DNA from: an uncultured Bacteroidota bacterium
GTDB taxonomy: Bacteria; Bacteroidota; Bacteroidia; Chitinophagales; Chitinophagaceae
Assembly (NCBI GenBank): GCA_903929195.1
Contig: CAIYTT010000231.1
Coordinates: 1-64,000 of the forward strand
Length of the DNA: 64,000 nucleotides
Reading direction: 5' to 3'
A model generated the notes under the pieces. It ran no database searches and was not told the origin of the DNA. It was given only the letters and a program-made list of their open reading frames with translations. The translations under genes were made by a program, and so were the position numbers. This document shows, piece after piece, positions 1 to 64,000 of the stretch. The first letter of the stretch is position 1, and each line of letters opens with the position of its first letter.

Positions 1-2
1 AG

Positions 3-104
3 CCGTTACCCGAAGAACATGTAGCTGCTATGGAAAATGCGACTAAATTTGTACATACCTCCAAACCAATAATCATACAAACGCCAATCGAAAAGCAAAT
101 ATGA
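3..104 (+). CDS. C-terminal end of an unidentified protein (partial)
   Basis: An open frame enters from the left edge of the window and ends at a TGA at 102-104, giving 33 residues that finish in ...PIEKQI. The stop overlaps the ATG of the batA-like gene at 101 as ATGA, which is typical of translational coupling, so the two genes very probably share an mRNA. In Bacteroidota the genes before batA usually belong to a moxR, DUF58 and bat cluster, but this tail is too short and too plain to assign to any of those families. Confidence 0.6.
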   Translation, partial: PLPEEHVAAMENATKFVHTSKPIIIQTPIEKQI

Positions 105-1111
105 AAGCATACTTAGATTTACAACACTTATCGTTTGCGCACCCACTTTATTTTCTATTATTACTGCTGATACCGGTAATTATTTGGTGGCAAATAGAAA
201 AGAAAAAGCGGGATAATCCCGCCATGCGTTTAACGACCATTGGTGGCATTGCAACGTTTAAAACAAATGGCAAAGCACAATACAGACCCATATTGTTTGT
301 GTTACGAATTTTGGGTTTGGTTGCTTTAATTATTGCACTTGCCAGACCACAAACAAGCAATACACAAGAGAATATAGATTCTAACGGTATAGATATTGTA
401 TTAGGTATTGACGTATCAGGTAGTATGCTAGCTGAAGATTTTAAACCTAACAGAACTGAAGCTGCAAAAATTGAAGCTTTAAAATTTGTTGACCAAAGAC
501 CAAGCGACCGTATAGGGTTAGTAATTTTTGCCGGCGAAAGTTTTACTATGTGTCCTATTACAATAGACCATAATGTACTTAAAGAGCAAATATCACAGAT
601 AAAAACAGGGATGATTGTTGATGGTACATCTATAGGTATGGGCTTGGCAACTTGTGTAGATAGATTACGGAATGCGAAAGGAAAAAGCAAAGTAATAATT
701 TTAATGACCGATGGCGTAAATAACACAGGTTTGATAGACCCAAATACAGCATTAGAAATTGCAAAAGCATTTAAAGTGCGGTGTTATACAATAGGTATTG
801 GTACAAACGGACAAGCTGTAATACCTGTGCAAACGCCAATGGGTGTACAAAAACAAATGATGCCTGTAGAAATTGATGAACCTTTATTAAGACAAATTGC
901 TGGACAAACAGGTGGCAAATATTTTAGAGCAACAAATAATAAATCGTTAGCTAATATATATGAAGACATTGATAAATTAGAAAAAACAAGTGTAGAAGTA
1001 AGTTCTTATAAAAGATATGCTGAATTATTTTTTCCATTTGCAATATTTGCTATTATTTGTTTAGCAGCCGAAATGACATTAAGATATACTGTTTTTAAGA
1101 GTATTACTTAA
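101..1111 (+). CDS. batA: BatA-like von Willebrand factor A membrane protein
   Basis: Inner-membrane protein of 336 residues with the BatA/BatB layout: one membrane segment near residues 15-30, a second near 63-81, a vWA domain from about 96 to 290, and a final membrane segment near 309-328. The metal-ion-dependent adhesion site is intact, with DVSGS at 104-108, a downstream DGTS threonine and an MTDG aspartate. In Bacteroidota this family sits in moxR-DUF58-batABCD clusters linked to envelope stress tolerance and aerotolerance. Its exact biochemical role is not established. It is coupled by ATGA to the gene before it. Unusually, no batB, batC or batD follows: the next gene, 178 bp on, is unrelated. 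The size and N-terminus fit BatA better than BatB. Confidence 0.85.
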   Translation: MKAYLDLQHLSFAHPLYFLLLLLIPVIIWWQIEKKKRDNPAMRLTTIGGIATFKTNGKAQYRPILFVLRILGLVALIIALARPQTSNTQENIDSNGIDIVLGIDVSGSMLAEDFKPNRTEAAKIEALKFVDQRPSDRIGLVIFAGESFTMCPITIDHNVLKEQISQIKTGMIVDGTSIGMGLATCVDRLRNAKGKSKVIILMTDGVNNTGLIDPNTALEIAKAFKVRCYTIGIGTNGQAVIPVQTPMGVQKQMMPVEIDEPLLRQIAGQTGGKYFRATNNKSLANIYEDIDKLEKTSVEVSSYKRYAELFFPFAIFAIICLAAEMTLRYTVFKSIT

Positions 1112-1264
1112 TCTACAATATAATATAACAAAAAGCTACAATTCCATTTGTATTAAATTGGACTTTACTTTTTGTTTTTCCTATTTTAACATAGTAAAAA
1201 ATATTTATAAAATTATATTCCTAAAAATAATTGATGCTTATGTAATAAATTAATACACAATAGG

Positions 1265-1272
1265 TATATTTG
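1265..1272 (+). promoter_or_regulatory. Promoter -7 element
   Basis: TATATTTG matches the Bacteroidota -7 consensus TAnnTTTG and lies 17 nt before the ATG at 1290. No clear -33 TTG is seen. Confidence 0.45.
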
Positions 1273-1289
1273 GGTGTTTTATTTATAAT

Positions 1290-3575
1290 ATGGCTAAGCA
1301 AAATAAGGCAAAACCATTGCCCGAAAGTATTAAAAAAGTAGAATTAAAGGATATTCATATACAACCTATAAGAAGCTATAAGAAATGGTCTCTTAATAGT
1401 TTTGAATTACAAGCTTTAATAGTTTCCCTTTTAGCTTTTATATTTTATATTAATACTTACAATAATGAATATGCACACGATGATGGCATTGTTATTGTAA
1501 AGAATGAATACGTGCAAGAAGGCTTTGATGGTATTGATTCTATATTTACAAAAGATGCTTATGCCAGTTATTATAGACAATTAAATACGGTTAATCAGCT
1601 ATCTGGCGGGCGATATAGACCACTTTCTATTGTTACTTTTGCAATAGAACAGCAATTTTTTGGTGCAGTACCTCAAGAAAAAGTGGATAGTGTATTACGT
1701 AAAACTACAACTTATGGTGTGCGTGGGCCAGATGAGGATAAATTGGTAACACAAATGCATATACGACATTTATTTAATGTTTTATGGTATATGATTTCTG
1801 TGGTTGCTTTATTATACTTTTTAAGGTATATTGTTTTTAAAGAAAGTCCGCTAATGGCATTTGTTGCTGCTGTTTTATTTACAATACACCCCATACATAC
1901 CGAAGTAGTTGCTAATGTAAAAAGCCGAGATGAAATAATGTCTTTACTTTTTATGTGCCTTACTTTTATTTGTGCATTTAAATTTGAAGAAAATAGAAAG
2001 AACTGGTGGTGGCAATTATTGGCTTTAAGTAGTTTTTTTCTGGCATTTTTGTCAAAAGAATATGCAATTACTCTCCTTATTTTATTACCGGTAGCACTAT
2101 TTATTTATAATAAGGGAACGATTGCAAATTGTATTTTAAAAATTATTCCATATATATTGGTTACATCATTATATATATATATGAGATATAATGCAGTTGT
2201 ACCATTAAATATTAGAGAGAATACATCAAATACAGTTCTGAAAAATCCTTTAATGATATTCGTTTTTATAATTCTCTTGTTTGTTTGGTGGCTGATTGTA
2301 AGTGCAAAAAATAATAAGATGAATTTTTTTGTAAAAATACTGCCTTTCACTTTAATTTTTGTTGCATATATGTTTATACATAATAAGGCAAAAGAAGAAG
2401 ATTTGGCTGCAAACCCTACTCAAAATGAAACATTAAAAAACTCGGAACAAGAAGTTCTTAATAACCCCTATTTATATGCAGAAAAAGGGCAAAAACTACC
2501 AACTGAAATTGCAACATCACTCAGCTATTTAAAATTACTTGTTTTTCCTCATCCATTATCTGCCGATTATTCATATAATGTAATTCCTTTTAAAGATTTT
2601 TCAAACCCTCTTGTATTACTATCTATGCTAATACATATTGCATTATTGTTCTTAATGGTCTATTTATTTATTAAAAAAAATCCTTTATGTTTTGCAATTG
2701 CATTTTATTTATTACATTTATTATTGGTATGTAATATAATTTTTGATATTGGTGCAACAATGGGCGAACGACTTATTTATCATTCTTCTGTTGGATTTGT
2801 AATTGCTGTTGCTTATTTTTTGGTTATTGGTATAGAGAAAATTGCAAGTATCGATTTAAAAAATAACATGGTGATTGGGTGTTTGCTTGTATTGGTAGTA
2901 TTATGCGGTTTTAAAACAATACCCAGAAATGCTGATTGGAAAAGTGACGGTACATTGTTTATGCAAGATATAAATGTAGTACCTAATAGTATTTTAGTAA
3001 ATGCAAATGTTGCTGCAACATTAATTAGTATGTCAGACTTAGAAAAGACAGATTCTGTAAAAAAGAATCAATTATTGCACAGAGCAATCGGAATGTTAGA
3101 TAAAGCAATTATATTACATAAAAATACGTTTGTAGCCGGTTTTTTAAACAGAGGTATTGCTTACTTTAAATTAGGTGATATAGATAAAGCAAAGGAAAAT
3201 TTAGATTCTGTAAAGCATTTATATCCCAATTATCCTTCTTTAAAAGACATATACCCATTATTTGCAGATTATTACATGAAAAACGGATGGAATAGTTATG
3301 GTAAATACGGTAAATATGCAGAAGCTATTGCTGAATTTAAAAAGGGAATTTCAGTAGATTCTACTGTTCCGGGGCTTTGGTATAATTTGGGTGGTGCTTA
3401 TTTTTCTATAAAAGAATATAAGGAAGCAATTGCTGCTTGGCAAGTATGTTTAAAACTTAAACCCGATTATAATGATGCAAGAATGGGTATGCAGACTTCA
3501 ATAGCTATACTAAATTCTGCAGTACCGCAAACAAATAAGGGTTCACAAAAAAATAATGCTGTAATAAAACATTGA
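1290..3575 (+). CDS. TMTC-like GT-C glycosyltransferase with C-terminal TPRs
   Basis: Polytopic membrane protein of 761 residues. It has a cytosolic N-terminus of about 40 residues, roughly 12 membrane segments, and a soluble tail with tetratricopeptide-like repeats from about residue 590. An aspartate pair at 64-65 follows the first membrane segment, as in GT-C transferases, and there is an HPIHTEVV...SRDE motif near 200-213. This resembles the eukaryotic TMTC O-mannosyltransferases, which transfer sugar from a polyprenyl donor, but donor and acceptor here are unknown. A paralogue lies at 21409-23406. This copy has an extra stretch of about 60 residues (near 310-375) carrying two more membrane segments. 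It is transcribed alone, with a TATATTTG element upstream. Confidence 0.65.
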   Translation: MAKQNKAKPLPESIKKVELKDIHIQPIRSYKKWSLNSFELQALIVSLLAFIFYINTYNNEYAHDDGIVIVKNEYVQEGFDGIDSIFTKDAYASYYRQLNTVNQLSGGRYRPLSIVTFAIEQQFFGAVPQEKVDSVLRKTTTYGVRGPDEDKLVTQMHIRHLFNVLWYMISVVALLYFLRYIVFKESPLMAFVAAVLFTIHPIHTEVVANVKSRDEIMSLLFMCLTFICAFKFEENRKNWWWQLLALSSFFLAFLSKEYAITLLILLPVALFIYNKGTIANCILKIIPYILVTSLYIYMRYNAVVPLNIRENTSNTVLKNPLMIFVFIILLFVWWLIVSAKNNKMNFFVKILPFTLIFVAYMFIHNKAKEEDLAANPTQNETLKNSEQEVLNNPYLYAEKGQKLPTEIATSLSYLKLLVFPHPLSADYSYNVIPFKDFSNPLVLLSMLIHIALLFLMVYLFIKKNPLCFAIAFYLLHLLLVCNIIFDIGATMGERLIYHSSVGFVIAVAYFLVIGIEKIASIDLKNNMVIGCLLVLVVLCGFKTIPRNADWKSDGTLFMQDINVVPNSILVNANVAATLISMSDLEKTDSVKKNQLLHRAIGMLDKAIILHKNTFVAGFLNRGIAYFKLGDIDKAKENLDSVKHLYPNYPSLKDIYPLFADYYMKNGWNSYGKYGKYAEAIAEFKKGISVDSTVPGLWYNLGGAYFSIKEYKEAIAAWQVCLKLKPDYNDARMGMQTSIAILNSAVPQTNKGSQKNNAVIKH

Positions 3576-3600
3576 TTTAATTTAGTTTTTGTTATCTTTG
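3572..3600 (+). promoter_or_regulatory. Promoter with -33 TTG and -7 TATCTTTG
   Basis: TTG at 3572-3574 and TATCTTTG at 3593-3600 are 18 nt apart, a good match to the Bacteroidota promoter. The -7 box ends only 5 nt before the ATG at 3606, so the mRNA should be leaderless or nearly so. Confidence 0.6.
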
Positions 3601-3605
3601 ATAAT

Positions 3606-4895
3606 ATGTATTTTATAATTTTACTTATATCATTACCAAAAATACTTACTTATATTTTAATTTGTATTTTACTAATTGGTTTCTTTGCCGGAACAGAAAT
3701 TGCTTTTATTTCTGCAAATAAATTAAATATTGAGTTACGTAAAAAACAAGGTAAAAATTCAGGTAAGATTTTAGCACGTTTTATGGAAAATCCTGCCGAA
3801 TTTGTTGGTACAAGTTTGGTAGGTGTAAATGTATTTGTTGTTATTTACGGTTATCTTGTTTCTTTGTGTACCGCTATGTTATTAAAACAATATAGCATTA
3901 GTCAATACTTTTCTGAATACCCAAAGTTAATATTAGATACCATACTTGCAACTTTAATCATTTTGATTTTTGCTGAATTTTTGCCAAAAGCTATCTTTAG
4001 AGCAAAAGCAGATTTTGTATTACCACTATTTAGTTTGCCCATGTTGGTAATGTATTATGTATTTTATCCTATTGCAAAGGTATTTGTATCCATTTCAGAA
4101 TTTATATTAAAATATCTATTCAATATTAATATTAAGGATAATAAACAAGTATTTAATAGAGTAGATTTAGAATTATTTGTAAAACAAAGTAAACACGGAC
4201 ATGAAAATGAAAACAATGAAGTAAATGCATCATTGTTTGAGAATGCATTGTATTTAGTAAACGTAAAGGTGCGAAAATGCATGATACCCAGAAATGAGAT
4301 TGAAGCCGTAGATGTAACCATCCCGATTACAGATGTAGTGAAAAAATTTATTGATACAAAATTATCTAAAATAATTGTATATGATGATACAATAGATAAT
4401 ATAATTGGGTATGTACATCATTTAGATTTAAATAGAAGACCACAAAGTGTACGCGATATAATACATAATATTACACCTGTACCTGAAGCTATGAGTGCCG
4501 TAGATTTAATGAATAGATTTACCAAAGAGCGTAAAAGTATTGCATGGGTTATTGATGAATTTGGTGGTACTGCGGGTATTGTAACAATGGAAGATGTATT
4601 GGAAGAAATTTTTGGTGATATTAATGATGAATATGATGTTGAAGAACATGTAGAAAAACAAATTGCAGAAAATGAGTATTTATTTTCGGGCAGGTTGGAA
4701 TTAGATTATTTAAATGAAAAATATGGGTTTTCGTTTCCTACTGATAAATCGGAGACCTTATCGGGTTATATAATTACTGAACACGAGAAAATACCTAAAA
4801 TAAAAGAACAAATACTTATTGAAGATTATGAATTTGATATTTTATTGGTTACGGATACACGTATAGAAACTGTAAAAATGAAAGTATTTAAATAA
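3606..4895 (+). CDS. GldE/CorC-like CNNM-CBS membrane protein
   Basis: Protein of 429 residues with three domains in order: a DUF21/CNNM membrane domain (residues about 1-180, containing GTEIAFISANKL and FAEFLPKAIFRAKA), a CBS pair (about 215-330, with IPRNEIEAVD), and a C-terminal CorC_HlyC domain (about 345-425) after the conserved IDEFGGTAGIVT..D..EEIFG motif. The family includes Mg/Co efflux proteins (CorC, YfjD) and the Bacteroidota gliding protein GldE. Length and architecture fit GldE. The usual GldE neighbours (gldD, ssb, mutY) are absent, so a general ion-efflux role is equally possible. The start is fixed by a promoter whose -7 box lies just before the ATG. Confidence 0.75.
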   Translation: MYFIILLISLPKILTYILICILLIGFFAGTEIAFISANKLNIELRKKQGKNSGKILARFMENPAEFVGTSLVGVNVFVVIYGYLVSLCTAMLLKQYSISQYFSEYPKLILDTILATLIILIFAEFLPKAIFRAKADFVLPLFSLPMLVMYYVFYPIAKVFVSISEFILKYLFNINIKDNKQVFNRVDLELFVKQSKHGHENENNEVNASLFENALYLVNVKVRKCMIPRNEIEAVDVTIPITDVVKKFIDTKLSKIIVYDDTIDNIIGYVHHLDLNRRPQSVRDIIHNITPVPEAMSAVDLMNRFTKERKSIAWVIDEFGGTAGIVTMEDVLEEIFGDINDEYDVEEHVEKQIAENEYLFSGRLELDYLNEKYGFSFPTDKSETLSGYIITEHEKIPKIKEQILIEDYEFDILLVTDTRIETVKMKVFK

Positions 4896-4913
4896 ACTTA
4901 AAAAAAAATATTT

Positions 4914-5441
4914 ATGCCAGTACAACGTCCTTTTAATTTAAAGCAATGGATTGATGATAACCGCCATTTATTGAAACCACCGGTTGGAAATCAGACAATT
5001 TATAAAAATGCAGGTGATTTTATTGTAATGATTGTTGGTGGACCCAATAGTCGTAAAGACTTTCATTATAATGAAAGCGAGGAACTGTTTTATCAATTGG
5101 AAGGGGATGTAGTTGTAAGAATACAAGAGGAAGGTAAAATAGTAGATATTGCAATAAAAGAAGGCGATATGTTTTTATTGCCGGGTAGAACACCACACTC
5201 ACCACAACGAGGGCCAAATACAATAGGGCTTGTAATAGAAAAAATTAGAGATGCTAAGGAAATGGATGCCTTTATGTGGTTTTGTGAACAATGCGATGCT
5301 AAACTACACGAGGAGTTTATGAACGTATCTGATATTGTTACTCAGTTACCACCTGTAATGGCCAATTTTTATGCAGATGAAGTAAAAAGAACTTGCAAAA
5401 AATGTGGGCATGTAATGACGCCTCCTGTTTTGTTGAAATAG
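4914..5441 (+). CDS. nbaC: 3-hydroxyanthranilate 3,4-dioxygenase
   Basis: Cupin dioxygenase of 175 residues that opens the ring of 3-hydroxyanthranilate to 2-amino-3-carboxymuconate semialdehyde in the kynurenine pathway, which leads to quinolinate and NAD or to tryptophan breakdown. The Fe(II) ligands H51, E57 and H95 and the substrate arginines R47 and R99 occupy the positions expected for the bacterial enzyme. The extra rubredoxin-like metal site of bacterial forms is present as C124/C127 and C161/C164. Length is standard for the family. It lies 18 nt after the CNNM gene and may be read from the same promoter. No other kynurenine-pathway gene is in the window. Confidence 0.93.
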   Translation: MPVQRPFNLKQWIDDNRHLLKPPVGNQTIYKNAGDFIVMIVGGPNSRKDFHYNESEELFYQLEGDVVVRIQEEGKIVDIAIKEGDMFLLPGRTPHSPQRGPNTIGLVIEKIRDAKEMDAFMWFCEQCDAKLHEEFMNVSDIVTQLPPVMANFYADEVKRTCKKCGHVMTPPVLLK

Positions 5442-5473
5442 TGGAAATTGTAATTATTGATAAATTTAATATA

Positions 5474-5518
5474 AAAAGCCAAAATATTAATATATTATAT
5501 ATTAATATTTTGGCTTTT
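5474..5518. terminator. Bidirectional hairpin terminator
   Basis: A perfect 20-bp inverted repeat (5474-5493 and 5499-5518) with a 5-nt loop has A- and T-rich outer ends. It lies between the stops of the convergent dioxygenase and YajQ genes, so it can serve both. Confidence 0.85.
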
Positions 5519-5550
5519 GTATTAATTTCATAAAGATGATTGTAAAATTA

Positions 5551-6042
5551 TTATGCTTTCATATTTATATATTGAAGCGGAATTTCAATGTCTGCACTCC
5601 TGCAAAATTGAATAACATCTTGTAGGTCATCAATTTTTTTACCAGTTACTCTAATAATATCATCCATAATAGCAGCTTGAACCTTTAAACCACTTTCTTT
5701 AATCAGCTTCACTATTTTTTTTGCATTTTCTTTATCTACACCATTTTTTATGGTAATTGTTTTGCGTAAATATTTACCGTTCGGATTTGCTTCTTTTGAT
5801 AAATCGAAACATTTGGGTTCTAAACCTTGTTTTATTGCCTTAGCAATCAAAACATCTTCTACTTGTTTTAGTTTCATATCACTTTCAACTTCAACGGCTA
5901 TTGTCATCTCTTTTTTATTCAACTCAAAAGAAACATGTGTGCCTTTAAAATCGTAACGATTGTCAATTTCTTTTTTTACAATATTTACTGTATTGTCTAA
6001 AGTTTGTAATTCTACTTTACTTGCTATATCAAATGATGGCAT
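5551..6042 (-). CDS. YajQ family nucleotide-binding protein (DUF520)
   Basis: Cytosolic protein of 163 residues, full length for the YajQ/DUF520 family. It begins MPSFDIASKVELQTLDNTVN and carries the family signatures RYDFKGT near residue 32 and the C-terminal SGLKVQAAI..D..RVTGKKIDDLQ. The fold is two ferredoxin-like domains. Homologues bind nucleotides or RNA, and the Xanthomonas and Pseudomonas members bind cyclic di-GMP. No specific pathway can be read from the context: it stands alone, convergent with the dioxygenase and sharing a hairpin terminator. Confidence 0.92.
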   Translation of the reverse strand: MPSFDIASKVELQTLDNTVNIVKKEIDNRYDFKGTHVSFELNKKEMTIAVEVESDMKLKQVEDVLIAKAIKQGLEPKCFDLSKEANPNGKYLRKTITIKNGVDKENAKKIVKLIKESGLKVQAAIMDDIIRVTGKKIDDLQDVIQFCRSADIEIPLQYINMKA

Positions 6043-6217
6043 AAAATTTTTTAATTTTTATTTTAGAATAAATTAGATGTGATTATTTGCAATTTATTCT
6101 TGCAAAATTAATAAAGAAAAATGTTATTGAATATGTTTTTAGAAAAAATATTCAATATATATTAAAGGAAATTAATGTATATGTTAATTTTAGGAACATT
6201 TAAACCTAAATGTAGTT

Positions 6218-6225
6218 TACCTTTG
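6218..6225 (+). promoter_or_regulatory. Promoter -7 element that sets the DUF445 start
   Basis: TACCTTTG lies 18 nt before the ATG at 6244. Because it falls inside the longer open frame that begins at 6175, it argues for the downstream ATG. Confidence 0.5.
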
Positions 6226-6243
6226 CAAACTAACAAATTAGAA

Positions 6244-6858
6244 ATGCATATAACTACAAATATTATTTTATTTTGGTTACAACCCTTTATAGCTGCATTT
6301 ACAGGTTGGTTTACAACTTGGATAGCAATCTATATGTTGTTTCACCCACGTGAGCCTATTCATATTTTAGGTATAGTTATACAAGGCATTTTCCCTAAAA
6401 GACAAAAACAGATTGCATCTAAACTGGGTAGTATGGTTGCCAACGAACTAATACATTTTGATGAAATTGCTGTAATGCTTCAAGATAAAGACCAATTAAA
6501 AAATCTGAATCCTACGATTGAAAAACATTTGGATAATTTTCTTCATGTAAAATTAAAAGAGAAATTACCAATAATTGCAATGTTTGTAAATGAAGCTACC
6601 TTAAACAAGATTAAAGAAGGTATGCTTGAGGAGATAGGTTTATTATTACCTGAAATAATTAATCAATATACTGATTCACTTAGAAATAGAATTGATATAG
6701 AAAAAATGGTAACAGATAAAGTTGCTAATTTTTCATCTAAAAAACTTGAAGAAATATTAGAAGGAGTCTTAAAAAAAGAGTTTAAATTTTTAGAAATTAT
6801 AGGTTGTGTATTGGGCTTTGCAATTGGTTTGATACAAATGGGATTATCTTTTTTATAA
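6244..6858 (+). CDS. DUF445 family membrane protein
   Basis: Protein of 204 residues with the DUF445 (YheB-like) layout: a hydrophobic N-terminus containing the conserved ...TGWFTTWIAIYMLFHP run, a helical middle (IFPKRQKQIASKLG...), and a C-terminal hydrophobic segment EIIGCVLGFAIGLIQ. Members are membrane proteins without an assigned function; Bacillus YheB is a spore protein of this family. The open frame extends upstream to an ATG at 6175. I chose 6244 because the hydrophobic start fits it and a TACCTTTG promoter element lies at 6218-6225 inside the longer frame. It converges on the HAD gene with a 9-bp gap and no visible terminator. Confidence 0.8.
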   Translation: MHITTNIILFWLQPFIAAFTGWFTTWIAIYMLFHPREPIHILGIVIQGIFPKRQKQIASKLGSMVANELIHFDEIAVMLQDKDQLKNLNPTIEKHLDNFLHVKLKEKLPIIAMFVNEATLNKIKEGMLEEIGLLLPEIINQYTDSLRNRIDIEKMVTDKVANFSSKKLEEILEGVLKKEFKFLEIIGCVLGFAIGLIQMGLSFL

Positions 6859-6867
6859 ATAATTTTT

Positions 6868-7515
6868 TCAATCTAACATATCTAAATTGAAATCTGCCAT
6901 AGTTTTCAGCCTCCTGTCAGCAAGCGAAAAACGTGGGTCATCAAAATGCAAGCTATCCGGTATAACAATTACTTTCATTCTTGCTGCTTTAGCTGCTATC
7001 ATACCATTTATAGAATCTTCAAAAACCATACATTGCATGGCAGTTGCACCCAACGATTGTGCACAATGAATAAAAACAGCAGGGTGGGGCTTCCCATATT
7101 CAACAACATCGGCAGAGGTAACACAATTGAAGTACTTTTTTAAATTAAAATGGTCTATAAGTGTATCAATCATGTTTGTTGGTGATGATGACGCTAAACC
7201 TATTTTATAATTATTTTGTTGTAATAATTTCAATGTATCCTCAACGCCATGTAAAATAGTACCTTTAAGTTTAGAATTTGCAATAATATCATCAAGAATT
7301 TCATCAGCAACACCGCGAGCTGTAATTCCCTGCCAAGGGTATTTTATTGCCCAGTAGTCTGTTACTTCAAAAATACGTAAACCGGTAGTTTCTTTAAATT
7401 GTTTATGAGTGATAGGTATTTTGTACTTATCTACAATTCTCAACATACTCTCGCTCCATAATGGTTCGGTATCTAATAGCAAACCATCCATATCAAATAT
7501 TACCGTATTTATCAT
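6868..7515 (-). CDS. HAD-superfamily sugar-phosphatase-like hydrolase
   Basis: Cytosolic phosphatase of 215 residues in the beta-phosphoglucomutase/YniC group. Motif I is DMDGLLLDTEP with nucleophile D8 and acid/base D10. Motif II is ASSSP, the motif III lysine is in YGKPHP, and motif IV is VFEDSINGM. A helical cap sits between motifs I and II (residues about 15-85). The closest functional analogues are 2-deoxyglucose-6-phosphatase and related sugar-phosphate phosphatases, but the substrate cannot be fixed from sequence. It follows the GNAT-like gene on the same strand after 22 nt, so the two are probably cotranscribed. Confidence 0.85.
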   Translation of the reverse strand: MINTVIFDMDGLLLDTEPLWSESMLRIVDKYKIPITHKQFKETTGLRIFEVTDYWAIKYPWQGITARGVADEILDDIIANSKLKGTILHGVEDTLKLLQQNNYKIGLASSSPTNMIDTLIDHFNLKKYFNCVTSADVVEYGKPHPAVFIHCAQSLGATAMQCMVFEDSINGMIAAKAARMKVIVIPDSLHFDDPRFSLADRRLKTMADFNLDMLD

Positions 7516-7537
7516 TTATATGTTTTTATAGTACTTT

Positions 7538-8803
7538 TTAATTATTTTCAGATTCACCGGTTTTTAATGGGTTTCTCTGTTTCCAACGAGAATCCTCAAT
7601 AGATGAAAAATATTTTAAAAACCAATTTATTACAAAATCAGGTATGTTAGGTAGTTTTATTATAAAATCTAATTTTTTTGGTTTTGCACCTAAACTTGCC
7701 TTAGCATCAAAAGAGGTTCTGCCCAGTTTTAATACCTTCTTTTTTTGTATAATTGCTTGATTTAAACCGGATAAAAGAATATTGAAATAAAGTTGATATT
7801 CAGTATTTAGCTCATATTTAAATCCGATATAATAAATTTCATAAGCATCTAATGTAGTTATTACACTGTAGAAAGCAATCATTTCAGTACCAAGGTAGAA
7901 ACAATTTATATGAAATGATTCTTTATAAACATTGCTTAAATCAGTAAAAAAATCTTCTCCCGGTTTTGTAAGGCAAAAGGATTGTTTTTGTAAAACCTGA
8001 TGAAATAAATTATTTAATTGATTTTTATTTTCTGCAATTTCTTTATTTGTTAGCGTTACAAATGATAAATTTTTTGCTGCAGCTAAGGTTTTGTTTGCCC
8101 TTGTTTTATATTTTCTACTAAGTACCTGTAAATAATCATTCAGTGTATTCCAATTATTATCAATGGGCATTTCCATTACGTTGTCATCCCAAATAAATTG
8201 ATAGCCATTATTAATATAATCGGTTTTAGGAATAGGGGGTAAGCCAACCAAATCTTTAATAACAATAATTGTCGGGTTAATTTCTTCAGCAAGTCTGTCG
8301 GCTATAATAATAATTGTAGGCGCTATTTCGTTTATACTAAGATGCGTGTTGTTATATAACACAGAACAAGTTTCATTTCTTAGTGCATTACCAAGAATAA
8401 GTACTTTTGTCTTTTTTATTTTTAAATAGAATTGTACTATTTTTTTTGATACATGCTTAGCGTTTTCAATGTTTAAATGAGAATTGTTTAATGAATATAA
8501 TTGAAAATAAGTAAATAGAATAGGTATATTTTGTTTGTATATTACAACATAGTGAAACTGAACATCAGGTAGCGATTTCTCTAACCCGTTTAAATAATCA
8601 TAGCTTATTTCAAGGTTTTGGTTCTCATTTATTGCTGATATATCGTTTTTTATGGATTGTAAATCTTTGCAAATAACTAAATTATAATCACTGGTTTCTG
8701 TCTTTGTTTTAGAAAAGCAGTTTTTAAAAAGAGTAGCTAAAGGACAATTATTAAATGGGCTTAATTCATTTTTTAAACCTTGATAATTGAGTTCGATATT
8801 CAT
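7538..8803 (-). CDS. GNAT/FemAB-like acyltransferase family protein
   Basis: Protein of 421 residues. The C-terminal half (about 215-400) looks like the Acetyltransf_6/FemAB-type GNAT fold: a long helix (YKTRANKTLAAAKN), a strand pair around FYLGTEMIAFYSVI, then YYIGFKYELN and the KVLKLGRTSFDAKASLGAKP segment typical of Bacteroidota GNAT proteins often named 'peptidogalycan biosynthesis' by homology. Residues 1-200 are less conserved and may form a second, degenerate GNAT domain. There is no signal peptide. A TATTTTTG promoter element lies 13 nt before the start, and the HAD phosphatase follows 22 nt downstream. The acceptor substrate is unknown. Confidence 0.6.
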   Translation of the reverse strand: MNIELNYQGLKNELSPFNNCPLATLFKNCFSKTKTETSDYNLVICKDLQSIKNDISAINENQNLEISYDYLNGLEKSLPDVQFHYVVIYKQNIPILFTYFQLYSLNNSHLNIENAKHVSKKIVQFYLKIKKTKVLILGNALRNETCSVLYNNTHLSINEIAPTIIIIADRLAEEINPTIIVIKDLVGLPPIPKTDYINNGYQFIWDDNVMEMPIDNNWNTLNDYLQVLSRKYKTRANKTLAAAKNLSFVTLTNKEIAENKNQLNNLFHQVLQKQSFCLTKPGEDFFTDLSNVYKESFHINCFYLGTEMIAFYSVITTLDAYEIYYIGFKYELNTEYQLYFNILLSGLNQAIIQKKKVLKLGRTSFDAKASLGAKPKKLDFIIKLPNIPDFVINWFLKYFSSIEDSRWKQRNPLKTGESENN

Positions 8804-8816
8804 TCAAGAATTTTGC

Positions 8817-8824
8817 CAAAAATA
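8817..8824 (-). promoter_or_regulatory. Promoter -7 element
   Basis: TATTTTTG on the minus strand, 13 nt before the ATG at 8803, would drive the GNAT-like and HAD genes. Confidence 0.5.
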
Positions 8825-8951
8825 GTGTAAATAATATATAGAAACTGTATAGTTTAATAGGCGTTCTTTATTTATTTATATTAGCATACACACTCTTATT
8901 TTATTAATATTATTAAATATTATCTGACTACTCTTTTCTTATTTAATTTTA

Positions 8952-8959
8952 TACCTTTG
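8952..8959 (+). promoter_or_regulatory. Promoter -7 element
   Basis: TACCTTTG overlaps the first possible TTG of the following open frame. This makes that TTG part of the promoter and favours the TTG at 8978 as the true start. Confidence 0.45.
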
Positions 8960-8977
8960 CTTGTATTAATTTTATTT

Positions 8978-9511
8978 TTGAAAAAACAATTACACTTAAT
9001 AGGTTCTATACTACTGATTATCGGTATGATAATCAGTATGTGTAATTATTTTGTTTTCAATATTGCACAAATTGGGTTTAAATATAAAGCTGAAGAACAA
9101 ATAAATAAAAATGAAAAGTTAGAAAAAATTACTATTTCTAAATCAGATTTTATAACTAATAAAGAATATAAGGAACTTTGGTATAATAATAATTTATATG
9201 ATATTGAGAGTTATCTGTTAATTGGAGACAGTGTAACTGCGATTGTATTTCATGATAACCAAGAAGAAGAGATTACTAAAATTGTATTTGGCATTAGTGA
9301 TAATGAATATGTAAATAATGGCAAAGAAAGTAATAGTAGAATTGAAACACACAAAATAATACCTGATGAAAATAAGGATATTAATGAAATATATTATTTA
9401 AAATCTTTTTTTGCTAGTACTAAAATTCCAACTTTTTCTACTTTAAAATTCCAGTTTTTCCCTATTGTATTTGCAAAAGTCAGCTCTCCACCCCCTGATT
9501 ACATATCCTGA
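8978..9511 (+). CDS. Hypothetical membrane-anchored protein
   Basis: I do not recognise a family. From the TTG at 8978 the product has 177 residues: MKKQLHLIGS, one strong hydrophobic segment (LLIIGMIISM...YFVFNIAQIG), then a charged, extracytoplasmic-looking domain rich in lysine, glutamate and asparagine, ending ...SSPPPDYIS. The in-frame TTG at 8957 is rejected because it lies within the TACCTTTG promoter box. The gene stands alone between a divergent and a codirectional neighbour, with base composition like the surroundings. Confidence 0.5.
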   Translation: MKKQLHLIGSILLIIGMIISMCNYFVFNIAQIGFKYKAEEQINKNEKLEKITISKSDFITNKEYKELWYNNNLYDIESYLLIGDSVTAIVFHDNQEEEITKIVFGISDNEYVNNGKESNSRIETHKIIPDENKDINEIYYLKSFFASTKIPTFSTLKFQFFPIVFAKVSSPPPDYIS

Positions 9512-9712
9512 TACTCTTAAAGAATTTTTAAATTTATTCATTTCCAAAATATTGGAATTCAAATGGTTATGTAGCATACTTGAATATTCTGTATGATAAT
9601 TACATAATTTTCCTTGAATTTGAATAATGTTAAATTGTAGTTGTTATTATTTTTATTAATTCTAATGCCATTACCAATGGTGATTTATTTAATTTTAAAA
9701 AAAAATATTTAT

Positions 9713-12217
9713 ATGTATTTAAAAAACATTGCGTTATTTATTATATTTTCCTTGTTCTCCAATTCTATTTTTGCACAAAATCAACTTACAGGCAGAATAG
9801 TAAATAAAACAACTAACACACCAATAAAAGGTGCAATTATATATATTGAAGATTTAAAAACGGGGGCATCAAGTGATTCTAATGGAAACTATTCTATCAA
9901 AAACTTACCGGAGGGTACTTATGCAGTAGATGTTCATTATTTGGGTTATCAAGCAAAAGCATTACCTGTAAAAATAAAAGGTACTACAACAACCGATTTT
10001 TCGCTGAATGTAGCAGAATATGAAGAAAATGAGGTGGTAGTTACCGGTAGTTCTATGGCTATTGATATGGATAATTTACCACAATCTATAACCAGTGTGC
10101 CCAATAGTTATTTATTACAAAATGCATCTACAAATATTATAGATGCCATATCCAAAATACCGGGAGTATCGGGTATTACAGATGGGCAAAGTATATCTAA
10201 GCCAGTAATTAGAGGATTAGGATATAATAGGGTTGTTACCGTTAATGACGGTGTAAGGCAAGAAGGGCAGCAATGGGGAGATGAATTTGGTATTGAAATA
10301 GACCCAAATTCGGTAGATAGGGTAGAGATACTAAAAGGGCCGGCTTCTTTAATTTATGGTTCCGATGCTTTGTCCGGGGTTATTAATTTTTTGCCTGAAA
10401 AAACATTACCGGAAGGGGAATTTAAAGGAGATATTTTACTGAATTATCAAACAAATAATGGTTTGAATAATGCAGCGGCACACATTGCCGGTACAAAGAA
10501 TGGTATCAATTTTAGCGGAAGGTTTGATAATTCAATGGCACATGCCTATCAAAATAAAAATGACGGTTATGTACTCAATTCACAGTTCAGCAATATTAAC
10601 GGTGATGCAACAATAGGAATACATAAAAAGTGGGGTTTCTCACAATTACATTATAGTTATTTTGAATTAAAAACAGGAATTGTAGAAGGAGTAAGAGACA
10701 GCACGGGAGCGCAACAAAGGCAAACAGGGGTTGACAGTTTGGGTATGCCCATATATACTACTGCTACAGCAAGTGAATTAAAATCTTATACACCTTTTTT
10801 AATTCATCAAGATGTAAAGCATCAGAAATTAGTGTGGGATAATAGCTTTTCTATGGGTGAAGGCAGAATAATAGCACGATTAGCATGGCAACAAAATAGC
10901 CGTCAAGAAAACAATGACCCCTCAATTCCGGATATTTCCAATATTTGGTATTTTTTAAATTCGTATAATTATGACTTTCATTATGTTTCGGGTACAAAAA
11001 ATGATTTTGATTATAGTGCAGGTATAAACGGTATGTATCAAAATTCTAAAAACAAAGGAACACTTTTATTAATACCTGAATATGACCTATTTGATTTAGG
11101 TGCCTTTGCGATAGCAAATAAAAAAATAGGTAAATGGAACATTAGCGGTGGCATTAGATATGATATTCGTAAATTTAAAGGACATGATGATTATGTTGAT
11201 TCTAATGGAAATCAACTTGCATCAAATAACCCTAACGCAATACATCAATTTACGGCTTATAATTCTGATTTTACTGGAATATCGGGTAGTTTAGGTGCTG
11301 TATATCATGTTAATGACAATATTTATATTAAAGCAAACATGGCAAGGGGCTTTAGGGCTCCTAATGTTGCAGAATCGGGCTCTAATGGTATTCATGACGG
11401 TACGGTTGTATATGAAATTGGCGAACCTACTTTGAAACCGGAACAAAGTATAGAATTTGATTTTACACCCGGAATAAAAACAAAAGATTTTTCTGCCGAA
11501 CTAAGCATATTTTATAATAGCATAAATAATTTTATATATTCTAAACAATTATTAAGTTCTACAGATTCAACAAAAGGTCAAGATTCATTAAACAGCAGTA
11601 ATCCGGGTTTTCCGGATGCACCTGTGTTTAAATATTCGCAGGCAAATGCCGTACTCATGGGTTGCGAAGCAGTGTTAGATATTCATCCTGCGGGTTTAAA
11701 ATGGTTCGATTGGTACACAGCATTCAGTACCGTTGATGCACATTTATTAAATGTACCCGATTCAACAAGATATTTGCCATTTACTCCGCCGGCAAGATTG
11801 AGGTCTGAAATAACACTGAGTATTAAGAAATTAAGTAAAGTATTTAATAATTCATATTTAAGAGTAGGTACGTTATATAGTTTTCAACAAGCAAATATAT
11901 ACAATGCAAGCAGTATATACATGGGTTTAGCAGACCCTAATGAGCTGAAAGCAGCAACATCGCCAACAGCAGCTTATATGCTCATAAATGCAGGTTTAGG
12001 CAGCGATATTTTTGCGCACGGACATAAAGTATTTTCGGTTTATATTTCTGTAGATAATTTATTAGACAATGCCTATATGGATTATATGAGTCGATTTAAA
12101 TATTACCCTACAAACTATGGTAATGGTGTAAACAGAGTAGGAGTTTATAATATGGGAAGAAATGTAAGTTTTAAACTGATAGTACCTTTATATTTTAAAA
12201 AAGCAAAAATTAATTAA
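9713..12217 (+). CDS. TonB-dependent outer-membrane receptor
   Basis: Receptor of 834 residues from the ATG at 9713, which begins a clean signal peptide ending ...NSIFAQ. A carboxypeptidase-regulatory-like beta-sandwich follows (about 25-105: LTGRIVNKTTNTPIKGA... to LGYQAKALPV), then the plug (about 110-245, with DAISKIPGV, VIRGLGYNRV and VEILKGPASLIYGSDALSG), then a 22-strand-type barrel with the RGFRAPN and L.PE.S..FD signatures. It imports a large ligand across the outer membrane using TonB energy. The plug resembles siderophore/metal receptors rather than SusC, and no SusD partner follows. The substrate is not readable. The open frame starts upstream at 9641, but that start gives no signal peptide. 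Confidence 0.88.
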   Translation: MYLKNIALFIIFSLFSNSIFAQNQLTGRIVNKTTNTPIKGAIIYIEDLKTGASSDSNGNYSIKNLPEGTYAVDVHYLGYQAKALPVKIKGTTTTDFSLNVAEYEENEVVVTGSSMAIDMDNLPQSITSVPNSYLLQNASTNIIDAISKIPGVSGITDGQSISKPVIRGLGYNRVVTVNDGVRQEGQQWGDEFGIEIDPNSVDRVEILKGPASLIYGSDALSGVINFLPEKTLPEGEFKGDILLNYQTNNGLNNAAAHIAGTKNGINFSGRFDNSMAHAYQNKNDGYVLNSQFSNINGDATIGIHKKWGFSQLHYSYFELKTGIVEGVRDSTGAQQRQTGVDSLGMPIYTTATASELKSYTPFLIHQDVKHQKLVWDNSFSMGEGRIIARLAWQQNSRQENNDPSIPDISNIWYFLNSYNYDFHYVSGTKNDFDYSAGINGMYQNSKNKGTLLLIPEYDLFDLGAFAIANKKIGKWNISGGIRYDIRKFKGHDDYVDSNGNQLASNNPNAIHQFTAYNSDFTGISGSLGAVYHVNDNIYIKANMARGFRAPNVAESGSNGIHDGTVVYEIGEPTLKPEQSIEFDFTPGIKTKDFSAELSIFYNSINNFIYSKQLLSSTDSTKGQDSLNSSNPGFPDAPVFKYSQANAVLMGCEAVLDIHPAGLKWFDWYTAFSTVDAHLLNVPDSTRYLPFTPPARLRSEITLSIKKLSKVFNNSYLRVGTLYSFQQANIYNASSIYMGLADPNELKAATSPTAAYMLINAGLGSDIFAHGHKVFSVYISVDNLLDNAYMDYMSRFKYYPTNYGNGVNRVGVYNMGRNVSFKLIVPLYFKKAKIN

Positions 12218-12225
12218 ATGTTTGT

Positions 12226-12262
12226 TATAAAAATGGCTGCTCGTATTGCAGCCATTTTTATA
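12226..12262. terminator. Bidirectional hairpin terminator
   Basis: Perfect 15-bp inverted repeat (12226-12240 and 12248-12262) with a 7-nt loop and A/T-rich flanks. The right arm runs into the stop codon of the convergent gene at 12258. Confidence 0.8.
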
Positions 12263-12932
12263 ATACCAATGTTTGTTTGTTTAAAAGCCAATCATGGTAT
12301 GGTATCCAAATGCCTAATGATTGCACATAAACTTCGGTAGCATTTACATCAGGGTATAGTTTATAGTCAAATTTTGCTAAACCGGGAACAAGATAGCCCG
12401 GATAATAAAAAGGGATATTATTTACAATGCAGTAGTTTATTTTTTGCATCAACAGGAATTTACCTAAACTGTATTTTTTATAATCGGGGTGGTAAATATT
12501 CATTATGCCTGCAATGGCATTTTTTCCTTTATCAAAGAATCCGCAAGCTATTAATAGGTTGTTGTCTCTAATGGTAATTATGTACGTATTAAAAACAGTT
12601 AAGCCGGTTTCAAAAGCTTCTGCTATAGATTTATAACCCATAAAAGTGGCTGTTTTTTTATAGTTTATAAATAATTCTTCTATTTCAGTATCAATGATAA
12701 GAGGTTTAATAGTTACAGTAAAATTTTTATTACTATTATTTAATTGTCTGTGTTTTTTAATAAAGTTAATTTTATTTATTTGGTATCTAAGCCAATAAAC
12801 AGGAAACGTTTGGTTGTCTTTTTCAATACTATCAGTTGTGAACATAAAGTGAAGCATTCTAAACCAGCCAAATTCTAAATATCTATCTAAAAGGTCGTCT
12901 TTATAAGTATCCCAAAAATCATATTCTTCCAT
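12258..12932 (-). CDS. Arginyl-tRNA-protein transferase C-terminal-like (GNAT-fold) protein
   Basis: Protein of 224 residues. Residues about 85-210 resemble the C-terminal catalytic domain of ATE/Bpt aminoacyl-tRNA-protein transferases: a Y..TATFMGYKS...F segment, the strand NLLIACGFFDKGK, then IYHPDYKKYSLGKFLLMQKI, and YYPGYLVPGLAKFDYKLYP, which matches the YYY.GY......K..YK signature. The family moves an amino acid from charged tRNA to a protein N-terminus in the N-degron pathway. The N-terminal cysteine cluster of canonical ATE is missing, so the substrate is uncertain and another GNAT reaction is possible. It stands alone and shares a hairpin terminator with the TonB receptor gene. Confidence 0.55.
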   Translation of the reverse strand: MEEYDFWDTYKDDLLDRYLEFGWFRMLHFMFTTDSIEKDNQTFPVYWLRYQINKINFIKKHRQLNNSNKNFTVTIKPLIIDTEIEELFINYKKTATFMGYKSIAEAFETGLTVFNTYIITIRDNNLLIACGFFDKGKNAIAGIMNIYHPDYKKYSLGKFLLMQKINYCIVNNIPFYYPGYLVPGLAKFDYKLYPDVNATEVYVQSLGIWIPYHDWLLNKQTLVL

Positions 12933-13237
12933 AAGGAAAACAAAGTAATGTGTTTTTTATTAAATTAAATGCAAAAATGAGGTGAAGCTTTGAGTGTAGA
13001 AAATGTTTTATAATATTTATTTCCCCTTACAAGGTCAAGGTGTTCGCCAACTAATAGTTTTTTAGTAGTTTAGCCCATAAAATAAAACTATTTCCTATAG
13101 TAGAAGATACCGCTTTTGCCTGATGAATATCAACTAACTCGCAAAACAAATAAAGCCAATAAAAAATGTAAACATACATTTTTTATTGGCTTTATTTGTT
13201 TGATATAGAGGTAAATATACTCGTTATCTTAATTATA
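12933..13237. other. Gene-free stretch with a possible decayed coding fragment
   Basis: This 305-bp stretch holds the rplY terminator (13144-13201). To its left, on the minus strand at about 13150-12965, are two short protein-like runs in different frames: one ending ...FILWAKLLKNY at a stop near 13064, the other continuing KLLVGEHLDLVRGNKYY to a stop near 12969. Together they look like the tail of a gene broken by a frameshift. Neither has a plausible start and I recognise no family. Confidence 0.3.
13144..13201. terminator. Long hairpin terminator after rplY
   Basis: Perfect 27-bp inverted repeat (13144-13170 and 13175-13201) with a 4-nt loop, 36 bp after the rplY stop on the minus strand. 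It has A-rich and T-rich tracts at both ends, so it can act in both directions. Confidence 0.85.
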
Positions 13238-13873
13238 TTATTTTTTTGCAGCAGGTTTTGCGGCAGCCGGAGCAGCTGCTTTTGTAGGTGCAGCCTTAGC
13301 AGGTGCAGCATCTGTTTCTGCCTGACGTAGAGCACGGGTAGTTACTACCGATGCAATAGGAATACGCGGTGAATTTAAAATTTCAATATTTTCAACCACA
13401 ACATCTTCAACACGTACGTTGCCATGCAATTGTAAATTGTCTATATTTACTTCAATTGCTTCTTTTAAGTATTTAGGTAAGGTACGTATTTGTAAAGATT
13501 TCATCTTTAATTCTAACTTACCACCATCTTTTACACCTTGTGGTTGCCCTACAAACTTAATAGGTAATGTAGCAATAACCATTTTGTCATCTACTAGTTC
13601 TAAAAAGTCTATATGATTTAAACCATCTGTAACCACATCAAATTGTATATCTTTCATTATACATTTGTGTGTATTTCCATCTATACTTATTTCAGCAAGC
13701 TGAAACTCCGGTGTATATACCAAGCCACGAAAAGACATTAGTGGTGCATGGAAATGGATTGTTTCCTTACCGCCATACATTACAGCAGGTACTTGTCCTT
13801 CAGAACGGAGTTGGCGAGTGATTTTTTTGCCTAAGCCGCTTCTTTTTTTACCTTCAATTTTTACAATTTTCAT
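13238..13873 (-). CDS. rplY: 50S ribosomal protein L25 (Ctc form)
   Basis: Ribosomal protein of 211 residues that binds 5S rRNA in the large subunit. It begins MKIVKIEGKKRSGLGKK, typical of the long general-stress (Ctc/TL5) type, with the N-terminal L25 beta-barrel (about 1-95) followed by the TL5 C-terminal domain (about 96-185, including the V...PIKFVG.P.GVK.GG..E run). The last 30 residues are an alanine-, lysine- and proline-rich low-complexity tail, common in Bacteroidota L25. It lies 134 bp downstream of prs on the same strand, a frequent bacterial pairing, and ends at a 27-bp hairpin terminator. Confidence 0.96.
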   Translation of the reverse strand: MKIVKIEGKKRSGLGKKITRQLRSEGQVPAVMYGGKETIHFHAPLMSFRGLVYTPEFQLAEISIDGNTHKCIMKDIQFDVVTDGLNHIDFLELVDDKMVIATLPIKFVGQPQGVKDGGKLELKMKSLQIRTLPKYLKEAIEVNIDNLQLHGNVRVEDVVVENIEILNSPRIPIASVVTTRALRQAETDAAPAKAAPTKAAAPAAAKPAAKK

Positions 13874-14007
13874 TTTTAAATTTTTGTTCTTTCAACACCG
13901 GTCGATATTCCGCCAAACATCCGGACGCTGAAATCTTTTTAATAAATAAGGTAACTCCATAATTAAGGAGTGGCAGATTTTTTTGTTTAAACAGTCTTTA
14001 TATTAAA

Positions 14008-14952
14008 TTAGTGTTTATTGTTATGTACAAATAAAGAACTAATCGATTTATTTTCAAAAGTATTTCTTATAGCTACTGCAAATAACTCATCAGTAGATAA
14101 CTCTTTAATCTTAGAACTTTCCTTTTTTAATGGTATAGTATCACAAACTACTAATTCCTCTAAAACAGAATTTTCTATGTTTTCATAAGCATTATCGCTT
14201 AAAACCGGATGCGTACAAAAAGCCCTTACAGACAATGCACCTCTTTCTTTTATTATAGATGCTGAACGACATAAGGTGCCGGCAGTATCACAAATATCGT
14301 CTATAAGTACTACATTTTTGCCTTTTACATCGCCTATCACTGTCATAGAAGCAATTTCATTAGCTCGTTTACGTTGTTTGTCGCATATTACCATGTCAAC
14401 GGCAAAATGTTTGGCAACTTCTCTTACTCTGTTAGTGCTTCCCACATCAGGGGCTGCAAATATAAGGTCTTTTATCTTTAAATTTTCAATATAGGGAATA
14501 AAAATTGCAGAAGTATCTAAATGGTCAACCGGAATATCAAAAAAGCCTTGTATTTGGGGTGCATGTAAATCCATTGTCATTACACGATTAGCACCTGCTA
14601 CCGTAAGTAAATTAGCTACTAATTTAGATGCAATGGATACTCGTGGTTTATCTTTTCTGTCTTGTCTTGCTAAGCCGAAATAGGGTATTACTGCGGTAAT
14701 ATAGCTGGCAGATGCGCGCCTTGCAGCATCTATCATCATTAATAATTCTAATAAATTATCTGCCGGAGCATTTGTAGATTGTACTAAAAAAACAGAATCT
14801 CCGCGTATAGATTCTTCAAAAATTGGCTGGAATTCACCGTCTTTAAATCTTTGCAACCTTAATGCTCCAACTTGCCTATTTAATGCTTTTGCTATTTTTT
14901 CGGACAGATGTATTGAACCACTGCCGGAAAATATTTTTAATGAGGAATTCAT
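14008..14952 (-). CDS. prs: Ribose-phosphate pyrophosphokinase
   Basis: Cytosolic PRPP synthetase of 314 residues, the usual class I length. It transfers pyrophosphate from ATP to ribose 5-phosphate to make PRPP for purine, pyrimidine, histidine, tryptophan and NAD synthesis. Visible signatures are the N-terminal F.DGE...ESIRG region, the YFGLARQDRKDKPR flexible segment, the metal site MDLHAPQIQGFFDIPVDHL, the KRR-like loop (DKQRKRANE), and the PRPP-binding loop VVLIDDICDTAGT. A TACCTTTG promoter element lies 17 nt upstream, and rplY follows in the same direction. Confidence 0.97.
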   Translation of the reverse strand: MNSSLKIFSGSGSIHLSEKIAKALNRQVGALRLQRFKDGEFQPIFEESIRGDSVFLVQSTNAPADNLLELLMMIDAARRASASYITAVIPYFGLARQDRKDKPRVSIASKLVANLLTVAGANRVMTMDLHAPQIQGFFDIPVDHLDTSAIFIPYIENLKIKDLIFAAPDVGSTNRVREVAKHFAVDMVICDKQRKRANEIASMTVIGDVKGKNVVLIDDICDTAGTLCRSASIIKERGALSVRAFCTHPVLSDNAYENIENSVLEELVVCDTIPLKKESSKIKELSTDELFAVAIRNTFENKSISSLFVHNNKH

Positions 14953-14969
14953 ATTTTATAAATGGGTGG

Positions 14970-14977
14970 CAAAGGTA
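14970..14977 (-). promoter_or_regulatory. Promoter -7 element of prs
   Basis: TACCTTTG on the minus strand, 17 nt before the prs ATG at 14952. No clear -33 TTG is seen. Confidence 0.5.
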
Positions 14978-15033
14978 ATTAATGTAACAGATATTAGCGA
15001 GCCATTTTTTACTATTGTGAAATTTTTATTAAG

Positions 15034-15435
15034 TTATTGTTGATTTTTTTTTCTTTTAATATTTACATATATAGATAAATAGATAACCCTGCTGATTCGC
15101 ATGATCCAAGGTTGACAAAAAATAACGATTGAAATACTTGTAACTAAATAATACAATATGCTATTGTCGCTAATGTGAATACCGAAAATTAGCCAATACC
15201 ATACTAAATTAATAAAAAATAAAATTAATGATAAAGCGTAACTAACATACCCTGTACCGAAATAAAATCCGGTTTCCGGCTCCATTTTCAATCCACATTC
15301 TTTGCAATGTTCCGGCATATCCAGCACATGATTTAACGGGAAAATACTTTTATTTATAAACATATTACTCTTGCCACACTCAGGGCATCGCATTTTAAAT
15401 ATATTTAATAATATTGGTCTTGAGGAAGACTTCAT
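15034..15435 (-). CDS. DUF983 family membrane protein
   Basis: Small protein of 133 residues from the ATG at 15435. It starts with a zinc-ribbon-like part: CPECGK near residue 16 and HCKECGLKME near residue 42, then the conserved ETGFYFGTGYVSY motif. Two hydrophobic segments follow (SLILFFINLVWYWLIF and YYLVTSISIVIFCQPWIM). This is the DUF983 architecture, of unknown function, common in Bacteroidota. An upstream TTG at 15453 also opens the frame, but it is the last three bases of the promoter box TATCTTTG, so the ATG is the better start. Confidence 0.8.
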   Translation of the reverse strand: MKSSSRPILLNIFKMRCPECGKSNMFINKSIFPLNHVLDMPEHCKECGLKMEPETGFYFGTGYVSYALSLILFFINLVWYWLIFGIHISDNSILYYLVTSISIVIFCQPWIMRISRVIYLSIYVNIKRKKNQQ

Positions 15436-15450
15436 TTTATCAATTTTTTG

Positions 15451-15458
15451 CAAAGATA
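15451..15458 (-). promoter_or_regulatory. Promoter -7 element of the DUF983 gene
   Basis: TATCTTTG on the minus strand, 15 nt before the ATG at 15435. It excludes the in-frame TTG at 15453 as the start. Confidence 0.55.
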
Positions 15459-15640
15459 GCAGTGTTTGTATTATTGGTTTAATCTAAAAAATGTGTATGC
15501 ATAACTTACACAATAAGAACCGTAATGAGTAACATCTTTATTTTGTAACTTGGGAATGTTTTGTAAGTAGTATCTTATTATAAAAAATGTTTAAATAAAA
15601 GATTCCTTTTCTTTTATTTATTTTCTCTGTTCTAAATCAT

Positions 15641-15648
15641 TATTTTTG
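15641..15648 (+). promoter_or_regulatory. Promoter -7 element of recN
   Basis: TATTTTTG ends 4 nt before the recN ATG at 15653. Transcription would begin at or next to the start codon, giving a leaderless mRNA. Confidence 0.5.
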
Positions 15649-15652
15649 CAGT

Positions 15653-17308
15653 ATGCTACGTAAGCTTTCTATTAAAAATTACGCTATTATAGACAATCTT
15701 GTTTTACAACCCGATGCTAATTTAAATATAGTAACAGGGGAAACAGGTGCAGGTAAAAGTATTATTCTGGGTGCTATTTCTTTAATTTTAGGCGAAAGGG
15801 TTGATAATTCTGTCTTGATTAATAAAGAAGAAAAATCTGTTATTGAGGGCTATTTTGATGTAAGTAAAAATTTAATATTCAAAAAAACATTAAAAGAGCT
15901 TGATTTAGATGAAGACGACCAGTGCATAATTCGTAGAGAAATTGCTGTAAATGGTAAAACACGGGCTTTTATTAACGATACGCCTGTAACGTTACCTGTA
16001 CTTAATAAGCTTACTTCTTTCTTAGTAGATTTACACCAACAGTTTGGTCATTTAGAATTAGAAGATAATAATTTTCAGCTCGAAATGTTAGATGCCGTTG
16101 CAAACACTATTGCAATAACAGATAACTATCGTAAATTGTTTAGTAAGTATAAAAAAATTAAACAATCGCTTACCGAAACGCTAAAACAACAGGAAAGTTG
16201 GCAAAAAGAAGCAGATTATAAACAATATCTGTTTGATGAGTTGCAGCAAGCAGCATTAAAAACCGATGAAATAGAACACTTAGAGCAACATTTAAAACAA
16301 TTGAATAATGCCGAACGTATTTTAAGTGTACTTCAAGCCGGCAAAGTAACTTTAAACGAGGGCGAACAACCTATAATTAATGAGCTTAAACGCATCAATC
16401 AACAGTTAGCATCTATTACTGAATTCGTACATTCCGTAAAACCGATTCAGCAACGTATTGAATCGGTTTGGTTAGAATTAAAAGATATTGCCATAGAATT
16501 AGATATTGAAGAAAGTAAAGTAACTATTGACCCCGAAGTGCTGGAACAAGTGCAGCAAAGAATGGACATGGGTTATAAATTACTTAAAAAGCACAACGCA
16601 AAAACAACTAACGATATATTAAAAATAAAACAACAACTGGAAGAAGACCTTAGGTCAACTTTAAATATAAATGAAGCAATTGAGCGACTGATAAGGGATG
16701 AGCAAACTTTGTATAATAATTTAATTAGTGAGGGCGAAAAACTATCTGCTTTAAGGAAGAAAGCAGTGCCACAATTTATTAAAAAAATAAATGAATTACT
16801 CATTCTTGTTGGTATGCCGAATGCCCGATTTGACATAAAAATAGAACCAATTACCCCTATAGAAACAGGTATGGATACGGTACATTTTCTTTTGGATGCC
16901 AATAAAAGCGGTCAATTTCAACTATTACAAAAATCTGCTTCCGGTGGCGAAATGAGCCGGATAATGCTCTGTATTAAATCTGTAACAGCCAAAGCATTAC
17001 ACATGCCTACTTTAATTTTTGATGAAGTAGATACCGGTATTTCAGGTGAAGCGGCACGGCAGGTAGGTGTGCTGTTAAGAGATTTATCGCAGTATCACCA
17101 AGTTATATGTATTACACACCAACCACAAGTAGCAGCCAAAGGTACAAGACATTTTTATGTATATAAACAATCTGAAAAAGGCGGCAGACTCTCTACAAAA
17201 ATAAAAATATTAGAACGAGAGGAAAGCATATTAGCAATAGCAAGAATGATAGGTGGAGAACAACCAAGTGAGGCTGCTATTAATAATGCTAAAGAACTGG
17301 TAGGGTAG
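15653..17308 (+). CDS. recN: DNA repair protein RecN
   Basis: SMC-like ATPase of 551 residues that acts in recombinational repair of double-strand breaks. The N-terminal half carries Walker A GETGAGKS (residues about 25-32) and the family motif ...LVDLHQQFGH near 130. A coiled-coil middle (about 150-370) follows. The C-terminal half has the ABC signature SASGGEMSR, Walker B LIFDEVDTGISG, and the switch histidine in ITHQPQVAA. Length is standard. The gene is monocistronic. Its promoter box ends 4 nt before the ATG, and no hairpin terminator is visible downstream. Confidence 0.97.
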   Translation: MLRKLSIKNYAIIDNLVLQPDANLNIVTGETGAGKSIILGAISLILGERVDNSVLINKEEKSVIEGYFDVSKNLIFKKTLKELDLDEDDQCIIRREIAVNGKTRAFINDTPVTLPVLNKLTSFLVDLHQQFGHLELEDNNFQLEMLDAVANTIAITDNYRKLFSKYKKIKQSLTETLKQQESWQKEADYKQYLFDELQQAALKTDEIEHLEQHLKQLNNAERILSVLQAGKVTLNEGEQPIINELKRINQQLASITEFVHSVKPIQQRIESVWLELKDIAIELDIEESKVTIDPEVLEQVQQRMDMGYKLLKKHNAKTTNDILKIKQQLEEDLRSTLNINEAIERLIRDEQTLYNNLISEGEKLSALRKKAVPQFIKKINELLILVGMPNARFDIKIEPITPIETGMDTVHFLLDANKSGQFQLLQKSASGGEMSRIMLCIKSVTAKALHMPTLIFDEVDTGISGEAARQVGVLLRDLSQYHQVICITHQPQVAAKGTRHFYVYKQSEKGGRLSTKIKILEREESILAIARMIGGEQPSEAAINNAKELVG

Positions 17309-17687
17309 AGGATTGACGGAATGTTATTGTCATTTTTTTGTGTTGTTTACCACTGACAGCGATCACAGATGGTCGTCATTCCGATTCTCCTGCTGACCGA
17401 GAAGCTGTTTAAACACAAATAAAAAATTTTTTAGGTTGCAACTGGATTATTTCTAATGTTACGCAGTGCATCCGGGATTTAAGGATAAACCAATTCTGTA
17501 AACATATTCATGTTACTGTTTCTAATTGAAAAGTTATATTGCTAAGAATTTCATTACTTTCATTTTGCTTTGTCAAGTAAATGCCTTTTGGAAAATAGTT
17601 TATTCAAACTTCTTGATTGCCTCTGGAAAAACAGGAAGATTTGGAATGAAATCTGTAAATAATAAATTCTCAAACTTTATTTAAGTT
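17309..17687. other. Gene-free stretch with a degenerate dispersed repeat
   Basis: This 379-bp stretch has no gene-like frame. Its right part (about 17495-17640) is related to a segment at about 50150-50300. The left part contains a short inverted pair CGGAATG/CATTCCG (near 17319 and 17377) around a slightly GC-richer patch. Nothing else is recognisable. Confidence 0.5.
17495..17640 (+). repeat. Dispersed degenerate repeat, copy 1
   Basis: The best-conserved part (17566-17633) shares GCTTTGTCAAGTAAA, GCC, TTTGGAA, AGTTTATTC and ACTTC in order with 50229-50292, differing by small indels and substitutions. A looser match (GTAAACATATT..TG..ACTG) extends it to the left. No frame is kept open in both copies. 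Confidence 0.55.
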
Positions 17688-18488
17688 TTAAAAATGTTCA
17701 ATAGAGCTTATGTATTCCGACCCTGGAAATTCTTTTGAAAGCACTTCAAACCCTTGCATGTGGCCACCTTTAAAACTGACCACTTTGATTGCTGGTTTTA
17801 TTTTTTTTAAATTTTGTATTTTATTATCTGTTGTTATTTCGTCTTTTTTGCCTGAGAAGATTAGCATAGGCAGTTTTATGTTTTTTAAAACATTTATATA
17901 ATTTGAAACGTTTGATGGTAATAATATTTCAACATTTTTTTTTAGCATAAAATGCTTTTATAGCCGACGGGTTTGTAACATATCCATCACCAATAATAAA
18001 GTCGGGTTGAATGTAATTTGTTGCAAGCGTAGCAATAATCGTTCCCATTGAAAAAGCCCAAACGCCTGTCTTGTTTTTGGGATATTTATTCTTTGCAAAC
18101 TGTATTACTGCGGTAAGATCAGTTGCGAATTCATTATAGTAAAGCATTTTAGTATCAATATTAAATGAATCACTTTCGCCAAACCCTCGGTAATCGAACA
18201 TGACAACAGTAAATCCTACATGGGAGAGAATAGAGTAGCCTGCATTAACCACCAAGACATATTTCCTGCATCAGCATATGCAAGAACAATAGATGTATTA
18301 TTGTCAGCTTCTTTGGTTGGCAGAAATATCCATGATTTAAGTTTTATATTGTCTGAAGTTGTAATGACGTTTTTTTCATACGGCAATTTCATAGTATCAG
18401 GAACGGCCTCGTATTTTTTTGATGGTTTAATCGCGTAAGATTGGCAGTAACATGAAATACCAATAATTAGTAATAAGGGTTTATGCAT
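17688..18488 (-). pseudogene. Secreted alpha/beta hydrolase broken by two frameshifts
   Basis: One gene is spread over three minus-strand frames. The first piece starts at 18488 with a signal peptide (MHKPLLLIIGISCYCQSYA) and runs to the AYADAGNMS oxyanion-region motif before a stop at 18216. The second (from about 18255) holds FDYRGFGES and the nucleophile elbow AFSMG. The third (to 17688) carries the acid in FSGKKDE and the histidine in GGHMQGF. All catalytic-triad residues survive. The first shift lies between 18216 and 18255; the second is at a run of nine A (17935-17943). This may be a recent pseudogene, homopolymer sequencing errors, or slippage at the A9 run. Confidence 0.75.
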
Positions 18489-18600
18489 AAAATATATTTT
18501 TGTAAATGTAAGATTCTGTAAATAAAGTTTAATATATTTTAGTTTGAAAATCGTTAAAGAAAAAGCATCCTTACTGCTATGTGATAAAATTTCATTTGAT

Positions 18601-20136
18601 TTAAAGACTAAAAGCCTCTTCACAAAAAAACATGCTTAAAGCCCCTTTGTTTTTTGCTTGTATATCACCTCTATAAATGCAATCAAATTCCTGTTTTACT
18701 AGTTCGTAAGTAGTTTGTGAAATATTAATTTTTCCTGTTTGGCTATTTTGTTCCATACGGGCAGCCGTATTTACGGTATCTCCCCAAATATCGTAAGCAA
18801 ACTTTTTTAAACCAACAATACCTGCTACTACATTACCGGTATGCACACCTATTCGTATATCAAATGTTTTATCGCCTAATTCACTTTTACGTTCCTGCAT
18901 AAATTGTCTCATAGCCAATGCAGCATGTACTACATTGCTTGCATGCTTAGGGTCGGGTAGTGGTAAGCCTGAAACTGCCAGGTAGGCATCGCCAACCGTT
19001 TTTATTTTCTCAATATTATATTTGCCAATAATATCATCAAAGGCTTTAAAGCAGGTATCTAATTCAGTTACCAATTCTTGTGGCGACATTTTTTCGGCAA
19101 CTAATGTAAAACCTACAAAATCAGTAAAAAGTACTGTTACATCATCAAAATATTTTGCATCAGCACTCCCCTTATTTTTTAGTTCTTCTGCTACTTCACT
19201 TGGTAGTATATTCAGCAATAAGTCGTCAGACCGTTGTTTCTCAATTGTTAGTAATCTGTTTGATTTCTTTTGTATTTTTAAACTTCTAAAAATAATAAAT
19301 ACTAATGCTCCTAATAATATAAAGCCAATAATAAAAAAGCTAAACTGCATTCGCTTCATATCTAAATCCATGTGGTCCATTTTGATATGCATTTCTTGCA
19401 TTTTTATTTTATCGTCTTGGGTCATTATTTTCTTTTCGGCTTTTATTTTTAACTGCATGTCATTATACATTTCACGCATTTTTTCAATTGAATAAAGGGA
19501 GTCTTTTATTGTATTATATTGATTAATAACATCGTAAGCATCTCTAAATTTACCTGTTTGTGCATATACTTTTGCCAGGTATGGTGCAAATTCAAGAATA
19601 CTTTCATCGTCATTAGCATCTTGACAGGCAATAATTGCCTTATTTAAATTATCAACAGAATTTTTTAAATAGGTTGATTTTCCTGCTTTTTGCATTATAT
19701 CAGATACAAATTCACCAGAATTATCATAATATAAGTCGTAGTAAACTTCACCAATATATCCTAAATAAACACCTTTAAATTGCACTAATTGCCCTTCTTC
19801 AGCAATTTTAGATGCTTTTTTATAATATTCAAGAGCATGCATTAAATCATTTTTATTCTGATAGTGCAGTCCTACAATAAAATTACAAAGGGCAATACCT
19901 TTTTTCCAATTTAACTTAGTAGCTAATTCAATACCTTGCTCACCATAACTAATGCCGTTTTCTTCATTAATCCCTTTGTAATTTAATGAAATATTGTATA
20001 AACTTTTTACTTTATTTGTGTCGTCTTTAAGTTTGGGTAGTTCCTTTTGTAAGGAATCAAGGAGTGGCTGCCCTTGTTTTTGGGCAAAAATAGAAAGGGG
20101 AAATAAAACCAATAAAAGTACTATCAGTTGTTTCAT
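18601..20136 (-). CDS. Membrane-bound class III adenylate cyclase with TPR sensor domain
   Basis: Protein of 511 residues: a signal peptide (ending IFAQ, 1-19), a tetratricopeptide-like helical region (about 30-215), a coiled coil rich in Met and Lys (about 218-262), a membrane segment (264-285), then a class III cyclase domain (about 325-500). Catalytic residues are complete: metal ligands D339 (FTDF) and D383 (VGDAYL), base-selecting K379 and D449, and N456 and R460 (NTAARM). Lys plus Asp predicts ATP rather than GTP. The TPR part faces the periplasm and probably senses a partner there, while cAMP is made inside. It starts 9 nt after the EreA-like gene, so the two form an operon. Confidence 0.9.
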   Translation of the reverse strand: MKQLIVLLLVLFPLSIFAQKQGQPLLDSLQKELPKLKDDTNKVKSLYNISLNYKGINEENGISYGEQGIELATKLNWKKGIALCNFIVGLHYQNKNDLMHALEYYKKASKIAEEGQLVQFKGVYLGYIGEVYYDLYYDNSGEFVSDIMQKAGKSTYLKNSVDNLNKAIIACQDANDDESILEFAPYLAKVYAQTGKFRDAYDVINQYNTIKDSLYSIEKMREMYNDMQLKIKAEKKIMTQDDKIKMQEMHIKMDHMDLDMKRMQFSFFIIGFILLGALVFIIFRSLKIQKKSNRLLTIEKQRSDDLLLNILPSEVAEELKNKGSADAKYFDDVTVLFTDFVGFTLVAEKMSPQELVTELDTCFKAFDDIIGKYNIEKIKTVGDAYLAVSGLPLPDPKHASNVVHAALAMRQFMQERKSELGDKTFDIRIGVHTGNVVAGIVGLKKFAYDIWGDTVNTAARMEQNSQTGKINISQTTYELVKQEFDCIYRGDIQAKNKGALSMFFCEEAFSL

Positions 20137-20145
20137 TTCGTTTTG

Positions 20146-21264
20146 TTAGTTTACAAATAGTAGTAAATCACCCTGTTTTTTTATGTATTCGTATTCATTT
20201 GGCAATTCTGACAAGTCGAATAAAACTAATTTATTATTTGCTGCCTGTTGAAATGTTTTTAGTACGTCTTTTTTCATAAATCCATCTATGCTAATACCTT
20301 GTATATCAATGTTGCAATTATTGCAATACAAATTTAGGATAAGTATTTTGTTTTTAAAGGTACTACTTTCAGACAATCTGCTAACTAATGATTTTTTTTT
20401 AGTTACATTTGAATGAAAGTAGCCACAGCTTAATAAGTAAATAGTTTTGTTGGTGCTTTTTTCATCTATTTCACTTAATAGGTTTTCTGCCATTAATTTA
20501 TCTCTTTTTCCACCTTGAGACGGCAAACAAATATCTTTATTGGTTACTAAGTATTTATAGCTATTATATTGGCTTTTAAACAAATTTTTAAAATTTGTAC
20601 TGTCCTTTATAAAATCTTTTTGTATTTTTTTAAAATAATGTTTACTCTGCCTGTTTGTATAATGTAAAATTGCCGTATCATGTAAATAGGGGGCTACCTG
20701 CAAAATGGCATTTTTTTCAGTTGGGTTAAAACTATTTAATATGCAATCTATTGCACGAAAAAAGAAAAATGTTCTTTCAAAGTCGATACCTACAAAGTTG
20801 AAATCAGCAGATTTATTATAGATTTCCTTAGTTTGTTCCATTTCGCGGGCATAATTAAGATTTTGCCCTATTTTATATAAGTAAGGAGGGTAGGGAATAT
20901 TATAGTTTGATTTTATATATGCATTATTTACTGCTGCAGTTGACCTACCGTATTCTATAAAAAAATCTTTTAACCCATGCTTACTGAATTTTTTTATAAA
21001 TAAAACCCTTAATTTATTAGTTAAATAGTAATTATGATTATTTTCACCTATTACAAATAAGTTTTTGTTTTTCATTTTAGCACTTATTAAAGCAGATGCT
21101 TCATAACTTAATGAAAGTGTGCTATCTGCATTCAAAGTTAAATAGGTACGATGTTCGCAAAGGTATTTCTCTAAAAAGTCATCATTTTTACTTTTAGTTT
21201 CATTTTGACCATAGATATTTAGTAAAAAGAATAAATTAAAAAATAATATAAAATAGTATTTCAT
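20146..21264 (-). CDS. Secreted erythromycin-esterase-like protein
   Basis: Protein of 372 residues with a signal peptide ending ...NIYGQ. It resembles the EreA/ChaN-like fold: VIGENNHNYYLTNKLRVLF near residue 91 matches the GE..H...E motif, DFFIEYGRS follows, VGIDFER matches the G.D strand, and KRDKLMAENLL matches the RD..MA.N motif of erythromycin esterases. The catalytic GEATH-type motif is altered to GENNH, so hydrolase activity is not certain. The products of close Bacteroidota relatives are uncharacterised. It directly precedes the TPR adenylate cyclase (9-nt gap), which suggests a shared envelope-signalling role. Confidence 0.55.
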   Translation of the reverse strand: MKYYFILFFNLFFLLNIYGQNETKSKNDDFLEKYLCEHRTYLTLNADSTLSLSYEASALISAKMKNKNLFVIGENNHNYYLTNKLRVLFIKKFSKHGLKDFFIEYGRSTAAVNNAYIKSNYNIPYPPYLYKIGQNLNYAREMEQTKEIYNKSADFNFVGIDFERTFFFFRAIDCILNSFNPTEKNAILQVAPYLHDTAILHYTNRQSKHYFKKIQKDFIKDSTNFKNLFKSQYNSYKYLVTNKDICLPSQGGKRDKLMAENLLSEIDEKSTNKTIYLLSCGYFHSNVTKKKSLVSRLSESSTFKNKILILNLYCNNCNIDIQGISIDGFMKKDVLKTFQQAANNKLVLFDLSELPNEYEYIKKQGDLLLFVN

Positions 21265-21408
21265 TAAAAATAAGTAAATAATATATTGTAGTGAACGTAA
21301 ATTTCTTCCTTTGATACAACTTGCAAAGTAAAGTTTTATTCTTCTTTATTTCAGACTTCATTTTATTCTAAAAAGTTGGTTTAAGAAAAATATAATTCTA
21401 ATGTTTTA

Positions 21409-23406
21409 TTATTGTATTATTTGAACGCCATTTAATTGATTTAAAATATTTCTAGCCGGTCCATGATTCGGGTTTAGTCTTAATGCGTTTTCTAATGCTC
21501 GCCTGCCTTCGGGATATTGTTTATTATTGCAATAAGCAAAACCCAAATTGTACCAAAAATCGGGGTTATTGGGTGCTGCTTGTGTGCATTTTCTAAAATT
21601 TATTATAGCATCCTCAAATCTATTTTCTTTGCCTGCTATTAATCCTAAATTTACATAATACATGGCAAGTGTATTAGACATAACCGGGATAGATGGATAA
21701 GTAGGGTAGTATTTTAGTAGGGAATCGTAATCAGACAACGCTTTATCCATTTCACCTATTTTAGTATATGCTAAAGCTCTATTGGCATAAGCAGACATAT
21801 ACCTATTGTTTATAGATATTGCCTTGCTCATATATTTTATTGCATTTAATACTGCTTCTTTCTTTTTCACTGTGTCTTCTGTATTTACCGATATTTCATC
21901 CCACGCTGTGCCGGCATTAGAATTAACGATTACGCTATTGGGTACATTCTCTACATCTTTTAAAAAAAGTACTGAATTACATTGCCAATCCCTATTACGA
22001 GTAATCGTTTTAAATCCCGAAGCACTTATAATTAGAGCCATTGCACCAAAAAGTATCCAATTTGCTGTAATTGGTTGTTTTATTTTTGTGTAACCTATAT
22101 ATAATAAATATCCAATAATTATTGCAAACCCCACGGATGAATGGTATATTAACCGTTCGCCCATTGGGGAACCTATATTTACGAATATATTACTTATTAA
22201 TAAAAGAAACGTAAAATAGAAAACCAAGGCAAAGCCAATGGGATGCCGTTTTTTTATAAGTTTGAACATCCAATAAATTAATCCTGCGTGTATTATTAGC
22301 GAAACCCATACAATTAAATTTGAAAAATCAACATAAGGTATTTGATTAAAAGTATAATCTACTGCTAAAGGATGTGGAAAGAATAAAAGTTTTATATAAT
22401 TAAAAAGTACAAAAATTTCAGTAGCCTGTTTTTCAATAAAACTCGCAAGTATATAAGGGTTATTCATTACATCACCTTCAGTTATTTCAGTGGTTGGTTT
22501 TACTGCGCTTGTTCTAAGTACGAAATAAAGAATTAGAGGAATTAAATAAATTAGACTTTTAAGTATGCTTTGTTTAATACTATATTTTTTAAAATAATAA
22601 AAAGAAAATGGTAATAGAAAAACGAATGCAACAGCATATTCTTTAGATAAAAGAGCTAAAAAATAGGCACAAATTGCAAAAACTAAATCTTTAATTTTTT
22701 TTGTTTCCAAATATTTAAAAGACATAATAAATGTTGTGCATATAAATAACAAAGAAAGTATTTCATCTCTACTTTTTACATTTGCTACTACTTCGGTATG
22801 TATTGGGTGTATTGCAAAAATTAGAGTGGCAAGAAATGCGGCAAGTGGATAGTCTTTTAATACGATTGTTCTTAATAAATATAATAAGGCAATTACAGAA
22901 AGTATATACAGTAATACATTTATTACATGTCGTATATGCATATCATTGTCTAATTTATTTTTTCTTATTTGATATGCTTTGGCTTGCCCTGCTTTTGTGG
23001 TATCAGAAAAATTTGTTCTATCTAAACCGAAAAATTGTTGTTCTACAGCAAAAGTTATTAAGGAAAGGGGTCTATATCTACCACCTGTAAGCTGATTAGA
23101 TTCTTCATTTTGGCTACGTGTGTAGCTTTCAAATGCATCTACCATTAAAATTTTAGGAATTCCCGGAAAGCCGGATTGGACATACTCATTTTGTAAAATA
23201 ACCAATAAATCATCATATGCCCAACTATTTGAAAACGTATTGCAATAAAACACAAAACTAATTATGCTTATTATTATTGCTTGTATTTTGAAACCATATA
23301 TTCCTCTATATTCCTCTTTTTTTATAAAACTGTTTTCACTTAAAGCAATTATTGGTTCTTTATTAATTTTATTTGTTTTAATGTTATTCTCGATTTTTTT
23401 TGCCAT
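21409..23406 (-). CDS. TMTC-like GT-C glycosyltransferase with C-terminal TPRs (paralogue)
   Basis: Polytopic membrane protein of 665 residues, a clear paralogue of the 1290-3575 product. It shares NEYVQ.GF.GI, GGRYRPLS, FAVEQQFFG, HPIHTEVVANVKSRDE, LLFFPHPL..DY, GERLIYHSSVGFA and WYNLG. The aspartate pair after the first membrane segment is D65-D66. The C-terminal 160 residues contain three TPR-like repeats (AYANRALAYTKIGEMDKAL, AGKENRFEDAI, WYNLGFAYCNNKQYPEGRRALE). It lacks the extra loop with two membrane segments of the other copy. The predicted role is glycosyl transfer from a lipid-linked donor at the periplasmic face. It is transcribed alone, divergent from ugd across 252 bp. Confidence 0.65.
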   Translation of the reverse strand: MAKKIENNIKTNKINKEPIIALSENSFIKKEEYRGIYGFKIQAIIISIISFVFYCNTFSNSWAYDDLLVILQNEYVQSGFPGIPKILMVDAFESYTRSQNEESNQLTGGRYRPLSLITFAVEQQFFGLDRTNFSDTTKAGQAKAYQIRKNKLDNDMHIRHVINVLLYILSVIALLYLLRTIVLKDYPLAAFLATLIFAIHPIHTEVVANVKSRDEILSLLFICTTFIMSFKYLETKKIKDLVFAICAYFLALLSKEYAVAFVFLLPFSFYYFKKYSIKQSILKSLIYLIPLILYFVLRTSAVKPTTEITEGDVMNNPYILASFIEKQATEIFVLFNYIKLLFFPHPLAVDYTFNQIPYVDFSNLIVWVSLIIHAGLIYWMFKLIKKRHPIGFALVFYFTFLLLISNIFVNIGSPMGERLIYHSSVGFAIIIGYLLYIGYTKIKQPITANWILFGAMALIISASGFKTITRNRDWQCNSVLFLKDVENVPNSVIVNSNAGTAWDEISVNTEDTVKKKEAVLNAIKYMSKAISINNRYMSAYANRALAYTKIGEMDKALSDYDSLLKYYPTYPSIPVMSNTLAMYYVNLGLIAGKENRFEDAIINFRKCTQAAPNNPDFWYNLGFAYCNNKQYPEGRRALENALRLNPNHGPARNILNQLNGVQIIQ

Positions 23407-23628
23407 TTAAAAATTTTTGCGATTAAAAATAAATAAAATGTAATAATAATTGAAAAAGATAAAATAGTTTATTTGAAAATTATAAAAATGAATTTTTATG
23501 TTTTGTAATATAGGTTATAATATTATATTAGTTTGGTATTTAATCAAATTTAAAAAAATATTTAATCTGATAGCTTATTATTTTTTTAATAATAGTGGAA
23601 AAAGTAGTGAAAACTATGTATAAATTTT

Positions 23629-23636
23629 TACATTTG
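23629..23636 (+). promoter_or_regulatory. Promoter -7 element of ugd-uxs
   Basis: TACATTTG, 22 nt before the ugd ATG at 23659, in the divergent 252-bp gap. Confidence 0.5.
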
Positions 23637-23658
23637 CTACCTAAACTTAAAATTACAA

Positions 23659-24990
23659 ATGCGAATAGCTATTATTGGAACAGGTTATGTTGGTTTGGTT
23701 ACCGGAACTTGTTTTGCCGAAACAGGAAATAATGTAACCTGCATTGATATTAATGAGGCAAAAATAAGCAATTTAATACAAGGTAAATCTCCAATTTATG
23801 AACCTGGTTTAGATATACTTTTAGAAAGAAATATAAAAGAAAAACGTATTTCTTTTACTACCTCTTTAGAAGAGGGAATAAAAAATGCGAAAGTAATATT
23901 TTTAGCTCTACCTACACCACCGGGAAAAGATGGGTCGGCAGATTTACAATATGTATTAGATGTTGCAGAATCGTTGAGCAAAATAATTACAAATTATGTT
24001 GTAATAGTAAACAAGAGTACTGTTCCGGTAGGTACTGCTGAAAAAGTTCATAATGTATTAGTTCAAAAATTAGATACTTCATTGTTTGATGTTGTTTCTA
24101 ACCCGGAGTTTTTACGTGAGGGAGTTGCTGTTGAAGACTTTTTAAAACCGGATAGGGTAGTTATTGGTACATCATCAGACAAGGCTAAAAAAATAATGGA
24201 TGAATTATATCAGCCCTATATAAGACAAGGCAATCCTATTCATTTTATGGATGTAAGGTCTTCTGAAATGACAAAATATGCTGCAAATTCTTATTTAGCA
24301 ATGCGTATTTCTTTTATGAATGAAATGGCTAATCTTTGTGAGCTAACAGGTGCAAACGTAGATTGGGTGCGTATAGGAATGGGTGGGGATACAAGAATTG
24401 GCAAACGCTTTTTATTTCCCGGCATTGGTTATGGCGGTAGTTGTTTCCCTAAAGATGTGCAAGCACTTTCGTTTACAGCAAAACAATTGGATTATGAATT
24501 CCAATTAATTGACACTGTAATGAAAGTGAACGACAAACAAAAACTCATTTTAGGTAGAAAAGTAAAAAGATTCTTTGGGAATGATTTATCCGGATTAACT
24601 TTTGGAATTTGGGGACTTGCATTTAAACCTGAAACCGATGATATTAGAGATGCACCTTCTATCGAATTAATAAAAGAATTATTAGATGCGGGTGCTAAAC
24701 TTAGAGTATTTGACCCGGAAGCAATGAATAATATAAAAAATATATTTGGAGATAAACTATATTATTCTCAAAACCAATATGATTGTATTGCAGGTGTAAA
24801 TGCATTAATTGTTGTTACAGAATGGAGCGAATTTAGAAATCCTAATTTTGAAAATATTCACGAAAGCATGGCAAGCCCGGTAATTTTTGACGGCAGAAAT
24901 GTTTATTCTATTGATAAAATGGAATCGCTGGATTTCTATTATGAAAGTATGGGAAGAAAAATTATTCATCCGGAATTAAAAAATATATAA
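23659..24990 (+). CDS. ugd: UDP-glucose 6-dehydrogenase
   Basis: Cytosolic NAD-dependent enzyme of 443 residues that oxidises UDP-glucose twice to UDP-glucuronate. The N-terminal Rossmann motif is [15 protein letters not shown] (7-21), followed by [11 protein letters not shown] and NPEFLREG. The catalytic cysteine is in [12 protein letters not shown] (near residue 257), and a C-terminal UDP-binding domain with [13 protein letters not shown] follows. Its partner, UDP-glucuronate decarboxylase, starts 11 nt downstream, so the operon turns UDP-glucose into UDP-xylose for polysaccharide or glycan synthesis. It is read from a TACATTTG promoter. Confidence 0.96.
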
Positions 24991-25001
24991 AAATAGTAAT
25001 T

Positions 25002-25937
25002 ATGGCTAAAAGAATTTTAATTACAGGAGCTGCGGGTTTTTTAGGCTCTCATTTATGCGATAGGTTTTTAAAGGAGGGTTATATTGTAGTAGGTATGGAC
25101 AATCTGCTTACCGGAAATATAAAAAATATAGAACACTTATTTCCACTAAAGGAATTTGAGTTTTATCATCATGATGTTACAAAATTTGTACATGTACCGG
25201 GTAATATAGACTACATTTTACACTTTGCATCGCCTGCAAGCCCAATAGATTATTTAAAGATGCCTATTCAAACTTTAAAAGTAGGCGCATTGGGTACACA
25301 TAACTTATTGGGTTTAGCAAAATCAAAAGGTTCTAGAATACTTGTTGCTTCCACATCCGAAGTTTATGGAGACCCATTAGTACATCCTCAGACAGAAGAA
25401 TATTGGGGAAATGTAAATCCGGTAGGTCCAAGAGGTGTATATGACGAAGCAAAAAGGTTTATGGAAAGTATTACTATGGCATATCATACTTTTCACCATT
25501 TAGAAACACGTATAATTCGTATTTTTAATACTTATGGGCCAAGAATGCGTCTTGATGATGGTAGAGCATTACCTACATTTATGAGTCAAGCACTTAGAGG
25601 TGAGGATATTACCGTTTATGGAGATGGTTCACAAACACGTTCCTTTTGCTATTGCGATGACTTAGTTGAAGGTATTTATCGCCTTTTACTTTCAGATTAC
25701 CCAAGACCTGTAAATATTGGCAATCCATCTGAAATTACTTTATTAGAATTTGCCGAAGAGGTATTGGCGCTAACAGGGTCTAAATCTAAAATTATTTTTG
25801 AACCACTGCCACAAGATGACCCCAAACAACGTAAACCAAATATTACAAAAGCACAACAAATTTTAGGTTGGGAACCTAAAATTGATAGGCATGAAGGACT
25901 AAAAAGAACACTGGAATATTTTAAATTACATATATAG
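25002..25937 (+). CDS. UDP-glucuronate decarboxylase (UDP-xylose synthase)
   Basis: Extended short-chain dehydrogenase of 311 residues. It has the NAD site [15 protein letters not shown] (8-22), the [11 protein letters not shown] segment, TSEVYGDP, and the catalytic Y-x3-K as YDEAK, followed by [10 protein letters not shown] and [15 protein letters not shown]. The match over the whole length is to UXS rather than dTDP-glucose dehydratase or 4-epimerase. It decarboxylates UDP-glucuronate to UDP-xylose. Its place 11 nt after ugd supplies the substrate and supports the call. A perfect hairpin terminator follows 26 bp after the stop. Confidence 0.93.
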
Positions 25938-25962
25938 TCTATGTGTTTAAAAGAAGAATCAT

Positions 25963-26000
25963 AAAAATTGGCTGCCAAATATGAATGGCAGCCAATTTTT
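25963..26000. terminator. Bidirectional hairpin terminator
   Basis: Perfect 15-bp inverted repeat (25963-25977 and 25986-26000) with an 8-nt loop and A/T tracts on both sides. It separates the ugd-uxs operon from the convergent membrane-protein gene at 26003. Confidence 0.85.
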
Positions 26001-26002
26001 TA

Positions 26003-27439
26003 TTATTTAAAAAGTTCGCTGTAAGATAATACTGTATAGGGTAAGGTAGTATCTAAAGAAAAGTAGTAAGGATTAAAAGCGTTATTGGGTGCTATTACCC
26101 AGCAATTATAGAAACCTTTTGGATTTTTAATTTTATTTAAAGTTTCTAAATCATTTTTATCTACTAAAAAAAAAGTTATTTGTGGTTTATCGCCATTTAT
26201 TGCAGACTCCATTAATGTTTCGTATGGTATTGCCCAATCTAAAATGCTTTTTGTTCTATTTTCATCATCAAAATACAATGCTAATTTTGAAATGTTTTTT
26301 TCTTTCATTTTTGCCATTATTTTTTCTTTATAATGTGTACGCCAAGTAAATTTTTGTGATGATGTATAGATATATATTGACCTTGTAATAAATATAATTA
26401 ATAAAAATAAAATTGAATATTGTACTTTTATTTTAGGCAATATACCAAATACGAAAGGCGCAGCAATTAAAATACCTATACATTGCCATTCAAGTTCTAT
26501 ATGACATAGTTTAAAATTTCCATCTGATTCACTGTAAGCCAAGCCCATTAAAATGATATAACATACTATTGAAAAAATATAATACGATAACATTTTAAAT
26601 TCCTTGTTTTTTATATAAAAATAAATGCAACTAATAAATAGTATCACAACTATCCAATAATTTACAATACATCTATATAGAAAAATTTTTACTTCCGGAG
26701 CATTAAATGAGTTTATAATATCTTTTATGGATACATGTATAACGTTATACATATTATTGTTCTCATAAGGCTCTGATTTGCTCAATACATATTTTAAAAC
26801 AATTACAAAAAACAGTGTAATTGTGAGAATAAGAGTATCTTTTAATGAAAAATGCCAATTTTTCTTTTCTATTATATAGTAAAACCACAAAAATAAAGTT
26901 GGTATTATTGCAATGAAATGAGATGAAATTGTCAAGAAAGCTAAGAATGAAAAAGGAATAATTATCAAAAAAATATTTATTTTTTTAGTTCCCAAATGTA
27001 TTGTAGCTGCAAATAATAAAAACATCCATGCAATACCTTGATGTATTTCTGCATTTGCCAAGAAATAGGAGTCGCTTACAATCAGGAAATAATACAATGA
27101 CATTAAGATTGCAAGCATATATTGCTTGTATTTATAAACCAATACTAAAGCAACTAAAATGAAAAGCAGGTTGAAACTTATTTCATATAAAAATAAAATA
27201 ATGTTTAATTGTATGTGTAATTTTTGGCAAATAAAAGGAATAATCAATGTTATAAATGCACCATATCTTTGATGGAAAAAAGAAAAGTCTTTATTGTTTA
27301 TTTGATTAAATGCTAAAAAAGTACAATCACCAAAAAAAATACGTTCCTTAAAAAACAGTACTGCTCCTATTAATAAAAGGAATAAGAACAATAGTCCGAT
27401 TTGAGCATTTGATTTTAATGATGATTTCACAATATTCAT
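26003..27439 (-). CDS. Polytopic membrane protein, possible GT-C glycosyltransferase
   Basis: Protein of 478 residues with about 10-12 hydrophobic segments over residues 1-350 and a soluble C-terminal domain of about 120 residues. The first periplasmic loop has FFGDCTFLAFNQINNKDFSFFHQRYG, where an acidic residue after the first membrane segment recalls GT-C enzymes, but no family motif is firm. No relative with a known function is recognisable. It is transcribed alone, convergent with the UDP-xylose operon. The adjacency suggests, but does not show, a role in glycan assembly. Confidence 0.5.
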   Translation of the reverse strand: MNIVKSSLKSNAQIGLLFLFLLLIGAVLFFKERIFFGDCTFLAFNQINNKDFSFFHQRYGAFITLIIPFICQKLHIQLNIILFLYEISFNLLFILVALVLVYKYKQYMLAILMSLYYFLIVSDSYFLANAEIHQGIAWMFLLFAATIHLGTKKINIFLIIIPFSFLAFLTISSHFIAIIPTLFLWFYYIIEKKNWHFSLKDTLILTITLFFVIVLKYVLSKSEPYENNNMYNVIHVSIKDIINSFNAPEVKIFLYRCIVNYWIVVILFISCIYFYIKNKEFKMLSYYIFSIVCYIILMGLAYSESDGNFKLCHIELEWQCIGILIAAPFVFGILPKIKVQYSILFLLIIFITRSIYIYTSSQKFTWRTHYKEKIMAKMKEKNISKLALYFDDENRTKSILDWAIPYETLMESAINGDKPQITFFLVDKNDLETLNKIKNPKGFYNCWVIAPNNAFNPYYFSLDTTLPYTVLSYSELFK

Positions 27440-27527
27440 TATATTATATAATTTATAGGATATTTTTTGTAATGTAAACTTAATAAATTTCTATATCCTT
27501 TTTTTAATTTTTTTTGTGCAAATAAAA

Positions 27528-27555
27528 AGGGCTGCAAAAATTGCAACCCATTTTA
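27528..27555 (-). terminator. Weak hairpin terminator after the OmpA gene
   Basis: An imperfect stem (GGGCTGC pairing with GCAACCC, one mismatch) with A-rich and T-rich flanks lies about 22 bp after the OmpA stop on the minus strand. Confidence 0.4.
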
Positions 27556-27577
27556 TGCTAAAATAAAAAATACTATT

Positions 27578-29374
27578 TTATTTTTTGTTATGATTTAACT
27601 TCATAACACCACGTCTGTTTTGTAATCTTCCTTCCGGTGTGCTATTTGGGGCAACAGGGTCTTTATAGCCATGTCCAATGGTTTTTACCTTTTTAGGATT
27701 AACGCCCATTTTTGTAAGTTCATTTTTTACTGCTTGTGCTCTTCTTACAGATAATGCCTGATTATAGGCTTTTGTACCTGTAGTATCTGTATAACCATGT
27801 ACCTCAATTACTGCATTTTTATTTTCTTTAATTTCGGCAGCAGCTTCTTGTAATATTGGTTTTGATACTTCTTGTACTGTTGTTTTATTAACGTCAAATA
27901 AAATAGGTGAAGAAATGTCTATTTTTTCTATTACTTGTGGTTTTGGTTTAGGTGCTTCAATCGGGCAACCGTGGTTTGAAAGTGGTCCTTTTACATTTGG
28001 GCAACTATCTTCAGTATCAGGTATGCCATCTCCGTCAGTATCAGGGCAACCATTAAATTGTGCTAAACCGAATACATCAGGGCATTTATCATCAATATCA
28101 GGTATGCCGTCTCCGTCTTTATCCGGGCAACCTTTAAACTTAGCTAATCCCGGTTGGTCTGGACAACGGTCAAATTTATCAATAATGCCATCACCATCTC
28201 TATCCGGGCAACCATTAAATTTCGCTAATCCGAATTCTGTTGGGCAGCTATCGTTTTTGTCTGGTATTCCATCACCATCAGTATCAGGGCAACCATTAAA
28301 TTGTTTCAAACCAAACACGTCAGGGCATTCATCTTTTCTATCCGGAATACCATCTTTATCTCTGTCTTTAGGGTAAAAATAAAACCTTGCTCCTAAGTTA
28401 AGCCCCATACTGTTTTGTGTTACAGAACTAGCACTCTTCATCATAGAACTATAATCGCCAAGTTTATTAGTAAGCATATAGTCATTATTTGCAGAATTTT
28501 TAAATGTCTGCGAAATAAAATAAACCCCTAAATCGAGATAAACAGATTTACTTACTCTATAACTTAACGATGGTTTTAATAATAAACCTATACTACCGCT
28601 TGTATAAGAAACTGTACCTGATGTGGATGTCGGTTTAACGCCCAAACCTACATTATAACCCAAAGAATGCTGTAAAAGGAAATCTTTAGCAACATTATTA
28701 GGGTCAGTCTTAGAAATTTCAGCTTTTGTAATCAATAAATTATATACAAATGCATCATTAATTTTTTCAGGTATAATTGCTTCATAATCAAAAGAGGCAT
28801 TCGTAGAATAGTTGTTTTGTATTTGCATGTTATATAATATTCCTGCATCTACAGCAATTCCTAATTTTTTGCCTAATTGATGTTTGTATTTTACTACTAA
28901 CGGTATGTTCATATTAGTAGTATTTATTGTTTCTTTAATAGACTGATTTGCAGTTATTATTTGTGTAAACACAGGTGCTACTGCACTTGATGATTGGTAC
29001 TGGATTTTATAATTATCCATAGTTAAAGTACCCATCTGGCTTAAATACATAAAACCGGTACCAATACCCCAATTGCGTTTTTTGCCGAAAAAGTATCCAC
29101 CCTGTATGTCGAAACCTACCGTAGAACCATTGGTATAGTTGGGATTACTAATTGTTGCATTTGTTGGGCTTGTAAATGCATTTAAGAAATTAATAGTTGT
29201 AAGGTTCTGATTTTGAATACCTAATTTTAGATTTACATCTATACAAAACCTGGGTAACAAGCTATCAATATTTTTATTTTCAACAGGTGCGTTACTGTTG
29301 TTGATGCTATTGTCTTGTGCAAATAAATTGCTTGCTACAAAACTGGTAATGATGCACAAAAATATTTTTTTCAT
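27578..29374 (-). CDS. OmpA family outer-membrane protein with thrombospondin type 3 repeats
   Basis: Protein of 598 residues from the ATG at 29374, which gives a signal peptide (MKKIFLCIITSFVASNLFAQ). An outer-membrane beta-barrel-like domain (about 40-340) is followed by five calcium-binding thrombospondin type 3 repeats of the D.DGDGIPD..D.CP type (about 335-470). A C-terminal OmpA peptidoglycan-binding domain follows (about 485-598: ILFDVNKTTV, VEVHGYTDTTGT, LSVRRAQAV, GRLQNRRG). It anchors the outer membrane to the wall. A longer frame to 29443 would overlap the upstream gene and bury the signal peptide, so it is rejected. It follows the T9SS cargo gene by 28 nt and is probably cotranscribed. 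Confidence 0.93.
   Translation of the reverse strand: MKKIFLCIITSFVASNLFAQDNSINNSNAPVENKNIDSLLPRFCIDVNLKLGIQNQNLTTINFLNAFTSPTNATISNPNYTNGSTVGFDIQGGYFFGKKRNWGIGTGFMYLSQMGTLTMDNYKIQYQSSSAVAPVFTQIITANQSIKETINTTNMNIPLVVKYKHQLGKKLGIAVDAGILYNMQIQNNYSTNASFDYEAIIPEKINDAFVYNLLITKAEISKTDPNNVAKDFLLQHSLGYNVGLGVKPTSTSGTVSYTSGSIGLLLKPSLSYRVSKSVYLDLGVYFISQTFKNSANNDYMLTNKLGDYSSMMKSASSVTQNSMGLNLGARFYFYPKDRDKDGIPDRKDECPDVFGLKQFNGCPDTDGDGIPDKNDSCPTEFGLAKFNGCPDRDGDGIIDKFDRCPDQPGLAKFKGCPDKDGDGIPDIDDKCPDVFGLAQFNGCPDTDGDGIPDTEDSCPNVKGPLSNHGCPIEAPKPKPQVIEKIDISSPILFDVNKTTVQEVSKPILQEAAAEIKENKNAVIEVHGYTDTTGTKAYNQALSVRRAQAVKNELTKMGVNPKKVKTIGHGYKDPVAPNSTPEGRLQNRRGVMKLNHNKK
27961..28366 (-). repeat. Tandem thrombospondin type 3 repeats within the OmpA gene
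   Basis: Five near-tandem units of about 78-81 bp, each encoding a D.DGDGIPD..D.CP..FGL..FNGCP-like unit. DNA identity between neighbours is high enough to allow copy-number change. Confidence 0.8.
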
Positions 29375-29402
29375 ATAATTATTTAATTTTTTTGGTTTGA
29401 GA

Positions 29403-32400
29403 TTAGTTTTTTGTAAAGCGTATTGTTTTAACTGATGTACCATTCATAAAGCTGCTAAGTAAATAAATGCCAGGTGCCAATTGTGAAACATTAATCTTAG
29501 CATTATTATCAATTATAGGAGCATTCAATAGTTCTTTGCCTAATAAATCAAACACTTTTACATTCGTATATTCAAGATTACCTGTAATAGTAACATTCAG
29601 TTCTTGTGTTGCCGGATTAGGGTAAACTTTAATGTTATCTATATTGGTATTTAAATTTATTGCCTGTGTAGGTGTTGTACTGTATGTTTTTTGCATACAA
29701 TCTCCTTTTTTAGTTATTACCCAATAATCTTTATTTGTTGCAGGCGAAGGTTGATAATAAAATTGATTTGTTTCGCCGGGTAATAATGTAGAATCAAGCG
29801 TTGTATTATCGTCATAACCCCATTGATAACTATCTTGGTCGTTTAATAAACAAACAAACTGACTGTTTAAATAGGCTACAGTAGGCAGTGCTGATGTTTC
29901 TGTACCTACAGTTACTGCAAATGTGTCTCTTTTATAACAGCTTATTCCTGTCATGTTTACACTTAGTATTACAGAACTGTTTCCGGAAGTAGGGAAGTTA
30001 ACAATTGAATATTGATGATTAATTCCTGACGCCCATACACTCGCATTTACAGCAGACCATGTAAATTGCTCCCCTAAAAGTGGCAATGTAGATGTACCGA
30101 AATTCTGATATAATGTGTTAGAACATAAGTTTGAAGGCGAATGTGTTGTAATACCCACAACCGGTGGAGTAGGATTTACTCTAACAACTACATTTTGAGA
30201 ATTTACACAACTATTTGCAGTTAAGGTATATACATAAGTAACATTTACAGGTACTAATGTGTCATTAACTAGTGTTTCGCTTACAGAAGCAGTACCACCT
30301 AAGCCGCTTGGTGTAATATGCGTTGTTGTAGCTCTGTGCCATGTATATGAAGTACCTGTTGTTGCACTATTTGGGGTATAGTTTAAATGAGATTCGCTAC
30401 AAACTGTATCACGTAAGTTTGATGACAGTGCCGGTGTTGGGTTAATTGTAAGTACTGTGAATGTTTGCGGTAAACCGGGACATCCATTAGCCCAAGCTAT
30501 TACAGTAATAGAATCTGTTATAGGTGCTGTTGAACCATTGATTACCAAGAACGAATTAATACTGTCAACACCATTAGATGCTAAACCCGATAAGGTATCT
30601 ATACTTGTCCACATAAAGGTTGAAGCTGCAACATTACCGCTTAACATAACTTTTGTAGTACTAGTATTGTTACAAACTGTTTGTATTGTAGGTGCAACTG
30701 TTTTTGGAGTTGGATTTACAATAATCATAAAACTTTTTGATGCTCCGGCACAGCCGTTTGCATGTGGTGTTACAGTTATTGTTGCAGTATCAATTACGCT
30801 TGAAGTATCGCTTGTAACAAAAGAAGAGATGTTGCCAATGCCATGCGATGTTAATCCAATTGTAGTATCATTGTTTACCCAAGTAAAGGCAGAACCGGTA
30901 ACTGAACCTGTAAATGTAATTGCTAAAGTAGAAGAATCGTTACACTTTGTTTGAGAGCTAACTGCATTCACTTTTGGCGAAGGATTTACAATATATAAAA
31001 AGCTGTGTGCTGTACCCGGACAAGCATTAATAGAAGGTGTAACCCAGATAGTTGCAGTGTCTATTGTATTTGCAGATGTATCTATGGCACTGAAAGAACT
31101 AATATTTCCAACTCCTCTTGCTGATAAACCAATTAAGGAATCATTGTTAGTCCAGTTATAAACAGTACCTGCAACTGCACCGCTAAAATTAACTAAGGTT
31201 GTTGCAGCTCCATTACATATAACTTGATTTGCCGGAGTAGTAACGGTAGGTGTAGGATTAGCAATTATTAAGAACGTTTTTGCAGTACCTATACAAGTAT
31301 TAGCATTAGGTGTTACTGTAATTATTGCAGTATCAATAGCTGTTGTTGTATCACGTGCCACATAAGTTGCAATGCTATCAATACCGGTTGAAACTAAGCC
31401 AAAAGTGGTATCTGAATTTGTCCAGTTATAAGTTGTACCACTAACAGACCCTGTAAATAGAACATTCATACTGGAACCATTACAAACAAACATTGTTGAA
31501 GGAATAGTTACAGATGGAGTTGGTTTTACAATTATGGAAAAACTTTTTGCATTTCCCGAACAGGTGTTTGCCATGGGGGTAACGGTAATAATTGCTGTAT
31601 CAAAAACATTTGTGGTATCTGTTGCAGTAAATGTGTTAATACTGTCGGCACCACTTGCACCTAAACCAATTGTAGTATTATTATTTGTCCACGTATAACT
31701 TGTACCGCTTACTAAGCCGGTAAAATGAACAGTTGTTGTAGCAAATGTATTACATAAAATTTGGTTTGCAATTGAATCAATAGTTGGTGTGGGGTTAACG
31801 CTAATAGTAAAACTTTGGCTTGCACCCATACATCCGTTATAATTGGGTGTAACTACTATTATCGCGGTATCAATGTATAAAGAGTCGTTTGTTGCTATAA
31901 ACGAATCAATAGCACCTGTACCGGTAGCAGCTAAGCCAATATGTATATTATTATTTGTCCAAGAAAAAGAAGTCCCAGTTACAGAACCTGAAAAATTTAC
32001 GGTTGCAGTGTGTAAACCATTACAAACTGCTTGACTACCAATGGCAGAAACAGTAGGAATAGGATTAACAGTGACATATATCATAATGGTATCCATACCG
32101 CTATGCCCGTCATTTACCATTACTTGAAAAGAGTCGTTACCAGTAAAACCGGTTGTTGGAGTATAAATAAATCCTGTAGGAGTATCAATTGAACCTGTAG
32201 AAGTGATGCTATCAGGAAAGCCGGAAAGAGTACCGTTTACAGGTGCGGTAACAACATTATATGTTTCTGTTTGACCTGAATTGGCATCTAAAATTGATAA
32301 TAAAGAAGAAATATTAGAACTCCCATTCATGCATGCATTAAGTGTTGCAGAAGCACCGTTTGTAAAGGAGGGTGCTACATTTGTAAAACCAACTGCAAAA

Positions 32401-32960
32401 AGACAATCATTGGTTACACCACTACCACCACCTAAACATTGTAGTGTAACAGAATTGATAGAAGAACCCGTATTTATAGTTACAGTTGCAGAACCATAGC
32501 TGTAAGTACTGCCAGTATACACTAGATTGCCTCCAGAAACAATTAATGTAGAAGAAGCGTCACATTCACTAAGAGCTGTAACTTGAGACGAACTAAGAGG
32601 ATAAGAAGTACCGTTAATTTTAAAACTAATATCATCTCCGATATTAGAATAATTTATATCAAATTTTACTGTATTAACAGGTGAAGAAAAGCTCCAAGTA
32701 TAACTTCCTACACTTCCACTACCTTCCCAATAAGGACCTGCGCTACCGCAAGTATAGGAGCTTATACTACCCGAACTGGTTACGGTTACAGTTATACCGT
32801 CAACCAGCGATGTACCTGATAGATTGGTAACACTGTAATATGTTTGGGAATAAGCCTTTGTTCCTAATAGTAGTATACCTACGAACAGTAATACCGTAAG
32901 AAATTGAACTTTTTTAAAACCTAATAAGGTTCTTTTTTTAACTGATTGTTGATGTTTCAT
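29403..32960 (-). CDS. Large secreted repeat protein with T9SS type A sorting domain
   Basis: Protein of 1185 residues with an extended N-terminus and signal peptide ending KAYSQ (about 39). It has a beta-sandwich domain (about 42-195), a cadherin-like/Ig module (about 197-298, with FTGNDSFQVMVNDG), six tandem repeats of about 93 residues (about 299-857), two more divergent Ig-like modules, and a C-terminal type IX secretion sorting domain (about 1105-1185: VYPNPATQELN, GKELL, APGIYLL). Each repeat has a cysteine in VCNG-like context, a YNWTNND-type core, and a closing NPTP. Such proteins are exported by the T9SS and attached to the surface; adhesion is a reasonable guess. The next gene, OmpA-TSP3, follows after 28 nt. 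Confidence 0.9.
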   Translation of the reverse strand: MKHQQSVKKRTLLGFKKVQFLTVLLFVGILLLGTKAYSQTYYSVTNLSGTSLVDGITVTVTSSGSISSYTCGSAGPYWEGSGSVGSYTWSFSSPVNTVKFDINYSNIGDDISFKINGTSYPLSSSQVTALSECDASSTLIVSGGNLVYTGSTYSYGSATVTINTGSSINSVTLQCLGGGSGVTNDCLFAVGFTNVAPSFTNGASATLNACMNGSSNISSLLSILDANSGQTETYNVVTAPVNGTLSGFPDSITSTGSIDTPTGFIYTPTTGFTGNDSFQVMVNDGHSGMDTIMIYVTVNPIPTVSAIGSQAVCNGLHTATVNFSGSVTGTSFSWTNNNIHIGLAATGTGAIDSFIATNDSLYIDTAIIVVTPNYNGCMGASQSFTISVNPTPTIDSIANQILCNTFATTTVHFTGLVSGTSYTWTNNNTTIGLGASGADSINTFTATDTTNVFDTAIITVTPMANTCSGNAKSFSIIVKPTPSVTIPSTMFVCNGSSMNVLFTGSVSGTTYNWTNSDTTFGLVSTGIDSIATYVARDTTTAIDTAIITVTPNANTCIGTAKTFLIIANPTPTVTTPANQVICNGAATTLVNFSGAVAGTVYNWTNNDSLIGLSARGVGNISSFSAIDTSANTIDTATIWVTPSINACPGTAHSFLYIVNPSPKVNAVSSQTKCNDSSTLAITFTGSVTGSAFTWVNNDTTIGLTSHGIGNISSFVTSDTSSVIDTATITVTPHANGCAGASKSFMIIVNPTPKTVAPTIQTVCNNTSTTKVMLSGNVAASTFMWTSIDTLSGLASNGVDSINSFLVINGSTAPITDSITVIAWANGCPGLPQTFTVLTINPTPALSSNLRDTVCSESHLNYTPNSATTGTSYTWHRATTTHITPSGLGGTASVSETLVNDTLVPVNVTYVYTLTANSCVNSQNVVVRVNPTPPVVGITTHSPSNLCSNTLYQNFGTSTLPLLGEQFTWSAVNASVWASGINHQYSIVNFPTSGNSSVILSVNMTGISCYKRDTFAVTVGTETSALPTVAYLNSQFVCLLNDQDSYQWGYDDNTTLDSTLLPGETNQFYYQPSPATNKDYWVITKKGDCMQKTYSTTPTQAINLNTNIDNIKVYPNPATQELNVTITGNLEYTNVKVFDLLGKELLNAPIIDNNAKINVSQLAPGIYLLSSFMNGTSVKTIRFTKN
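30389..32066 (-). repeat. Six tandem repeats of about 280 bp within the T9SS cargo gene
   Basis: The encoded units of about 93 residues share VCNG...NFSG.V.GT.Y.WTNND..IGL...G...I.SF.A.D and a closing TVTP.AN.C.G....F.I.VNPTP. A seventh, more divergent unit follows. Boundaries are approximate. Confidence 0.8.
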
Positions 32961-33087
32961 ATTTATTGTTGTTTTATTTGTTGTCTTAAATAAATAAAAA
33001 TATAAAAAAATTATTTATTGTTGATAATTAAACATTTTAATTATATCTTGATAAAGAATATTAGTATTTGTAAATTAAAATTTGTTG

Positions 33088-33095
33088 CAAAAGTA
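33088..33095 (-). promoter_or_regulatory. Promoter -7 element of the T9SS cargo gene
   Basis: TACTTTTG on the minus strand, 127 nt before the ATG at 32960, with a TTTG at 33118-33121 about 22 nt further upstream as a possible -33. It implies a long 5' leader, unlike most genes here. Confidence 0.4.
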
Positions 33096-33368
33096 CAATA
33101 TTCATACTATTTCTAAGCAAATTTTATTTTTTCTACTTTAAATTAATGTTAACATATTTCATAAAAATATTTTAATAACTATAAATTGCTAAAATAAGGA
33201 CAAATATAAATGTTTTATTATTTTAATTTACAAAAAAAATATTTTTGTATTTTATGTTTTGATAACATTTGTTGAATATTATGTTATTAAGATAAAAAAA
33301 TAGAATTGTCTTTTTTTTAGTTGTATTAAATTATAATACAATTTGATACTTCACTGCATATTTAAAAG

Positions 33369-33376
33369 TAACTTTG
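33369..33376 (+). promoter_or_regulatory. Promoter -7 element of der
   Basis: TAACTTTG, 17 nt before the der ATG at 33394. Confidence 0.5.
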
Positions 33377-33393
33377 CGTTTAAATAAATAAAT

Positions 33394-34716
33394 ATGCCTG
33401 GTTTTACGGTAGCAATAGTGGGGCGACCCAATGTAGGGAAGTCAACACTTTTTAATCGTTTATTAGAACAAAGAAAAGCAATAGTTGATGATGAAAGCGG
33501 CGTAACCCGCGACAGACAATATGGTATTGCAGAATGGTGCGGTAAATCGTTTAATGTTATAGATACGGGCGGTTTTGTGTCTAAGAGCGACGATGTATTT
33601 GAACGTGAAATAAGGAAGCAAGTTAAGATTGCTATTGATGAAGCTAATTTAATACTTTTTGTATGCGATACGACCACTGGTATTACCGGGCAAGATGAAG
33701 ATATGGCAGATTTGCTTCGCCGTACTGTAAAACCGGTATTATTGGTAGTTAATAAAGTAGATAATTCAGAGAGAGCGTTATATGCTACTGAATTTTATGC
33801 ATTGGGCTTCCCGAATACTTTTCAAATATCTTCCATTTCAGGTAGTGGGTCGGGCGAATTGCTTGATGAGGTAATCTCGCATATTAAAGAAGATATTGAA
33901 CCGATTGAGACAGACAAAGACGGTAATCCATTAGCAAAATTTGCAATAATAGGACAACCAAATGCAGGTAAATCAACCTTATTGAATGCTTTAACCAATG
34001 AGGAACGTACAATCGTATCTGAAATTGCCGGTACTACCCGCGATACAATTCACATGCATTATAAATTATTTGGTAAAGAATTTATCTTAATAGATACAGC
34101 CGGAATCAGAAAGAAGAAAAATGTGCATGAAGATTTAGAATTCTATTCTGTAATACGTGCCATAAAAGCAATGGATGAGGCTGATGTATGCATGTTACTT
34201 ATTGATGCCAATGTAGGGGTAACTGCACAAGATGTAAGTATCTTTAGCCTTGCAACCAGAAAAGGAAAAGGGGTGGTTATTATTGTAAATAAATGGGATT
34301 TAATTAAAAAAGAAACCAATACAGCTCGCGACTATGAAAAAGAACTAAAAGAAAAAATTGCTCCATTTACAGATGTGCCGGTTATATTTATTTCGGCATC
34401 AGAGAAATTTAGAATCTTTCAGGCTATGGAAAAAGCTCTGGAAGTATTTGAAAACAGGACTCGTAGGGTTACAACATCTGTATTAAACGATATAATGCTT
34501 AAAGAAATTGAGCGTTATCCACCGCCATTTTCTCGTGGTCATGCGGTAAAGATAAAGTTTGTATCTATGGTTCCTACAGCTGTACCTTCTTTTGCGTTTT
34601 TTGCAAATTTCCCCGATGCTGTTAAAGAACCCTATAAAAACTTTCTTGAAAATAAAATACGTTCCAATTTTAATTTCAGCGGTGTACCGGTTAGAATATT
34701 TATAAGGAAAAAGTAA
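33394..34716 (+). CDS. der: Ribosome-associated GTPase Der (EngA)
   Basis: Essential GTPase of 440 residues needed for 50S subunit assembly. It has two tandem G domains: the first with GRPNVGKS (8-15), DTGG and NKVD; the second with GQPNAGKS (near residue 188), DTAGIRKK and NKWD. A C-terminal KH-like domain (about 350-440) ends in ...PVRIFIRKK, as in all Der proteins. Length is standard. RimO, which modifies ribosomal protein S12, starts 37 nt downstream, so the two ribosome-related genes may be cotranscribed. Confidence 0.97.
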   Translation: MPGFTVAIVGRPNVGKSTLFNRLLEQRKAIVDDESGVTRDRQYGIAEWCGKSFNVIDTGGFVSKSDDVFEREIRKQVKIAIDEANLILFVCDTTTGITGQDEDMADLLRRTVKPVLLVVNKVDNSERALYATEFYALGFPNTFQISSISGSGSGELLDEVISHIKEDIEPIETDKDGNPLAKFAIIGQPNAGKSTLLNALTNEERTIVSEIAGTTRDTIHMHYKLFGKEFILIDTAGIRKKKNVHEDLEFYSVIRAIKAMDEADVCMLLIDANVGVTAQDVSIFSLATRKGKGVVIIVNKWDLIKKETNTARDYEKELKEKIAPFTDVPVIFISASEKFRIFQAMEKALEVFENRTRRVTTSVLNDIMLKEIERYPPPFSRGHAVKIKFVSMVPTAVPSFAFFANFPDAVKEPYKNFLENKIRSNFNFSGVPVRIFIRKK

Positions 34717-34753
34717 AATAAACATTTATAATAAATAGAATTATTGTTTCAAA

Positions 34754-36061
34754 TTGAAATCAGGAAAACTAAAATCGGATAAAGTAAATATAATTACATT
34801 AGGCTGTTCTAAAAATATGGTGGACAGCGAGGTGCTTAGTGGGCAACTAAACGCGAATGGTATCTCATCTATTCATGAAAATAGAAAGTTGGACCATAAT
34901 ATTGTTGTTGTAAATACGTGTGGCTTTATAGATAAAGCAAAAGAAGAAAGTGTGAATACTATTTTAGAGCAGGTAGCACTTAAACGTAAAGGAAAATTAG
35001 AAAAAGTGTATGTAACAGGTTGCCTTAGCGAAAGATACAGAGCAGATTTAATGCTTGAAATTCCCGAGGTGGATGCTTGGTTCGGCACAATGGAATTACC
35101 GATATTGCTAAAGCAATTAAATGCCGACTATAAAAAAGAACTGATTGGGGAACGACTATTAAGCACCCCTAAACACTATGCATATCTAAAAATAAGCGAA
35201 GGTTGTAACCGTACATGCTCTTTTTGTGCAATTCCGCTTATGCGTGGTGGGCATGTTTCTAAAACAATTGAAGAAATAATTGCCGAGGCAAAACACTTAG
35301 TGAAAATAGGTGTAAAAGAAATAATGCTGATAGCACAAGAACTTACATATTATGGACTGGATATTTATAAAAAACGTGCATTATCCGATTTATTGAAACA
35401 CCTGTCTGATATTGAGGGGCTTCATTGGATACGTTTACATTATGCTTATCCATCTAAATTTCCATTAGATGTTTTAGATGTAATAAAAGAAAGGTCTAAT
35501 ATATGCAATTATTTAGATATGCCATTGCAGCATATATCAAATAATATGTTGCAGGCTATGAAACGCCAGATAACAAGAAATGAAATTGTAGAATTAATAG
35601 ATACTGTTAGAGACCGTGTGCCGGATGTGTGCATTAGAACCACATTAATTACCGGTTTCCCAGGTGAAACAAGAGAGGATGTTGAAGATTTAAAACAATT
35701 TCTTGAAGAAAAACGGTTAGATAGAGTAGGGATATTTACCTACTCGCATGAGGAAAACACATCTGCACACGAACTGATAGATTCTATTTCAGCCGAAGAA
35801 AAAGAAGCACGCGCACTAGAAATTATGGAAGTACAACAAACCATTTCTTACGAAAAAAATCAGGAAAAAATAGGTAATACTTATAAAGTTATCATTGATA
35901 AAAAAGAAGCAGGAAGGTATTTAGCCAGAACAGAATATGATAGTGTAGAAGTAGATAATGAAGTTGTAATATATAGCAATAAACCATTACCAATAGGTGA
36001 TTTTGTAAATGTAAAAATTACAAAAGCGTTTGATTATGATTTAGAAGGGGAAGTGGTGTAG
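34754..36061 (+). CDS. rimO: Ribosomal protein S12 methylthiotransferase RimO
   Basis: Radical-SAM enzyme of 435 residues that adds a methylthio group to an aspartate of ribosomal protein S12. The auxiliary iron-sulfur cluster cysteines are C18 (LGCSKN), C56 (NTCGF) and C90 (VTGC). The SAM-cluster cysteines are C151, C155 and C158 (CNRTCSFC). A C-terminal TRAM domain follows (about 365-435). The hallmark RimO stretches MRGGHVSK and LDMPLQHIS are present. The start must be the TTG at 34754: there is no in-frame ATG before the first cluster cysteine. It follows der by 37 nt. Confidence 0.95.
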   Translation: MKSGKLKSDKVNIITLGCSKNMVDSEVLSGQLNANGISSIHENRKLDHNIVVVNTCGFIDKAKEESVNTILEQVALKRKGKLEKVYVTGCLSERYRADLMLEIPEVDAWFGTMELPILLKQLNADYKKELIGERLLSTPKHYAYLKISEGCNRTCSFCAIPLMRGGHVSKTIEEIIAEAKHLVKIGVKEIMLIAQELTYYGLDIYKKRALSDLLKHLSDIEGLHWIRLHYAYPSKFPLDVLDVIKERSNICNYLDMPLQHISNNMLQAMKRQITRNEIVELIDTVRDRVPDVCIRTTLITGFPGETREDVEDLKQFLEEKRLDRVGIFTYSHEENTSAHELIDSISAEEKEARALEIMEVQQTISYEKNQEKIGNTYKVIIDKKEAGRYLARTEYDSVEVDNEVVIYSNKPLPIGDFVNVKITKAFDYDLEGEVV

Positions 36062-36077
36062 TGAATTATTTTATACA

Positions 36078-36296
36078 CTAATAGATTGTACAATTCCAAA
36101 TTTCACCTGTAATAGTAGAGTCATATTTGCTACATTGTGTTGTTGCATTGTCTTTATATTGTACACCAAGATCTACATTATATACAATATTATTATTGTA
36201 AGAACAAGTACAATGGTATTCTTTTGTACATGAAGCAAAAATTAGGAATCCTAAAAGAATAATAGTCGTATATATGGCCTTTCTCATTTTTGGCAT
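36078..36296 (-). CDS. Small lipoprotein, hypothetical
   Basis: Lipoprotein of about 72 residues from the ATG at 36296 (a second ATG at 36287 is equally possible). A hydrophobic signal (TTIILLGFLIFASC) ends in a lipobox cysteine, then a short tail with four more cysteines in TKEYHCTCSYNNN and two others. These could form disulfides in the periplasm. I recognise no family. It is convergent with rimO across 16 bp and stands alone. The open frame extends to a TTG at 36311, which adds nothing useful. Confidence 0.55.
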   Translation of the reverse strand: MPKMRKAIYTTIILLGFLIFASCTKEYHCTCSYNNNIVYNVDLGVQYKDNATTQCSKYDSTITGEIWNCTIY

Positions 36297-36628
36297 TTGA
36301 TAAAATTGCAAAGCGAAATTAGGTTAAAAAAAATTGAATAATGAAACGTTAAAAAAAAATAATTTCATTATTCACTCACACAATAAATTGCAAAAAACAA
36401 CTTATTGCCAACAAAAGGCACAATGTACAAAATAAATTGTAACCTTAAAATAAAAGCAAAAGAACTTTTAAAATAGCTTTAAATAATAAATACTTTCTTG
36501 TCTTAATTCATATTTATAGCCATTTTAATAATATATAATAAAAAAATAACAAATAAAAATAAATTACTTTAATGCTTTGTAATTGTAATTTTTAGATAAA
36601 GAGGTATTTTTACAATAAAATGCTATAA
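36297..36628. other. AT-rich gap without genes
   Basis: This 332-bp gap lies between divergent genes and is almost entirely A/T, with several A runs. A TATTTTTA at about 36603-36610 may be a weak -7 element for the GNAT gene. I see no RNA gene, repeat or coding frame. Confidence 0.4.
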
Positions 36629-37120
36629 ATGAAAATTGAAGTGGCTACAAAAAAGGACATCCCTTATATAATTGAAATTGCAAATAAAGTTTGGCCATCT
36701 ACATATTTACCTATTTTAGGTAAACAACAACTGGATTATATGCTTCAACTTTTTTATAATTCTGCAGCTATTGAAAAACAGATGGAGGAACAACAACGTT
36801 TTTTTATTTGTATATACAATGATTGCCCAATAGGGTTTGCTGCCATAACAAAAGAAACGCAGAATAGTTTTAAACTTCAAAAACTCTATATTTTACCTGA
36901 ATACCAAGGTATTGGAGCCGGATATTATTTTTTAGAATTCTTAATTGAACTTATAAAAAACGAAACTGCAAAAACACTAATATTGAATGTTAATAGATAT
37001 AACGAACATGCAATTAAATTTTATAAAAAAAAGGGTTTTGTGAAAACGAAAGAGGTAGATATTGAAATTGGGAATGGATATTATATGAATGATTATATTA
37101 TGGAGTTACTTCTAATTTGA
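36629..37120 (+). CDS. GNAT family N-acetyltransferase
   Basis: Cytosolic acetyltransferase of 163 residues covering one whole GNAT domain. The acetyl-CoA-binding motif A is LQKLYILPEYQGIGAGYYFLEFLI (near 89-112), with the R/Q-x-x-G-x-G/A pyrophosphate loop as QGIGAG. Motif B follows as NVNRYNEHAIKFYKKKGF. The acceptor cannot be predicted. Its 3' end overlaps the 3' end of the convergent YigZ-family gene by 23 bp, so both share coding sequence on opposite strands. Confidence 0.85.
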   Translation: MKIEVATKKDIPYIIEIANKVWPSTYLPILGKQQLDYMLQLFYNSAAIEKQMEEQQRFFICIYNDCPIGFAAITKETQNSFKLQKLYILPEYQGIGAGYYFLEFLIELIKNETAKTLILNVNRYNEHAIKFYKKKGFVKTKEVDIEIGNGYYMNDYIMELLLI

Positions 37121-37721
37121 TAATTTTTACTTTTACTCCATTTATTTCTTCTAATTTTTTTACATATAAACTTATATAAGGTTTTGGAATTCCGGCTTTT
37201 ATGATGCAAAATAGTTGCAATTCTTGTTCGTAAATGCTTGATTCACATTGTTTTAATAAATATAATACTTCACCCATTACCGGATAATCAAAACTAATTT
37301 CATAAATTTCTTCTATCCATTTTACTAATTTCGATGCTGATTCTAAAGCCAATAAAGTAGCATTTTTATAGGCATTTATTAAGCCCGGAATACCTAAAAG
37401 ACTTCCTCCAAAATACCTAACAACTACTACAAGCACATTAGATAACCCCAAACTGTCAATTTGCCTAAGTATTGGTTTGCCGGCACTACCTGCCGGTTCG
37501 CCATCATCATTTGCTCTGTATTGTGTGCTATCGCTTCCTAATCTATATGCATAGCAGTGATGAACCGCTTTGGGATGTTCTTTTTTTAATAAATTTATTT
37601 TTTCTTTTATTTCTTGTATCTCTTTCACCGGATAAGCAAAAGCTAAAAACTTACTACCCCTGTCTCTAAAATCACCGGTAGCACATTCCGATATTGTCGT
37701 AAACTTATTATTATCTTCCAT
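37098..37721 (-). CDS. YigZ/IMPACT family protein
   Basis: Protein of 207 residues. The UPF0029 domain (about 15-125) carries HHCYAYRLG, the family signature DDGEPAGSAGKPIL and VVVVRYFGG..LG.PGLI.AY. A C-terminal DUF1949 ferredoxin-like domain follows (about 140-200). The family is related to eukaryotic IMPACT, a regulator of translation under stress; the bacterial role is not established. Its ATG overlaps the stop of the EamA gene as TAATG, so the two are translationally coupled. Its last 23 bp overlap the convergent GNAT gene. Confidence 0.9.
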   Translation of the reverse strand: MEDNNKFTTISECATGDFRDRGSKFLAFAYPVKEIQEIKEKINLLKKEHPKAVHHCYAYRLGSDSTQYRANDDGEPAGSAGKPILRQIDSLGLSNVLVVVVRYFGGSLLGIPGLINAYKNATLLALESASKLVKWIEEIYEISFDYPVMGEVLYLLKQCESSIYEQELQLFCIIKAGIPKPYISLYVKKLEEINGVKVKIIKLEVTP

Positions 37722-38590
37722 TATTTATCTCCATAAGCTATTAAAATAATCGCAATTATCGATAATATTAAACCTGTAATTCTTAATAAATTAGACTTTT
37801 CTTTAAATAATAAAATCGCAACTATTGATGATAGTAATAATATATTTATATTAAGTATGGGTAATGAAGCAGATGTTTGTAGAAATGGACTATTCAACAT
37901 TTTAATAAAATAATAGATAGAGAAATAATTAGGCACACCTATACAAATGCCTGCAACAATATTCTTCCACGAAAAAGTAATTTTTTTCATTATTAATAAA
38001 ATGCTTACTATAATTAAACCAATAGAGCCTGCGGTACTAAAGCAATATATAGTACAAAGTGCCTGAGATTCATTACTTAATAAATAATTTTTTTGAATGT
38101 AATTTGTAAGTGTATCAAGTAGGCCGCCACCTATAAAAAGAAGAGCAGGCCAAAATAGATTTTGTGGTTTATTGTGGTCTTCTTTAATACGTGTGGTTAG
38201 GTAAACAGCAGGTAGTGCTAAAACGATACCCGTTATTTTTGCAAATCCGGCTTTTTCATGATATAAAAATACAGCAAAAACTACCGGTATTACCAATGAT
38301 AATTTATTTGCAATTGTAGCGGTAGTTATTCCGTCTATTTTTGTACAATAGGCAATTAAATTGAAGATACTTATAAAGCCTAAGCCCATCAACATAGACC
38401 ATGGAAACCAAGAAGTACTAAAATTATCTAAAGTAAAAGGAATTTTACCTATAAAAAGACTTCCGGTAATTACACATACACAATAATTAGTAACTATAGC
38501 TTGTAATGCATTTATATCATATTTAGGAAAAACCTTAAACATAGCTGATATAAGAACATTTAATAATAATGTTGCAATAAGATAAAACAT
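37721..38590 (-). CDS. EamA/DMT family transporter
   Basis: Inner-membrane protein of 289 residues with about ten hydrophobic helices in two EamA repeats (about 1-125 and 145-285). Each ends with the typical L..EK helix boundary: FLYHEKAGFAKITGIVLALPAVYL and LLFKEKSNLLRITGLILSIIAIILI. The substrate is unknown; members export amino acids, nucleosides or other metabolites. It starts 4 nt after ribD and is coupled to yigZ by TAATG, so ribD, the transporter and yigZ form an operon. Sitting next to ribD, it could move a flavin-related compound, but that is only a guess. Confidence 0.85.
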   Translation of the reverse strand: MFYLIATLLLNVLISAMFKVFPKYDINALQAIVTNYCVCVITGSLFIGKIPFTLDNFSTSWFPWSMLMGLGFISIFNLIAYCTKIDGITTATIANKLSLVIPVVFAVFLYHEKAGFAKITGIVLALPAVYLTTRIKEDHNKPQNLFWPALLFIGGGLLDTLTNYIQKNYLLSNESQALCTIYCFSTAGSIGLIIVSILLIMKKITFSWKNIVAGICIGVPNYFSIYYFIKMLNSPFLQTSASLPILNINILLLSSIVAILLFKEKSNLLRITGLILSIIAIILIAYGDK

Positions 38591-38594
38591 AATT

Positions 38595-39662
38595 TTATAA
38601 TTCTAATGATGGGTAAAAGGGGTATTTATTGTTTTTATTGGTGAATAGTTGTATTTTGTTATCTTCAATTTTGGTTGTTAAAACCAGCTCCGAATTAGTT
38701 AAAGACGGCGACTGGATGCCATTGCCTAATGTCGTATTTCCTGTAAATATGCGTGCTTCATCCCATAATTCAGCTTCTATAAAACTATTTAATAATTGGC
38801 TGCCACCTTCCACAATTAAGGATATTATTTTTGATTCAAATAATAATTTCATTATCTCTTTTAGAGTGTTATGGTTAAATGTAAGTTTTATATAGTTTAT
38901 ATTATTAATTGTTTCGTGTCTTTTTTCATTAATAATCCAAGTATTTGCAGTATTGTCAAAAACGTTATTGGTTACCGGTATTTTTAACTCCCGGTCTAAT
39001 ATGATTCTTAATGGGTTTTTACCATGCCATAATCTGGCATTCAGTTGTGGATTGTCGCACAATGCCGTTTTCGTACCTATTAATATAGCGGCTTCTTCAG
39101 TACGCCATTTATGCACTAAATGATTACATACTGTATTACTTATTTGAATTTGTTGATTACTATGTCCGATAAAATTATCTAAAGTCTTTGCCCATTTTAG
39201 AATAATATAGGGTCTGCGAAGCTCATGAAAACAAAAGAATCGTCTATTAAGCCATAATCCTGCATGGGTCAATAAATCGGTTTTAATTTTAATATTATTA
39301 TTAATTAAATTTTGAATCCCTTTACCGTTTACTTTTTCAAATGGGTCTTTATTGCATATTACTACTTTTTTCACCTTTTCTTCTGCTAATCTTACCGAAC
39401 AGGGTGGGGTGTTGCCATTATGTGCACAGGGTTCAAGATTTACATACATCGTACTTTCTGATATTAAATGCTTGTCAACTTGCAATACGTTATTCAAACA
39501 ATTTATTTCGGCATGTGCTTCGCCATAATGTTGATGCCAACCTTCACCAATAATTCTATTATTATATACTAAAATGGCACCCACCATTGGGTTAGGGGCT
39601 GTAAATCCCTTTGCTTTCTGGGCAAGTTCCAGACACCTTAGCATATATAGCTCCTCTATCAT
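38595..39662 (-). CDS. ribD: Bifunctional riboflavin deaminase/reductase RibD
   Basis: Cytosolic enzyme of 355 residues with two domains. The N-terminal deaminase (about 1-145) has zinc ligands H50 and C79/C88 and the proton-shuttle E52 (GEAHAE, EPCAHNG.TPPC). The C-terminal reductase (about 148-355) has KWAKTLDNFIG, GTKTALCDNPQLNAR and VEGGSQL. It catalyses deamination and reduction of the pyrimidine intermediate in riboflavin synthesis. Other rib genes are not in the window and no FMN riboswitch is visible upstream. It heads the operon with the EamA and YigZ genes and is divergent from prmC across 76 bp. Confidence 0.95.
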   Translation of the reverse strand: MIEELYMLRCLELAQKAKGFTAPNPMVGAILVYNNRIIGEGWHQHYGEAHAEINCLNNVLQVDKHLISESTMYVNLEPCAHNGNTPPCSVRLAEEKVKKVVICNKDPFEKVNGKGIQNLINNNIKIKTDLLTHAGLWLNRRFFCFHELRRPYIILKWAKTLDNFIGHSNQQIQISNTVCNHLVHKWRTEEAAILIGTKTALCDNPQLNARLWHGKNPLRIILDRELKIPVTNNVFDNTANTWIINEKRHETINNINYIKLTFNHNTLKEIMKLLFESKIISLIVEGGSQLLNSFIEAELWDEARIFTGNTTLGNGIQSPSLTNSELVLTTKIEDNKIQLFTNKNNKYPFYPSLEL

Positions 39663-39726
39663 TTCGGTGTGAAATTATGAAATTTAACGGGTAATAATTA
39701 TTACTTCTTAATAGCCTATTTCAATT

Positions 39727-39734
39727 TATCTTTA
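39727..39734 (+). promoter_or_regulatory. Promoter -7 element of prmC
   Basis: TATCTTTA (one base off TAnnTTTG) ends 4 nt before the prmC ATG at 39739, again implying a leaderless mRNA. Confidence 0.4.
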
Positions 39735-39738
39735 CATC

Positions 39739-40602
39739 ATGCTTACTTACCAAACAGCATTTTATGAATTGAAAGATTCCCTTCGTAGTTTATATGAAGA
39801 AAGGGAATGTGTTGCTATTTCGCATGATATTTTGGAATACATTACCGGTAAAAATAAAATCCAACGACTTATTGAAAAAGAAAATGGGCTAACTGATACT
39901 GAAGTATTACTTTTTGATAACTGTAAAAATCAATTAAGTATGGGTACCCCATTGCAATATGTTATAGGTAAAGCATGGTTTTATAGTTACAGTTTTAATG
40001 TAAATTCACATGTACTAATTCCAAGACCTGAAACAGAAGAGTTAGTGCAATGGATTATAGATGATTGTAAAGGCATTAAACAAAAGATTACTATTTTAGA
40101 TGTTGGTACCGGTACCGGCTGTATTCCATGTACTTTGAAAATAAAATTGCCGGAATCTCAAGTTTATTCTTGCGATATTAGTGAGCAAGCTTTGTTTGTT
40201 GCAAGAGAAAATGCTCAAAGTTTAAATGTAGCAATTCAACTAATACAGTTAGATTTTTTAGAGATACATGAATGGAATAGATTAGGTAATTTTGATATTA
40301 TTGTATCTAATCCGCCCTATATACCTTTAAATAAAAAAGAGAATCTACATATAAATGTAAAAGATTTTGAACCTGAAATAGCATTATTTGTACCTACAGA
40401 AGATTCTTTACTATTTTATAAAGCTTTGGCACAATTTGGCAAATCTCATTTAAATACGAATGCAAGTATCTATTGCGAATTGGAGACAGAAAATGCAAGT
40501 GTATGTAAAATATTATTTGAAGAATCGGGTTATGGAAATGTAGAACTTAAAAAAGATATGAATGGTAATTGGCGAATGCTAAAAGCAACATTTAATAATT
40601 GA
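39739..40602 (+). CDS. prmC: Release factor glutamine methyltransferase PrmC
   Basis: SAM-dependent methyltransferase of 287 residues that methylates the glutamine of the GGQ motif in peptide release factors. A helical N-terminal domain (about 1-80) precedes the Rossmann-type domain, with the family RPETEELV at about 97, the SAM loop ILDVGTGTGCIPCTLK near 115-130 and the catalytic NPPYIP near 193. Length is standard. The following GT39-like gene starts at a TTG that overlaps the prmC stop (TTGA). Confidence 0.95.
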   Translation: MLTYQTAFYELKDSLRSLYEERECVAISHDILEYITGKNKIQRLIEKENGLTDTEVLLFDNCKNQLSMGTPLQYVIGKAWFYSYSFNVNSHVLIPRPETEELVQWIIDDCKGIKQKITILDVGTGTGCIPCTLKIKLPESQVYSCDISEQALFVARENAQSLNVAIQLIQLDFLEIHEWNRLGNFDIIVSNPPYIPLNKKENLHINVKDFEPEIALFVPTEDSLLFYKALAQFGKSHLNTNASIYCELETENASVCKILFEESGYGNVELKKDMNGNWRMLKATFNN

Positions 40603-41981
40603 AGGCTAAAATAAAGGATGTCTTAAAAAATATAATGGCAAATAAAATAGTTTTAGATACAAGAGATAAATTATTTTTAGGAATAATCATTTTTACCCAT
40701 TTATTTTTTTTATTATTAGCCTGCTATTTTAAAAAAATATACATGGGCGATTCATCCGAGTATATTTATGAGGCACTCAATATTAAAAATCTTTTCTTTT
40801 TCTATAGTGGTAATCCGGCAATGCCAATTGAGCCGGAACTGATGACCCAGCGGCAGCCCTTGTATCCTTTATTTTTATCTTATATTTATTTATTTAAAAT
40901 AAATAATTGGTTTGTTCTAATTATTCAAAATGTTCTATCAATATTTAATATCTTTTATTGCAGGAAAATAATTTTAAAATTTAATTTCAAAAAACAATAC
41001 GATTGGTTACTCTTACTTTTAATTATTACCTATCCGGCACAGTTTATTAATGCTAGTACAATTGCCCCGGATATTTTGTTGCAAACATTTACATTAATTT
41101 ATTTTGGTAGTTTTATTTCACTAATACAATTTAAACAACCCAAATATGCTATTGCAATGGGGTTTGCGCTTATTGCCGGTTTTATGGTTAAGCCGGTTTT
41201 GTATCCTTTTGTATTGTTGCATATTGTAATGCTTATAGTGTATGCAGTTTATAATAAACTAAAATTGCAAAGAATAGTAGTTATAGCATTAATACCATTA
41301 ATAGGAGTTTTGTTTTATAATTATTGGAATTATACAAGAACACAAAAATTTCATTTTTCAAGTAATCAGGCTTTTAATGCAATCTATTATTATTATCCAT
41401 TCATAAGTACTACTTATGGTGCTGATAGTGCCAATAAATTCCTTTTAAAGGAAAGGGCTATTATTGCCTCTATACCTCAATATAGATATAGATACGATTA
41501 TGCAAATGATAGAGGAATGCAACTATTACAGCAAAACTATATCGCTTATTTACTCTTTCATATTAAAAATAGTATTAGAATTTTTTTAGAACCGGGTAAA
41601 GGAGAATTGGATTTATTTACAGGTAAACTAACTTATAGCCAACTATACAGTAAAGAACAAGCCGGTTTTTATTACCTTATAAAGACCAAAGATTGGAGTG
41701 GTTTATTTAGATATTTTAAAACCAATTTTAGTATTATACCCGTATTTATTGTATTGCTATTTAATTGTTTGAGAACGATAGCTTTCGTTTACTTTTTCTT
41801 TAATAAAAACATGTCTTTTTTAGTACGTTTATTCTTATTTACCCTTGTCTCTTATTTTGCAATAGCTGCCGGACCAATAGCCAATACACGTTATTTTTTA
41901 CCGGTTTCTTTATTGGTTATTTTTGCTGCAACATTAAGTCTGTCTAACTTTGTTGAAAAAAGAAGAAGCAAACCGTTCTGA
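40599..41981 (+). CDS. GT39-like polytopic glycosyltransferase
   Basis: Membrane protein of 460 residues with about 10-11 hydrophobic segments. The first periplasmic loop has the acidic GDSSEYIYEA followed by TQRQPLYPLFLSYIY, the R.P.YP layout of the dolichyl-phosphate-mannose/ArnT-like GT-C enzymes, which take sugar from a polyprenyl-phosphate donor. The acceptor is unknown. The TTG at 40599 overlaps the prmC stop and implies coupling; an ATG at 40635 is the alternative start. Its stop codon lies within a hairpin that terminates the opposite strand. Confidence 0.65.
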   Translation: MKAKIKDVLKNIMANKIVLDTRDKLFLGIIIFTHLFFLLLACYFKKIYMGDSSEYIYEALNIKNLFFFYSGNPAMPIEPELMTQRQPLYPLFLSYIYLFKINNWFVLIIQNVLSIFNIFYCRKIILKFNFKKQYDWLLLLLIITYPAQFINASTIAPDILLQTFTLIYFGSFISLIQFKQPKYAIAMGFALIAGFMVKPVLYPFVLLHIVMLIVYAVYNKLKLQRIVVIALIPLIGVLFYNYWNYTRTQKFHFSSNQAFNAIYYYYPFISTTYGADSANKFLLKERAIIASIPQYRYRYDYANDRGMQLLQQNYIAYLLFHIKNSIRIFLEPGKGELDLFTGKLTYSQLYSKEQAGFYYLIKTKDWSGLFRYFKTNFSIIPVFIVLLFNCLRTIAFVYFFFNKNMSFLVRLFLFTLVSYFAIAAGPIANTRYFLPVSLLVIFAATLSLSNFVEKRRSKPF

Positions 41982-41992
41982 TTTGCTTCTTC
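41962..41992 (-). terminator. Hairpin terminator for the DUF5689/TonB operon
   Basis: Perfect 11-bp inverted repeat (41962-41972 and 41982-41992) with a 9-nt loop. On the minus strand the stem is followed by a run of T (41955-41960), so it terminates leftward transcription. It overlaps the last codons and stop of the plus-strand gene. Confidence 0.7.
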
Positions 41993-42016
41993 GAAAATAT
42001 ATTAATTAAAATAAGT

Positions 42017-42844
42017 TTAGTAACACCTTGTTTGATTAAGTCTTACATCTGAAGTATCTCTAATCATAAACTGATTAGTAGAACCATATACGTTAAATAT
42101 ACCGGTAATACTTCCATACCCACTTGGCAACATGGCATTAAAGAAAGATGCATAACCACTATTATATAAAGTAATTTGTCCTGTTTTTGTACCACCAACA
42201 CAACCATCTAACGGTACAGAGGTACTGATAGCCACAGAACTTGGTTTTGCATAAGGTTGATTTAAAAATGAAGAGTCTATTTCTCCATCTACAATTGTAA
42301 TTAATTTATTTATATAAAGAGGTCCTTGTGCAATTAAATCAGACATTCTAACAGATTGTGGTGTAACTGTATGTGGGTAAGAAGCCTTTACAATAAATGA
42401 ATCTTGTAATGTTGGTGGTATTCCATTTACAGTTCCTGAACTGTTTAATGAATATACTATTTCAGGTGTACCTTTATAACAAACTAATGTTAAGTTTTTT
42501 AATTTGATATATACTTTTCTGCCAATCGGGTAATTACTATATAAATAAGTGTTGGCAATACCTATAGTAATACCACCGGTAGAGTCTTGTATTACAATTT
42601 GTTTGTAAAAGTTACCTGTACGGTCATCAGCTGTTACAATACCTGAAATGATGCTATCGCCTAATACAAAGGAATTATTTGTACCCAATACTAAAAATGA
42701 TAAATCTTTAATGTTTACATTTACGTTTAAATTTGGGTCAACGTTAGATAGGTCTCCCGGGTTATCATAAGTTTGCTTAATACAAGAACTTAATGAAAAA
42801 ATGCTAATGATTGTTGCAACTAAGGCAATATTTATATGTTTCAT
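42017..42844 (-). CDS. DUF5689 domain lipoprotein
   Basis: Lipoprotein of 275 residues. The signal peptide ends in the lipobox LSSC with C21. After a linker comes a DUF5689 domain (about 45-250), with the family's ISGIVTADDRTGNFYKQIVIQDSTGGI opening, an OB-fold-like arrangement. It lies 24 nt downstream of a TonB-dependent receptor gene on the same strand. Such pairs in Bacteroidota usually act together at the cell surface, the lipoprotein capturing material for the receptor. Nuclease-linked OB-fold domains fit the divergent EEP nuclease nearby. Its function is inferred from context. Confidence 0.75.
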   Translation of the reverse strand: MKHINIALVATIISIFSLSSCIKQTYDNPGDLSNVDPNLNVNVNIKDLSFLVLGTNNSFVLGDSIISGIVTADDRTGNFYKQIVIQDSTGGITIGIANTYLYSNYPIGRKVYIKLKNLTLVCYKGTPEIVYSLNSSGTVNGIPPTLQDSFIVKASYPHTVTPQSVRMSDLIAQGPLYINKLITIVDGEIDSSFLNQPYAKPSSVAISTSVPLDGCVGGTKTGQITLYNSGYASFFNAMLPSGYGSITGIFNVYGSTNQFMIRDTSDVRLNQTRCY

Positions 42845-42868
42845 ATTTAAAATTTAATGTTTGTTTTA

Positions 42869-45685
42869 TTAAAAGCGTAGAGTAATATTTACAAAATAAT
42901 TAATTCCATATCCGTATTGGTAAACAGTTGGAAATTTGCCTACAATATGATTGGTATAGTCGTAACGTAATTGTTCGTATCCTCTTGTAATTACATTGGT
43001 ATTATTCAATAAATTACCAATACCTCCGTTTATATATAGATTCGTGTTATTACCTGATATTTTCTTAACCATTTTAGACATTCTGGATAATTGTATTGAT
43101 TTACCGAAATGTAAATCTACCGTAAATGCAGCAGGAAGTTTTTCTTGGTCAACAACATTATTATAATTAGTAGTACCTGTTTGATAAAAACCTACTGCAT
43201 CTAATGTGCGTCTATTAGGATTTATTTGAACATAATTTCTATCTAAATAATTGAAGTTTAAATTTCCATACCAACCTTTTAGCCTGTAATTTACACCTGC
43301 AGTATATGCAGATTGTGGTCCTACAGCTAAATTATAATTTTGAATATAGGCTTTTGTTGGTATAGCATGTTGAGTTGTATCATTATCTAAATAAACACTA
43401 ATATCGGGTCTGTTAGAATAGATAGCCTGTCCAACTGCTGCAACTCCAGTAAGGCTTAATGCCGCAGTTACTTTTACATCTACCATTAATTCTGTACCTA
43501 TAGAACTAATATTTTCGTGCTGCATTGCATAGTTTACAAATGTATAAAATGCAGGGTCGTCATTATAGAATCTTTTTATTTCTGATGCATCAGTAACATT
43601 ATTAACATAGCCGACTGCTCTTGCACTTATCTTTTGAGACTTTAAAAGGTAACCACCTTCTAAACTCATATTTTTTTGTACAGTAGGGTTACTAACTGTA
43701 AAGTCTCTCGTTTCAGCAGAAATATAGGTATTATCAGCCGTAGGTGGAGTAGTAGTATAAGCTGCATTTAAGAATAGGAAATTTCTACCATTAATTTTAT
43801 AGGTTGCACCACCTTTAAAACCATAATTTAAAAAGTTTTGTATAGAACTTGCACCGGCAGAATTATTGGCAAACAAACCGTTTTTGAAATAACCATATCT
43901 GCTAAATGAATAATCACCTGCAATAATTGATGCAAAGAAATCAAATTTATCATAGTTAAATACTGCTTGTCCCCAGGCAAAAGCATTATTTATACGTATA
44001 GAGTAATCATAACCATATTTATCACCTACTTTTACTAGCGGGTTAGTATTATTTAAATTGTTATAATTATAACTTGGCACTACAACAGCTTGTTGCGATG
44101 CAAACTGATTAAAATTTACAAAGAAATCACCACCCATTAAATCGGATAATTGTTTGTAAATTTCTGTACTTTGAGATAATAAGGTTGCACCTCCATAAAC
44201 GGTAACGTGTTCATTTACAGAATGTTCAATATTTGTATTAAAAGTGAATTTTTTAAGGTCATTTACTTTATTTGCTTCCACATAAAGCGATTGTTTGCCG
44301 GTAGCAACTAAAGCATTATTAATGTTATATACATTCTGAATGTTATTATAGTTAGAATTATATAAGTTATCCCAATTAATTTGTAACGCGTCAGGATTGT
44401 TCATTATGGCTTGCTTTAATGCATTCCCAATTGCTGTTTGCGGCGGCACCATTGTGTAATAATAACTTGGCAAGTTTTTATAATAGTTGCCATAAGGACT
44501 TCCTGCATTGTAGTAATCTAAATTAGATGTTTTGTCAATACCATTTTGGAATCCAATTGCTGTATTCCATCTTGTTTTGTCTGAAGGATTGTATTCATAG
44601 TTTAAAATGTAGATTGGTTGGAAAATATTTTGTATTCTTGAATCACGCACCTGTCCTTTTTGATAACCCCATAAAGGATTATAAAAATTGTTATTGGCTA
44701 AGTTATATACTTCCTGTGTCGCTGTACCAGCTTTACCTTGTATGGTAGGTACGCCAACAGTTGTAAAATTAAATTGACTTTTTCCAATAACTTTACTTAC
44801 AGATGCAAAATAAGCATATCCGTCAAAGAAAGTTCCGGGTCTATAACTCTGGTCTGCCCATCTTTTAGATGCAGAAATAGTATATGCCCATCCTTTTTTT
44901 GAAAGTCCGCTGTTTTCAGTTACCATTATTCTATTGCGGTAGGTTCTATCAGCATTGGTGTAAGTAACACTTGTCCCTTTTCTTTGGTCGGCAGCTGATG
45001 CGGCTATGTAGGTAGAACCACCTAAACCACCGAAAGTATATGCAGAGGGTGCAAGACCATATTTTATATTTCTGTCATGAAAAACATCATTAAGGTCTCC
45101 TAATTGTTGTCCCCAAGATGCATTACCTGTTTCTGCATTATTAATAGGTATACCGTTTACTTCAATTTCACTTTGATTTCTGGCACCTCTCGGTTGAAAC
45201 GAGTAAGCCCCGAAAATATAAGCTGCAGTATATACAAATGGGTCTCTATTTGCTGCAAGTAAACCTGCACTATTTGTAATTACTCCGTCATCATCCGAAC
45301 TGGATGAGTTTTCGTCTATAGCTATTGTAGGTATTTCAATACTTTGTACCGATGTATTTTCATCATTGGGTGTAATCATTTGTTCGCCAATATCTAACAC
45401 ATCCTTATCTAAATTAACAGAAATGGTATCAGCAAAAATGCTATTGCCAGCAACAATAAGCGTTTGATTACCATAAGGTACTTCACTAAACATAAATTCG
45501 CCATCCCCGTCAGACGAGGTAAATACATTTAATCCGTTTATGATAATTTTTAAGTCATTATAAGCAGCTTTGGTAATCTTATTTATTAATTTACCTTTTA
45601 TCATACCGGTTTTTTTGCCTGTCTGCCCAAAGGAAATTGCGGGTATTGTTATAATGAATAATATAATATAAAGTAGCCTGCGCAT
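42869..45685 (-). CDS. TonB-dependent receptor paired with DUF5689 lipoprotein
   Basis: Outer-membrane protein of 938 residues with a signal peptide ending ISFGQ. A carboxypeptidase-regulatory-like domain follows (about 26-100: MIKGKLINKITKAAYNDL...), then an acidic linker (SSSSDDDG), a plug-like part with FGAYSFQPRGARNQSEIEVNGIPINN, and a long barrel rich in Tyr and Asn ending in the aromatic NITLRF. The plug lacks the usual LKGP motif, as in the DUF5689-associated receptor group. It should import a product bound by the adjoining lipoprotein. The divergent EEP nuclease suggests nucleic acid or phosphate-ester use. The promoter box is at 45725-45732. Confidence 0.85.
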   Translation of the reverse strand: MRRLLYIILFIITIPAISFGQTGKKTGMIKGKLINKITKAAYNDLKIIINGLNVFTSSDGDGEFMFSEVPYGNQTLIVAGNSIFADTISVNLDKDVLDIGEQMITPNDENTSVQSIEIPTIAIDENSSSSDDDGVITNSAGLLAANRDPFVYTAAYIFGAYSFQPRGARNQSEIEVNGIPINNAETGNASWGQQLGDLNDVFHDRNIKYGLAPSAYTFGGLGGSTYIAASAADQRKGTSVTYTNADRTYRNRIMVTENSGLSKKGWAYTISASKRWADQSYRPGTFFDGYAYFASVSKVIGKSQFNFTTVGVPTIQGKAGTATQEVYNLANNNFYNPLWGYQKGQVRDSRIQNIFQPIYILNYEYNPSDKTRWNTAIGFQNGIDKTSNLDYYNAGSPYGNYYKNLPSYYYTMVPPQTAIGNALKQAIMNNPDALQINWDNLYNSNYNNIQNVYNINNALVATGKQSLYVEANKVNDLKKFTFNTNIEHSVNEHVTVYGGATLLSQSTEIYKQLSDLMGGDFFVNFNQFASQQAVVVPSYNYNNLNNTNPLVKVGDKYGYDYSIRINNAFAWGQAVFNYDKFDFFASIIAGDYSFSRYGYFKNGLFANNSAGASSIQNFLNYGFKGGATYKINGRNFLFLNAAYTTTPPTADNTYISAETRDFTVSNPTVQKNMSLEGGYLLKSQKISARAVGYVNNVTDASEIKRFYNDDPAFYTFVNYAMQHENISSIGTELMVDVKVTAALSLTGVAAVGQAIYSNRPDISVYLDNDTTQHAIPTKAYIQNYNLAVGPQSAYTAGVNYRLKGWYGNLNFNYLDRNYVQINPNRRTLDAVGFYQTGTTNYNNVVDQEKLPAAFTVDLHFGKSIQLSRMSKMVKKISGNNTNLYINGGIGNLLNNTNVITRGYEQLRYDYTNHIVGKFPTVYQYGYGINYFVNITLRF

Positions 45686-45724
45686 AGTTGTAAACTAATT
45701 GTTATGTGTAATTATTTCAAAGTG

Positions 45725-45732
45725 CAAACATA
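45725..45732 (-). promoter_or_regulatory. Promoter -7 element of the TonB receptor operon
   Basis: TATGTTTG on the minus strand, 39 nt before the ATG at 45685, in the gap shared with the divergent nuclease gene. Confidence 0.45.
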
Positions 45733-45876
45733 GTTAGTGAATGCTCTCAAAAAGGTATTTCAATATTAATTTATTATTAAGCCTTGCTTATTTGAGCTTT
45801 TTATTGCGTTTAATTTTAATGTTTGTCGCTGTTTTTAAATCTTTTTGTTACAATTTTGCACAAAATACATATATAT

Positions 45877-46914
45877 ATGATTAAAAAAATAAACTTTATT
45901 ATCGTTATTTTACTACTAAATTTTACCTCTTTTGCCCAAAAAGAATTTAAAATAATGGCAATTGGTTTTTATAATTGTGAGAACTTCTTTGATACCATAC
46001 ACGATACAGCAAAAAAAGATGAAGATTTTACACCAAATGGTAGCTTTCATTACACAGAAGAAATATATAAACAAAAATTACATAATATAGCTACTGTAAT
46101 AAAAGAAATGGGTACCGATTTTACTCCGGATGGTCCGGCTATTTTAGGTATGGCAGAAGTGGAAAATGATAAAGTATTAAATGACTTGATTGCACAACCT
46201 GAAATTAAAAGCAGAAATTATAAATACGTATGGTTTTATACACCTGATGAAAGAGGCATCAGTACTGCCATGTTATATAACCCAAAATATTTAACTGTTT
46301 TAAAAGCTGAACCTTTGCATGTGCCATTAGAAACGGTGAAACAAAAAAGACCTACCCGTTTTGTTTTGCATATTAGTGGTGTGCTTGCAGGCGATACAGT
46401 ACACATATTAGTAAATCACTGGCCATCAAGAACAGGCGGTGAAGCCACTACTAGACCCTATCGTGCAGTTGCAGCAGGTGTTGATAAACGTATAGTAGAT
46501 TCATTATTAGGTTTGAACCCGAGTACAAAAATATTGATAATGGGCGATTTAAACGATAACCCTACCGACCCAAGCGTTACAGAAGTACTTGAGGCAAAAG
46601 CTAATAAAGATAAAGTAGATTTAACTGACATCTATAATCCATGGATAAATATCTACAAGAAAGGTATTGGTACAGAAAATTATAATAATGAATGGAATTT
46701 AATAGACCAGATAATGGTATCAGGGGCTTTCTTGAAAAATGATAATAACAAATGGAAATTTTATAAAAATGAGATTTTTAATAGAAGCTTTTTAATTAAT
46801 AAATTAGGACATAGTAAGGGATTACCACATCGTTCTTTTACCGCAGCCCATGTGTGGGATAATGGTTACAGCGACCATTTTCCGGTATTAATCTATCTTG
46901 TGGAAAAGAAATAA
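45877..46914 (+). CDS. Secreted endonuclease/exonuclease/phosphatase family enzyme
   Basis: Protein of 345 residues from the ATG at 45877, which begins a signal peptide ending TSFAQ. The EEP (DNase I-like) active-site motifs are all present: the N of YNCENFFD, the metal glutamate in AEVENDKV, the histidine of VNHWPSR, GDLNDNPTD, and the C-terminal YSDHFPV. The family cleaves phosphodiesters or phosphomonoesters of nucleic acids, lipids or inositol phosphates; the secreted Bacteroidota members are often near TonB/DUF5689 pairs, as here. The longer frame from a TTG at 45823 would bury the signal peptide. A strong hairpin terminator follows. Confidence 0.85.
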   Translation: MIKKINFIIVILLLNFTSFAQKEFKIMAIGFYNCENFFDTIHDTAKKDEDFTPNGSFHYTEEIYKQKLHNIATVIKEMGTDFTPDGPAILGMAEVENDKVLNDLIAQPEIKSRNYKYVWFYTPDERGISTAMLYNPKYLTVLKAEPLHVPLETVKQKRPTRFVLHISGVLAGDTVHILVNHWPSRTGGEATTRPYRAVAAGVDKRIVDSLLGLNPSTKILIMGDLNDNPTDPSVTEVLEAKANKDKVDLTDIYNPWINIYKKGIGTENYNNEWNLIDQIMVSGAFLKNDNNKWKFYKNEIFNRSFLINKLGHSKGLPHRSFTAAHVWDNGYSDHFPVLIYLVEKK

Positions 46915-46943
46915 AATTTAATTGTAATGCAATTTAAAATGCT

Positions 46944-46995
46944 GATAGTGTTTATACTGTAATTTAGTTTACAGTATAAGCACTATCCATTTTTT
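46944..46995 (+). terminator. Rho-independent terminator
   Basis: A 19-bp stem with one G-T pair (46944-46962 and 46969-46987) and a 6-nt loop is followed by CATTTTTTT, 30 bp after the nuclease stop. Confidence 0.85.
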
Positions 46996-47063
46996 TATGA
47001 AAACTTATAACACTTTATAATTAAATTTGTAAAAAAAGTTTTCAGGATAAAACCTGACCTAAA

Positions 47064-48620
47064 ATGATAAAAACAATATCTGTAGCCATAAGTCCTTCTG
47101 AAGCAGTTGATGATACCTTTTTGAAAACACACATTGCATTGGTTTCCGGTGCAAATGAAAAAGATATAATAGGATATAAAATTATAAAACGTTCTATTGA
47201 TGCCAGAAATAAAGAACCTAAAGTATTATTATCTTTAGATGTATTTATAAATGAAAAATTTATACCTCTACAAAAAATAGACTTACAACTAAATAATGTA
47301 AGCAATGCTACCGAGGTTGTTATTGTTGGTGCCGGGCCTGCAGGTTTATTTGCCGCAATTAAATTAATAGAACACGGTTTAAAACCTATAATAATAGAAC
47401 GTGGAAAGGATGTAAGAAGCAGACGAAGAGATTTGGCAGCAATAAATAAAGACGGTATTGTGAATCCGGAATCTAATTATTGTTTTGGCGAAGGTGGAGC
47501 CGGTACTTATAGTGATGGCAAATTATATACTAGGTCAACAAAGAGGGGTAATGTTCAACGCATATTGCAAATATTTAATAAATATGGTGCTAACGATGAC
47601 ATTTTATATGAAGCACATCCGCATATAGGTACTAATAAATTACCACAAATAATTACTGCTATGCGAGAGCAAATTATGGCATGTGGTGGACAGGTATTAT
47701 TCGAAAAAAAACTAACTGATATTTTACTTGAGAAGGATGCAGTTGTTGGTATAAAAACTGCTGATAATGAAACAATTACCTGCAAGCATTTAATTTTAGC
47801 TACAGGTCATTCTGCAAGAGATATTTTTGAACTGTTGCATAATAAAGGTATTGCTATTGAAAGTAAACCATTTGCTATTGGTGTTCGTATAGAACATCAA
47901 CAGTCTTTAATAGATAGTTCCAGATACCATTGTGAAACCAGAAATAGCTTTTTACCTCCGGCAGGTTATTCGCTTGTTGGTGGCGAGCCCAATAGAGGGG
48001 TATTTTCTTTTTGTATGTGTCCCGGTGGTATTATAGCCCCTGCTGCTACAAATAGCGGTGAAATTGTTGTAAATGGTTGGTCTCCGTCTAAAAGGAATAA
48101 TAAATATGCCAATTCCGGTATTGTAGTTTCTGTAACTGAAAAAGACTTTATCAATTCTAAATTCATAGGCTCTTTAGCTGCAATGCATTACCAGCAAATG
48201 GTTGAAAAAAAAGCCTATGTTGCAGGCGGAGGTAATTTAGTGGCTCCTGCACAGCGTATGGTTGATTTTGTTGCAGGGAAAGTTTCTACAAGTTTGCCTG
48301 ATTGTTCTTATATACCCGGGCTAAACAGTGTTAAGTTAGACAACGTGTTGCCTAATGAGGTTGTAATAGCCTTAAAAAAAGGATTTACCGAATTCGGAAA
48401 AAAAATGAAGGGTTATTATACCAATGATGCAGTGCTTGTTGCCACTGAGTCACGAACAAGCTCGCCGGTAAGAATACCAAGAGATAAAGATACCTTACAG
48501 CATATACACATAAAAGGCTTGTATCCATGTGCCGAAGGTGCCGGTTATGCCGGTGGAATCGTTTCTGCCGCTATTGACGGTGAGCGGTGTGCTGACGCAA
48601 TTGCAAATTCACTGTCATAA
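47064..48620 (+). CDS. FAD-dependent dehydrogenase (COG2509 family)
   Basis: Cytosolic flavoprotein of 518 residues. A lead domain of about 85 residues precedes the FAD-binding VVIVGAGPAGLFAA (near 90-103). Family signatures follow: RGKDVRSRRRD, CFGEGGAGTYSDGKLYTR, ATGHSARD, FAIGVRIEHQQ, FCMCPGGIIAPA, and the C-terminal PCAEGAGYAGGIVSAA that completes the FAD site. These mark the 'uncharacterized FAD-dependent dehydrogenase' group. The substrate is not known. It stands alone and meets the helicase gene tail to tail with a 4-bp gap. Confidence 0.88.
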   Translation: MIKTISVAISPSEAVDDTFLKTHIALVSGANEKDIIGYKIIKRSIDARNKEPKVLLSLDVFINEKFIPLQKIDLQLNNVSNATEVVIVGAGPAGLFAAIKLIEHGLKPIIIERGKDVRSRRRDLAAINKDGIVNPESNYCFGEGGAGTYSDGKLYTRSTKRGNVQRILQIFNKYGANDDILYEAHPHIGTNKLPQIITAMREQIMACGGQVLFEKKLTDILLEKDAVVGIKTADNETITCKHLILATGHSARDIFELLHNKGIAIESKPFAIGVRIEHQQSLIDSSRYHCETRNSFLPPAGYSLVGGEPNRGVFSFCMCPGGIIAPAATNSGEIVVNGWSPSKRNNKYANSGIVVSVTEKDFINSKFIGSLAAMHYQQMVEKKAYVAGGGNLVAPAQRMVDFVAGKVSTSLPDCSYIPGLNSVKLDNVLPNEVVIALKKGFTEFGKKMKGYYTNDAVLVATESRTSSPVRIPRDKDTLQHIHIKGLYPCAEGAGYAGGIVSAAIDGERCADAIANSLS

Positions 48621-48624
48621 TTAT

Positions 48625-49953
48625 TTACTTTTTAGGTTTCCTTTTTATGGGTTTACCATATTTTGCCATCATTTTATCGGCATATTTTATTTTTACATTT
48701 ACTTTTAAATTTTTTGCTTTTTTAGGATGAAATGCCGGCCCGCTTTCTTCTAATTTAGGCAATTTAACAAATACTTCCTTCATTCTTACTTTGGGTTTTT
48801 CATCTTCAGTAAGAACATCAGAAATTTCTAAATCCAGCGGCAATGGCAATATCGGTATCGTGTAATTCATTAAGTTCTCTATTGCCAACTGATTTTCTTT
48901 TTCCCTTTCAGTAATAAAAGCAATGGCAACACCCTTTTTTTCTGCCCTACCTGTTCTGCCTATTCTGTGTATATAATCTTCGGGTATTTCCGGAGTATCA
49001 AAGTTGATTACATGGCTTACTTCCGCAATATCTAAGCCCCTTGCCACTATATCGGTAGCAATAATAAAACGAAACGTACCTTCTTGAAATTGTTTTATTG
49101 TATTAAATCTATTGTTTTGTTCTTTGTTAGAATGTATAATACCGGCCTTACCTTCATATTCAGTTTCTATTTGTTCAAAAAGTTGGTCGGCAAGGTGTTT
49201 TGTGGCAACAAATATTAATATCTTTGTCATGTCTTCGTTTTGAGAAAGTAATAACTTTAAAAGGTTCACTTTCGTATAAAAATTAGGGACATAATAGCCT
49301 ATCTGATTAATATTTGCCAATGGAGTACCGGTTGGTGCTGCTTCAATAGTTTGGGGGGCATTAAAATAAGTATGCATCATTATTTCTACATCGGGAGTGA
49401 TAGTTGCAGAAAATAATAGATTTTGTCTTTTGGGTGGCAGTAAGTCCAATATATTATTCAGTTGAGTTCTAAAACCTAAATTCAGCATTTCATCAACCTC
49501 ATCTATTACCAATTGTTTTATGGCTTTCAATCTAAGGCTGCCATCATATACCAAATCTAATAACCTGCCCGGTGTAGCAATAATAATATCAGCACCCTCT
49601 TCTACGGCAGCAGCTTGAGGTTTCATATTTACACCGCCAAAAACACCTATTACCTTTAAAGGCATGTAAGTACTTAATTTTTTTACTTCTTCTACCACCT
49701 GTACTACCAATTCGCGAGTAGGCACTAAAACTAATACTTGTGGAAAACGGTCTTTAGAATAGGTCCACATACGCAGGCAGGGTAGTAGATAAGCAAATGT
49801 TTTACCTGTACCTGTTTGGGCAATACCACATACATCTCTGCCGGACATAATAACCGAAAATGCTTTTTGTTGTATAGTGGTTGGTTGGGTATATCCTAAA
49901 TCGGCCAAAGCCTTTATTAGGGGGGTATTTATATTAAGGTCGTTAAAATTCAT
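48625..49953 (-). CDS. DEAD-box RNA helicase
   Basis: Cytosolic ATP-dependent RNA helicase of 442 residues. It has the Q motif (PTTIQQKAFSVIMSG), motif I AQTGTGKT (near 41-48), Ia PTRELVVQV, motif II as DEVD in place of DEAD (a frequent variant), motif III SAT, and motifs V and VI (ATDIVARGLDI and HRIGRTGR). A basic tail (about 375-442) follows, ending in KPIKRKPKK. It belongs to the RhlE/CsdA-like group that remodels mRNA or ribosome precursors, often induced by cold. It is transcribed alone; the 4-bp convergent gap leaves no room for a separate terminator. Confidence 0.93.
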   Translation of the reverse strand: MNFNDLNINTPLIKALADLGYTQPTTIQQKAFSVIMSGRDVCGIAQTGTGKTFAYLLPCLRMWTYSKDRFPQVLVLVPTRELVVQVVEEVKKLSTYMPLKVIGVFGGVNMKPQAAAVEEGADIIIATPGRLLDLVYDGSLRLKAIKQLVIDEVDEMLNLGFRTQLNNILDLLPPKRQNLLFSATITPDVEIMMHTYFNAPQTIEAAPTGTPLANINQIGYYVPNFYTKVNLLKLLLSQNEDMTKILIFVATKHLADQLFEQIETEYEGKAGIIHSNKEQNNRFNTIKQFQEGTFRFIIATDIVARGLDIAEVSHVINFDTPEIPEDYIHRIGRTGRAEKKGVAIAFITEREKENQLAIENLMNYTIPILPLPLDLEISDVLTEDEKPKVRMKEVFVKLPKLEESGPAFHPKKAKNLKVNVKIKYADKMMAKYGKPIKRKPKK

Positions 49954-50149
49954 GATAATTAATTAATACAAAGGTAGTCTTATATTAAAATAGAGCATGA
50001 AGAAAATAGAAGTATCTAAAAAACAATATTGAAAGGCTGTTTGTGAGCGAATGTAGAATATAATTTAGTATTACTTTATTTTATTCACTGTGTTTTTTTG
50101 CATTTGTTTCTTCCTTATTTTCCGCAGGGAATGAGGAAGTGCCATAAAT

Positions 50150-50300
50150 CCGTTAAACATATTAATGGCACTGATGATATATGAAAAGAAACGCAGCTAA
50201 GAAAATTAATATTAATATATTTCTTTTAGCTTTGTCAAGTAAAAGCCTTTGGAAGGAGTTTATTCTCACTTCCGGATTACAGGAGAAAATCGGGAAAAAA
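50150..50300 (+). repeat. Dispersed degenerate repeat, copy 2
   Basis: Related to 17495-17640. The core at 50229-50292 shares GCTTTGTCAAGTAAA, TTTGGAA, AGTTTATTC and ACTTC in the same order and spacing. The 5' part shares AAACATATT and CACTG-like words. Confidence 0.55.
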
Positions 50301-50317
50301 TAACTTTATACCGGGTA

Positions 50318-50341
50318 TTTGCAGGTGAAAACACCTGCAAA
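50318..50341. other. Perfect hairpin upstream of the lipoprotein gene
   Basis: A 10-bp stem TTTGCAGGTG/CACCTGCAAA with an AAAA loop, GC-richer than its surroundings. On the plus strand a T run follows after 7 nt (50349-50354), so it may be a weak terminator, or a leader structure for the gene at 50436. Confidence 0.4.
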
Positions 50342-50435
50342 GGCGTGAATTTTTTATATTTATTTTTATTTTCTTCAATAATAATATTAGATTTGGTTTC
50401 TGATTTACACATTTTTTTTCACTAAATAAAAAAAC

Positions 50436-50861
50436 ATGAAACAAACATTAATCTTTTGTATTGCATTAATAGGCATATATGCATTTTCGTCATGCTCCAA
50501 GAGCGGCTCATCTTCCAATCCGCAAACAGAAATTACAGGTACCTGGAAAATAACAAGTCAGTCTTACGACTCAAATAGTAGCGGTACACTTAATAAAGTT
50601 GTTACCAGTGATACTTCTTGGGCACATGCTTTTTATGTATTTAACTCAACCGGTACTTTTGTACGTACATATTATAGTCAAACTTCACAAGCAACATGGT
50701 CATTAGTGAACAATAATAGCTATTTAAAATTTATTGATACCAGTTCTTCGGCAAGAACTACTTACGATTTAATTGTTACTCTAAACTCCACAACTTTACA
50801 GATTAAAGATACTGCCACATATACTGGTGTACTATCATTAACTACATTTACTAAACAATAA
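50436..50861 (+). CDS. Small lipocalin-like lipoprotein
   Basis: Lipoprotein of 141 residues with a signal peptide ending in the lipobox FSSC (Cys at 20) and a Ser-rich linker. A beta-rich domain follows that opens with EITGTWKITSQSYD and continues with TWSLVNNNSYLKF and TTLQIKDTA. This is the layout of the lipocalin-like small lipoproteins common in Bacteroidota. A ligand cannot be named. A hairpin terminator (50916-50956) lies 55 bp after the stop and overlaps the end of the opposite gene. Confidence 0.7.
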   Translation: MKQTLIFCIALIGIYAFSSCSKSGSSSNPQTEITGTWKITSQSYDSNSSGTLNKVVTSDTSWAHAFYVFNSTGTFVRTYYSQTSQATWSLVNNNSYLKFIDTSSSARTTYDLIVTLNSTTLQIKDTATYTGVLSLTTFTKQ

Positions 50862-50905
50862 ATTATTGTTACAATTTATGTAATGTAAATAATATACAAA
50901 AACTA

Positions 50906-51154
50906 TTACAAAAGAAAAATGTTACTTCCTAATATAAACAGAGGAAGTAGCATTTTAAAATTAATATTTTTTAATTCAGAACATTCAAAATCAAGTAACT
51001 GGTAATTTGTATTTTCCTCAAATATTTTAATATTTTCATTCATATTCATATTCTGAATAGCATCAAATATTTTAGGGTTTAGTTGTTGCGAACACCCGCT
51101 AATTCCTAAACCTACTATACAAAAAATAACACTGAAATAAACAAGAAATGGCAT
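50906..51154 (-). CDS. Small lipoprotein, hypothetical
   Basis: A peptide of 82 residues with a signal sequence and lipobox ISGC (Cys at 21), then a short Asn- and Glu-rich domain and a second hydrophobic stretch at the C-terminus (MLLPLFILGSNIFLL). The last part is encoded by a terminator hairpin for the opposite gene, which could mean the true gene is shorter or decayed. I recognise no family. The lipobox supports a real product; the tail does not. Confidence 0.45.
   Translation of the reverse strand: MPFLVYFSVIFCIVGLGISGCSQQLNPKIFDAIQNMNMNENIKIFEENTNYQLLDFECSELKNINFKMLLPLFILGSNIFLL
50916..50956. terminator. Hairpin terminator
   Basis: A 15-bp stem (50916-50930 and 50942-50956) with one G-T pair and an 11-nt loop, flanked by A and T tracts. 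It ends the lipocalin-like gene, and its sequence also encodes the C-terminus of the opposite small lipoprotein. Confidence 0.7.
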
Positions 51155-51650
51155 TTTTTCATGAGTTAATGATTTTTTTATTCAGCAAAATAATAATTTA
51201 ATTGGAGTATTCAAAATTAATACTCGTTTTAAATAGTGTTTAGCTGTTATTCAGATTTTTAATTGAAAGAATAAATATAGCAGCCTAAATGTATTATTTG
51301 AAATAATACTAAACAAAATTTTTTTATGCCAATTTATTTACAAAATCAACATCTTTTTTTGAAAATATTTATGCACCTTATAATGTGTATATAGTGTTAA
51401 TTAGTATTGGTAACTAAATTATTTTGTGGATTGAACTCAAAATAGGCTAATTTTATGTTTATAAGTATGTGGATAAGGAGTGTAAGGAAGGTAAGTAATT
51501 TTACTATTCATTTTGTTTTGTAGAACTGATTTTTGCTTTTACATTCGTCCCCCCCAATAAGGTTTAATTGTGTTTGATTATTGAACCATATTCAATAATA
51601 GAATAATTAATTGGATAATATTGATTGAAAATTAATAAAAAACATTAGCT
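51155..51650. other. AT-rich dnaB upstream region with DnaA-box-like motifs
   Basis: This 496-bp gap has no gene-like frame. It contains one perfect DnaA box in reverse orientation (51468-51476) and three near matches within about 110 bp, plus a run of seven C (51549-51555) that stands out in the AT-rich context. No hairpin of note is seen. Confidence 0.45.
51369..51476. promoter_or_regulatory. Cluster of DnaA-box-like sites upstream of dnaB
   Basis: The perfect box TGTGGATAA (the reverse of TTATCCACA) lies at 51468-51476. Near matches are TTATGCACC at 51369-51377, TGTGTATAT at 51384-51392 and TGTGGATTG at 51425-51433. They could be DnaA-binding sites controlling dnaB or part of a replication-related region. 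Confidence 0.4.
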
Positions 51651-53303
51651 ATGGCTGTAAATATAAAAAAGGATTTTAGTAGTACAAGAACCCGGAAGCC
51701 CGACCTTACCAACCTTGTTTATGGCAAAATACCCCCACAGGCTTTAGATTTAGAAGAGGCAGTATTGGGTGCTTGTATGTTAGAGAAAGATACATTTGCC
51801 CAAGTATTAGAAATAATACAAAGTCCGGATTGTTTTTACATGGATTCGCATCAGAAAATATATGCTGCCATGCGACGATTGTTTGATAAAGGTACTCCGG
51901 TAGATTTACTTACAATATCTGATGATTTGCGTAAGAATAATGAATTGGAAATTGTGGGTGGGGCATTTTTTTTAACCAGACTTACCCAAAGTGTGTTGTC
52001 GAGTGCGCATGTGGAAGCACACGCCAGAATTGTGATGGAGAAATTTATACAGCGTGAATTAATTCGTATTTCTGGTTCTGTAATTACCGATGCTTATGAG
52101 GATAGTACGGATGTATTCGATTTGTTGGACAAAGCAGAATCCGGATTATATGAAATTACCGATAAGCACTTAAGAAAAAACTTTAAAAGTTTGCAAGAAG
52201 TATTGGTAAAAACGATGCAAGAAATTGAAGAAAATAGAAAGAAAACAGATGATATTACAGGTGTTCCTTCCGGTTTTATTGGCTTAGACAGGGTTACATC
52301 GGGCTGGCAAAAAACGGATTTGATTATTTTAGCTGCAAGACCGTCTGTGGGTAAAACGGCTTTTGCATTAAACCTTGCTATGAATGCAGCTATGAATGCA
52401 TCAAAAGCTTTTCCGGTAGCTGTATTTTCGTTAGAGATGGGTGCGGGACAAATTGTAAAAAGGATGTTGAGCTGTGTTACTGATGTAAGTCTTGAAAGTA
52501 TTACAAGAGGTAAAATGGCAGAACATGAGTTTATGCAAATGTCGGAGAGAATGAAGAAGTTAGCACAAGCAAAAATATATATTGATGACCAGGCGGCATT
52601 AAATATTTTTGAATTACGCGCTAAAGCAAGGCGATTAAAACAAAAACATGACATACAATTAATATTAATAGATTATTTGCAATTAATGCAAGCCACAGTA
52701 GAAAAGAGTGGTAACCGAGAGCAAGAAATAAGTAAAATATCAAGAGATTTAAAGGCTTTGGCAAAAGAGCTTGAAGTACCAATTATTGCATTGTCGCAGT
52801 TAAATCGTTCTGTAGAAACAAGAAAAGAGTCAAAAGTGCCTCAATTAAGCGATTTAAGGGAATCGGGAGCAATAGAACAAGATGCGGATTTGGTTATGTT
52901 CTTATATCGCCCTGAATATCATGGGCTTAATAATGATGAAAATGGTGAAATAGTAGAAGGGGAGACTCATATAGTAATTGCAAAACATAGAAATGGTAGT
53001 ACAGGTACCGAAAAAGTGAAGTTTATTAAAGAATATCAAAGATTCGTAGAATTAGAAGACCGTTTTGATTCTTATAGTAGTCAAGGTGGGGGAGCGGATA
53101 CTAGTAGCTTTACTAAAGACAACCCAATGGCAGGCATAAAAAAGGATACATCAGATTTTGGTGGCTCGAAAGTATTTATTCCTTCCGGTTTTCAAACCAG
53201 GCAATCTAAGGCAAATGATATGAATTGGGATGAAACAGATGATGCAAAGAATACACCACCAAAGCCAAATAAGAATAATTCTATGGACGATGTACCGTTT
53301 TAA
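51651..53303 (+). CDS. dnaB: Replicative DNA helicase DnaB
   Basis: Hexameric fork helicase of 550 residues. The N-terminal domain (about 28-130) opens IPPQALDLEEAVLGACML. The RecA-like C-terminal domain (about 190-470) carries Walker A ARPSVGKTA, the ...FSLEMGAGQIVKRML motif, Walker B LILIDYLQLM, and QLNRSVE and DLRESGAIEQDAD. A tail of about 80 residues beyond the helicase core is disordered-looking and Asp/Ser/Lys-rich, ending MDDVPF, an acidic tip as in Bacteroidota DnaB. There is no intein. It is monocistronic and preceded by DnaA-box-like motifs. Confidence 0.97.
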   Translation: MAVNIKKDFSSTRTRKPDLTNLVYGKIPPQALDLEEAVLGACMLEKDTFAQVLEIIQSPDCFYMDSHQKIYAAMRRLFDKGTPVDLLTISDDLRKNNELEIVGGAFFLTRLTQSVLSSAHVEAHARIVMEKFIQRELIRISGSVITDAYEDSTDVFDLLDKAESGLYEITDKHLRKNFKSLQEVLVKTMQEIEENRKKTDDITGVPSGFIGLDRVTSGWQKTDLIILAARPSVGKTAFALNLAMNAAMNASKAFPVAVFSLEMGAGQIVKRMLSCVTDVSLESITRGKMAEHEFMQMSERMKKLAQAKIYIDDQAALNIFELRAKARRLKQKHDIQLILIDYLQLMQATVEKSGNREQEISKISRDLKALAKELEVPIIALSQLNRSVETRKESKVPQLSDLRESGAIEQDADLVMFLYRPEYHGLNNDENGEIVEGETHIVIAKHRNGSTGTEKVKFIKEYQRFVELEDRFDSYSSQGGGADTSSFTKDNPMAGIKKDTSDFGGSKVFIPSGFQTRQSKANDMNWDETDDAKNTPPKPNKNNSMDDVPF

Positions 53304-53333
53304 TAAGAAAGGATTTTGACTTACATAATTAGT

Positions 53334-53341
53334 TATATTTG
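53334..53341 (+). promoter_or_regulatory. Promoter -7 element
   Basis: TATATTTG, 95 nt before the lipoprotein ATG at 53437. A TTTTG lies 15 nt further upstream. Confidence 0.35.
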
Positions 53342-53436
53342 TTAAATATATACTTATTTATGTATGCAAATGTCTTTAAAAAGTACTAAGTTGTTTTATC
53401 TTATTATTTTTGGTGGTTAATAACATTACAGGTTTT

Positions 53437-53997
53437 ATGAGAAAAGTGATAACACTATTTCTAATTATATTATTAGGTATGTTTTCGTGTAAAGAAAACA
53501 GTGGTGAAATAAAAGATATATTAGAAAAATGCAGAGAGATAGACAAAGACTCTAAAGACTATACATTAAAAATTATGGATGGGTTTCCTAATCCCGAAAA
53601 CAATACCATTAAAGGATATTACAAAGGTAAAGACCCTTCTTTATTAGTTATAGAAAGTTATAGAGATACTTGTAGAATATTTACACATATTTATTTTAAT
53701 GCCAATGAAATAATATGTGCAGTAGAACAAAAGTTTGTATATAATAAACCTAATACCTATACTGAGGAAATTGCAAAAGCTCAAAATGACAGTGTTTGGT
53801 ACGATGATAAAAAAACGATACTTAAAACCGGCAGTATGTATTTTAAAGAAAATAAATTAAATAAGTGGCTAACAAATGATAATGCAGAAATTCCTTCTTC
53901 AAGTTCCTTATTTGCAAATAAACAAGATGAGATAATTGAAGAGGCACTCTTAGCAATTAAAATGTTTAAGGAAAAAGATAAAGACCTAAAACAGTAA
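53437..53997 (+). CDS. Lipoprotein, hypothetical
   Basis: Lipoprotein of 186 residues from the ATG at 53437: MRKVITLFLIILLGMFSC, with the lipobox cysteine at 18. The mature part is hydrophilic (KGYYKGKDPSLLVIESY..., TGSMYFKENKLNKWL) and resembles MORN-like or jellyroll beta repeats only loosely. I recognise no family. The frame extends upstream to a GTG at 53410, which would spoil the lipobox spacing. A VanX-like dipeptidase gene follows after 45 bp and could be cotranscribed. Confidence 0.6.
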   Translation: MRKVITLFLIILLGMFSCKENSGEIKDILEKCREIDKDSKDYTLKIMDGFPNPENNTIKGYYKGKDPSLLVIESYRDTCRIFTHIYFNANEIICAVEQKFVYNKPNTYTEEIAKAQNDSVWYDDKKTILKTGSMYFKENKLNKWLTNDNAEIPSSSSLFANKQDEIIEEALLAIKMFKEKDKDLKQ

Positions 53998-54042
53998 AAT
54001 TATTGTTTACTTAATGTACTATTTTAAATAAAACACAATCTA

Positions 54043-54735
54043 TTGAAAGCATTTATTTTGTTAGTATATATATGTTTTGCTATTAATTGTATAGCACAAG
54101 AAAAAGCAATTAGTAAGCAAATAAATACGATTCAGCAATTTAAAGAGGCTGTACAAAAGAACCCTAAAAAAGATTTAATAGACGTAGAAAAATACATACC
54201 CGGAATAATAATTGATTTGCAGTACGCCACAAAGAATAATTTTACCGGTGTGGCATTATATAAATATCCTAAAGCATATTTACATATAGAACCTGTAAAA
54301 GAATTAAAAAAAATAGAGGATGAGTTACAATACAAAGGATTGACTTTGAAAATTTTTGATGCATATCGTCCATATAGTATTACTTGTAAAATGTGGCAAT
54401 TAACACCTAATAGGCATTATATAGCAAATCCTAAAAAGGGTAGTAATCATAATAGAGCAATAGCATTAGATTTAACAATAGCTGACATAAAAACCGGTAA
54501 GGAATTAGACATGGGTACCTGCTTTGATAATTTCACAGACTCTGCACATCATGGTTTTCAAAATATTTCAATAAAAGCAAAAAACAATAGAAAATTATTG
54601 AAAGATATAATGAGTAAACATGGATTTAGGGCATTAGAGAAAGAATGGTGGCATTATACATGGCGTCAAGACATTGGCTATGAAATAATGGATATTGGGT
54701 TTGATGATATTATGAGTATTGAAAAGAGGAGATAA
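54043..54735 (+). CDS. D-alanyl-D-alanine dipeptidase-like (VanX/M15D) metallopeptidase
   Basis: Protein of 230 residues starting at a TTG, with a signal peptide ending CIAQ. The M15D zinc site is visible: H and D in SNHNRAIALD (first His and Asp ligands), and E and H in EWWHYTW (catalytic Glu and third ligand). The upstream FDAYRPYS matches the substrate-side arginine motif. VanX and DdpX split D-Ala-D-Ala; in Bacteroidota such enzymes serve in wall turnover rather than vancomycin resistance, and no vanHA genes are nearby. The usual glycine in S.H..G.A.D is replaced by alanine. It is secreted, so it should act in the periplasm. Confidence 0.88.
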   Translation: MKAFILLVYICFAINCIAQEKAISKQINTIQQFKEAVQKNPKKDLIDVEKYIPGIIIDLQYATKNNFTGVALYKYPKAYLHIEPVKELKKIEDELQYKGLTLKIFDAYRPYSITCKMWQLTPNRHYIANPKKGSNHNRAIALDLTIADIKTGKELDMGTCFDNFTDSAHHGFQNISIKAKNNRKLLKDIMSKHGFRALEKEWWHYTWRQDIGYEIMDIGFDDIMSIEKRR

Positions 54736-54790
54736 AATGAAAACAATTAATAAATCAGTCTGAAAATAAGTATTGTAAAATTATTTCAAG

Positions 54791-56011
54791 TTATATAATC
54801 TGTATTGTTTCTAAATGTTCTTCATTGCCTGTAAGTTGTGCTAAACGGATAATAATTCCTTCAACCAAAGAATCGGGACAGGAAGCACCGGAGGTAATCA
54901 TTATTTTTAATTTTGGGGTAGGGGGTAGGTAATTTTCTGTTATTAGCTCATTATGTGTGTGTATGTTGTAATGTGTTATGGTTTTAGAATCTATTATACA
55001 CAGTTCGTTTTTAATAAAATAGGTTGGTAGTTTAGATTCGCAAAGTTCTACTAAATGGCTGGTATTAGAGCTGTTATAACCACCTATTACCAAAGCTAGG
55101 TCTGCATCTTTTTCCAACATATTTAATACTGCTGTTTGATTATCGTGTGTTGCATAACATAACGTGTCTCGCATATCGGCAAAATGCAATTCATTATTTG
55201 TATCTATATTATTATAATGGTTTGTAATGGTTTGTTTCAAATATTCAGAAATAGCCTGAGTTTCGGATGCAAGCATTGTAGTTTGATTGACAACTCCAAT
55301 CTTAACCAAATCTCTTGTAACATCAAATCCGTTAGAAAACTGACCCTTAAAGTCAATGTAAAATTGATTGGCAGGCAATTCTTTTGCAATGTATTTTCCT
55401 AAAAGTTGGGCTTGTTCCATATCTTTTACGATAACGGTTGCTGTATTTTCTTTACTATGCGAAAAAGTAGCCCTCGTTTCTTCATGCCCCGGCTTGCCAT
55501 GAATAATAATAGTATAACCCTCGTTACCAATTTTAGCAGCCCTATTCCATACTTTTTCTACAAAAGGGCAAGTTGTTTCATAAATAGCTGGGTTGATACC
55601 TTTTGATTTCAGGGTATCCTCAATTTCAACAGTAGTACCAAAAGCGGGAATAATAACTATATCATCACTATTTAAATCATCCCAATTTAAGAGCATATTG
55701 CCCTTTGTATCCATAATAAAGCGAATACCTAAAGCAAGTAAATCTGCATTTACACCCGGGTTATGTATCATTTCGCTAAGCAAAAAAATACGTTTATCTT
55801 TATTTTGTTGTACAGCATTAAAAGCTATTTCAATTGCGTTTTCTACACCGTAACAGAAACCGAAATGACGAGCAAGAATAAGTTGCAAAGTACCTAATTG
55901 CAGAATAGTAGGCGAAAAATCATTTTTCATTTTATCTGCATTTTTTCTACTTTGTTTTATAGCATTTACCAGTGGGCTACGATAATGTATTGGTACATTG
56001 AACGATTTCAT
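54791..56011 (-). CDS. ispH: 4-hydroxy-3-methylbut-2-enyl diphosphate reductase IspH
   Basis: Iron-sulfur enzyme of 406 residues for the last step of the MEP isoprenoid pathway, giving IPP and DMAPP. The cluster cysteines are C53 (GFCYGVENA), C148 (TTCPFV) and a third near residue 380 (GASCPDS). The HGKPGHEET and VVNQTTM segments are present. The length is that of the long type shared by cyanobacteria, plants and many Bacteroidota, not the roughly 310-residue E. coli type. The start at 56011 is preferred over the upstream in-frame ATG at 56080 because a TAATTTTG promoter box ends 6 nt before it. Confidence 0.95.
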   Translation of the reverse strand: MKSFNVPIHYRSPLVNAIKQSRKNADKMKNDFSPTILQLGTLQLILARHFGFCYGVENAIEIAFNAVQQNKDKRIFLLSEMIHNPGVNADLLALGIRFIMDTKGNMLLNWDDLNSDDIVIIPAFGTTVEIEDTLKSKGINPAIYETTCPFVEKVWNRAAKIGNEGYTIIIHGKPGHEETRATFSHSKENTATVIVKDMEQAQLLGKYIAKELPANQFYIDFKGQFSNGFDVTRDLVKIGVVNQTTMLASETQAISEYLKQTITNHYNNIDTNNELHFADMRDTLCYATHDNQTAVLNMLEKDADLALVIGGYNSSNTSHLVELCESKLPTYFIKNELCIIDSKTITHYNIHTHNELITENYLPPTPKLKIMITSGASCPDSLVEGIIIRLAQLTGNEEHLETIQII

Positions 56012-56017
56012 AATCGG

Positions 56018-56025
56018 CAAAATTA
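56018..56025 (-). promoter_or_regulatory. Promoter -7 element of ispH
   Basis: TAATTTTG on the minus strand ends 6 nt before the ATG at 56011, implying a near-leaderless mRNA and fixing the start. Confidence 0.5.
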
Positions 56026-56189
56026 GTGGTTTCAAACCGCCTAAAAAACATAAATTATATTTATGCAATAATACATTCAAATGTTTATAGGTTTAATTTT
56101 AATCGAAAATTAATATTTTATATAAATCTAAAAAAATATTTTTTTATACTAATGAATAGTACTAATTTGGCTTTTCAAAAATATAAAAT

Positions 56190-57437
56190 ATGAAACAATT
56201 CAAGTTATTAAAAGTATCTATTGCTGCAACAGTACTCCTTTTTGCTGCAAAAGCGAATGCACAGATAGATTCAAACAATGTGTTTTTATCAGGCAATTAT
56301 GCGCAAGCAGCTATCTCGCCCAACGGTGCTTTTGGTTCTACCTGCCATCAACCGGCAGGGTATTATGGCAATTGTTACGGACACTTAGGTTTTATTGCCG
56401 ACCCGGATATGGATGGTTTTGCAACAGGTACACCTGCGTTTTATGGCGATTTCTTTTATCCGGGCAGCCCGTTTGAAGGTTGGAGCATACAAGTAGATGG
56501 CAGTAGAGCAGACGGATTCGGTACTGCAGCAGGTGCTTTTACTACCGGCTTAACAGGTAGTAACATATCTTACGCAACTGTTGGTTCATCAAGAGTAGGT
56601 GTTTGGCAAGGTACTTTTAACGGATTAACTATTAAACAGGTTACAACATTAGATACAAATTCGCTTTATTTTGGTTTACAAATTACAATAACAAATTTGG
56701 ATACAATACCGCACAATAATATCTATTATATGCGTACTCTTGACCCTGATAATGATGAAATGGAACCAGGTGGTACTTTTGTTACTAATAATACCATTGT
56801 CTATAATCGACCTACCGACTCTTTTTCTTTAGTTTCTGCTGTTGGACAAACCTTTTCTGCAGCATATTTAGGGTTAGGCTCTAATGATACCAATACCAGA
56901 AGTTTTATATATGCTGCATGGCCTATGACTTCTACTGTTGACTTAGCTACTGTTTACAATGAAACCTATGCTGCCACTTATTCAGGTGTTTATAATGGAG
57001 ATGTAGCTGTAGGTTTAATTTTTAATGTTGGTCATCTTGCACCGGTTGATAGTGCTGCGGATAGTGTTTACAGAACAACATCAGGCTTGCACCCTGCAAA
57101 CAGTAAAACATTCAATTATTTTTACTCTTTTAGTCCGGCTGCTTCTACTGCTGCTTTGCATGCAGGTACGCATACAAGCACTTTAGGAATAAATAATGTT
57201 AACAATACAGATATTCAAATTTATCCTAACCCTGCTAAAAATACGGTAAATGTAATTGGTTTATCTACTACCGATAAAATACAAGTAATAGACATGATGG
57301 GTAGAGTAATTGCTAACTATTACAATACAAGTAATAATAGTATCAACATCAATAATTTAACTGCAGGTGCTTATATGTTTGTTGTTTATGATGAAAATGG
57401 AAATGTAAAAACAAGATTACCATTGCAAAAGAACTAA
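56190..57437 (+). CDS. Secreted protein with T9SS type A sorting domain
   Basis: Protein of 415 residues with a signal peptide ending AKANAQ. The main domain (about 27-325) is beta-rich, with many Gly, Asn, Thr and Tyr. It includes DPDMDGFATG and TLDPDNDEMEP, possibly calcium-binding. The C-terminal T9SS sorting domain (about 340-415) has IQIYPNPAKNTVNV, MMGRVI and LTAGAYMFVV. It should be exported by type IX secretion and either anchored or released. I recognise no enzymatic family. A bidirectional hairpin follows and separates it from the porin gene. Confidence 0.85.
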   Translation: MKQFKLLKVSIAATVLLFAAKANAQIDSNNVFLSGNYAQAAISPNGAFGSTCHQPAGYYGNCYGHLGFIADPDMDGFATGTPAFYGDFFYPGSPFEGWSIQVDGSRADGFGTAAGAFTTGLTGSNISYATVGSSRVGVWQGTFNGLTIKQVTTLDTNSLYFGLQITITNLDTIPHNNIYYMRTLDPDNDEMEPGGTFVTNNTIVYNRPTDSFSLVSAVGQTFSAAYLGLGSNDTNTRSFIYAAWPMTSTVDLATVYNETYAATYSGVYNGDVAVGLIFNVGHLAPVDSAADSVYRTTSGLHPANSKTFNYFYSFSPAASTAALHAGTHTSTLGINNVNNTDIQIYPNPAKNTVNVIGLSTTDKIQVIDMMGRVIANYYNTSNNSININNLTAGAYMFVVYDENGNVKTRLPLQKN

Positions 57438-57466
57438 TTAATGCAGTTCGCAAGTAATAAATTCAT

Positions 57467-57501
57467 AAAAGCCGTCATTTCATTGCGAAATGACGGCTTT
57501 T
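57467..57501. terminator. Bidirectional hairpin terminator
   Basis: Perfect 15-bp inverted repeat (57467-57481 and 57487-57501) with a 5-nt loop and T-rich flanks. It serves the T9SS cargo gene and the convergent mod-porin operon. Confidence 0.88.
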
Positions 57502-57524
57502 TTTATTTTTAAATCAGAAGCGGG

Positions 57525-58913
57525 TTATTTACCAAAAATATAATAAAAAGACAATCTCCAAACAGCATCTGTTCCTTTGCCGGATGTTACAAAATTATTT
57601 AAAGCCTCATTTTTAGTATTGTCTGTTAAAGATGAATTATAAGTAAAAATCCAGAAATTAGGCATTATATGTATGTTTTTTAAGGGTGTATAGTCAAAGC
57701 CCAAAACCATAAATTGTGTTTTCGTAGTTGGGTCGTAAGCGGCGGTGGTTGCAGTATAAGCTTTCGTATTTATGTCATTAGCTATATTGTTTAAATTTCC
57801 GCTAGGGTCAAAATTATCATATCTTGCAAAAAAGCTTAATTTAGCTCTGTCTTTGTTATCAGATACGATTCTACCTCTTACAAAGAAGGACATTGCAATA
57901 GCATCTGTTGTTCTGTAATACGTATTTCCATCTTTACCGCTAACTTTTACATCGCCCAACAGGGTTGTTTGAAAACCTTCAAATCCTATTGTTATTTTTT
58001 TAGAATTCCATGCTGCAAATAATTTTGTAGTGTTTCTGTCGTGATACCAAGTACCATTGGGGCCTGCATTATAAACACCCCAATGTAGTTTTTCATAGTC
58101 TTGATAAAGGTCTATAATCAATCTTTTGTCAAAGAATTTAGCATATACATCGGCACTAATCCATTTATAAGGGTCATTTTCCGGTTTTGCTTGTTGCCCA
58201 TTGGCAACCATAACATCGTAACCAAAATTTCCCTTATCATCAAACCAACCTTGTAATTCTGCACCAAAATCGAAACAGGGTGTACCGGCTAAATCAGATA
58301 CCGTCTTTTCAATAGAACGATATGCCCATACCTCTTCCGAGGTTTGGTTATTTCTTCCATTTATTCCATAAGCAGGACCATTCATCTGTCCAAATACCAA
58401 ATCAGTGCCTTTCCATAAATTTTTCCAGCGTAGGTTAGCTAATTTTATATAGGGTACAAATTTATTATTTAAAAGTATATCTCCGTTATTTCCAAAAGCA
58501 AGTGTACCCAGTGTTGTAGTTGTTCCTGTTTGCCCTGCAACGGTTTTTACATTTGTACTTATTGCATTTGCAGGTTGCCCTAATAAGCCGGCAGCATAAT
58601 CGTTTTCTGCTGCCATAACAATATCGGCAGAAAACGATTTACTTATTTCATAACTGTAGCCTAAATAAACTCGTCTCCATTGTAATAGATTCGTATTTGC
58701 AGGCACTGTGCCATATTGGTTATTACCGCGTGCCAAATTATCGGCATTGCCCTTATAAGCAAAATCACCAAATGCACTGCCCCATAATACACCATGAGGC
58801 TTTAATTCTGTTGTTGTGTCGTTTTCAGTTTGTGCATGTAATGCACCGGATAGCGATAAAAGTAAAATACTGCTTATACTTACTTTTTTTGCAACTTTTA
58901 AAAAGTTCAACAT
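57525..58913 (-). CDS. OprO/OprP-like outer-membrane porin of the molybdate locus
   Basis: Protein of 462 residues with a signal peptide ending ALHAQ and a predicted 16-18-strand barrel. Segments such as WRRVYLGYSYEI, GQMNGPAYG...R.IEKTVSD, FDFGAELQGWF, YDVMVANGQQ, and a C-terminal FYYIFGK resemble the phosphate-selective porin O/P family, which passes oxyanions. It lies 52 bp after modE in the same direction and has a ModE-type palindrome in its leader. That makes it a candidate outer-membrane entry path for molybdate, the first step before ModA. The substrate is inferred from context only. Confidence 0.75.
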   Translation of the reverse strand: MLNFLKVAKKVSISSILLLSLSGALHAQTENDTTTELKPHGVLWGSAFGDFAYKGNADNLARGNNQYGTVPANTNLLQWRRVYLGYSYEISKSFSADIVMAAENDYAAGLLGQPANAISTNVKTVAGQTGTTTTLGTLAFGNNGDILLNNKFVPYIKLANLRWKNLWKGTDLVFGQMNGPAYGINGRNNQTSEEVWAYRSIEKTVSDLAGTPCFDFGAELQGWFDDKGNFGYDVMVANGQQAKPENDPYKWISADVYAKFFDKRLIIDLYQDYEKLHWGVYNAGPNGTWYHDRNTTKLFAAWNSKKITIGFEGFQTTLLGDVKVSGKDGNTYYRTTDAIAMSFFVRGRIVSDNKDRAKLSFFARYDNFDPSGNLNNIANDINTKAYTATTAAYDPTTKTQFMVLGFDYTPLKNIHIMPNFWIFTYNSSLTDNTKNEALNNFVTSGKGTDAVWRLSFYYIFGK

Positions 58914-58929
58914 GTTTGTTTTTGTTTTG

Positions 58930-58951
58930 GATATGCTTTATAAAGCATATC
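58930..58951. promoter_or_regulatory. Candidate ModE operator O3 before the porin gene
   Basis: Perfect 22-bp palindrome centred on TTTATAAA, 16 bp before the porin ATG. Its core TATGCTTTATAAAGCATA shares the TATGyTTTwwAAArCAT pattern with the palindromes before modE and modA. Confidence 0.55.
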
Positions 58952-58965
58952 GATAAATAAAAAAA

Positions 58966-59316
58966 TTATAAATTTATTTCTTTTGATAATTTCTCTGTAT
59001 AGTTCTTTATTTTTTCTTCTAACAAATAAAAAATTTCTATTGCTTCTTCACCGGCTTTAGTAAGTTTTGCACCGCCGCCACCTTTGCCACCCAATATTTT
59101 TTCTACAAGTATATTGTTAGATAGTTTGTTCATGTCTTCTACCATTTGCCACGCTTGCCTATATGACATTTGCATTGCTTTTGCCGCTTTTGTTATAGAG
59201 CCGTTTGTTTTTATTTGTTCTAATAGTGTTATTCTACCTCTGCCAAGGTAGTGTCCATTTTCTTCTTTTATCCAGACACGAAAACCAATAGAATATTTTT
59301 TTTGTTCAGAGTCCAA
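58966..59316 (-). CDS. modE: ModE-type transcriptional regulator, DNA-binding domain only
   Basis: Regulator of 116 residues that starts at a TTG. It covers the winged-helix DNA-binding domain of ModE: LGRGRITLLEQI.TNGSITKAAKAMQMSYRQAWQMVEDMN, then the wing GGKGGGGAKLTKAGEEAI, and a C-terminal dimerisation helix. The C-terminal di-Mop molybdate-binding domain of full-length ModE (about 260 residues) is missing, but a separate di-Mop protein is encoded upstream in the same locus. ModE binds molybdate and represses mod genes; here the effector may be sensed by the separate Mop protein or not at all. Palindromes in front of modE and modA fit its operators. Confidence 0.9.
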   Translation of the reverse strand: MDSEQKKYSIGFRVWIKEENGHYLGRGRITLLEQIKTNGSITKAAKAMQMSYRQAWQMVEDMNKLSNNILVEKILGGKGGGGAKLTKAGEEAIEIFYLLEEKIKNYTEKLSKEINL

Positions 59317-59327
59317 ATTAATTTCGG

Positions 59328-59345
59328 TATGTTTTTAAAAACATG
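59328..59345. promoter_or_regulatory. Candidate ModE operator O1 before modE
   Basis: TATGTTTTTAAAAACATG contains a perfect 16-bp palindrome (59329-59344). It lies 11 nt before the modE TTG and 2 nt downstream of the TACTTTTG promoter box, covering the likely transcription start. It is identical to the modA site at 16 of 18 positions. Confidence 0.65.
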
Positions 59346-59347
59346 CA

Positions 59348-59377
59348 CAAAAGTACAATTACTTTTCACAAATGCAA
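59348..59377 (-). promoter_or_regulatory. Promoter of modE
   Basis: On the minus strand, TTG (59377-59375), a 19-nt spacer and TACTTTTG (59355-59348) form a full Bacteroidota promoter, directly in front of the palindrome. This suggests autoregulation of modE and the porin. Confidence 0.6.
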
Positions 59378-59393
59378 TTATGAAGTATCATTA

Positions 59394-60266
59394 TTACACT
59401 TTAAATAGAACCGGATTAAAAGCTTTAGACGAAACAACAATTCTATCACCTTTATGCAGATTTATTATGTCGGCGGCAAAGGCAACAACCTTTACAATAT
59501 TATTATGTATTAATACTGATACGATATAAATAATGTCTTCTTGTTCTATATTCAACACTTCACCAATCATCTGAAATTTACCACTAAGATATTGATTTGT
59601 AAATAGGGTAGCTGGGCTACCTTGCCTCGTAATTTTCCCATTTTCTAAAATAATCATGTTTTCAGACAATTTATAAATTTCCGAAATGTCATGACTAACT
59701 AATAGTATTGTTAATTGATAGTTTTTGTGTATTTGTAATATGTAATCCTGAATTTTAGACCTCATTTCTTTGTCTAAAGCAGACAGCGGCTCATCTAACA
59801 ACAATATTTTGGGCTTTCTTACTAAAGCCCTTGCTAACGCAATACGTTGTTGTTGACCACCCGAAAGTGTAACCGGATAACGATTTTGTAATTCTGTAAG
59901 CTCCATTATTTCTATTAGCTCCTTAATAATAGTGTTACTTTGGTTTTTATTTAATGCATATTCTAAATTTTCTTTTACTGTCATATTAGGAAACAGTGCA
60001 TAATCTTGAAATACGATGCCTACATTTCTATTTTGCGGTGTTACATTTATTTTGTTATCAGTATCAAACCAAATGGTGTTATCAACTACAATTTTCCCGT
60101 ATTCGGGATTTAACAGCCCTGCCAATATGCGTAATATGGTTGTTTTACCGGCTCCTGATGCCCCGTAAATAGTAGTTATTGTACCTGAATGAATTGATAA
60201 ATCAATATCTAATTTTAGGCTACCTTGTGCAGTAAAAAGATTCTTTTTTATATTTATATAAATCAT
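59394..60266 (-). CDS. modC: Molybdate ABC transporter ATP-binding protein
   Basis: ATPase of 290 residues on the cytosolic face of the molybdate importer. It has Walker A GASGAGKT (near 35-42), a Q-loop, the signature LSGGQQQR, Walker B ILLLDEPLSALD and the switch VSHD. A short C-terminal TOBE-like domain (about 225-290: IGEVLNIEQED...GDRIVVSSKAFNPV) ends the protein, which is smaller than the 350-residue E. coli ModC. Its ATG overlaps the modB stop by 4 nt. A 77-bp gap with a promoter and palindrome separates it from modE. Confidence 0.93.
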   Translation of the reverse strand: MIYINIKKNLFTAQGSLKLDIDLSIHSGTITTIYGASGAGKTTILRILAGLLNPEYGKIVVDNTIWFDTDNKINVTPQNRNVGIVFQDYALFPNMTVKENLEYALNKNQSNTIIKELIEIMELTELQNRYPVTLSGGQQQRIALARALVRKPKILLLDEPLSALDKEMRSKIQDYILQIHKNYQLTILLVSHDISEIYKLSENMIILENGKITRQGSPATLFTNQYLSGKFQMIGEVLNIEQEDIIYIVSVLIHNNIVKVVAFAADIINLHKGDRIVVSSKAFNPVLFKV

Positions 60267-60937
60267 AAATAGCGTGTAATGGTATAGCGTTGATTTACAA
60301 AATAAACAACAATAAGAATACTGAATGTTATAGCAAATAATATAAGTGCATAAATGTTTGCATTGGTATAATTTAAGGTCTGTACTTCGTCATATATGGC
60401 AATAGAAACAACTTTAGTTTCCCCGGGAATACTGCCGCCAATCATTAGTACTACACCAAACTCGCCAATGGTATGAGCAAAAGTAAGCACTAAACCTGTA
60501 ATTACAGAAGGTTTAATATTGGGTAGTACTACTTTAAATAAAGTGTATAACTTGCTCTTACCCAATGTAAATGAAGCTTCTTTTATATTAGCAGGCAAAG
60601 AAGATAAGCCAGACTGTATGGGATGAACCATAAAAGGCAGACTATAAATAACGGAGGCAACAACAAGCCCGGGAAATGAAAAAACGAGCCGTACATTAAA
60701 ATAATGCTCAATAAACTTACCTAAACCATGTGTGGGACCAAATGCAAGCAGAAAATAGAATCCTAAAACAGAGGGTGGTAGCACTAAAGGCAAGCTTATG
60801 GCAGCTTCTATTAGTGCTTTAAATTTACTTTTACTGTTAACAATACCATTTGCAATAGGTATAGCAATAATAAACAATATAAAAGTTGTTATTATTGCCA
60901 GCTTAAAAGTTATCCAAAACGGCATTAAATCAATCAT
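60263..60937 (-). CDS. modB: Molybdate ABC transporter permease
   Basis: Inner-membrane permease of 224 residues with about five or six membrane helices, the usual ModB length. The EAA loop that contacts ModC is ...EASFTLGKSKLYTLFKVVLPNIKPSVITG near residues 125-152. The N-terminal LVLPPSVLGFYFLLAFG matches the ModB/CysTW family. It forms the channel through which ModA-delivered molybdate enters the cell. Start and stop overlap both neighbours (8 nt with the di-Mop gene, 4 nt with modC). Confidence 0.93.
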   Translation of the reverse strand: MIDLMPFWITFKLAIITTFILFIIAIPIANGIVNSKSKFKALIEAAISLPLVLPPSVLGFYFLLAFGPTHGLGKFIEHYFNVRLVFSFPGLVVASVIYSLPFMVHPIQSGLSSLPANIKEASFTLGKSKLYTLFKVVLPNIKPSVITGLVLTFAHTIGEFGVVLMIGGSIPGETKVVSIAIYDEVQTLNYTNANIYALILFAITFSILIVVYFVNQRYTITRYL

Positions 60938-61334
60938 AAGGAGACAAATTTACCTCATTTGTTTTTATCATTGCAATTACTTCATCACCTACTACTAAAT
61001 GAAGTTGTAGAAGTGCTTGAGTAGTTATAAGTGAACTTACTGCATAATCAAAAAAACACATGTTTATTTTAGATAGTATTTTACCTTTTTCTATAGATTG
61101 TATTATACAATTTAACCTATTTTGAATACTGATAGAACCGGTAAATTCTTTGGCTATTACTACCTCTGTTTCTTTAAACAATATCTGCACATTATTGCCA
61201 ATTGTAAGGTAGCAAGCTGTTTCAGGGGTATCTATTATTATAGCACAGATTAGAACATCGTTTATGGCAGCTTTTACAAGAGATAATTGACCTTCTGTGT
61301 GTATTTCAAAAATTTTTGCGTTTAGTTTATTCAT
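60930..61334 (-). CDS. Di-Mop (double TOBE) molybdate-binding protein
   Basis: Cytosolic protein of 134 residues consisting of two Mop/TOBE repeats: NKLNAKIFEIHTEGQLSLVKA... to KETEVVIAK (about 2-62) and NRLNCIIQSIEKGKILSKI... to KTNEVNLSPYD (about 70-134). Each ends in the K.TEV.(L/I) strand typical of molybdate-binding Mop units. The second repeat is more divergent. Stand-alone di-Mop proteins (molbindins) store or buffer molybdate, and the same module forms the sensor half of ModE. Because ModE here lacks that half, this protein may act as storage protein, sensor partner, or both. It overlaps modA and modB by 8 nt each. Confidence 0.85.
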   Translation of the reverse strand: MNKLNAKIFEIHTEGQLSLVKAAINDVLICAIIIDTPETACYLTIGNNVQILFKETEVVIAKEFTGSISIQNRLNCIIQSIEKGKILSKINMCFFDYAVSSLITTQALLQLHLVVGDEVIAMIKTNEVNLSPYD

Positions 61335-62109
61335 TTACGATATAGCCCGATTGTTTTAGAATTGTTTTTATTTTAGATGAATATAAAAAGTCATAAAATT
61401 GTTTGGATTTTTCGTAATGAGTATCTTTTCCATGTTTTAGAATTACCGCTCCCTGTTTTATGGGTTTATAAGTTGTAGAGTCTATTGCTAACCAATGCCC
61501 CTTATCTTTTATTTGAGGAGCTAAAACGAATGATTTTGCAATAAATCCAATTTCAGCAGCCTGAGATTCAATAAATTGTTGTGTTTGGGCTATACTTTCT
61601 CCCAACACAAGTTTGTTTTTTACAGCATCATATATATTATAATGTTTAAGAACCTCTTCGGCAGCCATACCGTAAGGTGCTGTGTTAGGGTTAGCAATTG
61701 CTATTTTTTTTATTTCGGGCGATTTTAGGAGTTGCAGCATATTATTTGTATTAAGGTCTGTTTTAGCAGTCCATAATACTAAAACACCATTAGCATAACA
61801 TTTAGGCTCATTAATAGCATATCCTTTTTTATATAATTCTTCGGGATAGTTCATATCAGCAGATACAAAAACATCAAAAGGAGCGCCTTCTTCTATTTGT
61901 GCAGTTAGCTTGCCGGAAGCACCTGAAATAATCGCAATAGAAATTCCGGTTTCTTTTTCAAATATGGTTTTTAATTGTTCTATTGTATAACGCATATTTG
62001 CAGCCACAGCCACCGTAATCATTTTTTGTGCGTAACCGGCAGGGCTTGCAAACAATAAAAAGAACCAAATAAGTAATTTACAAAAATATTTTTTCATTAA
62101 GTATTGCAT
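61327..62109 (-). CDS. modA: Molybdate-binding periplasmic protein
   Basis: Substrate-binding protein of 260 residues (an ATG four codons later, at 62097, may be the true start) with a signal peptide ending AGYAQ. ModA signatures are VAVAANMRYTIEQL, ISGASGKLTAQIEEGAPFDVFVSAD, and ...ANPNTAPYGMAAEEVL; the Ser and Thr/Ala residues of these loops bind the oxyanion. Length is standard. It delivers molybdate (or tungstate) to ModBC. It heads the operon modA, di-Mop, modB, modC with overlapping genes. A TACATTTG promoter box and a ModE-type palindrome lie just upstream. Confidence 0.94.
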   Translation of the reverse strand: MQYLMKKYFCKLLIWFFLLFASPAGYAQKMITVAVAANMRYTIEQLKTIFEKETGISIAIISGASGKLTAQIEEGAPFDVFVSADMNYPEELYKKGYAINEPKCYANGVLVLWTAKTDLNTNNMLQLLKSPEIKKIAIANPNTAPYGMAAEEVLKHYNIYDAVKNKLVLGESIAQTQQFIESQAAEIGFIAKSFVLAPQIKDKGHWLAIDSTTYKPIKQGAVILKHGKDTHYEKSKQFYDFLYSSKIKTILKQSGYIVNE

Positions 62110-62114
62110 TTCGT

Positions 62115-62132
62115 TGTGTTTATAAAAACATG
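62115..62132. promoter_or_regulatory. Candidate ModE operator O2 before modA
   Basis: TGTGTTTATAAAAACATG, identical to the modE site at 16 of 18 positions. It lies 5 nt before the modA ATG at 62109 and 2 nt downstream of the TACATTTG promoter box, the same geometry as at modE. Confidence 0.65.
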
Positions 62133-62134
62133 TC

Positions 62135-62142
62135 CAAATGTA
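62135..62142 (-). promoter_or_regulatory. Promoter -7 element of the modA operon
   Basis: TACATTTG on the minus strand, immediately in front of the palindrome at 62115-62132. A clear -33 TTG is not seen. Confidence 0.5.
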
Positions 62143-62251
62143 CTCATAATTTGGTGGTAAGAAATTTATTTTGGCAAATAATTAGTTACTAAAATCTATT
62201 TTGAATAAAAAAATAAATTAAAACTTATAAAAAATTACAAAATATTGTTAT

Positions 62252-62259
62252 TATATTTG
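62252..62259 (+). promoter_or_regulatory. Promoter -7 element of the NHL gene
   Basis: TATATTTG, 54 nt before the ATG at 62314, in the divergent gap shared with modA. Confidence 0.45.
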
Positions 62260-62313
62260 CCATAGAACAATTATGCATATAAAGACAAAATCTTAACATT
62301 AAAAACATAATTT

Positions 62314-64000
62314 ATGAAAATTAGTTTATTCATTCTTGCCTTATTTTTTGCTATTAATGCCAACTCACAAACTATAACCACCTTTGCCGGTGGCATAGGC
62401 GACGATAGCTCTGCAGCAGTTTATGGTAGGTTAATAACACCTACGGCGATTACAATAGACGGAGCAGGCAATTTGTATGTTGCTGACTATGACATGAATA
62501 GAATCCGGAAAATTACACCGGCAGGTAGCATTACAACTTATGCAGGAAATGGTAACAATAACAATACTTATAATGGGGATGGAACATTAGCAAAATTGGC
62601 TCAGGTAAAAAGACCAATGGGTGTTGCAATAGACGGAAGAGGCAATTTATATATATCACAATTTCAAACAATTAGAAAGGTTAATCCATCAGGTATTATT
62701 TCCACTTATGCAGGAAATGATTCAGTAACATCTGGTTTCAGCGGTGATGGTAGCCTTGCAACTTATGCTACATTTTTTGATATTCGAGGATTAGCAGTAG
62801 ATGGAGTTGGCAATTTATATATTGCTGACTTTAACAATAATCGCATTAGGAAAATTGATACTTTTGGAATTATTACAACAATAGCAGGTAATGGTGGAAG
62901 TTCTTCTAGCGGTGATGGAACGCCTGCAATTGATGCAAGTCTAAATGAACCTACAGGAGTTGCCGTAGATACCAGCGGAAATATATTTATTGCAGAACAT
63001 GACGGGGCAAGAATTAGAAAAGTAAATACATCTGGTATTATTTCAACGTTTGCAGGTAATGGTGGATATTTTCCTAGTGGTTTTGGTGGTTCGGCTACAG
63101 CCGCAAGCATTGACAAGATAAATGATGTTAATGTAGATGCAATTGGGAACGTATATTTTTCATCTGAAAGCGAATATATAGGAAAAGTAAATACCTCCGG
63201 AATATTAATGAATATTGCTGGGATTGGCAGCTCTGGTAGTAGCGGATTTAGTGGAGACGGAGGTAGTGCTACTGCAGCTTTTTTAAATCATCCGGAAGGA
63301 ATAGCAATTGATGCAACAGGAAATGTACATATTGCAGACCGCGATAATTCTCGCATCCGTAAGGTGAATATTTTAGGTGTCATAAACACAATAGTTGGTA
63401 ATGGTATAAATGTTGATAATTACTATAATGGGGATAGTATAAATGCAAAATTATCTAAATTTAAGCCATCAGGCATAACATTAAATTTAGGAGGTAATAT
63501 TGTATTTGCTGACCAACCAAATCAAAGAATACGTAAAATTAATTCATCAGGTATTATAAGTACTATAGCCGGTAACGGTATTACAGGTTACAGCGGTGAT
63601 GGCGGACCTGCAACTGCTGCCGAATTAGACATGCCAACATCGGTTGCTTACGACCGATTGGGCAATTTATATATTGCAGATTATGGTACGCAACATATAC
63701 GCAAAGTAAATACATCAGGAATCATATCTACGGTTGCCGGTGGTGGGTCTGGGGGGCTTGGTGATGGTGGGCCGGCGACAAATGCAGTTATTTCTGCTTA
63801 CGGATTAGCGCTTGACACTATGGGCAATATTTATATAGCCGATGGTACTAATAATAGAATACGTAAAGTAAATACATCAACGGGTATTATTACTACAATT
63901 GCCGGAAATGGAACGGCCGGATATTCCGGTGATGGAGGTGCAGCAACTGCTGCGTCTTTAAATTCTCCAAATAGTGTAGCTATTGATAAAAAAGGCAATT
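62314..64000 (+). CDS. Secreted NHL-repeat beta-propeller protein (partial)
   Basis: The frame opens at the ATG at 62314 and stays open to the window's end (562 codons so far). A signal peptide MKISLFILALFFAINANSQ is followed by about ten NHL-type repeats of about 55 residues: ...A.DG.GNLYVAD..N.RIRK..P.G.I.T.AGNG..G.SGDG..AT.A. Some repeats carry the variant AAFLNHPEGIAIDATGNVHIADRDNSRIRKVN. NHL propellers bind proteins or glycans; in Bacteroidota such proteins are usually exported and often carry a T9SS sorting domain, which would lie beyond the edge here. Confidence 0.85.
   Translation, partial: MKISLFILALFFAINANSQTITTFAGGIGDDSSAAVYGRLITPTAITIDGAGNLYVADYDMNRIRKITPAGSITTYAGNGNNNNTYNGDGTLAKLAQVKRPMGVAIDGRGNLYISQFQTIRKVNPSGIISTYAGNDSVTSGFSGDGSLATYATFFDIRGLAVDGVGNLYIADFNNNRIRKIDTFGIITTIAGNGGSSSSGDGTPAIDASLNEPTGVAVDTSGNIFIAEHDGARIRKVNTSGIISTFAGNGGYFPSGFGGSATAASIDKINDVNVDAIGNVYFSSESEYIGKVNTSGILMNIAGIGSSGSSGFSGDGGSATAAFLNHPEGIAIDATGNVHIADRDNSRIRKVNILGVINTIVGNGINVDNYYNGDSINAKLSKFKPSGITLNLGGNIVFADQPNQRIRKINSSGIISTIAGNGITGYSGDGGPATAAELDMPTSVAYDRLGNLYIADYGTQHIRKVNTSGIISTVAGGGSGGLGDGGPATNAVISAYGLALDTMGNIYIADGTNNRIRKVNTSTGIITTIAGNGTAGYSGDGGAATAASLNSPNSVAIDKKGN
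62370..64000 (+). repeat. Tandem NHL-repeat coding units
   Basis: Units of about 160-180 bp are repeated about ten times, each encoding the NG-rich GNLYIAD...RIRKVN...GIISTIAGNG core. They continue past the window edge. Confidence 0.7.

Follow-up and report, generated by a model that had tools for sequence, protein, structure and literature searches.

What do a TonB-dependent outer-membrane transporter, a DUF5689 lipoprotein and a secreted enzyme of the endonuclease/exonuclease/phosphatase (EEP) family do together when their genes lie side by side? Such a locus is found in the window analysed here, i.e. the whole stretch of 64,000 nucleotides (contig CAIYTT010000231.1 of assembly GCA_903929195.1) from an uncultured Bacteroidota bacterium of the family Chitinophagaceae. 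A first-pass annotation, made from the sequence alone, took the locus for a system that scavenges nucleic acids or other phosphate esters. Here, a different purpose is favoured: the locus is probably a TonB-linked outer-membrane DNA-import module serving natural transformation, a reading to which we give a probability of about 0.6.

Table 1. Features of the locus, in window coordinates.
Feature	Position	Strand	Description
Intrinsic-terminator-like hairpin after DUF5689 gene	41962..41992	-	
DUF5689 lipoprotein gene	42017..42844	-	275 aa; DUF5689 domain only; tandem OB fold (model)
TonB-dependent transporter gene	42869..45685	-	938 aa: N-terminal hydrophobic helix, CarboxypepD_reg-like domain, acidic linker, plug, barrel
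Acidic linker of transporter, between CarboxypepD_reg-like domain and plug	45263..45373	-	SSSSDDDG at 45284-45307
Divergent intergenic region between transporter and EEP genes	45686..45876	.	191 bp
Secreted EEP enzyme gene (PF19580)	45877..46914	+	345 aa from ATG
Intrinsic-terminator-like hairpin after EEP gene	46944..46987	+	19 pairs

The three open reading frames were found where the first-pass annotation had placed them, and the arrangement that it described, a lipoprotein–transporter operon with the EEP gene divergent at less than 200 bp, was recovered as well (Table 1). The transporter gene is 24 bp upstream of the DUF5689 gene on the same strand, and the two apparently form one operon. 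The divergent gap comes to 191 bp because the EEP start is taken as ATG 45877, which is more likely than TTG 45823. Terminator-like hairpins close both transcription units, on the DUF5689 side and on the EEP side. Elsewhere in the window there is a second TonB-dependent transporter open reading frame (9641-12217, plus strand, 858 aa), which is only distantly related.

Pfam gives just two matches for the transporter, both of CarboxypepD_reg type and both sub-threshold, and comparison of its sequence with solved structures yields matches to the N-terminal domain and a weak match to OprC, and nothing else. Its identification as a TonB receptor was nevertheless borne out by an AlphaFold model (mean pLDDT 81, from 47 aligned sequences), which matches BtuB with a Z of 28.3 (502 residues, 3.1 Å) and YncD with a Z of 28.1. 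As modelled, the 938-aa protein has the fold of a TonB-dependent transporter, with plug and barrel; its C-terminal residue is Phe. The LKGP plug motif is absent, as had been pointed out earlier, and this means merely that the protein is not a typical SusC. A SusC/SusD nutrient system was considered and rejected: in addition to the missing LKGP, the transporter has no NCBIfam match up to E 1 and its DUF5689 partner has no SusD match. The SSSSDDDG linker had been called unusual, which it is not, since the region contains 4-12 acidic and at most two basic residues in all 47 aligned sequences, the window included. Judging from this alignment, the acidic linker appears to be a hallmark of the family, and it is possibly the TonB-box region. 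Some orthologues (L033, L034, L035, L043 and several in the class genomes) seem by eye to lack the N-terminal CarboxypepD_reg-like domain, their matches beginning near position 107-123.

The lipoprotein matches PF18942 at 6e-51, above the Pfam cut-off, and is the one such protein found in its own genome. Cys21, which by eye lies within an LSSC lipobox, is invariant in 42/42 aligned sequences. The C-terminal part that is common to most aligned relatives is missing, as the protein stops after DUF5689: no DUF5017 or choice-of-anchor J part is found C-terminally in its 275 aa. A DUF5689 protein of another genome (G150) is likewise short, at 282 aa. On the NCBIfam model NF052645 (lipo_M949_1556) the window lipoprotein scores 99.5 bits, below the 475-bit cut-off, in an alignment that takes in most of the protein and spans positions 6-280 of the 457 in the profile. 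At three loci (L035, L043 and L086) the lipoprotein in this place carries a pair of DUF5689 domains instead of the single one of the window. DUF5689 was also tried as a marker at the level of the whole family and discarded, with weak matches, often in large proteins, in 92 of 198 genomes of the phylum and matches in the control genomes of B. subtilis and Bacteroides ihuae.

No match to solved structures was found with the lipoprotein sequence up to E 1. The model (mean pLDDT 90) has a tandem OB fold, and Foldseek ranks HIN-200 DNA-sensor domains first among its matches, from E 6.6e-5 and with low TM-scores of ~0.3-0.4. When re-aligned by VIA, the first OB domain matches lysyl-tRNA synthetase (Z up to 9.9), RPA and HIN-200 domains, and the second matches CST and MCM OB domains. 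With VIA Z values modestly above background, these matches to a predicted structure speak for fold and not for function. An OB fold does not imply nucleic-acid binding, and the protein is not basic (17 K+R against 17 D+E). A separate line comes from a more distant type of DUF5689, which in 4/10 proteins scanned is fused to nuclease domains, namely EEP (L069, L070), Endonuclease_1 (L065) and PLDc (L061). The fused proteins also bear a Por_Secre_tail secretion domain. Such domain architectures are an independent tie between DUF5689 and nucleic acids.

The third protein matches PF19580 (Exo_endo_phos_3) at 2e-100 with 336 bits, against a cut-off of 27. All 35 aligned sequences share its ten candidate catalytic residues, and a signal peptide is recognisable by eye, all in keeping with the secreted EEP family enzyme that had been annotated. 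Its sequence has no match among solved structures up to E 0.01, and on the ExeM/NucH model NF033681 it reaches 26.4 bits, far under the 300-bit cut-off. At some loci an additional EEP gene is located downstream of DUF5689 (L097:11724-12737, L110:11306-12277, L149:12927-13895 and similar); in the three second copies that were aligned no signal peptide is recognisable by eye, and genes of this kind group in a clade of their own.

The first-pass annotation staked its proposal on the three genes being found together elsewhere in the Bacteroidota, and they are. For 149 genomes drawn evenly from the class, the window's own included, thresholds of 600 bits for the transporter and 115 bits for DUF5689 were chosen after viewing the gaps in the score lists. 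The transporter exceeds its threshold in 29/149 genomes (next value 238), and the genomes in which DUF5689 exceeds its own are the very same 29 (next genome 65); six transporter candidates were scored per genome, and single misses are possible. These 29 genomes span 15 families. Neither gene is found above those thresholds in the other 120, among which weaker matches occur in 42 for the transporter and 22 for DUF5689. The two genes are adjacent in 27/29, and of the exceptions one (G281) resembles a contig break while the other (G017) has all three genes apart. An EEP of the PF19580 family is present in 29/29 of these trio genomes compared with 55/120 of the others (Fisher 5e-9, uncorrected for kinship). 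It lies within 4 kb of the pair in 22, in four placements: upstream divergent (14), downstream on the opposite strand (5), upstream on the same strand (2) and downstream on the same strand (1). In the remaining seven it is more than 4 kb away or on another contig.

Two further samples gave a similar picture. At 27 loci picked for strong DUF5689 matches, the transporter is next upstream in 26 and a divergent EEP is present in 17. A scan with the transporter alignment returned at least 589 confirmed matches, of which the best 80, mostly from Flavobacteriaceae and Weeksellaceae, were kept; among these best 80 of at least 589 loci, DUF5689 is the next gene, on the same strand and within 0.7 kb, in 80/80, and there is a divergent EEP in 68/80. 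Two of the 12 loci without one (L118, L133) have no upstream sequence and nine of the other ten are titled Flavobacterium, so that the EEP is missing beside the transporter in 10 of the 78 loci where upstream sequence exists. The three-gene arrangement is conserved far above chance. At seven loci of Flavobacteriaceae (L097, L101, L111, L123, L130, L132 and L149) a paralogous transporter is seen ~0.6-2.8 kb past the trio EEP, and the six of these that are in the transporter tree (all but L132) fall outside the clade of the window.

In that tree, the window transporter lies within a clade of 32 together with titled orthologues, Weeksellaceae loci included (98/100). It stands beside its own family and order, with a long branch and an odd composition, a position that fits vertical descent. 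A tree of 79 EEPs places the 48 trio EEPs on one side of a moderately supported branch (89/81). These 48 include four of the seven unlinked EEPs (G017, G037, G215 and G252; the remaining three are not in the tree), and the same side also holds two second copies and two EEPs from genomes without a DUF5689 match (G134 and G087). On the opposite side are 20 EEPs from trio-less class genomes (20 of 55 were included) and seven second copies. The topology suggests that one EEP subclade goes with the transporter–DUF5689 pair even if unlinked. One of the DUF5689-less genomes, G134 (L060, family f5), has a trio-type EEP, no DUF5689 match and, in the one stretch looked at for it, only a transporter of the other clade; this is perhaps a natural loss of the pair.

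The function of such a pair has been studied in Riemerella anatipestifer. According to the available part of that study (PMC8459023), RA0C_RS04915 is a CarboxypepD_reg outer-membrane protein and RA0C_RS04920 has DUF5689 plus DUF5017. Markerless deletion of either gene brings transformation below the detection limit (<4.2e-10, compared with 5.4e-5 in the wild type), and an insertion in RS04915 silences the downstream RS04920, which points to one transcription unit with the gene order of the window. The authors propose that RS04920 binds DNA and that DNA passes the outer membrane via RS04915. It is because each gene of this pair is essential for natural transformation that the locus in the window is read in the same way. 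The bridge between the two goes via the NCBIfam family M949_1556, which is named after an R. anatipestifer gene: two Weeksellaceae-type DUF5689 proteins encoded next to the transporter reach 717 and 753 bits on its model, against a cut-off of 475. By this indirect route, through the family and the shared transporter clade, the window pair may be orthologous to RA0C_RS04915/RS04920. The window has the same succession, an outer-membrane transporter with a CarboxypepD_reg domain (below the Pfam cut-off) and then a DUF5689 gene. It differs in that its organism belongs to the same class as Flavobacterium and to a different order, in that its lipoprotein is DUF5689 only, and in having the EEP gene, no such nuclease being named in the available text of PMC8459023.

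That text also gives 65.9% for a homologue of RS04915 in Chryseobacterium and describes homologues as 'widely distributed in the Bacteroidetes', yet RS04915 as 'only found in Flavobacteriaceae', whereas the high-scoring transporters found here reach 15 families. F. johnsoniae, in which homologues are present, is reported as non-competent under the authors' conditions (PMC8459023). As for energy, loss of tonBA lowers transformation of R. anatipestifer with no iron defect, and even in a triple tonB mutant transformation is lowered and not abolished, so the dependence on TonB is not strict in that species, as far as the accessible part of PMC8383284 goes.

For the window, the following sequence of steps is proposed. 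The tandem-OB lipoprotein, at the cell surface, would bind extracellular DNA and pass it to the transporter, and the transporter would move it to the periplasm with TonB energy, replacing a type IV pilus. The EEP enzyme would then process the DNA, in the periplasm or at the surface, by nicking it or by stripping off one strand, and so supply ComEC and DprA. What we infer is the orthology to the R. anatipestifer genes, the binding of DNA, its passage through the barrel and the part played by the EEP. The EEP role is the weakest step, and its odds seem to us a little short of even. That such loci are self-contained machines for TonB-powered, pilus-free import of double-stranded DNA via a TonB-dependent barrel in many Bacteroidota, with the EEP as the dedicated nuclease making the single strand for ComEC, is a bolder idea and is offered tentatively, as clearly less probable than its opposite.

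The genes further down this route are present in the own genome, which has ComEC (an ORF of 700 aa), DprA and an HhH protein of 158 aa in whose N-terminal part a hydrophobic stretch is seen by eye. The latter is the one HHH_3 match in the genome, compared with three helix-hairpin-helix domains in RA0C_RS02645 of R. anatipestifer, and the ComEC of that species, RS04895, is close to the pair by locus-tag number only (PMC8459023, available part). As discriminating markers, ComEC (145/149 class genomes), DprA (144/149) and HHH_3 (149/149) were set aside as near-universal and so uninformative. Secretin as an inverse marker fared no better, being found in 6/29 trio genomes compared with 19/120 others, with no clear association.

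A variant of the transformation reading concerns the third gene only, and its odds overlap those of the other readings. Here the EEP would degrade DNA outside the cell or in the periplasm, limiting uptake or recycling unused DNA. No EEP-type gene is in the available hit list of the R. anatipestifer screen, which gave 16 insertion genes among 3,000 mutants (PMC8459023), and the EEP is unlinked in 7/29 trio genomes and, at a group of Flavobacterium loci, is not found next to the transporter, as this variant would have it. The presence of an EEP in all 29 trio genomes, linked in 22, argues for coupling to the pair, but does not give its sign. We regard the variant as somewhat unlikely.

The scavenging purpose we consider unlikely. 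In this case the same proteins would capture, cut and import DNA or RNA for phosphate, nitrogen or nucleosides, or DNA would be mainly food. The capture, cutting and TonB-driven import envisaged by the first-pass annotation do agree with a conserved trio suited to nucleic acid, in which a secreted nuclease-type enzyme, a TonB-dependent transporter and an OB-fold lipoprotein occur together; the fusions of distant DUF5689 to nuclease and Por_Secre_tail domains would suit it as well. It is the nutrient or phosphate purpose that found no support. The further neighbours of the trio differ between genera. Of 387 neighbour clusters, 20 representatives of recurrent ones were scanned; one is a second EEP copy and two have no Pfam match, and the others are Rho, superoxide dismutase, an HflX-type GTPase, 3-hydroxyanthranilate dioxygenase, phosphoglucose isomerase and similar. 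With the EEP copy set aside, the 19 remaining representatives of recurrent neighbours include no gene of phosphate transport, no phosphatase and no competence gene. The closest relatives tested by genetics act in transformation, which deletion of the two-gene core abolishes in R. anatipestifer (PMC8459023, available part). Phosphate in the medium does affect transformation of that species, but its removal lowers transformation, unlike what is expected of a starvation-induced scavenger (PMC8383284, accessible part). The last alternative, in which the pair imports another ligand, the transformation loss in R. anatipestifer is an indirect envelope or LPS effect and the EEP is a separate phosphoesterase, draws on M949_1556 being cited as affecting LPS, antigenicity and pathogenicity (PMC4976936 and PMC12566107, accessible parts), but is improbable in view of clean deletions that put transformation below detection (PMC8459023), the tandem OB fold, the nuclease fusions and the EEP subclade that accompanies the pair even when unlinked.

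Among known systems, BtuB-BtuG takes vitamin B12 and not DNA as its ligand and, to our knowledge, BtuG is not a DUF5689 or OB protein. What it shares with the window is the combination of a TonB-dependent barrel of the same fold with a surface lipoprotein (8blw, 8bmx). Uptake by type IV pilus, PilQ and ComEA in other Gram-negatives likewise delivers double-stranded DNA into the periplasm for use by ComEC, whereas no secretin was found in the own genome of the window and TonB energy would replace pilus retraction. The extracellular nucleases ExeM/NucH share the EEP catalytic domain, which the window enzyme matches weakly; in contrast to them, the latter is a separate small secreted PF19580 protein. 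The R. anatipestifer pair is the nearest case, and what was already known from it is that the two genes serve transformation in one species, with homologues noted widely in the Bacteroidetes (PMC8459023, available part). In the literature covered, with preprints and most subscription journals outside its scope, no further paper on these genes as DNA uptake was found, and none tying an EEP nuclease to them. What the present analysis adds is that the pair co-occurs exactly, over 15 families, that DUF5689 is read as an OB fold, and that the EEP is a conserved third part. A dedicated nuclease partner of a known kind of system seems to be new.

The locus bears on how DNA crosses the outer membrane in Bacteroidota without type IV pili, and on which nuclease makes periplasmic single-stranded DNA in Gram-negatives, a step that the R. 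anatipestifer authors themselves name as unknown (PMC8459023, available part). In 15 families of the class, it links a type of transporter pair that is essential for transformation with one particular subfamily of nucleases. This suggests that more members of the phylum may be capable of natural transformation than has been reported.

Follow-up and report, generated by a model that had tools for sequence, protein, structure and literature searches.

A predicted outer-membrane porin, probably redirected from phosphate to molybdate, in the mod operon of an uncultured Bacteroidota bacterium

The minus-strand gene at 57525–58913 of the DNA studied here appears to specify an outer-membrane channel derived from the porins of pst loci, an old duplicate that was recruited to molybdenum (Mo) and stands at the end of the mod operon in this genus; we assign this reading a probability of about 0.6. 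It builds on the operon itself, the candidate operators and their geometry, the clade to which the protein belongs and its family context, all of them read from sequence, in the window (the whole 64,000-nucleotide stretch that was analysed) and in related genomes. The duplicate has probably been redirected to molybdate or tungstate, a specificity that we infer. General porins are usually credited with the passage of molybdate through the outer membrane, and a Mo-regulated, phosphate-derived porin would provide a defined and testable gene. If the reading is true, this is a case of an oxyanion channel changing its substrate, and the same genomes hold both the phosphate and the putative molybdate version.

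The mod operon

The ORF list of the window gives the minus-strand order modA, a Mop/TOBE gene, modB, modC, modE and then the porin-like gene. Identities were assigned by NCBIfam and Pfam searches, in which modA and modB exceed the curated cut-offs and modE and modC do not. Among these genes are modA (61327–62109), which codes for a molybdate-binding protein (TIGR01256, 201 bits against a cut-off of 62.5), and modB (60263–60937), which codes for the permease (TIGR02141, 226 bits against 182.6). The 116 amino acid product of modE (58966–59316; TIGR00637 and HTH_1) consists of the DNA-binding domain alone, with no Mop domain, and its match to TIGR00637 (E-value=1.5e-26, 92.4 bits) lies slightly under the cut-off of 98.5. 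A stand-alone Mop (TOBE) protein of 134 amino acids, probably a di-Mop, is specified by 60930–61334 on the same strand (TOBE in Pfam; TIGR00638), and resembles the C-terminal half of ModE, with a PRK10676 match over ModE positions 158–257. ModE is therefore split in the window, the DNA-binding half (58966–59316) and the Mop half (60930–61334) being separate genes of one operon. The ATPase specified by modC (59394–60266) likewise lacks a C-terminal Mop/TOBE domain, and matches TIGR02142 over positions 6–226 of 353, below the cut-off. An identical order, modA-mop-modB-modC-modE, is seen in a class-level relative (L111).

The porin-like gene is separated from modE by 52 bp on the same strand, just as had been proposed from the letters of the DNA, and the ORF coordinates (57525–58913 and 58966–59316, both minus) bear this out. 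Beyond its 3' end, a terminator-like hairpin (57459–57509; arms 87% complementary, followed by a T run) lies between it and a convergent gene.

The porin-like protein

The product of 57525–58913 is a 462 amino acid protein with an N-terminal signal-peptide-like stretch, and is predicted to be a porin-like outer-membrane protein from its ORF, family and position in the tree. Neither Pfam and NCBIfam nor the PDB sequences gave a meaningful match, and no model in Pfam or NCBIfam is dedicated to its family. PF07396 (Porin_O_P) did not match even at an E-value of 10, the gathering score not being reached, and at an E-value of 1 it matched none of 16 aligned relatives. Distant homologues collected with a family profile do reach the Porin_O_P cut-off (L146, E-value=2.6e-9; L161, 2e-5; L159, 2.2e-4), and profile-profile comparison returned Porin_O_P with a probability of 86.6% over the N-terminal part of the protein. 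Judged by these comparisons the family is a remote relative of Porin_O_P, its commonest setting being phosphate uptake. The OprO/OprP-like label of the original prediction holds only at this distance, through the divergent homologues and the profile-profile comparison, and not through a direct Pfam, NCBIfam or PDB match.

An AlphaFold model built from a four-row alignment (pLDDT 37) contains about 16 strands and a single long helix at the N-terminus. This low-confidence model is compatible with an exported barrel and is too poor for placing any residue in a pore. The plug and barrel domains of TonB-dependent receptors found no Pfam match in the protein, and the viral contigs scanned contained no relatives of it.

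Two paralogues occur elsewhere in the genome of the window. One (L031) directly precedes pstSCAB-phoU; the other (L034, positions 898–2193, G000:C70), the third porin of this genome, has no transport genes beside it, neither pst nor mod.

Family context

A 16-row profile was used to count the family in 299 genomes of the same bacterial family, and 70 homologues were recovered from 55 of them. Forty-seven of the 70 lie on the same strand as pstC and about 1.0–2.3 kb before it, in pstSCAB loci; three adjoin modB, all in the genus of the window; and 20 adjoin neither pstC nor modB. Even among these 20, L064 and L075 touch pstS, and L068, L075 and L076 are found by Pit/DUF47-like phosphate genes (the Pit names were given by eye). 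Neighbourhoods near contig ends, for example in G258, are incomplete. The family is thus chiefly pst-linked and presumably serves phosphate. The window porin lies in a mod operon and not directly upstream of pstSCAB, a placement which suggests that a channel for phosphate was turned to the admission of molybdate. One member without pst linkage (L072, 4852–6631) has a regulator of the Rrf2 type and a small TSUP-like gene as neighbours, and possibly represents a branch with another substrate.

In a sample of 346 genomes from the phylum, 67 have the porin family and at least 135 have modB matches; among the matches listed, the sole linked porin-modB pair is that of the window itself (two tables compared by reading). 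Of 20 distant homologues whose loci were read in this sample, about half have pst genes beside them. The searches indicate a porin family that extends over the phylum, is often linked to pst, and is missed by Pfam and NCBIfam in most of its members near the window porin.

Linkage to mod was found in only three species, all of one genus, and two of the three porins are 93% alike. No linked porin of this family was found in 26 of the 29 genomes of the bacterial family with modB, which argues against a general requirement of the mod system for one. Fourteen genomes have both modB and the porin family, and in 11 these are unlinked; some mod contigs end near modB. A further genome of the window genus (G001) has modABC with no porin, modE or Mop beside it. 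In the family as a whole, homologues are found mainly away from mod genes, the outcome that was named with the original prediction as counting against it.

A clade associated with molybdenum genes

Two trees were computed, one of 54 rows and a second of 22 rows that omitted the long outgroup. In both, the three mod-operon copies (those of the window, G002 and G003) form one clade with L062, L060 and L061 (support 100/99), and in the 54-row tree this Mo clade is nested inside the pst-linked copies. Besides the mod-operon copies it takes in those of G294 (L062), G089 and G172. Descent of the window porin by recent duplication of its own genome's pst porin was rejected (AU p=0.001); a clade of the three mod copies by themselves was not (AU p=0.085).

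In G294, a member of another genus (g122), L062 is flanked, in opposite orientation, by a TauE/SafE permease gene and by moaD-moaE, with mobA, moaC, moeA and moaA beyond; the identities of the Moco genes moaA, moeA, moaC, mobA, moaE and moaD were confirmed by Pfam. The porin was probably inserted into this cluster, since in G089 TauE, moaD and moaE are contiguous with no porin between them. Because one clade includes a copy from the Moco gene cluster of another genus, a Mo role of the porin gains independent support. No mod or Moco neighbours were seen outside the clade among the porin loci read; such neighbours accompany four of the six clade rows and none of the 47 others (Fisher p=5e-5, the rows not being independent). 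The clade copies of G089 and G172 have no Mo neighbours. The moaA gene is present wherever a near-complete genome holds a member of the clade, and none was found in G172, which is 69% complete. A separate pst-linked porin is kept by each of the six genomes in which the clade occurs.

Certain positions that are invariant in the nearby pst-linked copies are altered across the clade, among them tyrosine 46 (replaced by S, A, C or M) and serine 213 (by C or V); a few such substitutions, specific to the clade and placed where the residue is otherwise invariant, set the putative molybdate porins apart from the phosphate ones. A further change, R210G, was considered as a selectivity switch and is weakened as such: distant homologues, pst-linked ones included, have the identical RG, so that a change of substrate need not be read from it.

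The TauE/SafE permeases inside the Moco clusters of G294 (L062, 4308–5066) and G089 (L134, 15030–15788) are 75% identical, and constitute candidate molybdate permeases; no ModA-type protein and no modB were found in either genome. A bolder reading, which we put forward tentatively, takes the Mo clade for a true molybdate/tungstate-selective subfamily descended from a duplicated phosphate porin, with TauE/SafE as its inner-membrane partner in G294 and G089, where ModABC is missing. Were the clade selective, its members would be dedicated diffusion channels for molybdate.

The chief competitor, which we consider rather unlikely, supposes that the porin still conducts phosphate or anions generally, and that a chance translocation into the mod operon gave it a Mo-responsive promoter while its substrate stayed the same. 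The pst linkage of most homologues, the core residues common to the window porin and the pst-linked copies, and the clade members of G089 and G172 away from Mo genes would all agree with this. It is harder to reconcile with the separate pst-linked porin kept by the same genomes, with two types of Mo locus (mod operon and Moco cluster) sharing a clade outside which the loci read have no such neighbours, and with the operator conserved directly before the porin in two species. Less probable still is a channel for divalent oxyanions at large (molybdate, tungstate, sulfate and others), in which Mo regulation would reflect need and the channel itself would not be specific. In substrate-specific porins of the OprP type, solutes pass by diffusion and affinity is the only basis of discrimination, and the Rrf2 and TSUP-like neighbours of L072 hint at other anions in other branches; against this, no sulfur-assimilation genes were recognised near Mo-clade members in the loci read.

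Candidate ModE operators

A perfect 22-bp palindrome, GATATGCTTTATAAAGCATATC, occupies 58930–58951 in the leader of the porin gene (core ATGCTTTATAAAGCAT, 58933–58948) and is identical in G002; in 100 shuffles of the window the mean number of palindrome matches with three or fewer mismatches was 0.00. Across the 4.19-Mb genome the pattern ATGYTTWWWWAARCAY was located at six distinct sites, and three of these precede the porin gene, modE (ATGTTTTTAAAAACAT, 59329–59344) and modA (ATGTTTTTATAAACAC, 62116–62131, minus strand). The same three sites exist in G002. We regard the palindrome as a candidate ModE operator because near-identical sites precede modE and modA and only six such sites exist genome-wide. 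By eye it does not match the ModE consensus of E. coli.

Bacteroidota promoters usually have TAnnTTTG as their -7 element. Such boxes are found on the minus strand before modE (TACTTTTG, 59348–59355) and modA (TACATTTG, 62135–62142), and in both genes, in the window species and G002 alike, the operator begins exactly 3 nt past the box, a position like that of a repressor site. The porin's own -7 box is weak by eye.

As for the remaining sites, that at window position 17878 falls inside a broken hydrolase-like ORF and likely arose by chance; the gene concerned (alpha/beta-hydrolase-like, 17688–18255) looks broken across two frames. Around the sites on contigs C235 and C237, no Mo gene was recognised in the surroundings read, and at the porins of G294, G089 and G172 neither a ModE-type site nor modE was found. 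G002 has an additional operator-like site, ATGCTTTATAAAACAT (L103, 4825–4840; G002:C17:43824), with a cytochrome-c-like gene about 170 bp downstream of it and a molybdopterin-oxidoreductase-like (ActB-like) gene after that, both identified by eye.

The third species, G003, keeps the order modA-mop-modB-modC-porin, and its modE is a truncated remnant with an internal TAA stop between modC and the porin gene (L030, 7267–7410). The pattern ATGYTTWWWWAARCAY is absent from the whole G003 genome, and the joint loss of regulator and sites ties the sites to ModE. That G003 retains the porin with neither ModE nor operators counts against our preferred explanation.

It is very improbable that the palindrome acts only within the modE-porin transcript, for instance as an attenuator or other RNA hairpin, and not as a ModE operator. 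Its perfect inverted symmetry, in a leader presumably transcribed together with modE, would fit such a role, but the same core stands before modA and modE at promoter-overlapping positions, and the palindrome is kept in G002 while the pattern is absent in G003, where modE is broken.

The presence of a palindrome in the porin leader, as originally predicted, was therefore upheld, and co-regulation with mod is well supported by the operators at the porin gene, modE and modA, kept in G002 and lost with modE in G003. The larger claim of a dedicated Mo porin stands in part, favoured by the shared operators and the Mo clade and disfavoured by the pst linkage of the family as a whole.

Proposed function

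On the reading that an old phosphate-porin duplicate was recruited to Mo, ModE would bind the ATGYTT-N4-AARCAY sites at modA, modE and the porin gene when molybdate is plentiful, and repress them; this direction of regulation we infer from the placement of the sites. As the ModE of the window has no Mop domain, it would have to receive the molybdate signal from the Mop protein of the neighbouring gene set, which is encoded separately, and sensing probably proceeds through that protein. With molybdate scarce, the sites would be freed and the porin made together with ModABC. Molybdate, and tungstate, would then cross the outer membrane through the porin by facilitated diffusion to reach periplasmic ModA.

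Comparison with known systems

The molybdate ABC transporter and ModE-type regulator of the window have their counterparts in the ModE-modABC system of E. coli, from which the window differs in that its ModE lacks the Mop half (here a separate gene), its operator sequence is different, and an outer-membrane gene is included. OprP and OprO of Pseudomonas aeruginosa (PF07396) are outer-membrane oxyanion porins of a phosphate context, and distant members of the present family reach the Porin_O_P cut-off. The window porin, in contrast, has no direct Pfam or PDB match, lies in a mod operon and not in a phosphate regulon, and has a substrate that is deduced. The pst-linked porins of the Bacteroidota, which make up the majority of its family, are mostly about 40–60% identical within the bacterial family and show the gene order porin, pstS, pstC, pstA, pstB, phoU; no name for them was found. 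Compared with these, the window copy is a member of a distinct clade, lies within a modABC operon and has a ModE-type operator.

Among outer-membrane partners, P. aeruginosa secretes a ModA through its type VI secretion system which works with IcmP in molybdate acquisition (PMC8602904); IcmP offers a parallel as a named outer-membrane partner and differs in not being a porin and in the type VI secretion of its ModA. In Azotobacter, a TonB receptor "potentially for molybdate" lies beside mod genes (PMC4465626). As in the window, a dedicated outer-membrane gene there adjoins a Mo transport cluster, but it serves TonB-dependent active uptake and is not a porin. TonB-dependent receptor genes of other genera were also seen directly beside modE (L052, 11619–13640) and directly beside modA (L046, 10060–12489). 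No molybdate porin came to light in the open-access papers covered, most subscription papers lying outside this coverage. Dedicated outer-membrane genes beside mod are thus already known in the form of TonB receptors; a porin in that place would be new.
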